Origin: Selenomonadaceae bacterium
Lineage (GTDB): Bacteria > Bacillota > Negativicutes > Selenomonadales > Selenomonadaceae
Reading direction: 5' to 3'
NCBI GenBank assembly: GCA_022773425.1
Contig: JALFBM010000019.1
Location: forward strand, 1-39,177
DNA: 39,177 nt
Part shown: positions 1-39,177 of the stretch, piece by piece
How the letters are laid out: the number at the start of each line of letters is the position of its first letter
How positions within the stretch are numbered: the first letter of the stretch is position 1
Notes under the pieces: generated by a model
Database searches by the model: none
The model's input: only the letters and a program-made list of their open reading frames with translations
What the model was told of the DNA's origin: nothing
Made by a program: the position numbers and the translations under genes

Positions 1-38
1 GCTATTTATTTTGCTACAAACATAGATTTCACAAGGCT

Positions 39-1688
39 TTACGGGTGCTCAGCACCTGCGAAGTTTGAGATATATAATCTATTAGCCAAATTTCTCACAT
101 AATTTCTCAGCGTATCTTTTATCCCCCACCGATAAAACTCCACAATATCATATACTGATTCATCATCTGCTAAAACTGCTTTCAACATTACCGGATTTTT
201 ATCGTGCCAAATCAGCCTGTCATCTGCAACCTGTGCATTTCCTGAAAGTATTTCATACCTTACAGTCTGTGAAGTTCCATATCGATAACAAGATAGCTGA
301 ACCTTCCTATCATCCTTCCGACATCCATATCTATAAATGAAATTATCATCTGCTATTATTTTAATAAATGGTTTAATCACCGTTTTACTAAATTTCGAAG
401 GGAATATTTCACAAGCAGACAAACCACCATACACTGCATCTGCTCTGACCAATTGTATGGTCAATGTCAAGACATCTTTTTTATCGATATCAACGGCCAA
501 TGGAGCGCCATTGGCCGGAAGTGGACCCACAGTAATAATATCTCCATCAGGGAATATTATGCGGATTTCCTGAACCGAAATCTTTTCCTGCATCGCCCCA
601 TACAGGTATATCCGCTCTATTTGCTGTGGCTGCGGCCATCGATATTGCAGTTGCTTTAATTTATCTTCCTGATCAGGCAGCCACAATCTATCCTGCCATT
701 GCGGAATCTCTCTATCGATATCTCTAGGATTTAGCTTCGAGAAGTGCATAACCGCTCGAATATCGCCAGAGCTCGCTGTAATATCCGCCTTATAGGCTAA
801 ATTATCAGTGCGGCGTTCCCAATAGATTTCATCGCTATTGAGTAAACCGTACGCATTCTTTTCATTATGCTGTGATGAATGCATAAAGATGGCCCGTGCT
901 AAAGGATTATCATAAAACAAGCCAGTCCTTAAATCTATGTGTACGGGAAAACGCACCCTTTTCGTCCATTGATATATGGATTTATCCATCAAGTCATAAC
1001 GATACGATTCGATCTTGCCAACTATAGGTCGTTTTGTTTCCTGCAAGTTACTAGCCGAAAAATCACGGATTGCCGTAAAACCAGTCGCGTAAGCAAAGCG
1101 TTTATACACAGCAGGATAATACGTATTATCTTTGCGGCTCAAAATATTTTCCATAGCTTGTTCAAAAACTAAAGATAGTGCCCGGTGATCTGCATGCAAA
1201 TCATAGTCTACACAAAAAACAAGCTGCGCGCCAATATCCAAAATATATTCCTGTAAATCGGCTAGAAAATTTACCCCTGTATATGGATTATGATGACTAT
1301 GCCGTATAAAATGATAATCCTCATGCCCTGCAATACCATAGGTCTCCATATGGCCTGCCGGAGAACACATCGGCTTTTCCGCATGATAGATATGTTGAGG
1401 TTTTCCTGAACCATTATACGTATCACCATAGCCAAGCAATGCATAATGCTCCGCATCAACACCTAACACTTCCAGAGCTTTTTCCGCTTCTGCAAATCGG
1501 CGTTCTGGCCGACAGTCAAAGTCGCCATTCGTGCTATACACAACAAAAACTTCTGCCCCCATTTGACGCAAGCTATAAATCATATTCCCAGCCACATTGA
1601 TTTCATCATCCGGATGCGGTGCTAATACTAGCACTCGCACACCGTGATAATCTTGCTGAAAAAAAGAATTGGCTACCGCGATGCTCAT
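39..1688 (-). CDS. PIG-L family sugar N-deacetylase with C-terminal beta-rich domain
   Basis: A 549-residue protein probably removing an acetyl group from an N-acetylated sugar or lipid-linked sugar during surface glycan synthesis. The zinc-site signature HPDDE is at residues 25-29, and the second family motif, HADH, is at 165-168 after a hydrophobic strand; these match the PIG-L/LmbE fold (about the first 250 residues). Family members are usually 220-280 residues, so roughly 300 residues are extra. The stretch near 330-440 reads as alternating beta strands resembling an F5/8-type (discoidin-like) carbohydrate-binding module; this is inferred from pattern only. The start ATG overlaps the stop of the upstream glycosyltransferase by 4 bases, so the two are translationally coupled. 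It is the last gene of the 6960-39 operon, and no terminator is visible in the 38 bases left. Base composition is AT-rich compared with genes beyond 7.2 kb. The exact substrate is unknown. Confidence 0.82.
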   Translation of the reverse strand: MSIAVANSFFQQDYHGVRVLVLAPHPDDEINVAGNMIYSLRQMGAEVFVVYSTNGDFDCRPERRFAEAEKALEVLGVDAEHYALLGYGDTYNGSGKPQHIYHAEKPMCSPAGHMETYGIAGHEDYHFIRHSHHNPYTGVNFLADLQEYILDIGAQLVFCVDYDLHADHRALSLVFEQAMENILSRKDNTYYPAVYKRFAYATGFTAIRDFSASNLQETKRPIVGKIESYRYDLMDKSIYQWTKRVRFPVHIDLRTGLFYDNPLARAIFMHSSQHNEKNAYGLLNSDEIYWERRTDNLAYKADITASSGDIRAVMHFSKLNPRDIDREIPQWQDRLWLPDQEDKLKQLQYRWPQPQQIERIYLYGAMQEKISVQEIRIIFPDGDIITVGPLPANGAPLAVDIDKKDVLTLTIQLVRADAVYGGLSACEIFPSKFSKTVIKPFIKIIADDNFIYRYGCRKDDRKVQLSCYRYGTSQTVRYEILSGNAQVADDRLIWHDKNPVMLKAVLADDESVYDIVEFYRWGIKDTLRNYVRNLANRLYISNFAGAEHP

Positions 1689-2839
1689 AGACGTAAATAA
1701 TCCTTTCCCTCAATGTCCTTGTTCATAATAATCTCATATAACTTGTCAATAACGTAGTCATAATCACAAAGACGTCTAACCAAGGATATCGCATTCGCAC
1801 GAAGCTTTTGACGCTGTTCTGGATTCTCAAACAAATAAATGATTTTTTCTGCATAAGCCTTTGCATCTTTGACCGGAACCCGATAGCCTGTTTGACCATC
1901 AAAAACCAAATCATCACAGCCGCCTATATCTGACGTCACAGGAACCAGACCACTTGCCATAGCCTCAATAAGCGAAGTAGGCAAAGCCTCATGCCAAGAG
2001 GGGAATACATAGACATCTGCCAATTGATAATAGGTCTGCGGTAAGTCCACTTCACCAGTTACCACCACGCTGTCATCTGTTTTCTTCGACAGCTTTTTTA
2101 ATTGGGCAATTAATTCTTTTTTTCCTCCTCCCACAACAAACAACTTGGCGCCAGGACATTTGACATGGACAATAGGCCAAATCTGCAATAATGTAGCAAT
2201 TCCTTTGTTCTCAACAACCCTAGCACAAAAAAGCAATACATCCGTATCATCTGTTAAATTATTCCCGACACGCAATTCATGCCGTGCCTTCAACGACAAT
2301 GGCGTATATTTTCGGGTATCTATACCATGAGCCAGAACCGTAACCTTCTTTGCTGACACATGTGCTTTCTCAATATAGCCATCACGTATTTCATGTGTCG
2401 TAGCCACATAATTATTACATGATGCCAGGATTCTATTACGCCAGCTATCCTCAGCCCGAAATATTTCAGCTTTCGCTGTAAGAGCTAACGTAACCGGTTT
2501 ATTCATAAGTTTTGCATACAGAATAACCCATACCGCAAATTTAGGTGTACCAATGATATAAAAAGCATCAAGATGACGATGCGTAGTCAGTAAGCGAACA
2601 ATTATCTCCAACCAACGAAAGGGTGCATGCAAACGCACCAAGTCAATCCCCTTGATCGTTTCACGAGACTTAGTAAACCAATAACGCTTTTTGGCCATAA
2701 TCGTAACTTCATGTCCACGCTTTATCAGCTGCAAAGCATGATTTTCCGCATGAAATTCAGCGCCACTTTTTGTTGGAATACCATTTGAGGAAAATTTCTT
2801 GCCTATGGCAAAATCTTTGACAAACAGACCTATTTTCAT
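1685..2839 (-). CDS. glycosyltransferase family 4 (GT-B fold)
   Basis: A 384-residue retaining glycosyltransferase expected to act on the cytoplasmic face of the inner membrane in LPS or O-polysaccharide assembly. The N-terminal Rossmann domain has the SGAEFHAENHA stretch at residues 25-35. The C-terminal nucleotide-sugar domain carries the family E-x7-E motif (E284 and E292, within HEALPTSLIEAMASG), followed by the GLVPVTSDIGG loop. Length is typical of the family. The start ATG has a GGAG about 8 bases upstream. The downstream PIG-L gene overlaps it by 4 bases, suggesting that transfer of an N-acetylated sugar and its deacetylation are linked (inference). It is separated from the next upstream gene by an unusual 223-base gap and is among the most AT-rich genes of the window. 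Donor and acceptor cannot be read from sequence. Confidence 0.85.
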   Translation of the reverse strand: MKIGLFVKDFAIGKKFSSNGIPTKSGAEFHAENHALQLIKRGHEVTIMAKKRYWFTKSRETIKGIDLVRLHAPFRWLEIIVRLLTTHRHLDAFYIIGTPKFAVWVILYAKLMNKPVTLALTAKAEIFRAEDSWRNRILASCNNYVATTHEIRDGYIEKAHVSAKKVTVLAHGIDTRKYTPLSLKARHELRVGNNLTDDTDVLLFCARVVENKGIATLLQIWPIVHVKCPGAKLFVVGGGKKELIAQLKKLSKKTDDSVVVTGEVDLPQTYYQLADVYVFPSWHEALPTSLIEAMASGLVPVTSDIGGCDDLVFDGQTGYRVPVKDAKAYAEKIIYLFENPEQRQKLRANAISLVRRLCDYDYVIDKLYEIIMNKDIEGKDYLRL

Positions 2840-3062
2840 TTCATCGCTCCATTACCAGTAATGACTATACATCAAAAAGCTCAGTGAATCTACAATACAA
2901 GCAAATACCCAGAACAAATGTAACAATCCATGCTAAAAATCAACAGCCCGTTCATTTGCTCTCCCCATACGCTCCATCTTTTGAATCCATCGATCAAAAT
3001 GATTGCCGATTATCCATAAATCACTTCCTTACTACATGACCATTATTCTTAGACGCCCCCGC
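2840..3062. other. 223-base intergenic gap inside the glycosyltransferase operon
   Basis: The other junctions in this operon overlap or are at most about 12 bases apart, so this AT-rich gap stands out. I see no ORF of useful length, no terminator hairpin with a U-tract and no convincing sigma-70 promoter. On the minus strand one short frame (about 30 codons, between two stops, ending NERAVDF) reads like amphipathic protein and might be the remnant of a lost gene, but it is too short to call. The gap coincides with the boundary of the strongest AT-rich block. Confidence 0.5.
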
Positions 3063-4112
3063 TCATCCCAGCAATGCCACGCACTGCTTATATACCATTT
3101 CCGGGGTCACATGCCACAGACAGTTCGGTTTCGGATTACTGGGACATTCGTCAGCGCGGCACGTACACGGACAGCATGGCTCCTGACTGGTCAGGACACG
3201 GGCATTTTCATTGATCGGGTGCCAGCGCTTCGGACTGGTACAGCCATACATCGTCACCATCGGGATGCCAGTTGTGGCTGCTATATGAGTAGCGCCGGTG
3301 TCTACAGTCACGAGCAAGTCTGCCCGGCTGAGCAGTGCCGCCAGATCAACCAACCCCGTCTCACCGCAGAAGTTCATAGCTGGCTGGCGCATAGCGGCGA
3401 TGACTTCGTCGGCATAGGAGCGGTCATTTGGCGCACCGACAATAAAAAAGGCCGCATCGTATCTGGCCGCCAGTTCATCCACCACCTTGGCGAAATATTC
3501 CTTCGGCCAGGTTTTCAATTCAAACGTTCCCTTAACGCAAAGAGCTATTTTTTTCTGCGCTTTCGGCAGCCATTGAAGAAGCTCCTCTGCCTTTCCTTTC
3601 GATGAGGGCGTAAGCCGGGAAAAGGCCGGTACTTCATGACCAGTCTGACCGGTAAAGCCGCGCACGATGGCTTGATAGGTTTCTGCCTGCAGTGTCGTTT
3701 CCAAATCATGACGGATGGAGACGACGTCTGTATACAACCAGGTCACCTTACTCGGCTTATCATCAAAGACGCGATCCGGACCGACACGAACGGGAATCCC
3801 GGCCAGCCAGCAAAGAAGTGCCGGCCGCAGCTTACGGTCAAACGATACCGACAAATCAAAGTGCCGGTTCTTGATCTCTTTGACCATATCCAGCATCTTG
3901 CCCAGAGAGTTTTCTTTGGCCTTATACTGAAACAGAATCACATCATCGATAACCGGATTATTTTCCACGGCTTCCCGCACGACGGGCTTGACCAATATAG
4001 TGATTTTGGCTTCCGGATACGCCTTCTTCAATAAAGCAACCGCACTCGTTGTCAAGACCACGTCGCCTAAGTTAACCAAAGCATTGACTAAAATATTCTT
4101 ATACTGCTTCAT
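3063..4112 (-). CDS. glycosyltransferase family 9, LPS heptosyltransferase-like
   Basis: A 349-residue GT9 enzyme, the family that transfers heptose from ADP-heptose to the LPS inner core at the inner membrane. It opens with the family pattern NALVNLGDVVLTTSAV near residues 10-25, and the C-terminal domain holds DTGATHIAA at 271-279, the equivalent of the D-S/T-G-P-x-H donor site, followed by the P-x-V-x-x-Y/F-G loop. A cysteine-rich tail (CCPCTC, then C and C near 320-335) is also seen in several WaaF/WaaQ-like proteins. Its start overlaps nothing upstream but its ATG lies inside the stop region of the DUF535 gene (4-base overlap at 4109-4112). It is the third GT9 of the window and sits in the AT-richer operon, so it may modify the core rather than build it. 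The exact linkage is unknown. Confidence 0.85.
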   Translation of the reverse strand: MKQYKNILVNALVNLGDVVLTTSAVALLKKAYPEAKITILVKPVVREAVENNPVIDDVILFQYKAKENSLGKMLDMVKEIKNRHFDLSVSFDRKLRPALLCWLAGIPVRVGPDRVFDDKPSKVTWLYTDVVSIRHDLETTLQAETYQAIVRGFTGQTGHEVPAFSRLTPSSKGKAEELLQWLPKAQKKIALCVKGTFELKTWPKEYFAKVVDELAARYDAAFFIVGAPNDRSYADEVIAAMRQPAMNFCGETGLVDLAALLSRADLLVTVDTGATHIAATTGIPMVTMYGCTSPKRWHPINENARVLTSQEPCCPCTCRADECPSNPKPNCLWHVTPEMVYKQCVALLG

Positions 4113-5014
4113 TTCAATATGTTCTCCATATTCGCGGCAATCTGCCTGTCCACATCATCCTGAAAGGCAAACCGACGACGATAGACGGCACGCTTGCGCG
4201 TGGGGACTTCGTCCATGGCTTTACGTTGCTCCGTAAGCGGCAGCTCGTAAAAGCGAGGATCGGCAGTGAGAGAACCGCCGCATTCCTCCCAAAAAGCACC
4301 AAAGTTAGTTTTAAGCTTACGGTCACTGCGCATGTGATTCATAGCATAATAGCCCTCATTGCTCACCGCATAAATATGCCTGACCTTTAAGGACCGCGCC
4401 ACAGCCTGCATCATGTAGAGTATGAGGTTCTTCGTGCGGTATCGATGGGAGCGCTTGGTAATATCCTTGATAATGTCCCGGGCGTGTTCCATGTTCGGTC
4501 CCTGCATAGCACCAATCCACATCACCGTTTCATCATTGTTATCATAGCCGAACCAAAACATCATTTGATACAAATCGTCTTTATCTAGTGTCATCTTCAA
4601 AGACATCATGCCCTCTTTACGCTGACCAGGTTCAAATGTAAGCACGGTCTTCCAATCAATATCCTTCTCTGCTGAGTCCCACACTAAATAATTGCCATCG
4701 AATCCTCCAAGCAATACTACCCATTTTTTACAAAACTTTTTCTGCAAAATCTCAAAATGTTTATGTACCAATTCGCAACGTTCTTCAAAAGTTGAACCGG
4801 CATAGAAAAAAGCCCTCGTCACCTGCTCCATAGGGAACGGATTTTTTTCTAATATTTTTCGACGCTGTTCATCTTCCTGGAAAAATAGCCACAATTTTTT
4901 CATAGCCGGATAATGAATCAGCGAGCGGCCTAAAAATACGATCAGCCGATGAAGTTCCCGCGGATTGCTGGTGTCATAGATCTGTTTGCCTAGATTCAAT
5001 ATCTCTCCTATCAT
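4109..5014 (-). CDS. VirK/YbjX family protein (DUF535)
   Basis: A 301-residue soluble protein that I recognise as the DUF535 (VirK/YbjX) family from its overall pattern: an N-terminal helical segment, the AFFYAGSTFEERCELVHKHF region near residues 68-88, the G-x-MSLKMTLD strand near 135-145, the ARDIIKDITKRSHRYRTKN stretch near 178-197, and a tail rich in K/R. No signal peptide or membrane segment is visible. Enterobacterial members have been linked to outer-membrane and LPS remodelling and peptide resistance, but the biochemical activity is not established. Here it is locked into a glycosyltransferase operon, with 4-base overlaps on both sides (4109-4112 and 5011-5014), which supports a role in LPS or surface glycan metabolism. 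No catalytic site can be assigned. Confidence 0.75.
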   Translation of the reverse strand: MIGEILNLGKQIYDTSNPRELHRLIVFLGRSLIHYPAMKKLWLFFQEDEQRRKILEKNPFPMEQVTRAFFYAGSTFEERCELVHKHFEILQKKFCKKWVVLLGGFDGNYLVWDSAEKDIDWKTVLTFEPGQRKEGMMSLKMTLDKDDLYQMMFWFGYDNNDETVMWIGAMQGPNMEHARDIIKDITKRSHRYRTKNLILYMMQAVARSLKVRHIYAVSNEGYYAMNHMRSDRKLKTNFGAFWEECGGSLTADPRFYELPLTEQRKAMDEVPTRKRAVYRRRFAFQDDVDRQIAANMENILK

Positions 5015-5790
5015 ATCTCGTCTCCTACGTGCTCGTTCTTTTTGTCTAAATAATAAAGTTTTACATATTTTGCCATCGTATAGAAGTAATGGAAGCAGGC
5101 GAGTACAAAGCCAATGCGACCATCACGCCAGCCGCCCCGCAGGAAATACATGCGAAACGAAGCCCAAAGAGGGTGCAGGATAAAGTCAATCAAATGGGCT
5201 TTCTTTCCCTGTTCCTGCATTTTTTCCGCTGCCAGCGTCGTATAGAAATTCAGTTTATTGAAATAGTGGTTCCAGTCCCGATATGGATAGTGGATAATAT
5301 GCTCTGAACTTGGCAGTTTTACCTCTTCATAATCATGATGGAACTGCGGATGTACAAAGCCAGTCACATAAGTTCCCTTGGCTGGCAACAAGCGCACTAC
5401 ATAGTCAGGGAACCAGCCGCCATGACGAAGGGGCTGATTCCAGAAGTAATTGAGCCGCGCATTGCAATAGGCATAGCGGCGGTCGTCTTTCGCTACGAGC
5501 TTCTGTATCTTCTCAGCCAGCCGTTTTGACACACGCTCGTCGGCATCCAGAAAATAAATCCATTCGTGACTGGCCTGCTGGATAGCAAACGTCTGCTGTC
5601 CGCCCCAGTTGCCATCAAGAGCGTGCTGTATGACCTTTGCCCCCATCCCCCGACTGATTTCCGCTGTCCGATCGGAGCTAAAATCGTCAATGACAATGAC
5701 TTCATCAGCAAAACGCACGCTGCGCAGACAATCAGCAATGTTCTTTTCTTCATTCTTGGCTAATATCAATACCGTTAATTTGGCGGACAT
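5011..5790 (-). CDS. glycosyltransferase family 2, WaaE/KdtX-like LPS core transferase
   Basis: A 259-residue GT-A enzyme. The N-terminal pattern LTVLILAKNEEKNIADCL (residues 5-22), the IDDFSSDRT nucleotide-binding strand (34-42), and the metal-binding D-A-D at 82-84 in FLDADERVS are all in place. The stretches around GGWFPDYVVRLLP and GFVHPQFHH match the WaaE/KdtX subgroup, which adds a beta-linked glucose (or similar sugar) to heptose I of the LPS inner core. The C-terminal third is basic and aromatic (YFLRGGWRDGR and after), as in membrane-associated members. Start ATG at 5790 has GGAG a few bases upstream; it follows the upstream GT by 12 bases and overlaps the DUF535 gene by 4. Sugar specificity is inferred from family resemblance only. 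Confidence 0.85.
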   Translation of the reverse strand: MSAKLTVLILAKNEEKNIADCLRSVRFADEVIVIDDFSSDRTAEISRGMGAKVIQHALDGNWGGQQTFAIQQASHEWIYFLDADERVSKRLAEKIQKLVAKDDRRYAYCNARLNYFWNQPLRHGGWFPDYVVRLLPAKGTYVTGFVHPQFHHDYEEVKLPSSEHIIHYPYRDWNHYFNKLNFYTTLAAEKMQEQGKKAHLIDFILHPLWASFRMYFLRGGWRDGRIGFVLACFHYFYTMAKYVKLYYLDKKNEHVGDEI

Positions 5791-5802
5791 TCGATACTCC
5801 TT

Positions 5803-6960
5803 TTATTCATAAAAAATACGTTCCAATCGTTTCACAAAAGCCTCAGGGGAATATTCCACTGCCGCTTTTTGCAGTTCTTGCTGATACATAGGCTCCATCT
5901 CATCATAGGTATTGATGAAATGCTCCAATGCTGACTGCAAGTTGCCCATATCGCCACTTTTAAACAGTTCCCCGATACGAAAAGCTTCAAAGACCTCCGG
6001 ATTCATGTCATCGCTGGCTACAACTGGTTTATGGAAGCCAATCGCGGTAAAAAGCATGCCGCCCCAATGGTAACGGTAGCGCGGGGCCGAATAGGGCATG
6101 AGCAGAGCATCGACGCTTAGGATCGCTCGCTGCCATTCCGCACCGATCAGCCCCTTGTGCAGGAACTCGATGCCCTCATGACCGCTGTATTTCCTGATGA
6201 TCCGCTCGAAATCCTCCGCATCTTCCGGGTGCATGGTCGCCCCCTGAACGAGAAGTTTCACGGGGCGTGTATAATGTCCCCTCAGATAGACCTGCAGAAA
6301 ATCTTCCAGTCTTTTCTCGCGGCGATACTGACCAAAAAAACCGATGATGAGCGGCCGGTCGGCACCCTCTGAAGCCATGCGATTCTCCACCATTTCCTCC
6401 GGCGTCAAATCACGGGGTACAAAGGTTGGCGGATAAATCGTGCGGATGTTTTTCCGCTTTTCACCAAATATATCATCCGAGAAGGTCAATACCGTCGGCC
6501 GGATGTTTGGATAATCCTCAAGTTTTTTCGCAGCCTTGAGGAATTTTGGGGCTTCCCCAGGATTGATACCATGCAAAATAAAAATGATAGGCACCGGCGA
6601 ATGGCGTAATGCACTTTTAGCAATAGCGCGCAGATAGCGATAGGTCGACGTGGGGATGATGATCGCATCCATTTCGCCGCGCTTTGCTGCTTCGTACAGC
6701 TGACGATACCAGCTCATGCGATGGATTTCACGCTTTACCGTACGCAGGAGCTTTCGTATACCAGTAACCCCGCTGTACGAAACCACCCGGCCTCGCAGCT
6801 CATGAACCGGCACATGGTAGTCCATGCTGAACTGAAATCCTTCTGGTACATAAAAAAAAACCGTATGCCCTAATTTCTGAAATTCCTCTACGATAATACG
6901 ATCAAAATCGACTTCATGTCCGCCTGGTGTCATGATGTTTTCAAATATTGCCAAACGCAT
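5803..6960 (-). CDS. GT-B glycosyltransferase (GT1/GT4-like)
   Basis: A 385-residue protein with two Rossmann-like halves. The N-terminal half has the G-G-H-E-x-D start typical of glycosyltransferases (MTPGGHEVDFDR near residues 10-21). The C-terminal half begins with LIIGFFGQYRREKRLEDFL, the family's donor-domain strand and loop, and includes FLHKGLIGAEWQRAILSVDALLMPYS near 265-290. The classical E-x7-E of GT4 is not obvious near RYHWGGMLFTAIGFHKPVVAS, so specificity and even retaining chemistry are uncertain. It is the first gene of the 6960-39 operon and follows an extended -10 promoter. The SD (GGGAG) is about 11 bases before the ATG. It probably adds a sugar to the LPS outer core or O-chain. 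Confidence 0.78.
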   Translation of the reverse strand: MRLAIFENIMTPGGHEVDFDRIIVEEFQKLGHTVFFYVPEGFQFSMDYHVPVHELRGRVVSYSGVTGIRKLLRTVKREIHRMSWYRQLYEAAKRGEMDAIIIPTSTYRYLRAIAKSALRHSPVPIIFILHGINPGEAPKFLKAAKKLEDYPNIRPTVLTFSDDIFGEKRKNIRTIYPPTFVPRDLTPEEMVENRMASEGADRPLIIGFFGQYRREKRLEDFLQVYLRGHYTRPVKLLVQGATMHPEDAEDFERIIRKYSGHEGIEFLHKGLIGAEWQRAILSVDALLMPYSAPRYRYHWGGMLFTAIGFHKPVVASDDMNPEVFEAFRIGELFKSGDMGNLQSALEHFINTYDEMEPMYQQELQKAAVEYSPEAFVKRLERIFYE

Positions 6961-6998
6961 GTCTGCCGTCGCTCCCTACATTAATTTTCTAAACTAGT

Positions 6999-7007
6999 AT
7001 TATACCA
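6999..7007 (-). promoter_or_regulatory. extended -10 promoter for the glycosyltransferase operon
   Basis: On the minus strand the sequence reads TGGTATAAT, an extended -10 element, about 40 bases before the ATG at 6960. No good -35 hexamer lies 16-18 bases upstream; the region is a T-rich stretch, which is tolerable for extended -10 promoters. It is the only strong candidate between the terminator at 7079-7120 and the operon. Confidence 0.55.
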
Positions 7008-7078
7008 TAACTATATAAAAAAAGCTTTATCTCTCCACCTGCCAACCGGTTTTCATATCTTTATTTGCACAGCAAAAT

Positions 7079-7120
7079 CCCTCCTGTTTGTCGTTTTCGT
7101 TCGACAACAGGAGGGGTTTT
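7079..7120. terminator. bidirectional rho-independent terminator
   Basis: CCCTCCTGTT(T)GTCG pairs with CGACAACAGGAGGG, a 14-bp stem with one bulged base and an 8-base loop. It is followed by GTTTT on the plus strand and by ATTTT on the minus strand. On the minus strand it closes the LPS core operon after gmhB and insulates it from the glycosyltransferase operon that starts at 6960. Confidence 0.85.
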
Positions 7121-7199
7121 ATTCCTTACGGACTATGTTTTTCATCAGCCAGCTTTTTTCCGCTCAGCAGGAACGCTCTGACTGTCGGGGAAGCACTCT

Positions 7200-7769
7200 T
7201 CACAGCCTGCCTTTTACGCAGGCGAGCAGGCTGCCGGATCGATAGCGAATGCCTGTCAGCCCTGCTCTTGCAGCACATTCCATGTCGCCATCGCTGTCGC
7301 CAACAAAATACGACTTGGTGCGGTCGATGGAAAAGCGGGCGCAGGCGGCGTCGATGAGGCCGGTGGCGGGCTTGCGGCAGCTGCAGACCTTGCGGTACGC
7401 GGGGAGCTTTGCCTCTGGATGATGCGGACAGTAGTAGAGCGCATCGAGGTGCGCGCCGATTTTGGCGAGCTCGCCGTTCATCCAGCCGTAGAGATCCCGC
7501 ACGGCATGTTCTGGATAGTAGCCGCGGGCGACACCGGACTGGTTCGTGATGAGGATGGCGAGGAAGCCCTTGTCGTTGACGTATTTAATGGTTTCTCTAG
7601 CCTCTGGCGTCCAGAGGAAGTCCTGCGGTCGATGCAGGTAGTGGATATCGATGTTCAATGTACCGTCGCGATCGAAAAAGACGGCGCACTTCTTCTCTGC
7701 GCTCTCCGCCTCACCGCGGCCCCCTTCCTCCGACCGAAGGGGGGTGCTGTGCTGCGCTTTATTTTCCAT
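7200..7769 (-). CDS. gmhB: D-glycero-D-manno-heptose-1,7-bisphosphate 7-phosphatase
   Basis: A 189-residue HAD-family phosphatase that removes the 7-phosphate from heptose bisphosphate, the step between the heptose kinase and the adenylyltransferase of the ADP-heptose pathway (cytoplasm). The nucleophile motif is FFDRDGTLN with D33 and D35; the GmhB zinc loop is present as CPHH followed by CSC further on, and the GDSDGDME motif supplies the distal acidic pair. The start ATG overlaps the end of hldD by 11 bases and is the only start codon before the catalytic core. The 27-residue head before the first strand is unusual for the family, and about a third of it is encoded by a GC-rich palindrome (see 7720-7743). 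It is the last gene of the LPS core operon. The anomer it prefers cannot be told from sequence alone; the ADP-heptose context favours the beta form. Confidence 0.9.
   Translation of the reverse strand: MENKAQHSTPLRSEEGGRGEAESAEKKCAVFFDRDGTLNIDIHYLHRPQDFLWTPEARETIKYVNDKGFLAILITNQSGVARGYYPEHAVRDLYGWMNGELAKIGAHLDALYYCPHHPEAKLPAYRKVCSCRKPATGLIDAACARFSIDRTKSYFVGDSDGDMECAARAGLTGIRYRSGSLLACVKGRL
7720..7743. repeat. GC-rich palindrome inside the gmhB 5' end
   Basis: CCCCCTTC and GAAGGGGG form an 8-bp perfect inverted repeat with an 8-base loop. It lies in frame in the part of gmhB that encodes the extra N-terminal residues TPLRSEEGG, upstream of the first catalytic strand. It looks like a small interspersed palindromic element captured within a reading frame; that interpretation is an inference, since only this copy is seen in the window. 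Confidence 0.5.
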
Positions 7770-8730
7770 AGGTGAAGTATCCGCCTGCGTTCAGGAAATC
7801 CACGTATTCTTTTACAGCGTCATGCATGTCATGGAACCCCTCATCGTAGCCGGCCGCCAGCAGGTGCGTCGGATCGGATTCGGTAAAGCTCTGGTATTTG
7901 CCCTTGAGCACCTCGGGGAAGGCGCGGTAGACGATCTCGCCCTTGCCCATCGCGTCGATGACGGCCTGTGCCGCCTCGTTGTAGCTGTGCGCGTTGCCCG
8001 TGCCGCAGTTGTAGATGCCGGACGGACCGTTGTTCTCCCAAAACCAGAGGTTGACGTTCACGACGTCCTTGACGTAGACGAAATCGCGGCGCTGCTCGCC
8101 GTCCGCGTAGCCGGCATAGCCCTCAAACAGATGGGCCTTGCCGGTCTCGTTAATCTGGTTGTAGAGCTGCAGGAAAATCGAGGCCATCTTGCCTTTGTGG
8201 AATTCCTGCGGCCCGTAAACGTTAAAGTAGCGCAGGCCGACGATCTGGCTGCGGGACTCCGGCATGACCTGGCGGACGTAGCGGTCAAAGGCGAGCTTCG
8301 AGAACGCATACGGATTCAGCGCGTCCTCGCAGTCGTCGCCCTCCGTGAAGCCGTTCTTGCCCGCGCCATAGGTAGACGCAGAAGACGCGTACAGGAACGG
8401 AATGCGGTGCTGCAGGCAAAAATGCAGGACGGCCTTTGAATACTCATAGTTCACGCGCATCATGAAATTCACGTCGTACTCCATCGTATCAGAGCAAGCA
8501 CCCTCGTGGAACACCGCGTCGACGTCCGTGCCGTCGAAGTCGTCCTCCTCGATGGATTTCAGGAAATCGTCTTTATGCTGATAGTCGATGAACTGCAGAC
8601 CGCGCAGGTTCTTGTAGTTCTGCCCGTCTTTGAGGTCATCCACGACGAGGATGTCCGTCCGCCCGCGGCGGTTCAGTTCTTTCACGATGTTGCTGCCGAT
8701 GAATCCGGCTCCACCCGTTACGATAATCAT
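7759..8730 (-). CDS. hldD: ADP-L-glycero-D-manno-heptose 6-epimerase
   Basis: A 323-residue short-chain dehydrogenase-fold epimerase that converts ADP-D-glycero- to ADP-L-glycero-D-manno-heptose, the donor for LPS inner-core heptosyltransferases. The NADP-binding glycine motif TGGAGFIGSN is at residues 5-14, followed by VVDDL at the end of the second strand. The family stretches VFHEGACSDTMEYD and YASSASTYGAG and the catalytic Y-x3-K in NPYAFSKLAFDRYVR are all present, as is the FNVYGPQEFHKG substrate loop. Length fits HldD (about 310-330). The stop of the upstream kinase gene overlaps its start by 4 bases (8727-8730), and gmhB starts inside its end, so three heptose genes are translationally coupled. 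Confidence 0.95.
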   Translation of the reverse strand: MIIVTGGAGFIGSNIVKELNRRGRTDILVVDDLKDGQNYKNLRGLQFIDYQHKDDFLKSIEEDDFDGTDVDAVFHEGACSDTMEYDVNFMMRVNYEYSKAVLHFCLQHRIPFLYASSASTYGAGKNGFTEGDDCEDALNPYAFSKLAFDRYVRQVMPESRSQIVGLRYFNVYGPQEFHKGKMASIFLQLYNQINETGKAHLFEGYAGYADGEQRRDFVYVKDVVNVNLWFWENNGPSGIYNCGTGNAHSYNEAAQAVIDAMGKGEIVYRAFPEVLKGKYQSFTESDPTHLLAAGYDEGFHDMHDAVKEYVDFLNAGGYFTYGK

Positions 8731-9740
8731 AACTTACTCTCCCTTTCCCTTACTTCTTGCAAAACATGGAGCAGCTCCTCGCGGCTCACCGCGTAGGTGC
8801 CGAGCTTCGCGACGACGACGCTTGCGGCGAGGTTCGCGAGATACGCGCTGTCGGCTGGCTTCAGGCCGCCGCCGATACCCATCGCGAACACGGCGATGAC
8901 CGTATCGCCGGCACCGGAGACATCGAAGACCTCCTGCGCCTTGGTGGGGATACTCAGGCAATCCTGGTCGGTGACGAGCGACAGGCCCTCCTCGGAACGC
9001 GTCGCGACGACGTTCTTGACGTGATACTTGCGCATGACGTAATGCGCCGCTTTCTCGACTTCCGTCTCCTCGTTCCGGATAGGTTCCAGGAGCACGGCGT
9101 TGAGTTCCTTGAGGTTTGGCGTGATGTAATCCGCCTGCGCGTATTTCGTCCATTGCGCGCCCTTCGGATCGATGACGACGGGTACGCCGTGTGCGTGCGC
9201 AAGCCGGATGATGGTCTGGCAGGCATGCTCTGTCAGCGTACCCTTGCCGTAATCGGAAAGGATGATGCAGTCCAGACTTTCCTTGAGCTTCTGCGAAATG
9301 TAATTCTGCAGACGCTCGGCATACGGCCCTTCGATCGGCGAAGTCTCCTCGAAATCGAGCCGAAGCATCTGCTGGTGCCCGCCCATTACGCGGAGTTTGG
9401 TCGTCGTCGGACGATCGGTCGTGATCAGTCCGCGGTAGTCGATGCCGCACGCCGTGAATTTATCGAGCAGGCTCTGACAGTGGTAGTCGTCGCCGACAAA
9501 GCCCGCGATGGCCGTCTCGCAGCCGAGCAGGGCGAGGTTGTGCGCGACGTTTGCCGCACCGCCAAGCGCTTCTTTGCTTCCTAGAACATGTGTGACAGGA
9601 ACCGGCGCCTCTGGAGAAATGCGCGTGACCTCGCCGTAGTAGTACTTGTCGAGCATGACGTCGCCGACGACGAGGATACGGCATTTGCGCGTCGGACGCG
9701 CGACGAAATCGTAGAGCTCCTTTTTGTCCATCGTTTCCAT
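8727..9740 (-). CDS. hldA: D-glycero-beta-D-manno-heptose-7-phosphate kinase (copy 1, HldE N-domain type)
   Basis: A 337-residue PfkB/ribokinase-fold kinase that phosphorylates D-glycero-D-manno-heptose 7-phosphate at C1 in the cytoplasm. The HldE/RfaE1 signature is clear: VVGDVMLDKYYYGEVTRISP near residues 24-43, LGGAANVAHNLA near 59-70, and the ATP/catalytic motif SGAGDT in the C-terminal third. In E. coli the kinase is fused to the adenylyltransferase; here it stands alone, and the adenylyltransferase is 4.4 kb away next to a second kinase paralogue. Start: the ATG at 9740 follows AGAGGAAGATC, a good ribosome site, so it is preferred to the internal ATG three codons later. Its 3' end overlaps hldD by 4 bases. 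Confidence 0.88.
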   Translation of the reverse strand: METMDKKELYDFVARPTRKCRILVVGDVMLDKYYYGEVTRISPEAPVPVTHVLGSKEALGGAANVAHNLALLGCETAIAGFVGDDYHCQSLLDKFTACGIDYRGLITTDRPTTTKLRVMGGHQQMLRLDFEETSPIEGPYAERLQNYISQKLKESLDCIILSDYGKGTLTEHACQTIIRLAHAHGVPVVIDPKGAQWTKYAQADYITPNLKELNAVLLEPIRNEETEVEKAAHYVMRKYHVKNVVATRSEEGLSLVTDQDCLSIPTKAQEVFDVSGAGDTVIAVFAMGIGGGLKPADSAYLANLAASVVVAKLGTYAVSREELLHVLQEVRERESKL

Positions 9741-9765
9741 GATCTTCCTCTTTCCGTTCTGCGCG

Positions 9766-10941
9766 TTATGGTTTTACCACGCGGCACGCATACTGACCCG
9801 GGTGCGGCGGCAGCTCGCGCGCCGGCGTACCGTGGTATTTCTCGAGCAGCTCCTCCACATACCGCAGCACGACCTCCGGTGTGATCCCGCGCATGCATGC
9901 AAAATGCGCCTCGCCCTCGCGCGGGCACGTATGAAGCCCGCAGGGGTGGCACGGCACGTCCGCCTGCACGAGGATGTCCTTGCTGTCGTATGGAGAAAAG
10001 CCCGGCACCGGCGAGGCGCCAAACATCGTGACGATGGGGACGTTCATCGCAACGCCGACGTGCATCGGGCCGGAATCGGTCGTCAGCATCAGGCAGCAGC
10101 GCGAGAGCAGGGCCGCCAGCATGGTCAGGCCGATCCTGCCTGTGAACACGTGAATCTTGTCACTGTGCTGTTCGGGGATCTGATGCGTGCACATCTCGAC
10201 GAGCTTGATGTCGCCGGGCCCGCCGAAAAACGCCACGGCATAGCCCGCATCGATGAGATGGTGCGCGCAGGCGGCAAAGTATTCCGTGGGCCATCGTTTG
10301 GTTTCCCAGCTCGCGCCGATATTGAACGCGACGACCTTTTCCCCGGGCTGGAACTCGGTCTCCCATAGGAGTTCTGCCCTTTCCTCGGTGTCGATCGGCA
10401 CCCAGAGCTCGAGGCCGCGGTCGTCGATTTCTTTTATGCCCGCGCCCTCGCGCAGAACATCGAAATGCGCTTCGACCTGATGTTTCCATCCAGGCACATA
10501 TCGATACGGCGGAAACATGCCGTGCGGCCCCCAGCCGATATGATGCGCAACAGCCGGATTCTGCAGAACCTTATCGAAGAACCACGAGAAAAACGGCTTG
10601 CTGTAGCCGATGATGCGCTTTGCTCCAGAAAAGGCTGCGATAGCCGACGCCCGCTCGTTGCGGTGCAGATTGATGACGAGATCGTAATGCCGTTTCCGCA
10701 CTGCTGCGATGAATTTCAACAGCGCGTGAAGGGTGCGTCCCCGGCCGTGCTTGTCGTAGATCAGACATTTGTCGATGTTGCGATTCTCCGCAACCAGCGG
10801 CTTTAGAGCCTTGTCCGTCAGCATCGTAATCTGCGCGTCTGGATACGCCGTGCGCAGTGCCCGCAGCGCCGGCGTAACAAGCATCAAGTCCCCGATATGC
10901 ATCATGTTGATGACGAGAATCGTTCGAACGTCTCCGTTCAT
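9766..10941 (-). CDS. glycosyltransferase family 9, LPS heptosyltransferase
   Basis: A 391-residue GT9 protein that should transfer heptose from ADP-heptose to the LPS core at the inner membrane. The N-terminus VINMMHIGDLMLVTPALRAL (residues 10-29) is the conserved acceptor-domain start with the catalytic D of the GD-x-x-x-x-TP motif. The donor-domain motif TTDSGPMHVG is followed by the P-x-V-x-x-FGA-SP loop. Cysteines cluster near the C-terminus (CHPCGLHTC and C further on), as in WaaF/WaaQ-like proteins. It starts 46 bases after the LtaS-like gene and ends 25 bases before kinase copy 1. Relative to the other two GT9 proteins it is longer by about 40 residues, mostly in the first domain and the proline-rich tail. 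HepII versus HepIII specificity cannot be resolved here. Confidence 0.87.
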   Translation of the reverse strand: MNGDVRTILVINMMHIGDLMLVTPALRALRTAYPDAQITMLTDKALKPLVAENRNIDKCLIYDKHGRGRTLHALLKFIAAVRKRHYDLVINLHRNERASAIAAFSGAKRIIGYSKPFFSWFFDKVLQNPAVAHHIGWGPHGMFPPYRYVPGWKHQVEAHFDVLREGAGIKEIDDRGLELWVPIDTEERAELLWETEFQPGEKVVAFNIGASWETKRWPTEYFAACAHHLIDAGYAVAFFGGPGDIKLVEMCTHQIPEQHSDKIHVFTGRIGLTMLAALLSRCCLMLTTDSGPMHVGVAMNVPIVTMFGASPVPGFSPYDSKDILVQADVPCHPCGLHTCPREGEAHFACMRGITPEVVLRYVEELLEKYHGTPARELPPHPGQYACRVVKP

Positions 10942-10987
10942 GCGAAATTAGCTCCCTTTCTTCTTTCTTTTCCCCAAATCGCATGGG

Positions 10988-13027
10988 TTACTGCCCCTGT
11001 TCGGCGTTCAGATCCGTGCCGTGCGTCACCATCCACCACGAAATCGTGCGGACTGCCGGCAGCCATTTCATCGCCTTGGCGCGTTCCGCGTCGGCATCGT
11101 ATGTGCCGTTCGCTGTCCACGGAAGCGCCTCACTCTGGTCGGTCTCGATCCTCCCCATCGCCTGCTGCGTGAGCCAGGTGCTCGTGTTGAACCCGGCTCC
11201 CATGCCGTCCGGCGCCTCGGTCAGGCTCGGCACGATAGAATAGTAGGTGAAACCTTTCGGCGCGAACAGTTCCATGAGTGTCGGCAGGAAGTTCGTCAGG
11301 CCGCCCGCCGCGTTCGGCGGCAGGATGTCCTTCGTCACGCCCGCGCCGTAGAGCAGGAACACGACCGCCTGATGCTCGTAGAGCGTCGGATGGCGATTCG
11401 GATCGGTTCGAACCGCGTGATCCCCGGTCACAATGAACAGGCTGTCCGGGTATTTCGCCTCAGTCTCCTTGATGAAGTTCGTGACGATCTTGTCCATGTA
11501 CCAGTAATGGCCGAGCTCCTTGGCCAGCTGATCCGGATTCTCGACGTCCGGCATCGCGTGCGTGAGCTCCTTCATGTGCTCGAGGTCGAAGCCCTCCGCC
11601 TCAAGGTCGACGTTATACGGCGGGTGGTTCGAGGCCGTCTTGATGACATGCACCGTCGGCGGCTCACCGTCAAGATGCTTTGCGAGTGCATGGAAAATGT
11701 ATTCGTCCGACGTACCGAACGTATTGACCTTCGGCACGTGCATATCGGGATAACCGTAGAAATGGTCGAAGCCCTGCGCCAGAGCGAAATGGTTCATGTT
11801 CTCCCAATTCGGCATGCCACCATACCAGAAATCGACGGTGTAGCCAAGCTTCTTGAGCTGCGCCGCAAAGGCGGTCGGATACGCCTCCTCGAGACTACGA
11901 GGCTGCGAGTTGACGCTGACCTTCATGTCGTTGAGCCCGGAAATCAGACCGCAGAATGCGAGTGACGTGTATTCGCCGTTCGGCATAATGGCGTGCGATG
12001 TATAGCCGTTCGGGGCTGCCATGAGGCTTTTGATGCCGTCCGCGATATGGAGGTCGGCATACTTGTCCATCGTCGGCCATGCCGCACCGGCCTCCTCGAG
12101 GATGATGAAGATATGGCGTGGCTGCTGCATGCGCGGGCCCTTTGCCTGGCGCGCGAGATACGGCGTCAGGTCGTCGCCGTTTTCCTCGCTGTGCCCGGCG
12201 ACGAATTGCGCGTACGCGCGGATATTCGCCTTGTCCACGCCAGCAATGATACCGATTTTCATGCGCTTGTTCTGCTGGAACACGCGGTAGAGCGCCTGCC
12301 CGTCGTCGAGCACGCATTCGTTCAGAAAGTCGTCCGACGTCACGCTCGCGCTCTCCCAGTTGATGCCCTGCGCGAAGCCAAACGAGCCGCCAAAACGGAC
12401 GAACAGGAAAAACAGCGCGAACGCGACGAGAAAGCACGGCGCAAAGAGGAGCGGGCGCCCCGCGAAGAAGCGCGGCAGGCCTGCCGCCCGCGCATGCAGG
12501 ATCTTCTTGACGAGGAAATAGCAGAGCCCCGCGATCGCGATGACGATGGCCATGCGCCAAATGAGGCCGTAGTCGCTGATCATCATGCTCAGCACAGAAC
12601 CAGGCGTCTCCTTCGTGCCGGCCATCATTTGCGCGTTGTAGGTGCCGTGAAATTTTTCATAGTACGGGAAGCGGGCGATGAACATCAGCGTGAAGAAAAA
12701 CGAGACGAGCGTCCCCCAGCCGATGCGGAGTTTCCGCGCGATGCGGTTAAAGCGGGGCACGGCGAGCGGAAAGAGCGTCAGGAAGAGGAACGGCACCGCC
12801 GCGGCCCAGCCGGCCGTTTTTAGCGACAGGCGCAGGCCCATCCAGTTTGCCATCAGGATATCCCGCGCGCCCATGCCTTCGCCGATATAGCCATGGAAGA
12901 CGGCCATGAACAGCACGCGGTACAGGCACAGCATCGCGAGCACATAGAGAAACAGCCGCAGATCGAGCTGGATATTGTGCCAAAACATGTCCAACCGGTT
13001 TTCCCGCGGATTTCCAATACGAAACAT
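10988..13027 (-). CDS. LTA synthase (LtaS)-like phosphotransferase, alkaline-phosphatase superfamily
   Basis: A 679-residue membrane enzyme. About five hydrophobic segments occupy residues 20-210, followed by an extracytoplasmic sulfatase-fold domain. The LtaS active-site pattern can be followed: a metal ligand in IFIILEEAG (E311), the nucleophile threonine in NGEYTSLAF (T354), and the metal pair in VTGDHAVR (D536, H537). The LtaS-like stretch LKKLGYTVDFWYGG near 391-404 and the SNHPPY motif are also present. Relatives transfer phosphoglycerol (LtaS, OpgB) or phosphoethanolamine in the periplasm. The gene lies between two heptosyltransferases in the LPS core operon, so decoration of core heptose or lipid A is more plausible than lipoteichoic acid synthesis (inference). 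The ATG at 13027 is the start; the gap to the upstream GT9 gene is 74 bases. Confidence 0.85.
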   Translation of the reverse strand: MFRIGNPRENRLDMFWHNIQLDLRLFLYVLAMLCLYRVLFMAVFHGYIGEGMGARDILMANWMGLRLSLKTAGWAAAVPFLFLTLFPLAVPRFNRIARKLRIGWGTLVSFFFTLMFIARFPYYEKFHGTYNAQMMAGTKETPGSVLSMMISDYGLIWRMAIVIAIAGLCYFLVKKILHARAAGLPRFFAGRPLLFAPCFLVAFALFFLFVRFGGSFGFAQGINWESASVTSDDFLNECVLDDGQALYRVFQQNKRMKIGIIAGVDKANIRAYAQFVAGHSEENGDDLTPYLARQAKGPRMQQPRHIFIILEEAGAAWPTMDKYADLHIADGIKSLMAAPNGYTSHAIMPNGEYTSLAFCGLISGLNDMKVSVNSQPRSLEEAYPTAFAAQLKKLGYTVDFWYGGMPNWENMNHFALAQGFDHFYGYPDMHVPKVNTFGTSDEYIFHALAKHLDGEPPTVHVIKTASNHPPYNVDLEAEGFDLEHMKELTHAMPDVENPDQLAKELGHYWYMDKIVTNFIKETEAKYPDSLFIVTGDHAVRTDPNRHPTLYEHQAVVFLLYGAGVTKDILPPNAAGGLTNFLPTLMELFAPKGFTYYSIVPSLTEAPDGMGAGFNTSTWLTQQAMGRIETDQSEALPWTANGTYDADAERAKAMKWLPAVRTISWWMVTHGTDLNAEQGQ

Positions 13028-13101
13028 ACAAACCTCGGTTTCTTGTTATGGCTCCGCGGAAAGGATCCGCCGAGCCGACGATAGGAAAAAGGGAGACGCC
13101 A

Positions 13102-14142
13102 TTATCCCTGCTTGCCGCCAAGGAGCATCGAAATCTTCTGCTCGATTTGCTCAGGCGCAATGGCTGCGAGGCAATCGAGCCCCTTTGGGCACGCGCGCTT
13201 CCAGCAGCCTTTGCAGCTGCTGCCGACCTCGACGGCGTTTTCCGGCTGCCCATAGGGGCCGTTGCGGTTCGCATCGGTCGGGCCCATCAGCATGATGGTT
13301 CTCGTGCCGACCGCGGCCGAAAGGTGCACGGGCCCGGTATCTCCGCCAACGGTGACGGCCGCGTGCCGCAGGACGGCCGTGAGCTGCGCGAAATTCGTAC
13401 GCCCGACAAGAGAGACGGGCGGAATTTCCATCTGCGCGGCAATCTCCGCTGCGCGCTGCGCGTCGACCGGGCCGCCGCCGAGCAGGACCGGCACGATCTT
13501 CTGACGGTAGAGCCAGTCCCCGAGGCGTGCGAAGGAAGCCGCAGGCCATCGTTTGTTTGGCCAGTTCGCCCCGACGGGAAGCGCGGCATATGGGTTCTCC
13601 ATATGCGCGCCCTCCTGGCGGAACAGCTGCTGCGCGATCGCCGTCTCCCGCTCGGGAACCTCCAGCGGGAACGAAACCTTTTTCACGGGACAGCCGAGCG
13701 CCCGCGCGACATCGAGATAACGCTCGACGATATGCCCGTTGGCATGCGGACCGACGACGGGCCTTGATACACGATCGCTGCCCTCGCGCATATCACACAT
13801 GCCAAGCTTTACCGGCGCCTTTGCGAGATAGGCGATGGCCGCCGACTTGAAGAGCCCCTGCAGATCGAGCACGGCGTCGTAATGTTCCCGCTGGATTTCC
13901 CGACGGAACGGAAGGATACGGCGCAGGAAACCGCCGACCGAGCGGAACTCTTTCTTGTGGAATACCAGCACGCGGTCCACGCATGGGTTCATCGTCAGCA
14001 GCTCGTAGGCCGGCGGCTCAACAACCCAGGTGATCTCAGCGTTTGGATACGCCTCCTTGATGGCATAGCTCACGGGGAGCGCGTGGATCACGTCGCCGAT
14101 AGCGCTGAGCTTTACGATCAATACCTTTCGGATTTCTTTCAT
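13102..14142 (-). CDS. waaC: LPS heptosyltransferase I-like (GT9)
   Basis: A 346-residue GT9 protein expected to add the first heptose to Kdo on lipid A. The N-terminus VLIVKLSAIGDVIHALPV (residues 7-24) matches the WaaC version of the family start, and the acceptor loop DLQGLFKSAAIAYL near 92-105 is the WaaC D-x-Q-GL-x-KSA pattern. The donor motif GGDTGPVHLSAAVGT lies in the C-terminal half and the cysteines CKGCWKRAC follow. The assignment to heptosyltransferase I rather than II rests on these two motifs. Its start overlaps the end of the adenylyltransferase gene by 4 bases (14139-14142), placing donor synthesis and transfer under one translation-coupled unit. Confidence 0.82.
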   Translation of the reverse strand: MKEIRKVLIVKLSAIGDVIHALPVSYAIKEAYPNAEITWVVEPPAYELLTMNPCVDRVLVFHKKEFRSVGGFLRRILPFRREIQREHYDAVLDLQGLFKSAAIAYLAKAPVKLGMCDMREGSDRVSRPVVGPHANGHIVERYLDVARALGCPVKKVSFPLEVPERETAIAQQLFRQEGAHMENPYAALPVGANWPNKRWPAASFARLGDWLYRQKIVPVLLGGGPVDAQRAAEIAAQMEIPPVSLVGRTNFAQLTAVLRHAAVTVGGDTGPVHLSAAVGTRTIMLMGPTDANRNGPYGQPENAVEVGSSCKGCWKRACPKGLDCLAAIAPEQIEQKISMLLGGKQG

Positions 14143-14612
14143 TTTAACACCATGCTCTTGATTTTCTCGACGACGTTCGTCGTTGAGCGCCCCGCGACCA
14201 TCGGCACGAACTCGACGCGGCCGCCGTACCCCTGCACAATTTTGGCCTCCGGCAGGGTTTCAAGCGTATAGTCGCCACCCTTGACGTAGACATCCGGCCG
14301 CACCTTGGCGATGATCGACTCGGCGGTCTTTTCCCCGAACAGGACGACGTAGTCCACGGCCTTCAGCGCACCGACGACCGCCGCTCGGTCGAGCTCGCCG
14401 TTGATGGGCCGCTCCGGGCCTTTGTTTTCGCGCACAGAGGCGTCGGTATTCAGCCCGAGCACGAGACAATCACCTAGAGACCGCGCGGTCTCTAGGTACT
14501 TCACATGGCCTGCGTGCAGGATATCAAAGCAGCCATTCGTAAAGACGATCTTCTGCCCCGCCTCGCGCAGGGTCGCAAAAAACGATTCGACACGATGGGA
14601 TGGAATGATCAT
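14139..14612 (-). CDS. rfaE2: D-glycero-beta-D-manno-heptose 1-phosphate adenylyltransferase
   Basis: A 157-residue nucleotidyltransferase that joins AMP to heptose 1-phosphate, giving ADP-D-glycero-D-manno-heptose. The cytidylyltransferase-fold signature is FTNGCFDILHAGHVKYL (residues 24-40) with the H-x-G-H motif, and the second signature is GRSTTNVVEKI near the C-terminus. In E. coli this domain is fused behind the kinase as HldE; here the two parts are separate, adjacent genes (kinase copy 2 starts the pair, with a 12-base gap). The region encoding residues just after the H-x-G-H motif contains a 26-bp perfect palindrome (14472-14497). No anomaly in protein length. Confidence 0.93.
   Translation of the reverse strand: MIIPSHRVESFFATLREAGQKIVFTNGCFDILHAGHVKYLETARSLGDCLVLGLNTDASVRENKGPERPINGELDRAAVVGALKAVDYVVLFGEKTAESIIAKVRPDVYVKGGDYTLETLPEAKIVQGYGGRVEFVPMVAGRSTTNVVEKIKSMVLK
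14472..14497. repeat. 26-bp perfect palindrome within rfaE2
   Basis: The half site ACCTAGAGACCGC is followed immediately by its exact reverse complement, with no loop. It encodes residues of the conserved YLETARSLG segment of the adenylyltransferase. Two CTAG tetramers are included. A perfect 26-base dyad inside a coding sequence is unlikely by chance. Confidence 0.9.
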
Positions 14613-14624
14613 ATGGCCTCCCCC

Positions 14625-15614
14625 TTATTTCTGCAAAGCGTTTCGGAGCTCGTCGATGCTGACCGTGCTCGTGCCGAGCTTGCGCACCGCGATACCGCTC
14701 GCAAAATTGCTGATGCGCGCGGCGTCCGCGGGAGGCGTCCCGCCGGCAAGTGCGAGGATCACAGCTGCGACGCAGGTGTCCCCCGCACCGGACACATCGA
14801 AGACCTCACTCTTGTCCGTGACTGGGATGTTCGTGATCGATCCATTCTTCTCGAACAGGATCATGCCGCGTTCCCCGCGCGTCACGAGCACGCCGTCCGC
14901 CGAGAGCTCCTGCAGGAGTTCCCGCCCAGCCGCGCAGAGCGCCTCCTCATCGGGCAGATTCCGGCCAACCGCCTCCGCGAGTTCCGCATCATTCTGCTTG
15001 ACGTAGCCGCTGTGCGTAAACCGGTGAATCGCATAGCGCGAATCCACGATGCTCGGGATATCGTGTGCGCGACAATAGGCGATCAGCTCGTCCTTCAACG
15101 CATCGGTCACCATACCGGAACCATAATCGCTGATGACGACGCCGTCAATAGACGGCAGGAGGCCGCGGATATACTGCACGGCCCGGACCTCGATCCCGGG
15201 CCGCACCGGCTCGCAGCTCTCGCGGTCCACGCGCACGATCTGCTGGCTGACCGTTGCGCGGCCGCCGGCGATGATGCGCGTCTTGGAGATGGTTGGCCGC
15301 TCTCTATCCACAAACAGCCCTTCTGTATGTACACCATGCTTCTGCAGAGCCTCCACAAGGCCCTTCGCGGCCTTGTCCTCGCCGATCATGCCGACCGCAT
15401 AGACCTCGCCGCCGAGCGTCGCGATGTTGTTGACGACGTTTGCCGCGCCGCCTGGCACGGTCCTTTCTCCGACCTGCTGCAGGACGAGCACCGGCGCCTC
15501 ACGCGAGATGCGCGAAATCCGGCCGTCGAGGTAAATGTCGGCCACCATGTCGCCGAGGACGAGAATGCGTCGTCCCGCGAATTTCTGAATCTGACTTGCT
15601 AAATCCTGCTGCAT
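14625..15614 (-). CDS. rfaE1: D-glycero-beta-D-manno-heptose-7-phosphate kinase (copy 2, RfaE1 type)
   Basis: A 329-residue PfkB-family kinase, paralogous to the protein at 8727-9740. It has the RfaE1 landmarks ILVLGDMVADIYLDGRISRIS (about residues 17-37), GGAANVVNNIATLGG, and SGAGDT. It lies directly upstream of the adenylyltransferase, the arrangement expected for a split HldE, so it is the better candidate for the main ADP-heptose route. It differs from copy 1 at the substrate-side segment (DIYLDG versus DKYYYG and QQIVRVD versus QQMLRLD), so it may have a distinct sugar preference (inference). Start: the ATG at 15614 follows GGATGGAGGAAAT and is preferred to the ATG five codons earlier at 15629, which has no ribosome site. 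Confidence 0.87.
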   Translation of the reverse strand: MQQDLASQIQKFAGRRILVLGDMVADIYLDGRISRISREAPVLVLQQVGERTVPGGAANVVNNIATLGGEVYAVGMIGEDKAAKGLVEALQKHGVHTEGLFVDRERPTISKTRIIAGGRATVSQQIVRVDRESCEPVRPGIEVRAVQYIRGLLPSIDGVVISDYGSGMVTDALKDELIAYCRAHDIPSIVDSRYAIHRFTHSGYVKQNDAELAEAVGRNLPDEEALCAAGRELLQELSADGVLVTRGERGMILFEKNGSITNIPVTDKSEVFDVSGAGDTCVAAVILALAGGTPPADAARISNFASGIAVRKLGTSTVSIDELRNALQK

Positions 15615-15660
15615 ATTTCCTCCATCCATGCCGTCCGCGGCGCCGCCCCTTCACGCGCCA

Positions 15661-17226
15661 TTACCACGGTGTGAACTGCCAGCGCACCGTCCAGTGGTTG
15701 GAAAGCGAACGATAGCGCAAAATAAGTTCTGAGCAGTGCATGGAATGATACCAATAATAGTCAATATCCGCCCATTTGCTGTGGTCGAGGTCGTAATTCG
15801 TACCCATGACCAGGCGGTTGTTGTCATCGATCCGGTAGCTGAAGCCGTTCTCGAGCTTTTTGGAGTAGTCGTCCGTGTCATAGTTGAACAGCGAGTTGCG
15901 GTCGTTGCGCCGACTGTAGTGAAAACCGCTGTACGAAGCCCAGCGGAGATCGTAGTCATGCGTCAGCACAACGTCTCCGCGCATGCCCGCGACACGGGAG
16001 TGGTCGTAGCTCTCGTGCGTCACATCGTAGCCCGTTCCGAGATACAGAACATTCCGGCCAAACCGAAGGGGATCGTACGAAAGCCGCACGCCGCCGTAAG
16101 TATGCGTGCTGTGGATGCCGCTCCCATACCAGCGGCCGTACTCGCCGTCAAAGCCGTAATGCAGATGCGTCGTGCCGAGCCGGTGGTCATAGCGCGCGAC
16201 AAACGACGGTTCCCTCTTGATCCAGTGGTCGTCGCCGTCCTCAAAATGCCCGTAGACGATGCCAGCGCCAAGGCCGGCGTTCTGCCAGGTCACATCGTAG
16301 TTCGACCGCCAGCCGTCCGCGCCGGTCACATGGATGAAGGCATGGGCGCGCACGTTCCTTGCGATATCCCGGTCAAGCTTCCATTTCAGATGCAGACGGT
16401 CCTCGCTGTTGTACCCGACGCGCGGAAAGTTCATGCCGTTTTCAGCCGCGGCGCCGACCTGCGTCACGTAGTGTTTCTTCTGCAGAATCTTGACGTTCTT
16501 GATGTAGAAGCGCACGTTCTCGAGCTCGGCCCGGTCATCCGGGTAATACGTGAGTTTCGATGCCGCGAGATGATAGTCGGGGTTCCTGGCGCCGCATTTC
16601 GTCTCGGTGCCGTCGTAAACGACAAAGTGATCCGGATAGAACTCGAACCGTTTGCCCGTGATGTAGATATCGCCGGCCTTGCCGATGGCTTCGCCCATCG
16701 TGCCGGTCTTGAGCCCGTAGTTGTAGTTCACCTGATAGCCGTCGAGAACGACGCGCACCTCGCCCGGTGTCATCTGCAGGACGTGGGCCTTGCCCGGCAC
16801 CACGATCTGTTTTTTTTCAGTGTTGCCGGAGATTTCTTCTCCCTGGAATTTATGCGCGTCGGCCTGCAAGATCGTGACCTTGCCCTTCGCGAGGAAATCG
16901 CCCGTGCGTTCGTCGTAGGTCAGATCATCGCCCTCAAAGGCCACGGGAGCCGGGTCACCCGGTTTGAGCGGGCGGCGCAGATGCTTGCTCATCGCCTGTG
17001 CATCGGCGAGCAGCTGCTTCTGCTCATCGGTCAACTGGTTCTCCCGCGCCGCGCGATGCTCGTTCTCGATATAGTCCAGCGCCTCGACACCGGTGTCCGA
17101 GTCCGCATGGTACGACGCCTCGGCGCTTTCCACGCCCGTGACCGACAGCAGCGCCGTGAATATGCCAAAGCAGAGACCGGCTCTTCTACGCCTTCTCCGC
17201 TGGATCCTTCTCATCTTTCTTGTCAT
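15661..17226 (-). CDS. lptD: LPS-assembly outer membrane protein LptD (short form)
   Basis: A 521-residue outer-membrane protein. A strongly basic N-terminus precedes a hydrophobic signal segment (residues 16-35). Residues about 95-200 form an OstA/LptA-like beta-jellyroll repeat (DDLTYDERTGDFLAKGKV and following). The stretch around TKCGARNPDYHLAA (C211 onward) is the LptD hallmark before the barrel. From about 230 to the end alternating short beta strands with aromatic girdle residues make a barrel, ending in W521, a typical beta-barrel C-terminal residue. Proteobacterial LptD is about 780 residues with four key cysteines; this one is much shorter and, outside the signal segment, has only C211 and C498. 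It is the first gene of the LPS core operon, which fits a role in inserting LPS into the outer leaflet. The SD GGAAGGAG precedes the ATG. Confidence 0.78.
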   Translation of the reverse strand: MTRKMRRIQRRRRRRAGLCFGIFTALLSVTGVESAEASYHADSDTGVEALDYIENEHRAARENQLTDEQKQLLADAQAMSKHLRRPLKPGDPAPVAFEGDDLTYDERTGDFLAKGKVTILQADAHKFQGEEISGNTEKKQIVVPGKAHVLQMTPGEVRVVLDGYQVNYNYGLKTGTMGEAIGKAGDIYITGKRFEFYPDHFVVYDGTETKCGARNPDYHLAASKLTYYPDDRAELENVRFYIKNVKILQKKHYVTQVGAAAENGMNFPRVGYNSEDRLHLKWKLDRDIARNVRAHAFIHVTGADGWRSNYDVTWQNAGLGAGIVYGHFEDGDDHWIKREPSFVARYDHRLGTTHLHYGFDGEYGRWYGSGIHSTHTYGGVRLSYDPLRFGRNVLYLGTGYDVTHESYDHSRVAGMRGDVVLTHDYDLRWASYSGFHYSRRNDRNSLFNYDTDDYSKKLENGFSYRIDDNNRLVMGTNYDLDHSKWADIDYYWYHSMHCSELILRYRSLSNHWTVRWQFTPW

Positions 17227-17300
17227 GCTCCAAACTCCTTCCAGAGCAGCACTATACCTCTTTATAGTATCACATTCAGGGAAAAAGGAAAAGCTGGATA

Positions 17301-17329
17301 CGCAAAAACGCCTCCCTTGCCGGGAGGCG
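17301..17329 (-). terminator. rho-independent terminator of the 17347-18270 gene
   Basis: On the minus strand CGCCTCCC, a 5-base loop and GGGAGGCG are followed by TTTTTGCG. It lies 18 bases beyond the stop of the exported protein gene and separates it from lptD. Confidence 0.85.
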
Positions 17330-17346
17330 CGAAAGCGTCTGCACGC

Positions 17347-18270
17347 TTATTGGAGCGTAGTCTGAACGCCCCAGAGCACCGTATCCGCCTTCGTCTGGAT
17401 ATACATTTCGGTGCCTTCCTTGAGGTCCACATCCTTGCCGTGGATAAACGCACCGCCGACGATGCCGACCGGGCCGAAAATCGCGATGCCGGCGAGCGAG
17501 GCGCCGCCCGCGATGGCGAGCTGTTTCATTTCCTTTTTCGCTTCATCGCCGATAAAGGTATCCACATACGTCCCATCCATGGACTTCGTCCGGCGGAAAT
17601 CGATGCTGACCTCCGCATTGCGGCCGAAATTGCGCGCCTGCTTGACGTTCGTGACGATGCCGTCACCGGGCGCGCCTTTCGCGAACACGAGATTGCCGTT
17701 GACGACGACGTCCTGTGCGACCTTGTAGCGGATCTCATCGTTTTTCTTGAGGTTCTTGCTGTTGACCGGCGTCACGAGAGCCACCTTGATCAGCGTATCC
17801 TTCGGCACCGTTACGCGGTTCATCGGCAGCGTCGTCGTGCCAAACGAAAACTGTGAAAGGTTCCGAATGCGCTGCTGATACGTGCCTTCGCTCGTATCGC
17901 CATTGAGCTTCATCTCCATATCGGCGACGCGCTGATCCACCGAGCGCATGCTGACCTCATGGTCGATGTTCCACTCGATCGCGTTGAGCTCGGCGAGCAC
18001 GGACGGCTTGCCGCTGTTCGTGTAGACCTCCTGGTAGACCGCGTCGACGCGCGCCATCATGCTGCCCTGACGGTGCGTGCCGTCATAGTCCTTCTCGAGC
18101 TTGTTGATGCGGTCGATAAGGGCGCCCGTCTGCTCCTGTCCATAGGTATCTTTTTCAATGGCCGCAAGCTTTGCCTGCACCGTCTCCGGCTCCGCGGCAG
18201 ACGCGAAGCCGGTCAGGCCAAGCAGAAACATCGCACAGACCAATGCGCTGCATAACTTCTTGAACAACAA
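17347..18270 (-). CDS. exported coiled-coil protein of unknown function
   Basis: A 307-residue protein with a clear signal peptide: K-K, a 15-residue hydrophobic core, and an ASA-AEP cleavage site near residue 24. Residues about 25-140 hold charged heptad-like repeats (KLAAIEKDTYGQEQTGALI, INKLEKDYDG and similar), typical of coiled coils. Residues 150-240 are beta-rich (LIKVALVTPVNSK, EIRYKVAQDVVVNG), and 250-280 is a glycine-rich hydrophobic patch. I do not recognise a named family. Start: TTG at 18270, five bases after AGGGAGGAAGTT; the longer frame up to 18459 has no ribosome site and would hide the signal peptide. The next codon is also TTG and could be used instead. Separated from lptD by a terminator, so probably its own transcription unit. 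Confidence 0.72.
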   Translation of the reverse strand: MLFKKLCSALVCAMFLLGLTGFASAAEPETVQAKLAAIEKDTYGQEQTGALIDRINKLEKDYDGTHRQGSMMARVDAVYQEVYTNSGKPSVLAELNAIEWNIDHEVSMRSVDQRVADMEMKLNGDTSEGTYQQRIRNLSQFSFGTTTLPMNRVTVPKDTLIKVALVTPVNSKNLKKNDEIRYKVAQDVVVNGNLVFAKGAPGDGIVTNVKQARNFGRNAEVSIDFRRTKSMDGTYVDTFIGDEAKKEMKQLAIAGGASLAGIAIFGPVGIVGGAFIHGKDVDLKEGTEMYIQTKADTVLWGVQTTLQ

Positions 18271-18423
18271 AACTTCCTCCCTTTTCCCTGTCCAGAGCCG
18301 GCTCCACGGGCAAAACCATGGGCGAGGGCCGCTGGGACCCCCGGTTCTCGATGCCGGAAAAACTCCATCTCTAGATTGGTTTAATTCTACAAAAGCACGC
18401 CGAATCCCTTCTGTCTTTTTCCT

Positions 18424-18454
18424 TTTTCGGCCGAAAATCCTCGGCCGAAAATCC
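18424..18454. repeat. tandem palindromic repeat near the end of the CDF gene
   Basis: The 13-mer CGGCCGAAAATCC occurs twice with a 14-base period, each copy containing the palindrome TCGGCCGA. The outer arms TTTTCGGCC and GGCCGAAAA can form a 9-bp stem. No U-tract follows on either strand, so it is not a normal terminator. It lies upstream of the exported-protein gene and could be an operator (inference). Confidence 0.5.
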
Positions 18455-18462
18455 ATCAAACA

Positions 18463-19416
18463 TCAAAAGGGATCGTCCAGCACCTCCGTGGCCGCTTCGC
18501 GAGCCTTCTCGTATTCTGTGACCTTCGTCTCTGCCTGATGGTGCTCGTCAGGCTCTGGGTGAATCATCACGTCGAACGTGCCGAACTCCGCGCGGATCTT
18601 CTGCTCGATTTCATCGCATATCGCATGCACCTGTGCGAGATGCATACGCCCATCGAACAGGACGTGCACATCGAGCAGATTGTAGGAACCGGACCGCCGT
18701 GTGCGCAGGCAGTGATAGCCGCGCACCTCCGGGCACGAGCGAATGATCCGGCCGATTTTCTCTTCCTCGGTCTCCGGCAGACTCTCATCGGTCAGTGCCA
18801 TGACCGACTCGTAAACCATATGGGCGCCGGCGCGAAAGATGATGCCGGCCACGAAAATCGCGATGATCGGGTCGATCCAGGCCCAGCCGGTCAGCTGCAT
18901 GATGGCGAGCCCGGCCAGGACACCGACCGAAGTCCAGATATCTGACTTCAGATGCAGCCCATCGGCCTCGAGGGCCTGCGACCGGGTTTCCTTGCCGACC
19001 GCGACCAGGCGCCGCGAGACGAAGTAGTTGATCCCGATGGACACGACCATGATGACAATGCCGTATTCCAAACCATCCGGCACCGCCGTCTCGTAGAACT
19101 TCTTCATCGCCTCGTAGACGATGCCGAGCGCCGCACCGACGATCAGCACGGCCTCCACAGCAGCGGAAAGGTTCTCGTACTTCCCGTGCCCGTAGTCGTG
19201 CTCCTCATCCGGTGGCGTCACCGACTTCTTGACCGCCCAGAACGCGATCATGGATGCGAGCAGATCGACGCTCGAGTGCATGGCCTCTGAAATCAGACTG
19301 ACCGCACCGACCGAAAAGCCGACGATCAACTTCAATAAGACCAGGATCGTGTTGGAAAAAATGGACAGCCTCGCCGTATGCTGTTTTTTGCGGTCCAGCC
19401 GTTCTGCCTCTTCCAT
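18463..19416 (-). CDS. cation diffusion facilitator (CDF) metal/proton antiporter
   Basis: A 317-residue inner-membrane protein that exports divalent metals (Zn, Fe, Mn, Co or Ni) in exchange for protons. Six hydrophobic segments fill residues 15-205. The family metal-site signatures are present: SEAMHSSVD in TM2, and ADGLHLKSDIWTSVG in TM5. The cytoplasmic C-terminal domain (about 210-317) has the CDF beta-alpha-beta fold with VHVLFDGRMHLAQVHAICDEIE, and a final acidic/His tail HPEPDEHHQAE. Start: the ATG at 19416 (MEEAERL) follows GGGGGTGG; the longer frame to 19536 lacks a ribosome site. No terminator with a U-tract is seen, and its own promoter is not obvious. The metal specificity is unknown; the proximity of nickel-enzyme genes is suggestive but 770 bases and another gene intervene. 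Confidence 0.9.
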   Translation of the reverse strand: MEEAERLDRKKQHTARLSIFSNTILVLLKLIVGFSVGAVSLISEAMHSSVDLLASMIAFWAVKKSVTPPDEEHDYGHGKYENLSAAVEAVLIVGAALGIVYEAMKKFYETAVPDGLEYGIVIMVVSIGINYFVSRRLVAVGKETRSQALEADGLHLKSDIWTSVGVLAGLAIMQLTGWAWIDPIIAIFVAGIIFRAGAHMVYESVMALTDESLPETEEEKIGRIIRSCPEVRGYHCLRTRRSGSYNLLDVHVLFDGRMHLAQVHAICDEIEQKIRAEFGTFDVMIHPEPDEHHQAETKVTEYEKAREAATEVLDDPF

Positions 19417-19471
19417 GCTTCCACCCCCGATAGATTTTAACATCCCATGTTTATTTTCTTGGAAAAACCTA

Positions 19472-19500
19472 TGGACAAACGCCGCGGTTTCCCGTATAAT
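19472..19500 (+). promoter_or_regulatory. sigma-70 promoter for a candidate small RNA
   Basis: TGGACA at 19472-19477, a 17-base spacer and a perfect TATAAT at 19495-19500, on the plus strand. No protein-coding gene lies downstream on this strand, but a series of hairpins ending in a terminator does (19507-19590). It diverges from the CDF gene. Confidence 0.7.
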
Positions 19501-19506
19501 GAGCTT

Positions 19507-19590
19507 TGTCGAGCAATCGACATTACTCAAAAGCACTTATTTTGTTTTTTCTCGTTTTCGAGTTCCGACGCCGAAAGGCGTTCTTTTTTT
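19507..19590 (+). ncRNA. candidate small regulatory RNA (about 84 nt)
   Basis: Predicted to start about seven bases after the TATAAT at 19495-19500. Three hairpins are visible: TGTCGA-GCAA-TCGACA at the 5' end (6 bp with a GNRA-type loop, 19507-19522), CTCG-TTTT-CGAG (19551-19562), and ACGCC-GAAA-GGCGT (19568-19581) followed by TCTTTTTTT. The middle is a U-rich single strand (19523-19550), as seen in many trans-acting small RNAs. No significant ORF with a ribosome site is present, and it matches no RNA family that I recognise. Transcription is inferred from promoter and terminator alone. Confidence 0.5.
19567..19590 (+). terminator. rho-independent terminator of the candidate small RNA
   Basis: ACGCC-GAAA-GGCGT (with an extra G-T pair) followed by TCTTTTTTT on the plus strand. 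There is no plus-strand coding gene upstream, so it most likely ends the transcript from the 19472 promoter. On the minus strand the hairpin is followed by A/G, so it is not a minus-strand terminator. Confidence 0.75.
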
Positions 19591-19613
19591 ACCACGAATC
19601 CAGCATCCCTGCC

Positions 19614-19657
19614 TATAGAAAGAAAAGCCTTCCGGCGAATAGGGCTTGGAAGGCTTT
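19614..19657 (-). terminator. rho-independent terminator of the small exported protein gene
   Basis: On the minus strand AAAGCCTTCC and GGAAGGCTTT form a perfect 10-bp stem with a 14-base loop, followed by TCTTTCTA. It begins 12 bases after the stop codon at 19669. Confidence 0.8.
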
Positions 19658-19668
19658 GGGGCATGCAT

Positions 19669-20076
19669 TCATGAGTCGTTATGTGGAAACTGGAAGATAA
19701 AGTCGACCATCGACTTCATCGGCGAGCTGATCCCGTATGGTTGGGGCCCGCCGTTCTCCGCACAGGTCTCGATCACTTCCTTCGTATCGTAGGCCTGCAC
19801 GGTCGATTGGAAAATCTGGTAGGTCGCGTTCTCCCGGTCGAACTCCACGGCATAGATGAACCGGCGGTTCTCCTTCGCCTTGATCACGGCGATATTCACA
19901 TCGACGACGTTGGCGCTCTTGAACGAAATCGTCGCGACGTCCACGTAGTAGCCCGTCGCCCCATTCGCGTCGACAAAGCGCATGTCCTCCGCCGCCATTG
20001 CCACCGAACTGAGCAGCATCATCGCTGCGCATACAAGCGGCAAAATCCGTTGCATCCATCCCCATCGAAGCCGCAT
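19669..20076 (-). CDS. small exported protein of unknown function
   Basis: A 135-residue protein with a signal peptide (basic start, hydrophobic core LPLVCAAMMLLSS, AMA-AED cleavage near residue 29). The mature part is beta-rich: GYYVDVATISFK, VVDVNIAVIKAK, RRFIYAVEFDREN, and a C-terminal FIFQFPHNDS. One cysteine (in IETCAENGG) is retained. The pattern distantly recalls small periplasmic surface-adhesin-E-like proteins, but that is only a guess. Start: ATG at 20076 following GGAGGCGGAGAAC; the ATG six codons upstream lacks a ribosome site. It has its own promoter at 20124-20152 and its own terminator, so it is monocistronic and independent of the hyp genes. Confidence 0.75.
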   Translation of the reverse strand: MRLRWGWMQRILPLVCAAMMLLSSVAMAAEDMRFVDANGATGYYVDVATISFKSANVVDVNIAVIKAKENRRFIYAVEFDRENATYQIFQSTVQAYDTKEVIETCAENGGPQPYGISSPMKSMVDFIFQFPHNDS

Positions 20077-20123
20077 GTTCTCCGCCTCCGCCATTGTTTC
20101 GCGTTACCGACTTACACCAACCC

Positions 20124-20152
20124 ATTATAGAAAAAATCGCTGCCGGCGTCAA
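20124..20152 (-). promoter_or_regulatory. sigma-70 promoter of the small exported protein gene
   Basis: On the minus strand TTGACG (20152-20147), a 17-base spacer and TATAAT (20129-20124). The -35 lies in the loop/stem of the hyp-operon terminator at 20131-20167, and the U-tract of that terminator forms part of the spacer. Confidence 0.8.
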
Positions 20153-20167
20153 GCCGACGGCGATTTT
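20131..20167. terminator. bidirectional terminator after hypE
   Basis: AAAAATCGC and GCGATTTTT flank an inner GC-rich stem (CGTCGGC against GCCGGCA, one G-T pair), giving about 15 pairs around a short loop. On the minus strand the stem is followed by TTTTTTC. It begins 18 bases beyond the hypE stop and closes the hydrogenase-maturation gene run. Confidence 0.85.
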
Positions 20168-20184
20168 TGCTGCCTTTCTTTTCT

Positions 20185-21192
20185 TTAGCAGATCCGCGGT
20201 ACGATATTGCCGAGCGGCATATCGACGATGCGGATTCCGCCGACGCTCGTGCGCATGCCGACCTGGCCCGGCGCGTCCTCCGTGGTCTCCCCGAGGATGA
20301 CCGCGTCCTTGCCATAAACGTTCGCGCGCATCGCGGACAGTACATCCTCCGCGGATTCCGCGGGAACAAACGCAATGCATTTTCCCTCGTTGGCGAGGTA
20401 GAGCGGATCAAAGCCCAGGATATCGCAGACACCCTGCACCTCCGGATGAATCGGAATGGCGTCCTCGTCGATGAGTACGCCGCAGCCGGACGCCTCCGCG
20501 ATCTCGTTCAGCACGGCCGCGACGCCGCCGCGCGTCGGATCCCGCAGTACCGCGATATCTGGGCACACCTTCAGCATGGCGCGCGTCAGCTTGTTTAGCG
20601 GCGCGCAGTCCGTGCGGATGTAATCCGGCAGCTCCAGCCCATGGCGTCCCGCCATCACGGCGGCTGCATGATCGCCGATGAAGCCGGAAAGCAGAACCTT
20701 CATGCCCGGCTTGACGTTCTGCGGTGCGATATGCGTCCCCGGGATGAGGTCGCCGATGCCCGCCGTGTTGATGAAGATGCCGTCCGCTTTCCCCTTCTCG
20801 ACGACCTTCGTGTCGCCCGTCACGATCTGCACGCCGGCGGCATCGGCCATCTGCCGCATCGTATGCGCGATGGTGCGCAGATCCTTCATGGGGAACCCTT
20901 CTTCGATAATCATGCCGCAGGTGATATAGCGCGGCACCGCCCCCGTCATCGAAAGATCGTTGACCGTCCCGCAGACCGCGAGCTTGCCAATGTTGCCGCC
21001 GGCAAAGAACAGCGGTTGCACAACATAGGAATCCGTCGTAAAGGCGATGTGCCCGCTCATCGCAACCTGCGCGCCATCGTGCAGCTCGTTGAGATATGGG
21101 TTGCCGAACTCGGGCAGCAGAACCCGCTCCATGAGCTCGTGGCTCATCTTGCCGCCCGCCCCGTGTGCGAGCGTTACGCGATCATTTCCCAT
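20185..21192 (-). CDS. hypE: [NiFe] hydrogenase maturation protein HypE
   Basis: A 335-residue PurM-like enzyme that dehydrates the carbamoyl group on its C-terminal cysteine to a thiocyanate, supplying the CN ligands of the NiFe site. The N-terminal HGAGGKMSHELM is at about residues 9-20, followed by the ATP-binding region with FTTDSYVV. The obligatory C-terminal P-R-I-C is present, with C335 the acceptor. Start: the ATG at 21192 has AGGGGAGG upstream within the hypD end; the longer frame to 21231 has no ribosome site. It overlaps the end of hypD by 11 bases. The carbamoyl donor enzyme HypF is not encoded in this window. Confidence 0.95.
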   Translation of the reverse strand: MGNDRVTLAHGAGGKMSHELMERVLLPEFGNPYLNELHDGAQVAMSGHIAFTTDSYVVQPLFFAGGNIGKLAVCGTVNDLSMTGAVPRYITCGMIIEEGFPMKDLRTIAHTMRQMADAAGVQIVTGDTKVVEKGKADGIFINTAGIGDLIPGTHIAPQNVKPGMKVLLSGFIGDHAAAVMAGRHGLELPDYIRTDCAPLNKLTRAMLKVCPDIAVLRDPTRGGVAAVLNEIAEASGCGVLIDEDAIPIHPEVQGVCDILGFDPLYLANEGKCIAFVPAESAEDVLSAMRANVYGKDAVILGETTEDAPGQVGMRTSVGGIRIVDMPLGNIVPRIC

Positions 21193-22294
21193 AATGGAAC
21201 CTCCCCTGACCGTATTTATAGTACGCGGCACAAACGCCCTCGACGGAGACCATGCACGGCCCGACCGCGTGGATCGGTACGCAGGCCCTGCCGAACAGCG
21301 GGCATTCGCGCGGTGTTACGATGCCGCGCAGCACCTCGCCGCAGCGGCAACCCGGCTTGTTCTCGCCCATCGGGATGTCGAGCGGCAACAGCCGTTCGAT
21401 ATCGTAGGCCGCAAAGGCCTTGCGCATTTTCATGCCGGATTTCGGCACGATGCCGATGCCGCGCCAACCCGTGTCCTCGGGCTCGTAAACGGTATCCATG
21501 ACGCGTTGCGCGACGGGGCTGCCGTCCCGCGTCACAACGTCCTCGTACTCGTTCTCAATGTTCGCCTCGCCGCGCGTCACCTGCTGAAGCAGGCGCACGA
21601 TGGCCCGCAGGATCTGCACGGGCTCAAAGCCAGCGACGACGCCCGGGATGTGGTATTCCATCGTCAGGAAATCAAAAACCTTCGTACCGGTGATGACCGA
21701 AACATGACCGGGCAGCAGGAAGCCGTCCACATGGACCTCCGGATCGTGGAGAAGCGCATGCATGACCGGCGGCACGAGCTTTTGCGCCGAAAGCATGTAG
21801 AGGTTCCGCAGGCCCTCCTTCTGCGCGGCGAGCACCGTTGCCGCGGCCGTCGGCGTCGTCGTCTCGAAACCGACGGCGAGGAACACGACCTTTTTCTCTG
21901 GATTTTCGCGCGCAACCTTCAGACTGTCCATCGGCGAATACACGATGCGGATATCCGCGCCCGCCGCCTTCGCCTCCATGAGGCTCGACTGGCTACCCGG
22001 TACCTTCAGCATATCGCCGAACGTCGTGATGATGACGTCCTCGCGTTTCGCGTAGGTGATGGCCTTGTCCATATAATCGTCCGGCGTCACGCAGACCGGG
22101 CACCCAGGGCCCGAGACCAGTTCGACATTTTCCGGCAGCATTTGGCGGATGCCCGCGCGGAAAATCGAAACGGTATGCGTGCCGCAGACCTCCATGAAGC
22201 GGACCTTATGATCGAGCTTTGCCGCGAGGCGGCGGATTTCGGCGGTCAGTTCCTTGGCGACCGCGCGCTCATGCGTTTTTGTCTGCTTGTCCAC
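21182..22294 (-). CDS. hypD: [NiFe] hydrogenase maturation protein HypD
   Basis: A 370-residue iron-sulfur scaffold on which, with HypC, the Fe(CN)2CO moiety is assembled. Diagnostic motifs: MEVCGTHT near residue 27, SGPGCPVCVTPDDY near residue 60, and GFETTTPTAAA in the middle. The C-terminal cysteines of the 4Fe-4S cluster follow (PGCRCGEV, then C at PRECPLFGRAC). Start: GTG at 22294, nine bases after GGAGG inside the 3' end of hypC; it overlaps hypC by 26 bases. The apparent longer frame to 22399 runs over hypC and is not real. Confidence 0.94.
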   Translation of the reverse strand: MDKQTKTHERAVAKELTAEIRRLAAKLDHKVRFMEVCGTHTVSIFRAGIRQMLPENVELVSGPGCPVCVTPDDYMDKAITYAKREDVIITTFGDMLKVPGSQSSLMEAKAAGADIRIVYSPMDSLKVARENPEKKVVFLAVGFETTTPTAAATVLAAQKEGLRNLYMLSAQKLVPPVMHALLHDPEVHVDGFLLPGHVSVITGTKVFDFLTMEYHIPGVVAGFEPVQILRAIVRLLQQVTRGEANIENEYEDVVTRDGSPVAQRVMDTVYEPEDTGWRGIGIVPKSGMKMRKAFAAYDIERLLPLDIPMGENKPGCRCGEVLRGIVTPRECPLFGRACVPIHAVGPCMVSVEGVCAAYYKYGQGRFHYGK

Positions 22295-22541
22295 CGACCG
22301 TTTCCTCCAATCCTTCGACCGTGCGCGGCGCGCCGTGCATTTCCGCGAGCAGCGCGTCGGTTTCCTCCGCGTCCTTCTCGTCGACGATCTGCATGGCAAA
22401 GCCCGCGTGAACGAGCACGAAATCGCCGACCCTTGCCTCAGGCAGAAGCATCATCGAAACATCGCGCGTCACACCCGAAATCTCGACCTTGCCGATCGCG
22501 TCCTTCAGCGCGACGACCCTAGCTGGAACAGCCAAACACAT
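22269..22541 (-). CDS. hypC: [NiFe] hydrogenase maturation chaperone HypC
   Basis: A 90-residue small chaperone that binds HypD and delivers the iron fragment to the large-subunit precursor. It starts with the invariant MCLAVPARV, where C2 is the functional cysteine, followed by an OB-like beta barrel (KVEISGVTRDVSM, VGDFVLVHAGFAM). The C-terminal tail (about residues 60-90) is acidic. Ribosome site GGAGGGAGAATACA. hypD starts within its last codons, so the pair is translationally coupled. Confidence 0.95.
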   Translation of the reverse strand: MCLAVPARVVALKDAIGKVEISGVTRDVSMMLLPEARVGDFVLVHAGFAMQIVDEKDAEETDALLAEMHGAPRTVEGLEETVGGQADKNA

Positions 22542-22583
22542 TGTATTCTCCCTCCTGATTCCCGAACCGGCACTGCCGGTCGA

Positions 22584-23186
22584 TCAGTCCTCCGCGCACC
22601 CGCGCGTGAGTTCTTCATGTACCACCGTAAAATTCAGCGTCTCCGCGTTCGCCCGCGGCTCCGGCTCGATGCCCCAGGCCCTGAGCTCTTTTAGCGCCTG
22701 TTTTACGATCCGCGGCAAGATCGCCTGCATGCCGCTGGACAGCTCAACCCCTGCCTCGAGGTCGTACGGCTGCGCGCCTATCACGACGACATCGGGGATC
22801 TTGTGCCCAGTGACCGTCAGCAGCGCGAGCACGTCCTGAATGCCGACCTCGTGCGCGCTGAGCTTGTCCTGGAAATGCGCCATGACCGCGTCGTTTTCAA
22901 AGCGGAACACCGTGCCGGGCGCCGCGTGCCCATTGATAGAGTCGATGACGAGCAGCTTTTTCGTGCCGGTCACGTACTGCGTGAGCTCGATGCCAAGCGT
23001 TCCGCCGTCGACAATCTGCACGGTATCCGGCCAGTCGTAATGGCTGTCAAGATACTCCGCAACGCGCACACCGAAGCCCTCGTCGCGCAGGATGACGTTG
23101 CCGACGCCGAGGACCGTGACCTCGGCCAGATGCAGCACATCTGCGGCCGCGGCGTTGTCCGCACCATTCCCGAACGCGTCACTCAT
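22584..23186 (-). CDS. [NiFe] hydrogenase maturation endopeptidase (HyaD/HybD/HupD family)
   Basis: A 200-residue protease that cleaves the C-terminal extension of the large subunit after nickel insertion. The family signature VTVLGVGNVILRDEGFGV (near residues 23-40) includes the nickel-sensing E36; the second and third ligands fit D82 in VIDSINGH and H102 in SAHEVG. The GGTLGIELT stretch between them is also typical. Start: ATG at 23186 with AGGAG upstream; its ATGA overlaps the hypB stop, so it is coupled to hypB. The extended frame to 23339 is inside hypB and is not used. It presumably processes the hydrogenase at 25341-27263 and no other in this window. Confidence 0.9.
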   Translation of the reverse strand: MSDAFGNGADNAAAADVLHLAEVTVLGVGNVILRDEGFGVRVAEYLDSHYDWPDTVQIVDGGTLGIELTQYVTGTKKLLVIDSINGHAAPGTVFRFENDAVMAHFQDKLSAHEVGIQDVLALLTVTGHKIPDVVVIGAQPYDLEAGVELSSGMQAILPRIVKQALKELRAWGIEPEPRANAETLNFTVVHEELTRGCAED

Positions 23187-23848
23187 GCCTGCGCTCCTTT
23201 CTTTTCTGCGACTTTCTGCAGAAGCCAGCCGCACCAATCCTCGATACCCTGATTTTTCGTGCAGGAGACCTCGACGATCTTCACCCCCGGATTCAGCGTG
23301 TCGATATCTTCCTCCGCGTTCGCGAGGCTGAAATTGCAATACGGCACGAGATCCACCTTGTTCAACAGGACGATCGAGGACTCCTTGAAAATCAGCGGGT
23401 ATTTCATCGGCTTGTCCTCACCCTCGGTGATGGACAGGACAACCGCGCTGTCATCCGCGCCGATCGGGAAATCCGCCGGGCAGACGAGGTTGCCGACGTT
23501 CTCGACGATCAGCAGGTCGAGCCCATCGAGGTCGAGATCCTTCGCCGTCTGCTGCACCATCGGCGCGTCGAGATGGCAACCGCCGGCCGTGTTGATCTGG
23601 ATGACCGGCACGCCGTGCTTCTCGATGCGCTCCGCGTCCTTGCTCGTGAAAAGATCGCCCTCGATGACCGCCATGTGCACTTTGTCCTTGAGGTATTCCA
23701 TCGTCTTCTCGAGCACAGAGGTCTTGCCGGCGCCCGGCGATCCCATGAGATTCAATACATATACCTTTTTCTCCTGAAACATCGCCCGATTCTCCGCCGC
23801 AATGCGGTCGTTCTCTCCGAGAATATTTTTCATGACCTTGACTTCCAT
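23183..23848 (-). CDS. hypB: [NiFe] hydrogenase nickel-insertion GTPase HypB (no N-terminal Ni motif)
   Basis: A 221-residue SIMIBI-class GTPase that works with HypA in nickel delivery. The P-loop is LMGSPGAGKTS near residues 34-44, the switch-region metal site GGCHLDAPM holds the conserved Cys-His pair, and the LLNKVDL specificity motif follows. The N-terminus MEVKVMKNILGEND has neither the CxxCGC nickel motif nor the His-rich stretch found in many HypB proteins; instead that Cys motif is found on the separate protein at 24312-24554. Ribosome site AGGAGG six bases before the ATG. It is followed by the maturation protease with a 4-base overlap and preceded by hypA with a 10-base gap. Confidence 0.95.
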   Translation of the reverse strand: MEVKVMKNILGENDRIAAENRAMFQEKKVYVLNLMGSPGAGKTSVLEKTMEYLKDKVHMAVIEGDLFTSKDAERIEKHGVPVIQINTAGGCHLDAPMVQQTAKDLDLDGLDLLIVENVGNLVCPADFPIGADDSAVVLSITEGEDKPMKYPLIFKESSIVLLNKVDLVPYCNFSLANAEEDIDTLNPGVKIVEVSCTKNQGIEDWCGWLLQKVAEKKGAQA

Positions 23849-23858
23849 GGGAGTCCTC

Positions 23859-24200
23859 CTATTCCATGTCCAGATACTCGACCTGCATCTCGTTGCCAGT
23901 CTCGACCTTCAGCACGCCGTCCTTGCAATCCGGGCACCAAAAATTGTAGCCCTCAATCGGGAAAACCCGGCCGCATTTCGTGCACCGTCCCGTGAGCGGC
24001 ACCGTCTCGATGGCGATTTCTGCGCCCTCCGCCGGCGTCCCTTCCGCGAGCATATGAAAGCTGAACCGCAGAGACTCTTCGACGACGCCAGCCATCGCAC
24101 CGATGCGCAGGCCGATCTTCTTCACCTTTTTCGCCTGGTTCCTGGCGGCATAGTCCTTGACAATGTCCATAATGCCCTCAGCAATCGACATTTCATGCAA
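23859..24200 (-). CDS. hypA: [NiFe] hydrogenase nickel metallochaperone HypA
   Basis: A 113-residue chaperone that passes nickel to the large subunit. With the TTG start at 24200 the protein begins MHEMSIAEG, giving the required H2 and E3 nickel-site residues. The zinc loop is CTKCGRVF, followed by CPDCKDG (two CxxC pairs). The frame open to 24290 would bury the His, and TTG is preceded by a GGGGGG ribosome site. Typical HypA length. It lies downstream of a 10-bp hairpin (24236-24278) that separates it from the small CGCG-motif gene, and directly upstream of hypB. Confidence 0.93.
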   Translation of the reverse strand: MHEMSIAEGIMDIVKDYAARNQAKKVKKIGLRIGAMAGVVEESLRFSFHMLAEGTPAEGAEIAIETVPLTGRCTKCGRVFPIEGYNFWCPDCKDGVLKVETGNEMQVEYLDME

Positions 24201-24235
24201 CGAACATACCCCCCACCCGTATATTTTTCCAACAA

Positions 24236-24278
24236 GAAAGCGCCTGTTCCCATTGATTGTAACAGGAAAGGCGCTTTC
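24236..24278 (-). repeat. intra-operon hairpin between the CGCG-motif gene and hypA
   Basis: On the minus strand GAAAGCGCCT and AGGCGCTTTC form a perfect 10-bp stem, with a further possible CCTGTT/AACAGG pairing in the loop. It is followed by TTGTTGG, a weak U-run, so it may be a leaky terminator or a processing/stability site that lowers hyp transcripts relative to the structural genes. This is inference. Confidence 0.55.
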
Positions 24279-24311
24279 CTTCAAATCCACAGCCTGTCGC
24301 TGAAGCTATCT

Positions 24312-24554
24312 TTACAGTTCCGCCTCAAGCCCGCGGTCCGAAAATACCTTCAGGATTTCCGTCAGCTTCGTCTTCGACGGCATGTAGTCCACCGTCGTCT
24401 CGCCCTCATGCCAGTGGATATGGACGTATACGACACCCGGCAAGCCGAGAAGCTTCTTCTCGACCTCCTTCGCGCCGTCTTCCGTGTATCCCTTGACGAG
24501 GAACTGCAGGCGCGTATTACCATTCGTCTGGCCGCAGCCGCATTCTTTGCACAT
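24312..24554 (-). CDS. small putative metallochaperone: CxxCGCG motif plus HMA-like fold
   Basis: An 80-residue protein. It starts MCKECGCGQTNGN, with C2, C5 and C7 placed exactly as in the nickel-binding N-terminus of E. coli HypB (MCTTCGCG). After a short linker the rest has an HMA/ferredoxin-like order of strands and helices (LQFLVKGYT, EVEKKLLGLPGVVYVHIHW, ETTVDY, KLTEILKVF). The usual MxCxxC of HMA proteins is missing, but strand 2 holds HIHWHE (H45, H47, H49). It sits between the cytochrome b gene and hypA, so it belongs to the hydrogenase operon. Ribosome site AGGAG about 10 bases before the ATG. I propose a nickel-handling role alongside HypA and the motif-less HypB; no function is established. 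Confidence 0.75.
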   Translation of the reverse strand: MCKECGCGQTNGNTRLQFLVKGYTEDGAKEVEKKLLGLPGVVYVHIHWHEGETTVDYMPSKTKLTEILKVFSDRGLEAEL

Positions 24555-24598
24555 AGATGTATCGCTCCTAAAATTTCCCTCTGTGAGTCGGTTGGATG

Positions 24599-25300
24599 TT
24601 ATTTCGTCTCGATTGGCGGTTCGACCTCATTGGCATCCTTCGGCGTATGCTCGAGGAACTTGACGCCCGAGAACATCGAGGAGGCCTCACCCTCTGCCTC
24701 CATCATGTCGGCGCGCAGGACCATGTAGACATGGCCGATGGCGAAGACGATGATGAGCCAGGCGACGATGTGGTGAACCCAGTGCGTGATCATCTCGTTG
24801 CCGAGGAGCACGTTGACCCAGCCGAACAGCGTGCCACCGATATTGCTCGGCTCCGTCATGTAGTACATCGCGAATCCGGTCAGGATCTCAACCAGTACCA
24901 TGGCGTAGAGCCCCGCGTATGACATGCGCGCGAGCGGATTGCGCAGGAACGGCGCATGCGACGGCTTCAGCAGCATATAATGCAGAGCGACGTCCAGCGT
25001 CTCGCTGTAGAAATGCCCTTCCCACACGCGCGGGAACAGGCGGTCGCCCTTGTTCACGATAAACCCGTAAATGCGCAGGATGAACGAAGCGCAGAACAGG
25101 AACGCGAAGATGAAATGAATGTTTCTTACCCAATCCATGGACATGGACGTGAAGGTCGGCTCAATTCCCACGACCGTCACCGGTTTCGCAATCAGAATGC
25201 CCGTGACAAAGAGCACGACGATGGACAAGACCATGATCCAGTGGAAAATCCGCAGGAACGGACTGAACAGGTAGTAGACTTTCCGTTTTTCCTCTTTCAT
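24599..25300 (-). CDS. [NiFe] hydrogenase b-type cytochrome subunit
   Basis: A 233-residue membrane protein that accepts electrons from the small subunit and passes them to the quinone pool. Four hydrophobic segments lie at about residues 15-36, 60-80, 130-150 and 180-200; His residues at H20 (FHWIM), H62 (IHFIF), and the HWVHHIV and GHVYMV stretches are candidate haem ligands. The SPFLRIFHW start matches the HyaC/HupC family. The C-terminal tail is acidic and may face the cytoplasm. It follows the large-subunit gene by 40 bases; 44 bases separate it from the small CGCG-motif gene. Group 1 uptake hydrogenases normally carry such an anchor. Confidence 0.9.
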   Translation of the reverse strand: MKEEKRKVYYLFSPFLRIFHWIMVLSIVVLFVTGILIAKPVTVVGIEPTFTSMSMDWVRNIHFIFAFLFCASFILRIYGFIVNKGDRLFPRVWEGHFYSETLDVALHYMLLKPSHAPFLRNPLARMSYAGLYAMVLVEILTGFAMYYMTEPSNIGGTLFGWVNVLLGNEMITHWVHHIVAWLIIVFAIGHVYMVLRADMMEAEGEASSMFSGVKFLEHTPKDANEVEPPIETK

Positions 25301-25340
25301 TCTACTTTCCCTTTCTTGCTATATGAACTTGGTCTGGTCC

Positions 25341-27263
25341 TTATTTTTTCTCCACATGGGTGCCGGAATACGGATCCGTCGTGACCACGCGGATTTCCTC
25401 GCCCTTCGCGTTGAACATATGCGTCGCGCAGGCCATGCACGGATCGAACGAACGGATGACCTTGACGATCTCGAGGGGCTTGTCCGGGATGGCGACATGC
25501 GTGTCCATCATCGCCTTTTCATAGGCACCATGGCCGGCCTGGTCATCGCGCGGGCAGGCGTTCCAGGTCGTCGGGACGACGCACTGATAGTTGTCCGTCT
25601 TGCCGTTCTTGATGACGATCCAGTGCGAGAGACCGCCGCGCGGTGCCTCGTAAAGACCGACGCCCTTGCATTCTTTCGGCCATTTCTCCGGATCCCATTT
25701 CTCCATGTTCGCGACCTTCGTATCGCCGGATTTGATGTTCGCGACGAGCTTGTCGAAGAAGAACTTGTTGATCTCGGCATTGAGCTGGCAGTCGAGGCCA
25801 CGGCATGCCGTACGGCCGACCATCGTCGGCATCCAAACCTCCGGCTTCAGATTCAGGACCTTGGATACGGCTTCGATCTGGTCGATCATCATCTTTTCCG
25901 CCCAGGTCAGATCGCCGAGCAAGCCCTTCTTGTACTTCGTGTAGATGACAATATAGCGGGCGAGCGGGCCGACCTCGCAGAGTTTGCCGCGCCATTTCGG
26001 CGTCTTGAGCCAGGAGTACTTACCCTGCTCGTCGAGTTCCTTCCACTCCGTGTCCGTGCCGACCTTCGGGCTCGTGAAATGCGGCTCCGTCTCGCCGTCC
26101 CACGGGTTCAGGTTGTCGCTGTCGCTGCCCTTGTACTTGTACCAGGAATGCTCAACGCTCTCGGTGAGCACGGACGGATCCTGCACATCCTCCGCGTTGA
26201 TCTCGCTGAACGACGCGTTCTCGACGCCCTTGCCGAAGTCCTCGACGACACCGTTGCAGCGGACGAGCAGGTTCTTAAAGAAGTCGCCGTTCGTCGTACC
26301 GGAGAACGGCTCAATCGGGTACGCACCATAGGCGAGCACCCGCTCTTTCGCGAGGCCGCCGCCGTCGACGCGACCGGCCTTGACGAACGCCGTGCCGATG
26401 GCGAGCAGGTCCGGGATGTAGTAGTTGTTGACGAGCGTGCGCCCGAGGTTGATCGCGCGGTCAACGATGCCAAGGCGCGCGGAATTGACCGGCGCGTTGC
26501 CATCCTCCATCGAGATAGAGCACGGCATGCCGCCGACGACGTAATGCGGATGCGGGTTTTTGCCGCCGAAGATGACGTGCGGCGTCACGAGCTCACGCTG
26601 CTTGTCGAGCATTTCGAGATAGTGCGCGACCGCCATCAGATGCACTTCCGGCGGAAGCAGGTTATAATCCGGATGATCCCACCAGTTCGCCGAGAAGATG
26701 CCGAGCTGGCCACTGTCGACAATGGCCTTGATCTTGGTTTTGATCTCATCGAAATACTGCGGCGTCGCGGCCGGGAACGCATGGTCATAGGCCTCCGTCG
26801 CCGGGACATCCGAACCCGGTGCGCGGAACGGCAGCTTGTACGTATTCAGTACCGTGTTCTGCAGGTTCGCCGTCGCGACCGGATCCGCGTTGAGCGCCGC
26901 GACCGGGGAAACCCAGTCGAGCGCGTGCAGATGATAGAAATGCACGAGATGATCCTGTACCGTCAGCGTCGCAGCCATGATGTTGCGAATGTAGTTCGCG
27001 TTCTTCGGGATCGTGATGCCGAGTGCGTCCTCAACGGCGCGCAGCGAAGCGAGCGCATGCGCCGTCGTGCAGACGCCGCAGATGCGCTGAATATACGCCC
27101 AATCGTCACGCGGGTCGCGGTCTTTCATGACGAGCTCGAGGCCGCGCCATGCCGTGCCGGAGGAAAGGGCATCCGTTACCTTGCCGCTGCCCTCGTCGAC
27201 GTTCACCTCAACGCGGAGATGCCCCTCAATGCGGGTAATCGGGTCTACTACTACATGTTTCAT
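25341..27263 (-). CDS. [NiFe] uptake hydrogenase large subunit
   Basis: A 640-residue catalytic subunit carrying the NiFe(CN)2CO site. The first cysteine pair is RICGVC (C62, C65) and the second DPCMACATH (C609, C612, H615). Maturation should cleave after H615. The residue run after it is 25 residues long, MFNAKGEEIR to the lysine-rich end, compared with about 15 in typical relatives. The sequence around EDALGITIPKNANYIRNI is of group 1 type. The start ATG overlaps the small-subunit stop by one base (TAATG), so translation is coupled. The matching protease is encoded in the same run (22584-23186). Oxidises H2 in the periplasm; coupled to the cytochrome b subunit. Confidence 0.95.
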   Translation of the reverse strand: MKHVVVDPITRIEGHLRVEVNVDEGSGKVTDALSSGTAWRGLELVMKDRDPRDDWAYIQRICGVCTTAHALASLRAVEDALGITIPKNANYIRNIMAATLTVQDHLVHFYHLHALDWVSPVAALNADPVATANLQNTVLNTYKLPFRAPGSDVPATEAYDHAFPAATPQYFDEIKTKIKAIVDSGQLGIFSANWWDHPDYNLLPPEVHLMAVAHYLEMLDKQRELVTPHVIFGGKNPHPHYVVGGMPCSISMEDGNAPVNSARLGIVDRAINLGRTLVNNYYIPDLLAIGTAFVKAGRVDGGGLAKERVLAYGAYPIEPFSGTTNGDFFKNLLVRCNGVVEDFGKGVENASFSEINAEDVQDPSVLTESVEHSWYKYKGSDSDNLNPWDGETEPHFTSPKVGTDTEWKELDEQGKYSWLKTPKWRGKLCEVGPLARYIVIYTKYKKGLLGDLTWAEKMMIDQIEAVSKVLNLKPEVWMPTMVGRTACRGLDCQLNAEINKFFFDKLVANIKSGDTKVANMEKWDPEKWPKECKGVGLYEAPRGGLSHWIVIKNGKTDNYQCVVPTTWNACPRDDQAGHGAYEKAMMDTHVAIPDKPLEIVKVIRSFDPCMACATHMFNAKGEEIRVVTTDPYSGTHVEKK

Positions 27264-28357
27264 TACTCTTCACCTGCCCCTTTCTCGGCCTTTTCCGCTG
27301 CGATGCGTTTCTTTTTCTGTACGACGGAAGCCGCACCGTGTGCGACGACGCCGGCCGCCGTCACGCCGGCAATCGCCGCGCCGATCTTATCGACGTCGCC
27401 GATCGGCTGGCCAAATTTCGGCAGGCGCTCCGAGAACTTGCCGGAATCCCAGAAGTTCGCGTTCGAGCAGCCGATACACGGGGCGCCGGACTGAATCGGA
27501 TAGCTCATGCCCTGGAACCAGCGCAGGTTGCCGCAGGAGTTATAGGTCTCCGGGCCACGGCAGCCGAGCTTGTACAGGCACCAGCCGCCCTTCGAACCCG
27601 CGTCATCGAAGTTCTCCGCGAACATGCCCGCATCGAAGAACGGACGGCGGTAGCAGGTATCGTGAATGCGGTTGCCGTAGAACTGTTTCGGACGGCCCTG
27701 GCCATCGAGTGGCGGGACCTTGCCGAACAGTGCGACATGCATGACGACGCCCGTCATGACCTCCGGGATCGGCGGGCAGCCCGGCACATTGACGACCGGC
27801 GTGCTGCTCGTGAAATGCGAAACGCCGGACGAACCCGTCGGGTTTGGCGAAGCGGCCTGGATACCGCCCGAGACCGCGCAGGTACCGTAGGCAATAACCG
27901 CGGCAGCGTTCTCCGCTGCATGGCGCAGCGTATGCGTGAACGTATGGCCGCCGGACATACAGTATACACCGTTGTCCTTCGTGCAGGCCGCACCCTCAAC
28001 GGCGAGGATATACTGCCCCTTGAATTTTTGAATCAGCGTCTCGAGATGCTGCTCGAACGGCTCGCCCGAAGCGGCGCTGAGCAGATGATCGTACTCGAGG
28101 TCAATCTGACTCAAGACAACATCCGAAGCGAGCGGCGAAGCCGAACGGATGAACGACTCATCGCATCCCGTGCACTCGTGCCCGTGGATCCAGATGACCA
28201 CCGGCAGCGGTTTTTTCTCCGCCGCCGCGACAACCTTCTGCAGGTTGTCCGTCGACAATCCCATCAATGTGGTCAAGGCGACACAGCCCTTGATGAAATT
28301 TCTGCGGCTGATGCCTTTATGCAGGCATCTGTCCCATAAGCTCTCCCGTTTTTCCAC
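27263..28357 (-). CDS. [NiFe] uptake hydrogenase small subunit with Tat signal
   Basis: A 364-residue iron-sulfur subunit. The Tat motif SRRNFIKG is at residues 18-25, followed by a hydrophobic run, so the heterodimer is exported folded. The proximal cluster cysteines begin at HGHECTGCDES, followed by YGTCAVSGGIQAA and PGCPP. The distal cluster ligands are in IHDTCYRR and GWCLYKLGC, and the medial 3Fe-type set is NSC, CIGC. The C-terminus (about residues 315-345) is a single hydrophobic anchor ended by a charged tail. Start: GTG at 28357, seven bases after GAGGAGG. It is the first gene of the hydrogenase/hyp run, with a roughly 130-base leader that can fold into a long hairpin. Confidence 0.95.
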   Translation of the reverse strand: MEKRESLWDRCLHKGISRRNFIKGCVALTTLMGLSTDNLQKVVAAAEKKPLPVVIWIHGHECTGCDESFIRSASPLASDVVLSQIDLEYDHLLSAASGEPFEQHLETLIQKFKGQYILAVEGAACTKDNGVYCMSGGHTFTHTLRHAAENAAAVIAYGTCAVSGGIQAASPNPTGSSGVSHFTSSTPVVNVPGCPPIPEVMTGVVMHVALFGKVPPLDGQGRPKQFYGNRIHDTCYRRPFFDAGMFAENFDDAGSKGGWCLYKLGCRGPETYNSCGNLRWFQGMSYPIQSGAPCIGCSNANFWDSGKFSERLPKFGQPIGDVDKIGAAIAGVTAAGVVAHGAASVVQKKKRIAAEKAEKGAGEE

Positions 28358-28685
28358 GTCGTTACCTCCTCATCTTCTCTGAAAGATGCATGGACTTCAA
28401 AGCTCTCAAAAAAGTCCAAGAACACAGCATCTATCTTGCAGGTTCGTGGCCGGTAATAAAATTGATGAATAAATAAACTTCAATACTGCTATTATACAAC
28501 GAAGCAAGAAAAATAGCTATAATTTATCGCATACAAATTACTCATAACCGCCATAAATGTCATTGATAGCAATTTTACACCGGCAAGAGCCATCTGTTTT
28601 ACTCTTCTACAGGGCATTCTGATTTCCTGCTGTTTTTTCTTTTTTTATCCTGCTTGTGAAAAATTTCTTTTTCTTCAAAAAGGGG
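28358..28685. other. intergenic region: hydrogenase leader and tRNA upstream region
   Basis: No ORF with a ribosome site is seen. On the minus strand there is a TATAAT at 28491-28496, about 130 bases before the hydrogenase start, but no good -35 hexamer at 16-18 bases; it remains the best candidate for the hydrogenase promoter. A hairpin lies between it and the gene (28384-28432). The region is AT-rich, with no FNR-type box matching the full consensus. Confidence 0.5.
28384..28432 (-). promoter_or_regulatory. structured 5' leader hairpin of the hydrogenase operon
   Basis: On the minus strand AGATGC ... TGGACTT ... AAGTCCA ... GCATCT gives a composite stem of 6 and 7 pairs, with an internal bulge and a 14-base loop. 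It ends about 26 bases before the GTG start. It might be an RNA switch, processing site or stability element; the pairing is visible but function is inference. Confidence 0.45.
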
Positions 28686-28714
28686 TTGCAAAGGGAGATT
28701 GGCTGTGCTATAAT
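28686..28714 (+). promoter_or_regulatory. sigma-70 promoter of tRNA-Ala
   Basis: TTGCAA (28686-28691), a 17-base spacer and TATAAT (28709-28714), preceded by TGC to make an extended -10. It lies about 22 bases before the tRNA 5' end. Confidence 0.8.
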
Positions 28715-28735
28715 TGTTTTTGTTCTCAAGGACAT

Positions 28736-28811
28736 GGGGATGTAGCTCAGCTGGGAGAGCATCAGGTTCGCAATCTGGGGGTCGAGGGTTCAAACCCCTT
28801 CATCTCCACCA
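28736..28811 (+). tRNA. tRNA-Ala (anticodon CGC)
   Basis: A 76-base cloverleaf with encoded CCA. The acceptor stem GGGGATG pairs with CATCTCC, including G3-U70, the tRNA-Ala identity pair. D arm GCTC/GAGC, anticodon stem TCAGG/TCTGG (two G-T pairs) with loop TTCGCAA, so the anticodon is CGC reading GCG codons; T arm GAGGG-TTCAAAC-CCCTT. A dedicated CGC-Ala tRNA fits a GC-rich genome. It has its own promoter and terminator. Confidence 0.95.
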
Positions 28812-28825
28812 TTTATGAGAACGAC

Positions 28826-28856
28826 GAGCGGTTCGATACTTTGAACCGCTCTTTTG
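28826..28856 (+). terminator. rho-independent terminator of tRNA-Ala
   Basis: GAGCGGTTC and GAACCGCTC form a 9-bp perfect stem with an 8-base loop, followed by TTTTGTT on the plus strand. It ends right at the stop of the convergent larE gene. Confidence 0.88.
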
Positions 28857-29684
28857 TTATGCCTGCGTATGTTCTTTTCTCAGTCCCTCATTCATCGCGC
28901 CGGTACGATAGCCCTCAAGGTCGAGCGTCACGTAGAGATAGCCAAGCGCCTTCAGACGCTGCACGACGGCCTCGCGGAGCGTTGGATCGAGCATGCGTCC
29001 GATGTCCTCCGGCGGCAGCTCGATCCGCGCCATATCGCCGTGGTCGCGCACGCGGAACTGGCGGAACCCATGCGCCATCAGGAACTCCTCCGCCGTATTG
29101 ACACGTGCTAGGCCCTCCGGCGTCAGCGTATGCCCGTACGGAAAGCGCGAGGCAAGGCACGCAAAGCTCGGCTTGTTCCAGGTCGGCAGCCCGAGTTCGC
29201 GCGACAGATCCCGGATATCCTGCTTGTACATGCCGGCCTCGTGCAGCGGGCTCACGATGCCGAGCTCCGCAAGAGCCCGGTGCCCCGGGCGATAATCTCC
29301 ATCATCATCGAGATTCGATCCATCGACCACCGCCGTGAGGCCGCGCGCTGCCGCCTGCGCCTTCATTTCAGAAAACAGCGCATGTTTGCAGTAATAGCAG
29401 CGATCGTTCGGGTTCTCCGCGACATGCGGTACCTGCAGGATGGGAAACGGCACGACGACGTGCTCGACGCCGAGCGTGCGGCAGAACGCCGCTGCCTCGT
29501 CGACATCGCGCTGCGGTACGAAGTCCGACTGCGCCGTAAAGGCCACGGCCCGTGCACCGAGCGCATCATGCGCCGCGCGCACGAGAAAGGTCGAGTCCAC
29601 TCCGCTCGAAAAGGCCACGGCCACGCTGCCGAGCCCGCGCAGGATCTCCCCGAGCTTCTGATATTTCTGATGCAATTCATCCAT
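28857..29684 (-). CDS. larE: ATP-dependent sacrificial sulfur transferase LarE
   Basis: A 275-residue PP-loop enzyme that adenylates and thiolates the pyridinium dicarboxylate precursor of the nickel-pincer nucleotide cofactor (used by lactate racemase and relatives). The PP-loop is AFSSGVDSTF (SGVDS at 27-31). Cysteines at C96 and C99 (RCYYCK) and C176 (SFACLASRFPYG) are the three-cysteine set, which in some LarE enzymes binds a 4Fe-4S cluster that supplies the sulfur; single-Cys LarE proteins sacrifice the equivalent of C176. The partner genes larB and larC are not in the window. Its own promoter lies at 29739-29768; it ends against the tRNA terminator, so it is monocistronic. Confidence 0.9.
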   Translation of the reverse strand: MDELHQKYQKLGEILRGLGSVAVAFSSGVDSTFLVRAAHDALGARAVAFTAQSDFVPQRDVDEAAAFCRTLGVEHVVVPFPILQVPHVAENPNDRCYYCKHALFSEMKAQAAARGLTAVVDGSNLDDDGDYRPGHRALAELGIVSPLHEAGMYKQDIRDLSRELGLPTWNKPSFACLASRFPYGHTLTPEGLARVNTAEEFLMAHGFRQFRVRDHGDMARIELPPEDIGRMLDPTLREAVVQRLKALGYLYVTLDLEGYRTGAMNEGLRKEHTQA

Positions 29685-29738
29685 CGGTATCCCTCTATTC
29701 TTACCTATTCACTATGTTTTATACATGATATCACAATT

Positions 29739-29768
29739 TATATATAACAAAAGAAAGCATGGTGTCAA
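29739..29768 (-). promoter_or_regulatory. sigma-70 promoter of larE
   Basis: On the minus strand TTGACA (29768-29763), an 18-base spacer and TATATA (29744-29739). It starts within the loop of the 29751-29778 hairpin, with a leader of about 50 bases before the larE ATG. Confidence 0.7.
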
Positions 29769-29778
29769 ATGCTTTCTT
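29751..29778. repeat. 10-bp inverted repeat, possible terminator, with the larE -35 in its loop
   Basis: AAGAAAGCAT and ATGCTTTCTT form a perfect 10-bp stem around GGTGTCAA. The plus-strand arm is followed by TTTCTCTGC and the minus-strand arm by TTGTT, so it could end stray transcripts or serve as an operator over the larE promoter. Function is inferred. Confidence 0.6.
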
Positions 29779-29967
29779 TTTCTCTGCTTTTTTATCGTGG
29801 GAATAAAGGATATGTATGGTAAGCCGACAGAAAATCCGGCCAGACAAAAGGAAAAGCACCCGCCCGCGGCGAATGCTTCTTATAGAAAGAATCAGAAAGG
29901 ATCGAAACGACAGGCGGATCCTCTTTTCCGCCATTCGCGATTCCCCTGCAAAGGAGGGCGGTGCATC

Positions 29968-30246
29968 ATGCGGAAAAATTATGCTGAAAAACTCACCTAT
30001 CTCTTTATTGCCTTTGCCATCTATCTCTTGTTGCGCGCGTTCGGCGAGGCGCGCACCGGATCCATCATTCTCGTGCTGCTCTACGCGTCTGTCTCGGTAT
30101 CCCTGCTCGCGAGCAACGTGCCGAAGGTCATCGATGTGCCGCTGCAGCTGGTCTATCCCGTGCGGTGCGTCGAGTTCTTCACCTTTGGTCTGGCCGTCGT
30201 ATGCTTCCTCGCGCTCTTTCTAAAACGCGTTCTGATGGCCATCTGA
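29968..30246 (+). CDS. small membrane protein of unknown function
   Basis: A 92-residue protein with three hydrophobic segments (about residues 9-25, 32-52 and 68-90) separated by short charged loops, and a basic N-terminus (RKNYAEK). Most likely inner-membrane; no family is recognised. Start: ATG at 29968 preceded by AAAGGAGGG; the frame is open to 29725, but that upper part has no ribosome site and low coding character. It is the only plus-strand protein gene, convergent with the kor operon: its stop is 12 bases from the korC stop, with no terminator between. No clear promoter in the roughly 190-base leader. Confidence 0.7.
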   Translation: MRKNYAEKLTYLFIAFAIYLLLRAFGEARTGSIILVLLYASVSVSLLASNVPKVIDVPLQLVYPVRCVEFFTFGLAVVCFLALFLKRVLMAI

Positions 30247-30257
30247 CACTCTGTTCC

Positions 30258-30785
30258 TTATGGGGAGACGGCATCCCAGCCGAGCTGGAGCGCCTTCATA
30301 TTTTGATCCACAGTATGCGGCGGCACGCGGTTTGCCACCGCTTTTTTGATGCTGTCAAACTGCACGATGCCCGTCAAATGCACGAGCGCGCCGAGCGCTA
30401 CGATATTGGCGAACAGCTTGCGGCCCGCTTTTTCGACCGCAAGCTTCGTGATGGGGATCCGGATGGTATGCGCGAACGCCGGCGGGTTCGGCACGAGTTG
30501 TTCATCGAGGATCAGTAACCCGTCCGGATGCAGATCCTTGTAGTATTTGTCCGCCGCTTTCTGCGTCATCGCCAGGACGACATCCGGCTGGCGCACATGC
30601 GGATGGTAGATGGGCGCATCCGAAAGGATAACCTCGGATTTTGACGCGCCGCCGCGTGCCTCTGGGCCGTAGGACTGCGACTGCACCGCTTCCTTGCCTT
30701 CGTCGACCGCAGCCTGCGCGAGAATGATGGCCGCCGTGATAACGCCCTGTCCGCCCGAGCCCGATAACCTCAGTTCCTTTCTCAT
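30258..30785 (-). CDS. korC: 2-oxoacid:ferredoxin oxidoreductase gamma subunit
   Basis: A 175-residue subunit of a KorABCD-type enzyme that decarboxylates 2-oxoglutarate (or a related 2-oxoacid) with CoA and ferredoxin. Typical start ELRLSGSGGQGVITAAIILA (near residues 4-23), then SQSYGPEARGGASKSEVILS and PDVVLAMTQ. No metal-cluster cysteines, as expected for this subunit. Start ATG at 30785 overlaps the korB stop by 4 bases. The substrate preference (2-oxoglutarate versus other 2-oxoacids) is inferred from the four-subunit order delta-alpha-beta-gamma, usual for KorABCD. Confidence 0.88.
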   Translation of the reverse strand: MRKELRLSGSGGQGVITAAIILAQAAVDEGKEAVQSQSYGPEARGGASKSEVILSDAPIYHPHVRQPDVVLAMTQKAADKYYKDLHPDGLLILDEQLVPNPPAFAHTIRIPITKLAVEKAGRKLFANIVALGALVHLTGIVQFDSIKKAVANRVPPHTVDQNMKALQLGWDAVSP

Positions 30786-31612
30786 TTCGCCGCACCTCCC
30801 GCACGCTCGATGACCTGATCATAGGCCGTATCGTAATCCATCGCCGTATCGCGGTAAAACAGCCCGATCGGGAATTTTTCGCCGGCCTTCTGCTCGTCCG
30901 GCAGCTTATCCCAGGCCGCTTTCATGACCGCGTTATCGCGCATCCACTTCATCATATCCGCGGGGCTGCCCATCTTGTTCTTGCGTCCGTAAGACGTCGG
31001 GCACTGCACGAGCGCCTCGATGAACGAAAAGCCCTTGTTATCGAAACCGCCCGCAATCATGTTCACGAGGTGCTGGACATGGTATGCGGTCGAGCGCGCG
31101 ACATAGGTCGCGCCCGCCGCCTCGGCGAGCTTGCAGGCGTCAAACGGCCGGTCCACCGAACCGTACGGCGCCGTCGTGGCCTTCTTGCCGAGCGGCGTCA
31201 TCGGCGAAGCCTGCCCGCCCGTCATGCCATAAATGTTGTTGTTGAATAACACGACGGTCAGATCAACATTCCGGCGGCAGCCGTGAATGAAGTGATTGCC
31301 GCCGATGGCCGTGCAGTCCCCATCGCCCGTGATCACGACGACGTTGAGGTCCGGATTCGCGAGCTTGATGCCCGTCGCGAACGGAATGGCGCGGCCATGC
31401 GCCGTATGCAGCGTATCAAAATCCATGTAGCCGGATGCGCGCGACGAGCAGCCGATACCGGATACGATGACCGTATTGTCCTGTGAAAGGCCCTTCTTCT
31501 CGATAGCCTGCACGATAGCCTTCATCGCAATGCCGTTTCCGCAGCCTGGGCACCAGAGATGCGGCAGGCGGTTCTGGCGGAAATATTTTTCGTAACTTCT
31601 CTCAACCATCAA
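30782..31612 (-). CDS. korB: 2-oxoacid:ferredoxin oxidoreductase beta subunit (TPP-binding)
   Basis: A 276-residue thiamine-diphosphate subunit. The TPP/magnesium motif is VITGDGDCTAIGGNHFIHGCRR, with GDGD and the following N. The cluster-type cysteines at LWCPGCGNG near the N-terminus and later C residues bind a 4Fe-4S centre. A stretch NNNIYGMTGGQASP is typical of this family. Start overlaps the korA stop by 4 bases, and korC overlaps its end. Acts in the cytoplasm, producing reduced ferredoxin, which could feed hydrogenase-linked or biosynthetic reactions (inference). Confidence 0.92.
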   Translation of the reverse strand: MMVERSYEKYFRQNRLPHLWCPGCGNGIAMKAIVQAIEKKGLSQDNTVIVSGIGCSSRASGYMDFDTLHTAHGRAIPFATGIKLANPDLNVVVITGDGDCTAIGGNHFIHGCRRNVDLTVVLFNNNIYGMTGGQASPMTPLGKKATTAPYGSVDRPFDACKLAEAAGATYVARSTAYHVQHLVNMIAGGFDNKGFSFIEALVQCPTSYGRKNKMGSPADMMKWMRDNAVMKAAWDKLPDEQKAGEKFPIGLFYRDTAMDYDTAYDQVIERAGGAAK

Positions 31613-32748
31613 GCTTTCCCTCCTGCCATAAACGCCGTCAGCGCATGCGTGATCTCCTGCGGCTCAAACGTCTGCATATTGTATTTGCCGCAGAGCTCGA
31701 CAGCGCAACGGCCCGCCGCCGCGCGGCGGACCTCACCGACCATCTGTCCATAGTTCAATTCGCAGACCAGAATGCCCTTTACTCGCGACGCGAGAGCCGC
31801 GACCGCCTCATCGGGGAACGGCCAGATGGTCTTTAGCCGCAGCATACCGACCTTCTTGCCCTGCCGGCGGGCCTCCGCGACGACCTCGTACGCCGTGCGC
31901 GCGGCGCCGCCATAGGATACGACCGCGTATTCCGCATCGTCCAAGAAAGATTCCTCCGTGAGCAGGATATCCTTGGCCCGCGCGATTTTCTCATGCAGAC
32001 GGCGGATCGACGCCTCCGTGACGGCGGGACTGCCGGACGGGAAGCCCGTGTCATCATGGATAAGGCCCGTCACATGGATGTGATAGCCCGTGCCGAAATC
32101 CGCGACATTCGGCACGAGATCCTCGTCCGGCGTAAACGGCTCATAGCCCTCGGCACGCGTGCATTTCGGCTGGCGGCGCGGATAGACCTCGACCTGATCC
32201 GGCAGCTCGACCTTCTCGCGCAGATGACCGACGACTTCATCCATCAACAGGATGACCGGCGTACGGAAACGCTCCGCGTAGTTCACGGCCTTGACCGTCA
32301 AATCAAAGGTCTCGCGCACGCTCCACGGAGACAGCGCGAGAATCGCATGGTCGCCATGCGTGCCCCAGCGCGCCTGCATGACGTCTGCCTGCGACGGCGA
32401 GGTCGGCTGGCCGGTCGACGGGCCCACGCGCTGCACATCTACGAGCACGCAAGGGATCTCCGCGCAGGCCGCGTAGCCGATCAGCTCCTGTTTCAGGGAA
32501 AAGCCCGGCCCGGAGGTCGCGTCCATCACCTTTGCGCCCGCGAGGCTCGCGCCGAGAATGGCGCCCATGCTCGCGATCTCGTCCTCCATCTGGACGAACT
32601 TGCCGCCCGTCTTTGGCAGCAGCCGCGCCATGGTCTCGGCAATCTCCGTCGACGGCGTGATCGGATAGCCCGCGAAGAAATTCACGCCGGCCGCAATCGC
32701 ACCCTCTGCGCAGGCCTCATTGCCCTGCATCAATCTCGCTTTGCTCAT
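31609..32748 (-). CDS. korA: 2-oxoacid:ferredoxin oxidoreductase alpha subunit
   Basis: A 379-residue subunit. The N-terminus KARLMQGNEACAEGAIAAG and the FFAGYPITPSTEIAE motif are the family start; the GPGFSLKQELIGYA and DVQRVGPSTGQPT segments follow. C-terminal domain with VSYGGAARTAYEVV and LVCELNYGQMVGEVRR. Standard length for KorA. Its start is 3 bases after the korD stop and its end overlaps korB. The order D-A-B-C is that of many Firmicute kor operons. Confidence 0.92.
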   Translation of the reverse strand: MSKARLMQGNEACAEGAIAAGVNFFAGYPITPSTEIAETMARLLPKTGGKFVQMEDEIASMGAILGASLAGAKVMDATSGPGFSLKQELIGYAACAEIPCVLVDVQRVGPSTGQPTSPSQADVMQARWGTHGDHAILALSPWSVRETFDLTVKAVNYAERFRTPVILLMDEVVGHLREKVELPDQVEVYPRRQPKCTRAEGYEPFTPDEDLVPNVADFGTGYHIHVTGLIHDDTGFPSGSPAVTEASIRRLHEKIARAKDILLTEESFLDDAEYAVVSYGGAARTAYEVVAEARRQGKKVGMLRLKTIWPFPDEAVAALASRVKGILVCELNYGQMVGEVRRAAAGRCAVELCGKYNMQTFEPQEITHALTAFMAGGKA

Positions 32749-32751
32749 GCC

Positions 32752-32952
32752 TCACGCCTCCTTGATCCGGTCGACAAATATCGCATAATCCGGGCAGCGC
32801 AGCTCACACTGCCCGCAGCCAATGCACGCGTCCCCGTGAACGACCTGCACCTTGCCGAGCTCGTCGACCGCGAGCACAGCCTTCGGGCAGAACGCCACAC
32901 AGATGCCGCAGCCCTTGCACCGCTCCATCTTGATGGAAATCTCAGACTTCAT
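32752..32952 (-). CDS. korD: 4Fe-4S ferredoxin-type delta subunit
   Basis: A 66-residue ferredoxin-like subunit with two CxxCxxCxxxC motifs: CKGCGICVAFCPK and CIGCGQCELRCPD, so two 4Fe-4S clusters. It carries electrons from the TPP site to external ferredoxin. Start: ATG at 32952 with AGGAGG eight bases upstream; the seven-residue longer frame to 32973 has no ribosome site. First gene of the kor operon, about 20 bases after the predicted transcription start. Confidence 0.92.
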   Translation of the reverse strand: MKSEISIKMERCKGCGICVAFCPKAVLAVDELGKVQVVHGDACIGCGQCELRCPDYAIFVDRIKEA

Positions 32953-32977
32953 AAAACGGCCCTCCTGATACACGAGT

Positions 32978-33007
32978 TATATATTTTTTATCATAGATGC
33001 TATGCAA
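32978..33007 (-). promoter_or_regulatory. candidate promoter of the kor operon
   Basis: On the minus strand TTGCAT (33007-33002), an 18-base spacer and TATATA (32983-32978). It gives a short leader before korD. The region also has a small CATAG-TCTG-CTATG dyad just upstream (33030-33043 region), possibly an operator. Confidence 0.55.
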
Positions 33008-33075
33008 AAACGCCTATACTGTTACATCATAGCAGACTATGAGAAAAAATTCCAGTCTTTTTGTAAATTCCTGTG

Positions 33076-34224
33076 CTAAATTTTTCCCGCAAGTATCTCT
33101 TTGGCCTTGGCGAGCTGTACGTCCTCCGTCGCATTCGGCGGCAACGGCACCTCGACATCCGGTTCGATGCCCGTGCCGTCGATGCAACGGCCATTCGGTG
33201 TATAGTAGCGCGCCACCGTGAGCTTCAGGCCGTCGCCGTGAAACATCGGCACAACGACCTGCACGGAACCCTTGCCGTAGGATTTCGTGCCGACGAGCGT
33301 TGCCGCGCCCGTGTCCTGCAAGGCGCCCGACAGGATTTCCGACGCGCTCGCACTGTTGCCGTCAATCAGCACGACGATTGGATACTTGCTCTGCTCGAGG
33401 TCAGAATCGTATTCCTCCTTGCTGCCGTTCCGCTGGATCACCGAGACAATCGGGCCCTTCGGCACGACGAGCTTCGCGATGTCCACGCAGCTCGTGATCA
33501 GGCCGCCGCCATTCTCGCGCAGGTCGATGATCAGCCCCTTCATGCCCTGGTTCTCGAGGCTCTCGTATGCCTTGCGGAACTCATCGCCCGTGTGCTCGCC
33601 GAACGACGCGATGCGGATATAGCCGATGCCGTCCGTCCCTTCGAGCATCTTTCCCTTCGCCGTATCGAGATGGATCGTATCGCGCGTCAGCGTCACGTCG
33701 AAGTCGTCCTGTCCCTCGCGATGAATCGTCAAGGTGACCTCCGTCCCCTTCTCGCCGCGGATTTGCATCGCGATCTGTTCCGGCTCAATCTCGCTCGTCG
33801 GCGTGCCATCGACCGCCAGGATCTCATCCCCGGCCTTCAGCCCGGACTTTTCCCCTGGGGTCCCCTCGAGCACCGACAGAATGGTCACCTTCTGATCCTT
33901 GAAGCCCATCGTTACGCCGATGCCGCCGAACTCGCCCTCTGTATGTTCCTTGAGCGTCTTAAACATCTCTGCATCCATATAAACAGAATGCGGGTCGCCG
34001 AGACTTTTCACCATGCCGGAAATCGCCCCATCCATGAGTGCCTCGTCGTCCGGCGCCTCCACATAGCGCATCTCGATGAATTTCCGCGCACCGAAAAAAC
34101 GCATCGCATCGCTGACGCCCTGCACCGAGGTCAGGCCCAAAAACCAGCAGACGCCGCCGAGCGTCAGGGCACTCGATGCGAGCGCGATGCCGATGCCGCA
34201 TAGAATCTTCTTTTTCTTCGTCAT
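33076..34224 (-). CDS. S41 family carboxyl-terminal processing peptidase (CtpA/CtpB-like)
   Basis: A 382-residue membrane-anchored protease. A signal anchor occupies residues 6-30, a PDZ domain about 90-170 (GGIGVTMGF, SGLKAGDEIL), and the S41 catalytic domain the rest. The catalytic serine is S293 in NSASASEIL, with K318 in KSYGKGSVQ and Q322 further on; the spacing S+25 and S+29 matches the known Ser-Lys-Gln triad of this family. Active outside the cytoplasm. It follows the M23 peptidase gene by 15 bases and is the last of the ftsE-ftsX-M23-ctpA run. No strong terminator is seen in the 102 bases before the kor operon. Confidence 0.92.
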   Translation of the reverse strand: MTKKKKILCGIGIALASSALTLGGVCWFLGLTSVQGVSDAMRFFGARKFIEMRYVEAPDDEALMDGAISGMVKSLGDPHSVYMDAEMFKTLKEHTEGEFGGIGVTMGFKDQKVTILSVLEGTPGEKSGLKAGDEILAVDGTPTSEIEPEQIAMQIRGEKGTEVTLTIHREGQDDFDVTLTRDTIHLDTAKGKMLEGTDGIGYIRIASFGEHTGDEFRKAYESLENQGMKGLIIDLRENGGGLITSCVDIAKLVVPKGPIVSVIQRNGSKEEYDSDLEQSKYPIVVLIDGNSASASEILSGALQDTGAATLVGTKSYGKGSVQVVVPMFHGDGLKLTVARYYTPNGRCIDGTGIEPDVEVPLPPNATEDVQLAKAKEILAGKI

Positions 34225-34239
34225 ACTGAACCTACCCTC

Positions 34240-35370
34240 TTAGAGATACCCATATGGGCTGACCGGCTCGCCGTTCTGGCGCACCTCGAAATGACAGTGC
34301 GGCCCGGTCGAGTTGCCGGTCGAACCGCAATAGGATATCACATCGCCCTGCGAAACGCTCTGCCCGACGCTGACCGCGAGCGACTGATTGTGCCCGTAGA
34401 GCGTCGTGATGCCGCCGCCGTGGTCGAGAATGACCGTGTTGCCGTAACCCGAAATCCATCCCGCATAGGTCACGGTACCGCTCTGCGCCGCATGCACGGG
34501 CATGCCGTAATCGCCGCCGATATCGAGCCCGCTGTGGAACCGCTGATCGCCTGAGATCGGGTGCGTGCGCCAGCCGAACTCCGACGTGATCGGCCCGGAG
34601 ATTGGCCAGATCATGGCCCCGCTACCAGACGGCTGCACATGGTAGTGACTATTTTGAATCATGCGCGTGATCTGCTTGGACGCCGCCATAAGCTCATCAT
34701 ACTGCCGATCAAAGACCGCCTTGTCGTTTTTCATCTTGTCGATGAGCTGCTGCCGCTTCTTGACCTTTTGCTCCATAACCTCGCGGGCCTGACGCGCCTT
34801 GAGCTCGAGCCCTTCCTGCTTTTCCCGATCCTCCGCGAGCTGCTTCTGCGTGTCCTCGATATCCTGTTTCTCCGCGAAGACGACCTGTACGAGGTCGTAG
34901 TCCTGCTGGATGACTTTCTTCAGCAGGTCCATGCGCGTCAGAAAATCCTGGAAATCCTTGGCCCCGAACAACACGTCGAGATACGAGATCTGCCCGTTGA
35001 TGTAGATATCCCGCACGCGCTTGCCGAGTGCGCCGCTTTTCTTGTCGTAGTCCGCCTGTACATCCTTTAGCCGCGCCTCGTTGTCCGACATGCGCGCCGC
35101 CGTCTCGTCAAGATTCGCTTTCGCCTCCTTGTGCGCCGCGATGGCCTTGTCCGCCTCCTCGTCGAGGAGGCGCTTCTCCTCGGAAATCGAATTAATGCGC
35201 GTCTGGATCTCCTGACTTTTTCGGAGTTTTTCCGCTGCCTGATCCTCGTAGCTTTGCTTTTCTTCCTCTGCTGTCGCCGCCCATACCGGCGCGAGCGAGG
35301 TCAGGAAAAACCCTGCGGAGAGTACGCAGGCAAGCCCAGCCTGCCTGCGCCCGTTTATCCATGTTCTCAT
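34240..35370 (-). CDS. coiled-coil M23 (LytM) peptidoglycan endopeptidase, FtsEX partner type
   Basis: A 376-residue exported protein. Signal peptide 1-32 (hydrophobic core, WAATAEEE). Residues about 35-265 are strongly charged and heptad-like, a long coiled coil. Residues 280-376 are a LytM domain with FHSGLDIGG (first His and Asp) and GPHCHFEV (the H-x-H), so the zinc ligands are intact, unlike EnvC, whose LytM domain lacks them. This gene order, directly after ftsX, is that of EnvC/PcsB-like effectors switched on by FtsEX at the septum. Start: ATG at 35370; the frame open to 35622 runs over ftsX. Two bases separate it from the ftsX stop. Confidence 0.9.
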   Translation of the reverse strand: MRTWINGRRQAGLACVLSAGFFLTSLAPVWAATAEEEKQSYEDQAAEKLRKSQEIQTRINSISEEKRLLDEEADKAIAAHKEAKANLDETAARMSDNEARLKDVQADYDKKSGALGKRVRDIYINGQISYLDVLFGAKDFQDFLTRMDLLKKVIQQDYDLVQVVFAEKQDIEDTQKQLAEDREKQEGLELKARQAREVMEQKVKKRQQLIDKMKNDKAVFDRQYDELMAASKQITRMIQNSHYHVQPSGSGAMIWPISGPITSEFGWRTHPISGDQRFHSGLDIGGDYGMPVHAAQSGTVTYAGWISGYGNTVILDHGGGITTLYGHNQSLAVSVGQSVSQGDVISYCGSTGNSTGPHCHFEVRQNGEPVSPYGYL

Positions 35371-35372
35371 GT

Positions 35373-36249
35373 TTACACCTTCAAGAAACGCTTTAGGGAT
35401 ATTGTACTGCCGATCGCGCCGATCACCATGCCCGAAAGCAGGATGCACACCGTCGCGATATGCATGAACGGATACTGCGGCATCAGCGGGAAAAACGCCA
35501 GGGTGCTGTAGATTTTCGCCGCCATCGCCGCGTAGAAGCTCCGCAGGGCAAGCGCCGCGAGCACGCCGCCGATGCACCCGAGCACAACGCCCTCGAGCAG
35601 GAACGGCCAGCGGATGAACCAATCCGTCGCGCCGACGTATTTCATGATGGCGATTTCCTTGCGCCGCGCGAACACCGTCAGCCGTATCGTATTCGAGATG
35701 ATGAAGATCGTCGCGCCCGCGAGCAACAGCATCAGCGCGACGCCGAAAATCCGCATGAGCCGCGTGATATCAAAGAGATGCTGCACGACGTCCTGCCCGT
35801 ACTTGACACTCTCGACGCCGTCGTAACGCGAAATCGCCTGTGCCGCGGTCTCAACGAGTGACGGCTCCGTCACCGTGATCTCAAACGAATCCGGCAGTGG
35901 ATTTTGCCCGCCGAGCGCGTCGAGCAGGTACTTCTGATCGCCGAGACGCTCCGAAAGCCGCGCTTTGGCCTCGTCCTTATCCACGTATTTCACCGACTCG
36001 ATGCCCTGCATCTTGCGGATATCCGCTTCCAGGGCGTCCTTATCTGCCGTCTTGACGCCGTCCTCGAGATAGACCGAAATCTGCACCTGTGACTCGAGCA
36101 TATCCGCCATGCGGTTCACATTCACGACGAGGATCATGAACACGCCGAACACGAAAAGCGACACGGCGACGGTACCGATGGACGCAATCGACATCCAGTT
36201 GTTGCGCTTCAGCGAATGCGCAACCTCTGTGATAAAATACTCCGCCGTC

Positions 36250-36260
<11 letters not shown>
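35373..36260 (-). CDS. ftsX: cell division membrane protein FtsX
   Basis: A 295-residue ABC transporter-like membrane subunit. TM1 lies at about residues 22-45; an extracytoplasmic domain follows, and three more hydrophobic segments lie at the C-terminus (LLLAGATIFIISNTIRL, the IGGVLAALALRS region and the final HIATVCILLSGMVIGAI). It transmits the FtsE ATPase state to a periplasmic peptidoglycan hydrolase. Start: ATG at 36260 with GGGGG nine bases upstream; an ATG two codons earlier is possible. It overlaps the ftsE end by 11 bases. The longer frame upstream lies in ftsE and is false. Confidence 0.92.
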
Positions 36261-36936
<676 letters not shown>

Positions 36937-36972
36937 CCGGCCATCCCCCGTTTCTATTTCGTCAAACACTTT

Positions 36973-37002
36973 ATTTTATCATATTCGCAAGGGACAATGC
37001 AA
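36973..37002 (-). promoter_or_regulatory. candidate promoter of the ftsEX unit
   Basis: On the minus strand TTGCAT (37002-36997), an 18-base spacer and TAAAAT (36978-36973), with TGA before the -10 making an extended element. The -35 overlaps the U-tract of the terminator at 37001-37035. Confidence 0.6.
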
Positions 37003-37035
37003 AAAGCCGGGCACCCCCTCGAGGGCTGCCCGGCT
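37001..37035 (-). terminator. rho-independent terminator of the fusion-protein gene
   Basis: On the minus strand AGCCGGGCA and TGCCCGGCT form a 9-bp stem, with a CTCGAG-centred inner palindrome in the loop, followed by TTTTTGC. It lies about 40 bases past the stop at 37076 and borders the ftsEX promoter. Confidence 0.88.
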
Positions 37036-37075
37036 GCCGGCCATAACCGCCGCATCGTTTGCCGTCGCCGAGTCT

Positions 37076-38416
37076 TTAGATGCTTTCCACGTTATCCTGG
37101 CGCCGGTACTGCTCGAGCACGCGCGCCATCTGCACGCTTTCCTCTGCGGTCAGCATGGCCGAGGGCTTATGGCTTCGGATACAGTGCAGAAACTCCGCGA
37201 TCTCATAGCGGAGCCCTTCTCCCTGGAACTTGTAGAAATACTTCCGATTCTGATTGAGGTCCTCATAACGCACTTCAAAGTACTCAGTCTTCCACCACGG
37301 CGCCGGCACATAGATATAGCCCCGCGTCCCCGTGACGACGAGATTGCCCTCGCTCTTCGCGTCCAGCCCGATACCGGCACTGCCGATCGCGTTCCCGTAC
37401 TGTACGAAAAACCTCGTATAGATATCCTTTTTCTCCGCATTCGTCCTGGAAAAAAAGGCAATCTTTCGAAAATCCAGCCCCAGCAGCTTGAAAAAGGCGA
37501 GAAGCGGGTATTCCCCCAACGCCATCATACTGCCGCCCGAAGCCTCCCGGCAACGCTCCTGCAATTGGTTTCCCAGAACGCGCGTAAAGTTCGCGTCCAC
37601 AGACAGGATATTGCCGATCATGCCGGATTTCGCCATGGAAACCAGCCGCTGGAAGGCCGGGCAATAGGCCGTCTTGAGCCCGTGAAACAACAGCACCTGC
37701 TTCTCTTTGGCAAGCGCATAGAGCTCCTCTGCCTCACGCACCGTAAAGAACGCGGGATATTCTACCAAAACATGTTTTTTCTGCTCCAGCGCCTGGCGGA
37801 TATACGCCGCGTGATGGATGGGCGGCGCCGCGACATAGACGGCATCCACATCTTGAAGCAGCGCGTCCAGACCCTCATACTCCCTCACCTGCAGCATGCC
37901 AGCTATGTAGTGCTCCTGGTCTTTTCTCGCATCCGTTTCGTAGATTCCCGCCAGCTCCAGGCCGCTGACAAACCGCGCTTCCTCCGCAAAGCGCAGGGCA
38001 ATCCCCTCCGCTCCGATAATCCCCATGCGGAGCATATGGCGATTGCGTATTTCGGTGCTGGAAATGCCCTTCGTACGCGGCAGATACACGACCTTGCAGA
38101 ATTCCTGCAGATAATCGAAATGTCCCTTCCAATCTGAACCGACCGTAAAAATATCGACATCATACCTGTGGATATCGTCGATTTTCTGACCAAAGTATTC
38201 CTCGACGATAATCTGGTCGGCCAGGCCCGTTTTTCGGACGTTTTCAATGCGCGTCATGAGCGAATCGTGCACATTGAGCTTTCCGCGACCCTTATCGAAG
38301 GTATCCGACGTAACCCCGACGATCAGATAATCGCCGAGCGCTTTTGCATGCTTCAGCAGGTTATAATGGCCCTGATGAAACAAATCATACGTCCCGTAGG
38401 TAATTACCCTCGTCAT
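37076..38416 (-). CDS. TagD-type cytidylyltransferase fused to a Gfo/Idh/MocA oxidoreductase
   Basis: A 446-residue two-domain protein. Residues 1-130 are like glycerol-3-phosphate cytidylyltransferase: ITYGTYDLFHQGH (H-x-G-H), VGVTSDTFDKGRGK, and the closing GISSTEIRNR. Residues about 132-446 are a Gfo/Idh/MocA NAD(P)-dependent sugar oxidoreductase, with MGIIGAEGIALRF as the Rossmann start, VYVAAPPIHHAAY, EYPAFFTV where many relatives have EKP, and a substrate domain with SGGSMMALGEYPL. Fusion of a CTP-using transferase with a dehydrogenase recalls the Bcs1/Acs1 logic of making and activating a polyol phosphate, but the folds differ. The N-terminal domain could activate glycerol-3-P, which suits the LtaS-like enzyme in the window; this is inference. 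Its start overlaps the stop of the isomerase gene by 4 bases. Confidence 0.85.
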   Translation of the reverse strand: MTRVITYGTYDLFHQGHYNLLKHAKALGDYLIVGVTSDTFDKGRGKLNVHDSLMTRIENVRKTGLADQIIVEEYFGQKIDDIHRYDVDIFTVGSDWKGHFDYLQEFCKVVYLPRTKGISSTEIRNRHMLRMGIIGAEGIALRFAEEARFVSGLELAGIYETDARKDQEHYIAGMLQVREYEGLDALLQDVDAVYVAAPPIHHAAYIRQALEQKKHVLVEYPAFFTVREAEELYALAKEKQVLLFHGLKTAYCPAFQRLVSMAKSGMIGNILSVDANFTRVLGNQLQERCREASGGSMMALGEYPLLAFFKLLGLDFRKIAFFSRTNAEKKDIYTRFFVQYGNAIGSAGIGLDAKSEGNLVVTGTRGYIYVPAPWWKTEYFEVRYEDLNQNRKYFYKFQGEGLRYEIAEFLHCIRSHKPSAMLTAEESVQMARVLEQYRRQDNVESI

Positions 38417-39177
38417 GGACTTACCTCCCGTCTCATATACGCACCGATCTGTGCCAAAAATGCCAGCGCCTGCGCCTTCAATTCCTCCGGGAAAGCCGTG
38501 AGTACCGGCGCCGTTTCAAAGCTCAGGACACCGTCAAAACGGATATCCCGCAGGCCCTGAAGAAACCCCGTCCAATCCGTCGAGCTCGTGTTCTCCCGCG
38601 TTCGCGTAAACGTATAGGGGATCTGATGGAGATCGGCTACTCCATCGTTATCGTGAATATGCAGGACCTTCAATCGATGCCCGAGGGTATGGATAAACGG
38701 GAGAAAATCGATACCGACAAGATTGGCATGGCCCGTATCCAGGCAGAACCCGAGCACCTCCGCCCCATATTGCGCATTGATGCGGTCGATACGCGCCGCC
38801 ATCTTCCGCGCGTTGCAGCACGGCCCCTCCAGCATATGACGGCCAAGGCCGGAATAAAGATTCTCCATGCAAAGCGTAACTCCAAGCTCACTGGCAAGCG
38901 GCGCAAGGAAATGGATGAGCTTTTCCGTCTGCGCCCACTCGGCATCCTCACTGCCGAGCTCCCGCGCCAGCTTGAACCCATGCACCACGAGATACCGGCA
39001 CCCGAAAAACGCACAGATCCGCACGCTCTTCGGCGCCACCTGCTGCCAAAGATACGCATTAACCTCATCTGTCCCCCGCGGGACAAAAATCGGATACGGC
39101 ATATGCATCTGATGGATGCGCACGCCTGCCCGCGCCGCTCCCTGCTTATGCGGCGTGAAAAACCGCTCCAGCTCCTC
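38413..39177 (-). CDS. sugar phosphate isomerase/epimerase family (TIM barrel), 5' end beyond the window
   Basis: The frame is open from the stop at 38413 to the window edge, so the gene is incomplete at its start; the apparent GTG at 39123 is only internal. The visible 254 residues form the second part of an AP-endonuclease-2-like TIM barrel. Metal-site motifs can be followed in order: CMENLYSG (E), CLDTGHANL (D, H), VLHIHDNDG (H, H-x-D), and LSFETAP (E). Family members isomerise or epimerise sugars or sugar phosphates (e.g. hydroxypyruvate isomerase, inosose-type enzymes). It overlaps the fusion-protein gene by 4 bases, so it likely prepares the substrate used by the oxidoreductase domain. 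No specific substrate can be given. Confidence 0.78.
   Translation of the reverse strand, partial: EELERFFTPHKQGAARAGVRIHQMHMPYPIFVPRGTDEVNAYLWQQVAPKSVRICAFFGCRYLVVHGFKLARELGSEDAEWAQTEKLIHFLAPLASELGVTLCMENLYSGLGRHMLEGPCCNARKMAARIDRINAQYGAEVLGFCLDTGHANLVGIDFLPFIHTLGHRLKVLHIHDNDGVADLHQIPYTFTRTRENTSSTDWTGFLQGLRDIRFDGVLSFETAPVLTAFPEELKAQALAFLAQIGAYMRREVSP

Follow-up and report, generated by a model that had tools for sequence, protein, structure and literature searches.

hmaL, the label given here to a gene for an 80-residue protein with the HMA fold, is an uncharacterised, hydrogenase-linked HMA derivative of Negativicutes; the HMA fold itself is known. The gene lies on the minus strand at positions 24312-24554 of the window, that is, of the whole 39,177-nucleotide stretch of Selenomonadaceae DNA that was analysed, and its relatives form, by sequence, a real and strictly conserved family. 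A literature search found no paper on the hmaL protein. We propose, at slightly less than an even chance, that hmaL encodes a hydrogenase-dedicated metal chaperone, which would provide or hold metal for the enzyme, with Ni(II) as the most likely metal, and that it arose within Negativicutes from a CopZ/HMA-type protein. This proposal is built on the sequence, the predicted fold, the conservation, the gene order and the genome-level co-occurrence with [NiFe] hydrogenase.

The hmaL product (MCKECGCGQTNGNTRLQFLVKGYTEDGAKEVEKKLLGLPGVVYVHIHWHEGETTVDYMPSKTKLTEILKVFSDRGLEAEL; 80 aa, ORF 24312-24554 (-)) consists of an N-terminal tail (residues 1-8), a linker (residues 9-12) and an HMA-like fold (residues 13-80). 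The tail codons, M-C-K-E-C-G-C-G (24531..24554 (-)), place cysteines at positions 2, 5 and 7. Is this the genuine N-terminus? The start codon is ATG with AGGAG 9 nt upstream, and a Shine-Dalgarno-like site precedes the ATG-Cys start at a median spacing of 9 nt in 107 of 117 hmaL relatives. The position of this site in the window and in the relatives indicates that Cys2 is the true second residue, directly after Met. Because the initiator Met is removed when the second residue is small, Cys2 should become N-terminal in the mature protein. The ORF and the start evidence thus bear out the sequence-only reading, which had described an 80-residue protein that begins with MCKECGCG and has cysteines at these three positions.

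An AlphaFold model built from 51 family sequences exhibits the HMA topology (beta-alpha-beta-beta-alpha-beta) over residues 11-80 at a pLDDT of about 95 and leaves the tail (residues 1-10) disordered. The predicted strands (residues 13-21, 41-47, 52-57 and 77-79) and helices (residues 25-36 and 64-73) make up a ferredoxin-like fold. CopZ/CsoZ are the best structural matches to the model (VIA Z 12.8 and 12.6), and the hmaL family profile matches CopZ in the PDB at an E-value of about 2e-14. The window protein itself scores 18.2 bits against Pfam HMA (PF00403), under the cut-off of 24.8, and 22.4 bits against the CopZ NCBIfam NF033795, for which the cut-off is 91; its scores against other CopZ models are weak too. 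CopZ/Atx1-type copper chaperones (PF00403; PDB 2qif, 6ff1) therefore share fold and size with hmaL and are homologous to it by profile. Unlike these chaperones, hmaL lacks MxCxxC, carries HxHxH on beta2, has an added MCxxCGC tail and resides in a hydrogenase context. The loop at the usual MxCxxC place of HMA proteins reads GYTEDGA, and the His cluster is encoded by the H45-I46-H47-W48-H49 codons at 24408..24422 (-). Along beta2 the three histidines alternate with V44 and I46 and, judging from this strand pattern, should share one exposed face. An earlier description of the protein as HMA-like, with MxCxxC lost and H45-x-H47-x-H49 present, is confirmed by the GYTEDGA loop and the predicted HMA fold. 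UreE, which has an Atx1-like fold without CxxC, is not among the matches listed in the structure and profile comparisons with hmaL. UreE can be compared with hmaL only in how it works, in that the His-x-His pair His110/His112 binds metal in UreE (PMC7055735); it differs from hmaL in that no sequence match was found, in serving urease rather than hydrogenase and in its domain architecture.

The cysteine tail and the His cluster are highly conserved. Each of the 110 members retrieved purely by similarity begins with MCxxCGC, and among the 72 unique sequences of this similarity-found kind MC-x-ECGCG is invariant and HIHxH occurs in 71. In a larger, class-wide set of 100 unique HxH-type sequences, chosen to begin with MCxxC[G/H]C, C2, C5, C7 and H45 are present in all 100, H47 in 99 and H49 in 95. 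The codons of the invariant Cys and His residues in this set vary synonymously, with both synonymous codons used, and the conservation is thus not due to chance. The third His is replaced in genus g12 (HTHDD), and one further locus (L070) reads HIHAD. Genus g12 also has a His stretch straight after the tail (MCATCGCGNHDHHHDHD); His-rich N-terminal regions are found in nickel-storing HypBs (PMC7055735). The CxxC and HxH motifs do not coexist: of 118 members, 100 have HxH only, 13 have CxxC only, 5 have neither and none has both, and MxCxxC was found in none of the 100 HxH-type members.

The tail is not confined to the HxH type. MCxxCGC is also present on CopZ-type proteins with an intact GMxCxxC, and no nickel genes were recognised beside them; the tail is therefore not a nickel-specific marker. 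An MCxxCGC or near-MCxxCGC tail on a CopZ-type HMA protein with intact CxxC was seen at L217, L218, L219, L220, L222-L227, L229-L232 and L234; such tailed proteins occur in many Negativicutes, and family f35 adds a His-containing C-terminal tail. CxxC-type and HxH-type proteins fall largely on different sides of the tree. The simplest history, as far as sequences tell, is that the HMA family was already tailed and that one branch exchanged CxxC for an HxHxH cluster and came to be associated with hydrogenase. Since the tail would already have been present in the HMA family, its likeness to the E. coli HypB nickel site is best read as convergence.

This ancestry also raises the possibility that hmaL is a CopZ-like guard against soft metals, whose Cys tail binds Cu(I) or Zn and keeps the wrong metals from the hydrogenase or from HypA/HypB. 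The clear descent from HMA copper chaperones (the CopZ profile match at about 2e-14; Z 12.8), the occurrence of this tail on CopZ-type proteins whose CxxC is intact and the weak scores of the window protein against CopZ models all favor such a role. We nonetheless consider it unlikely, given that the MxCxxC copper site is missing from every HxH-type member, that conservation has shifted to His, a harder ligand, and that none of the neighbouring genes identified in the window is a copper gene.

The gene order on the minus strand is hyaA, hyaB, cytochrome b, hmaL, hypA, hypB, maturation protease, hypC, hypD and hypE. The small subunit of the [NiFe] hydrogenase (27263..28357 (-); TIGR00391, 5.7e-127), the large subunit (25341..27263 (-); PF00374, 4.8e-180) and the b-type cytochrome subunit (24599..25300 (-); TIGR02125, 1.8e-44) precede hmaL. 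hypA (23859..24200 (-); TIGR00100, 9.5e-28) follows it and starts at the ATG at 24200 (MHEM...); a longer ORF from 24290 uses an upstream in-frame GTG, and the TIGR00100 match begins at its residue 31. The remaining genes are hypB (23183..23848 (-); TIGR00073, 7.7e-81), with an intact G-domain Cys/His site, the gene for a HyaD/HybD-type maturation endopeptidase (22584..23183 (-); TIGR00140, 8.3e-46), hypC (22269..22541 (-); TIGR00074, 4.7e-25), hypD (21182..22399 (-) for the ORF as listed, with homology from residue 43; TIGR00075, 9.6e-144) and hypE (20185..21231 (-); TIGR02124, 2.7e-136). Two further genes flank this cluster on the same strand. A gene for LarE, a nickel-pincer cofactor enzyme (28857-29684 (-); TIGR00268, 2.5e-98), is located directly upstream of hyaA, and a CDF-family cation transporter (18463-19536 (-); TIGR01297) is encoded about 650 bp downstream of hypE, with one 141-aa ORF in between. 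Of 80 Selenomonadaceae loci, 6 have a LarE homologue upstream of the hydrogenase (L037, L038, L039, L043, L047 and L048), and the genome of the window has LarC elsewhere.

The gap between hmaL and hypA contains a 20-pair GC-rich hairpin (24234..24280 (-); fold z -3.0). A stem of at least 10 pairs is found in this gap at 36 of 41 loci, whereas the 100-nt stretch that precedes hmaL has one at 7 of the 41. Only at 14 of the 41 does the gap stem beat all 20 shuffles. The stem sequences differ between genera, and a T-run is often present. The hairpin may mark the end of the structural gene unit as an attenuator- or terminator-like element, for which these counts are suggestive but not proof. Its location suggests that hmaL belongs to the transcript of the structural subunits rather than with the hyp genes. 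A classical terminator was considered for the window hairpin and rejected, as there is no clear U-run behind the stem and the hairpin is absent from the promoter/terminator scan output. HypA and type-1 HypB (TIGR00100, TIGR00073), the neighbouring nickel-insertion factors, are both ordinary at this locus; they differ from hmaL in their unrelated folds and are encoded past the hairpin, outside the structural unit.

Does the association with hydrogenase extend beyond this locus? hmaL is present in 160 of 189 genomes of the order. With respect to the full [NiFe] large subunit, 153 of the 189 genomes have both, 7 have hmaL only, 9 have the large subunit only and 20 have neither; all 7 hmaL carriers in which no hydrogenase was detected are MAGs of 60-88% completeness. 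Among genomes that are at least 98% complete, the corresponding counts are 67, 0, 1 and 7 (Fisher p 4e-9, uncorrected for phylogeny), and 7 of the 8 near-complete genomes without hmaL also lack the [NiFe] large subunit. These joint absences represent approximately two independent events, one in genus g3 and one in a single genome (G023) within genus g5. hmaL presence thus tracks [NiFe] hydrogenase genome-wide, even where the two are unlinked, with few independent losses behind the pattern. hmaL is linked to the hydrogenase in 48 of the 80 Selenomonadaceae loci and has no hya gene nearby in the other 32; in genus g11, hmaL is often located away from the hydrogenase, yet the association holds. 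The idea that unlinked copies have no hydrogenase role was discarded because nearly all such g11 genomes do have hydrogenase. Three genomes with LarC lack both hydrogenase and hmaL (G007, G015 and G023), and one (G030) has hmaL and hydrogenase without LarC. This pattern indicates that hmaL follows hydrogenase and not nickel use in general. A role as a general nickel chaperone is weakened by the LarC-bearing, hydrogenase-less genomes without hmaL.

Beyond the order, the cytochrome b-hmaL-hypA slot is found again in four additional families of this class (G269, G278, G287 and G318), and many Negativicutes hyaA-hyaB-cytochrome b-protease loci occur without a linked hmaL. A phylum-wide search outside Negativicutes returned a single weak relative (G664, 2e-10), and a tblastn search of the plasmid collection with hmaL gave no match. 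The sequence-only reading had placed a stand-alone protein beside hydrogenase genes, and both the gene order and the presence/absence pattern uphold this tie. Several related arrangements were observed in the class. At L206 in G309, 29 bp separate the end of an HxH-type hmaL from larC (PF01969, a nickel insertion protein), which runs convergently. Tailed HMA-like proteins are encoded directly after hypE in hypD/hypE operons at L213:4049-4288 (-) and L221:3793-4095 (-), in G305 and G317; the L221 protein (G317) has no HxH and no Pfam match, and in both cases the hyp association is at another position. Many Negativicutes hypA-hypB pairs (L267-L306) lie beside a large ORF of roughly 570-690 aa in place of a hydrogenase, perhaps like the hypAB-linked oxidoreductases (PMC10134865).

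The N-terminal tail resembles the CXXCGC nickel site of E. coli HypB (NF053667) in having Cys2, Cys5 and Cys7 at the exact N-terminus, and both occur in a [NiFe] hydrogenase neighbourhood. hmaL possesses the MCxxCGC at the very N-terminus (MCKECGCG) that is a feature of the HypB prefix, and HypB_prefix_1 (NF053667) aligns with its residues 1-24 only, at 12.5 bits against a cut-off of 30. Unlike E. coli HypB, hmaL has no P-loop GTPase domain (TIGR00073 gave no match), and the HypB prefix was not found in Bacillota. The HypB of the window (23183-23848) begins with MEVKVMKNILGEND and contains neither CxxCGC nor a His stretch, as had been noted from the sequence at the outset; its G-domain metal residues are intact (GGCHL, NLVCP). 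These two motifs are present in all 40 HypB proteins of Selenomonadaceae hydrogenase loci, and none of the 40 has CxxCxC before the P-loop. A CxxCGC motif was likewise found in no HypB of 40 further loci elsewhere in the class. Every HypB examined in the class is thus motif-less, with or without a linked hmaL, and the absence of the motif neither requires nor predicts hmaL.

It was initially suggested that the high-affinity N-terminal nickel site of HypB had been relocated to hmaL, which would now load HypB with nickel. The MCxxCGC spacing at the exact N-terminus, the motif-less HypB next door and a natural in-frame fusion of the tail to HypA, read from the sequence of one genome (G031), are in keeping with this suggestion. 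However, HypB_prefix_1 exceeds its cut-off in 0 of 388 Bacillota genomes, with a positive E. coli control; across the class, the HypBs examined have no such motif, with hmaL or without it; and the tail is common to CopZ-type proteins, so an origin within the family is simpler. The move of the nickel-loading step out of HypB does not hold up against the prefix search and the motif-less HypBs, and we consider relocation quite improbable. As the sequences read, the view of hmaL as a piece moved out of HypB is not supported.

How might a protein of this kind serve hydrogenase? We propose that hmaL descends from a protein whose MxCxxC soft-metal site was lost, whose MCxxCGC tail was kept and which would have gained the strand-borne H45/H47/H49 cluster. 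Once Met is removed, an Ni(S)3(N) site like that of E. coli HypB (PMC7055735) could be built from Cys2, Cys5, Cys7 and the N-terminal amine, and the His cluster would provide a second, harder site, as does His110-x-His112 in UreE. The E. coli HypB site uses Cys2/5/7 and the amine to bind nickel, with a sub-picomolar Kd (PMC7055735), and the equal spacing makes nickel chemically plausible for hmaL. hmaL would be produced alongside the structural subunits (hyaA-hyaB-cytb-hmaL), and the most likely recipients of its metal would be HypA/HypB or, by direct transfer, the precursor of the large subunit. In this mechanism we infer the metal binding, the metal identity, the partner and the direction of transfer.

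Several observations count against this reading, among them the tail on CopZ-type proteins away from nickel genes and the small number of independent losses behind the co-occurrence. The strongest counter-evidence comes from G289, in which a divergent HxH homologue of hmaL (L208:3883-4122 (-)) closes an [FeFe]-hydrogenase operon (PF02906, 1.4e-79; PF02256; cytochrome b561, PF01292) and lies behind the cytochrome of an enzyme that needs no nickel. In addition, G031, the sole complete hydrogenase-bearing genome of the order found without full hmaL, retains its hydrogenase though hmaL is reduced to a stub (L144:3272-3709 (+); MCKECGCG...HIHS, MCKECGCGHRERTIHIHS...) that is in frame with HypA, which also has an ATG of its own, and keeps its own ribosome site. 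Similar [NiFe] hydrogenases are also found in other Negativicutes with no hmaL linked to them. Given the G289 operon, we place nickel and the full mechanism somewhat below an even chance.

The same operon brings forward an assembly factor that is not nickel-specific and acts on iron, Fe-S, heme or the cytochrome b subunit of membrane-bound hydrogenases generally. A general role of this type would account for the position of hmaL after the cytochrome b gene, which is seen in the linked [NiFe] loci inspected and again, for the HxH homologue, behind the cytochrome gene (PF01292) of the G289 [FeFe] hydrogenase, and the hairpin groups hmaL with the structural genes rather than with the hyp genes. 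On the other hand, many hyaA-hyaB-cytochrome b loci of the class have no hmaL, the G289 copy could act in trans on the [NiFe] enzyme that this genome carries elsewhere, and HxHxH together with a thiolate tail would be unusual for an Fe-S or heme carrier. We assign this assembly role a minor but appreciable probability.

In its more specific form, our proposed chaperone would be a stand-alone nickel donor for [NiFe]-hydrogenase maturation, constructed on a copper-chaperone fold with a HypB-like thiolate/amine site and a three-His site and feeding HypA/HypB or the large subunit, a role that we regard as possible while leaning to some degree against it. Where HypB gets its nickel and what purpose the CxxCGC site serves in E. 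coli are questions described as open in PMC7055735. With hmaL beside a motif-less HypB, a CxxCGC-type ligand set exists separately from the GTPase, so that its role is accessible to direct tests. If the nickel-donor role is true, hmaL would add a previously undescribed type to the hydrogenase nickel proteins HypA, HypB and SlyD, and a copper-chaperone fold would have been re-tooled for another metal, with CxxC lost and HxHxH gained, within one bacterial class.
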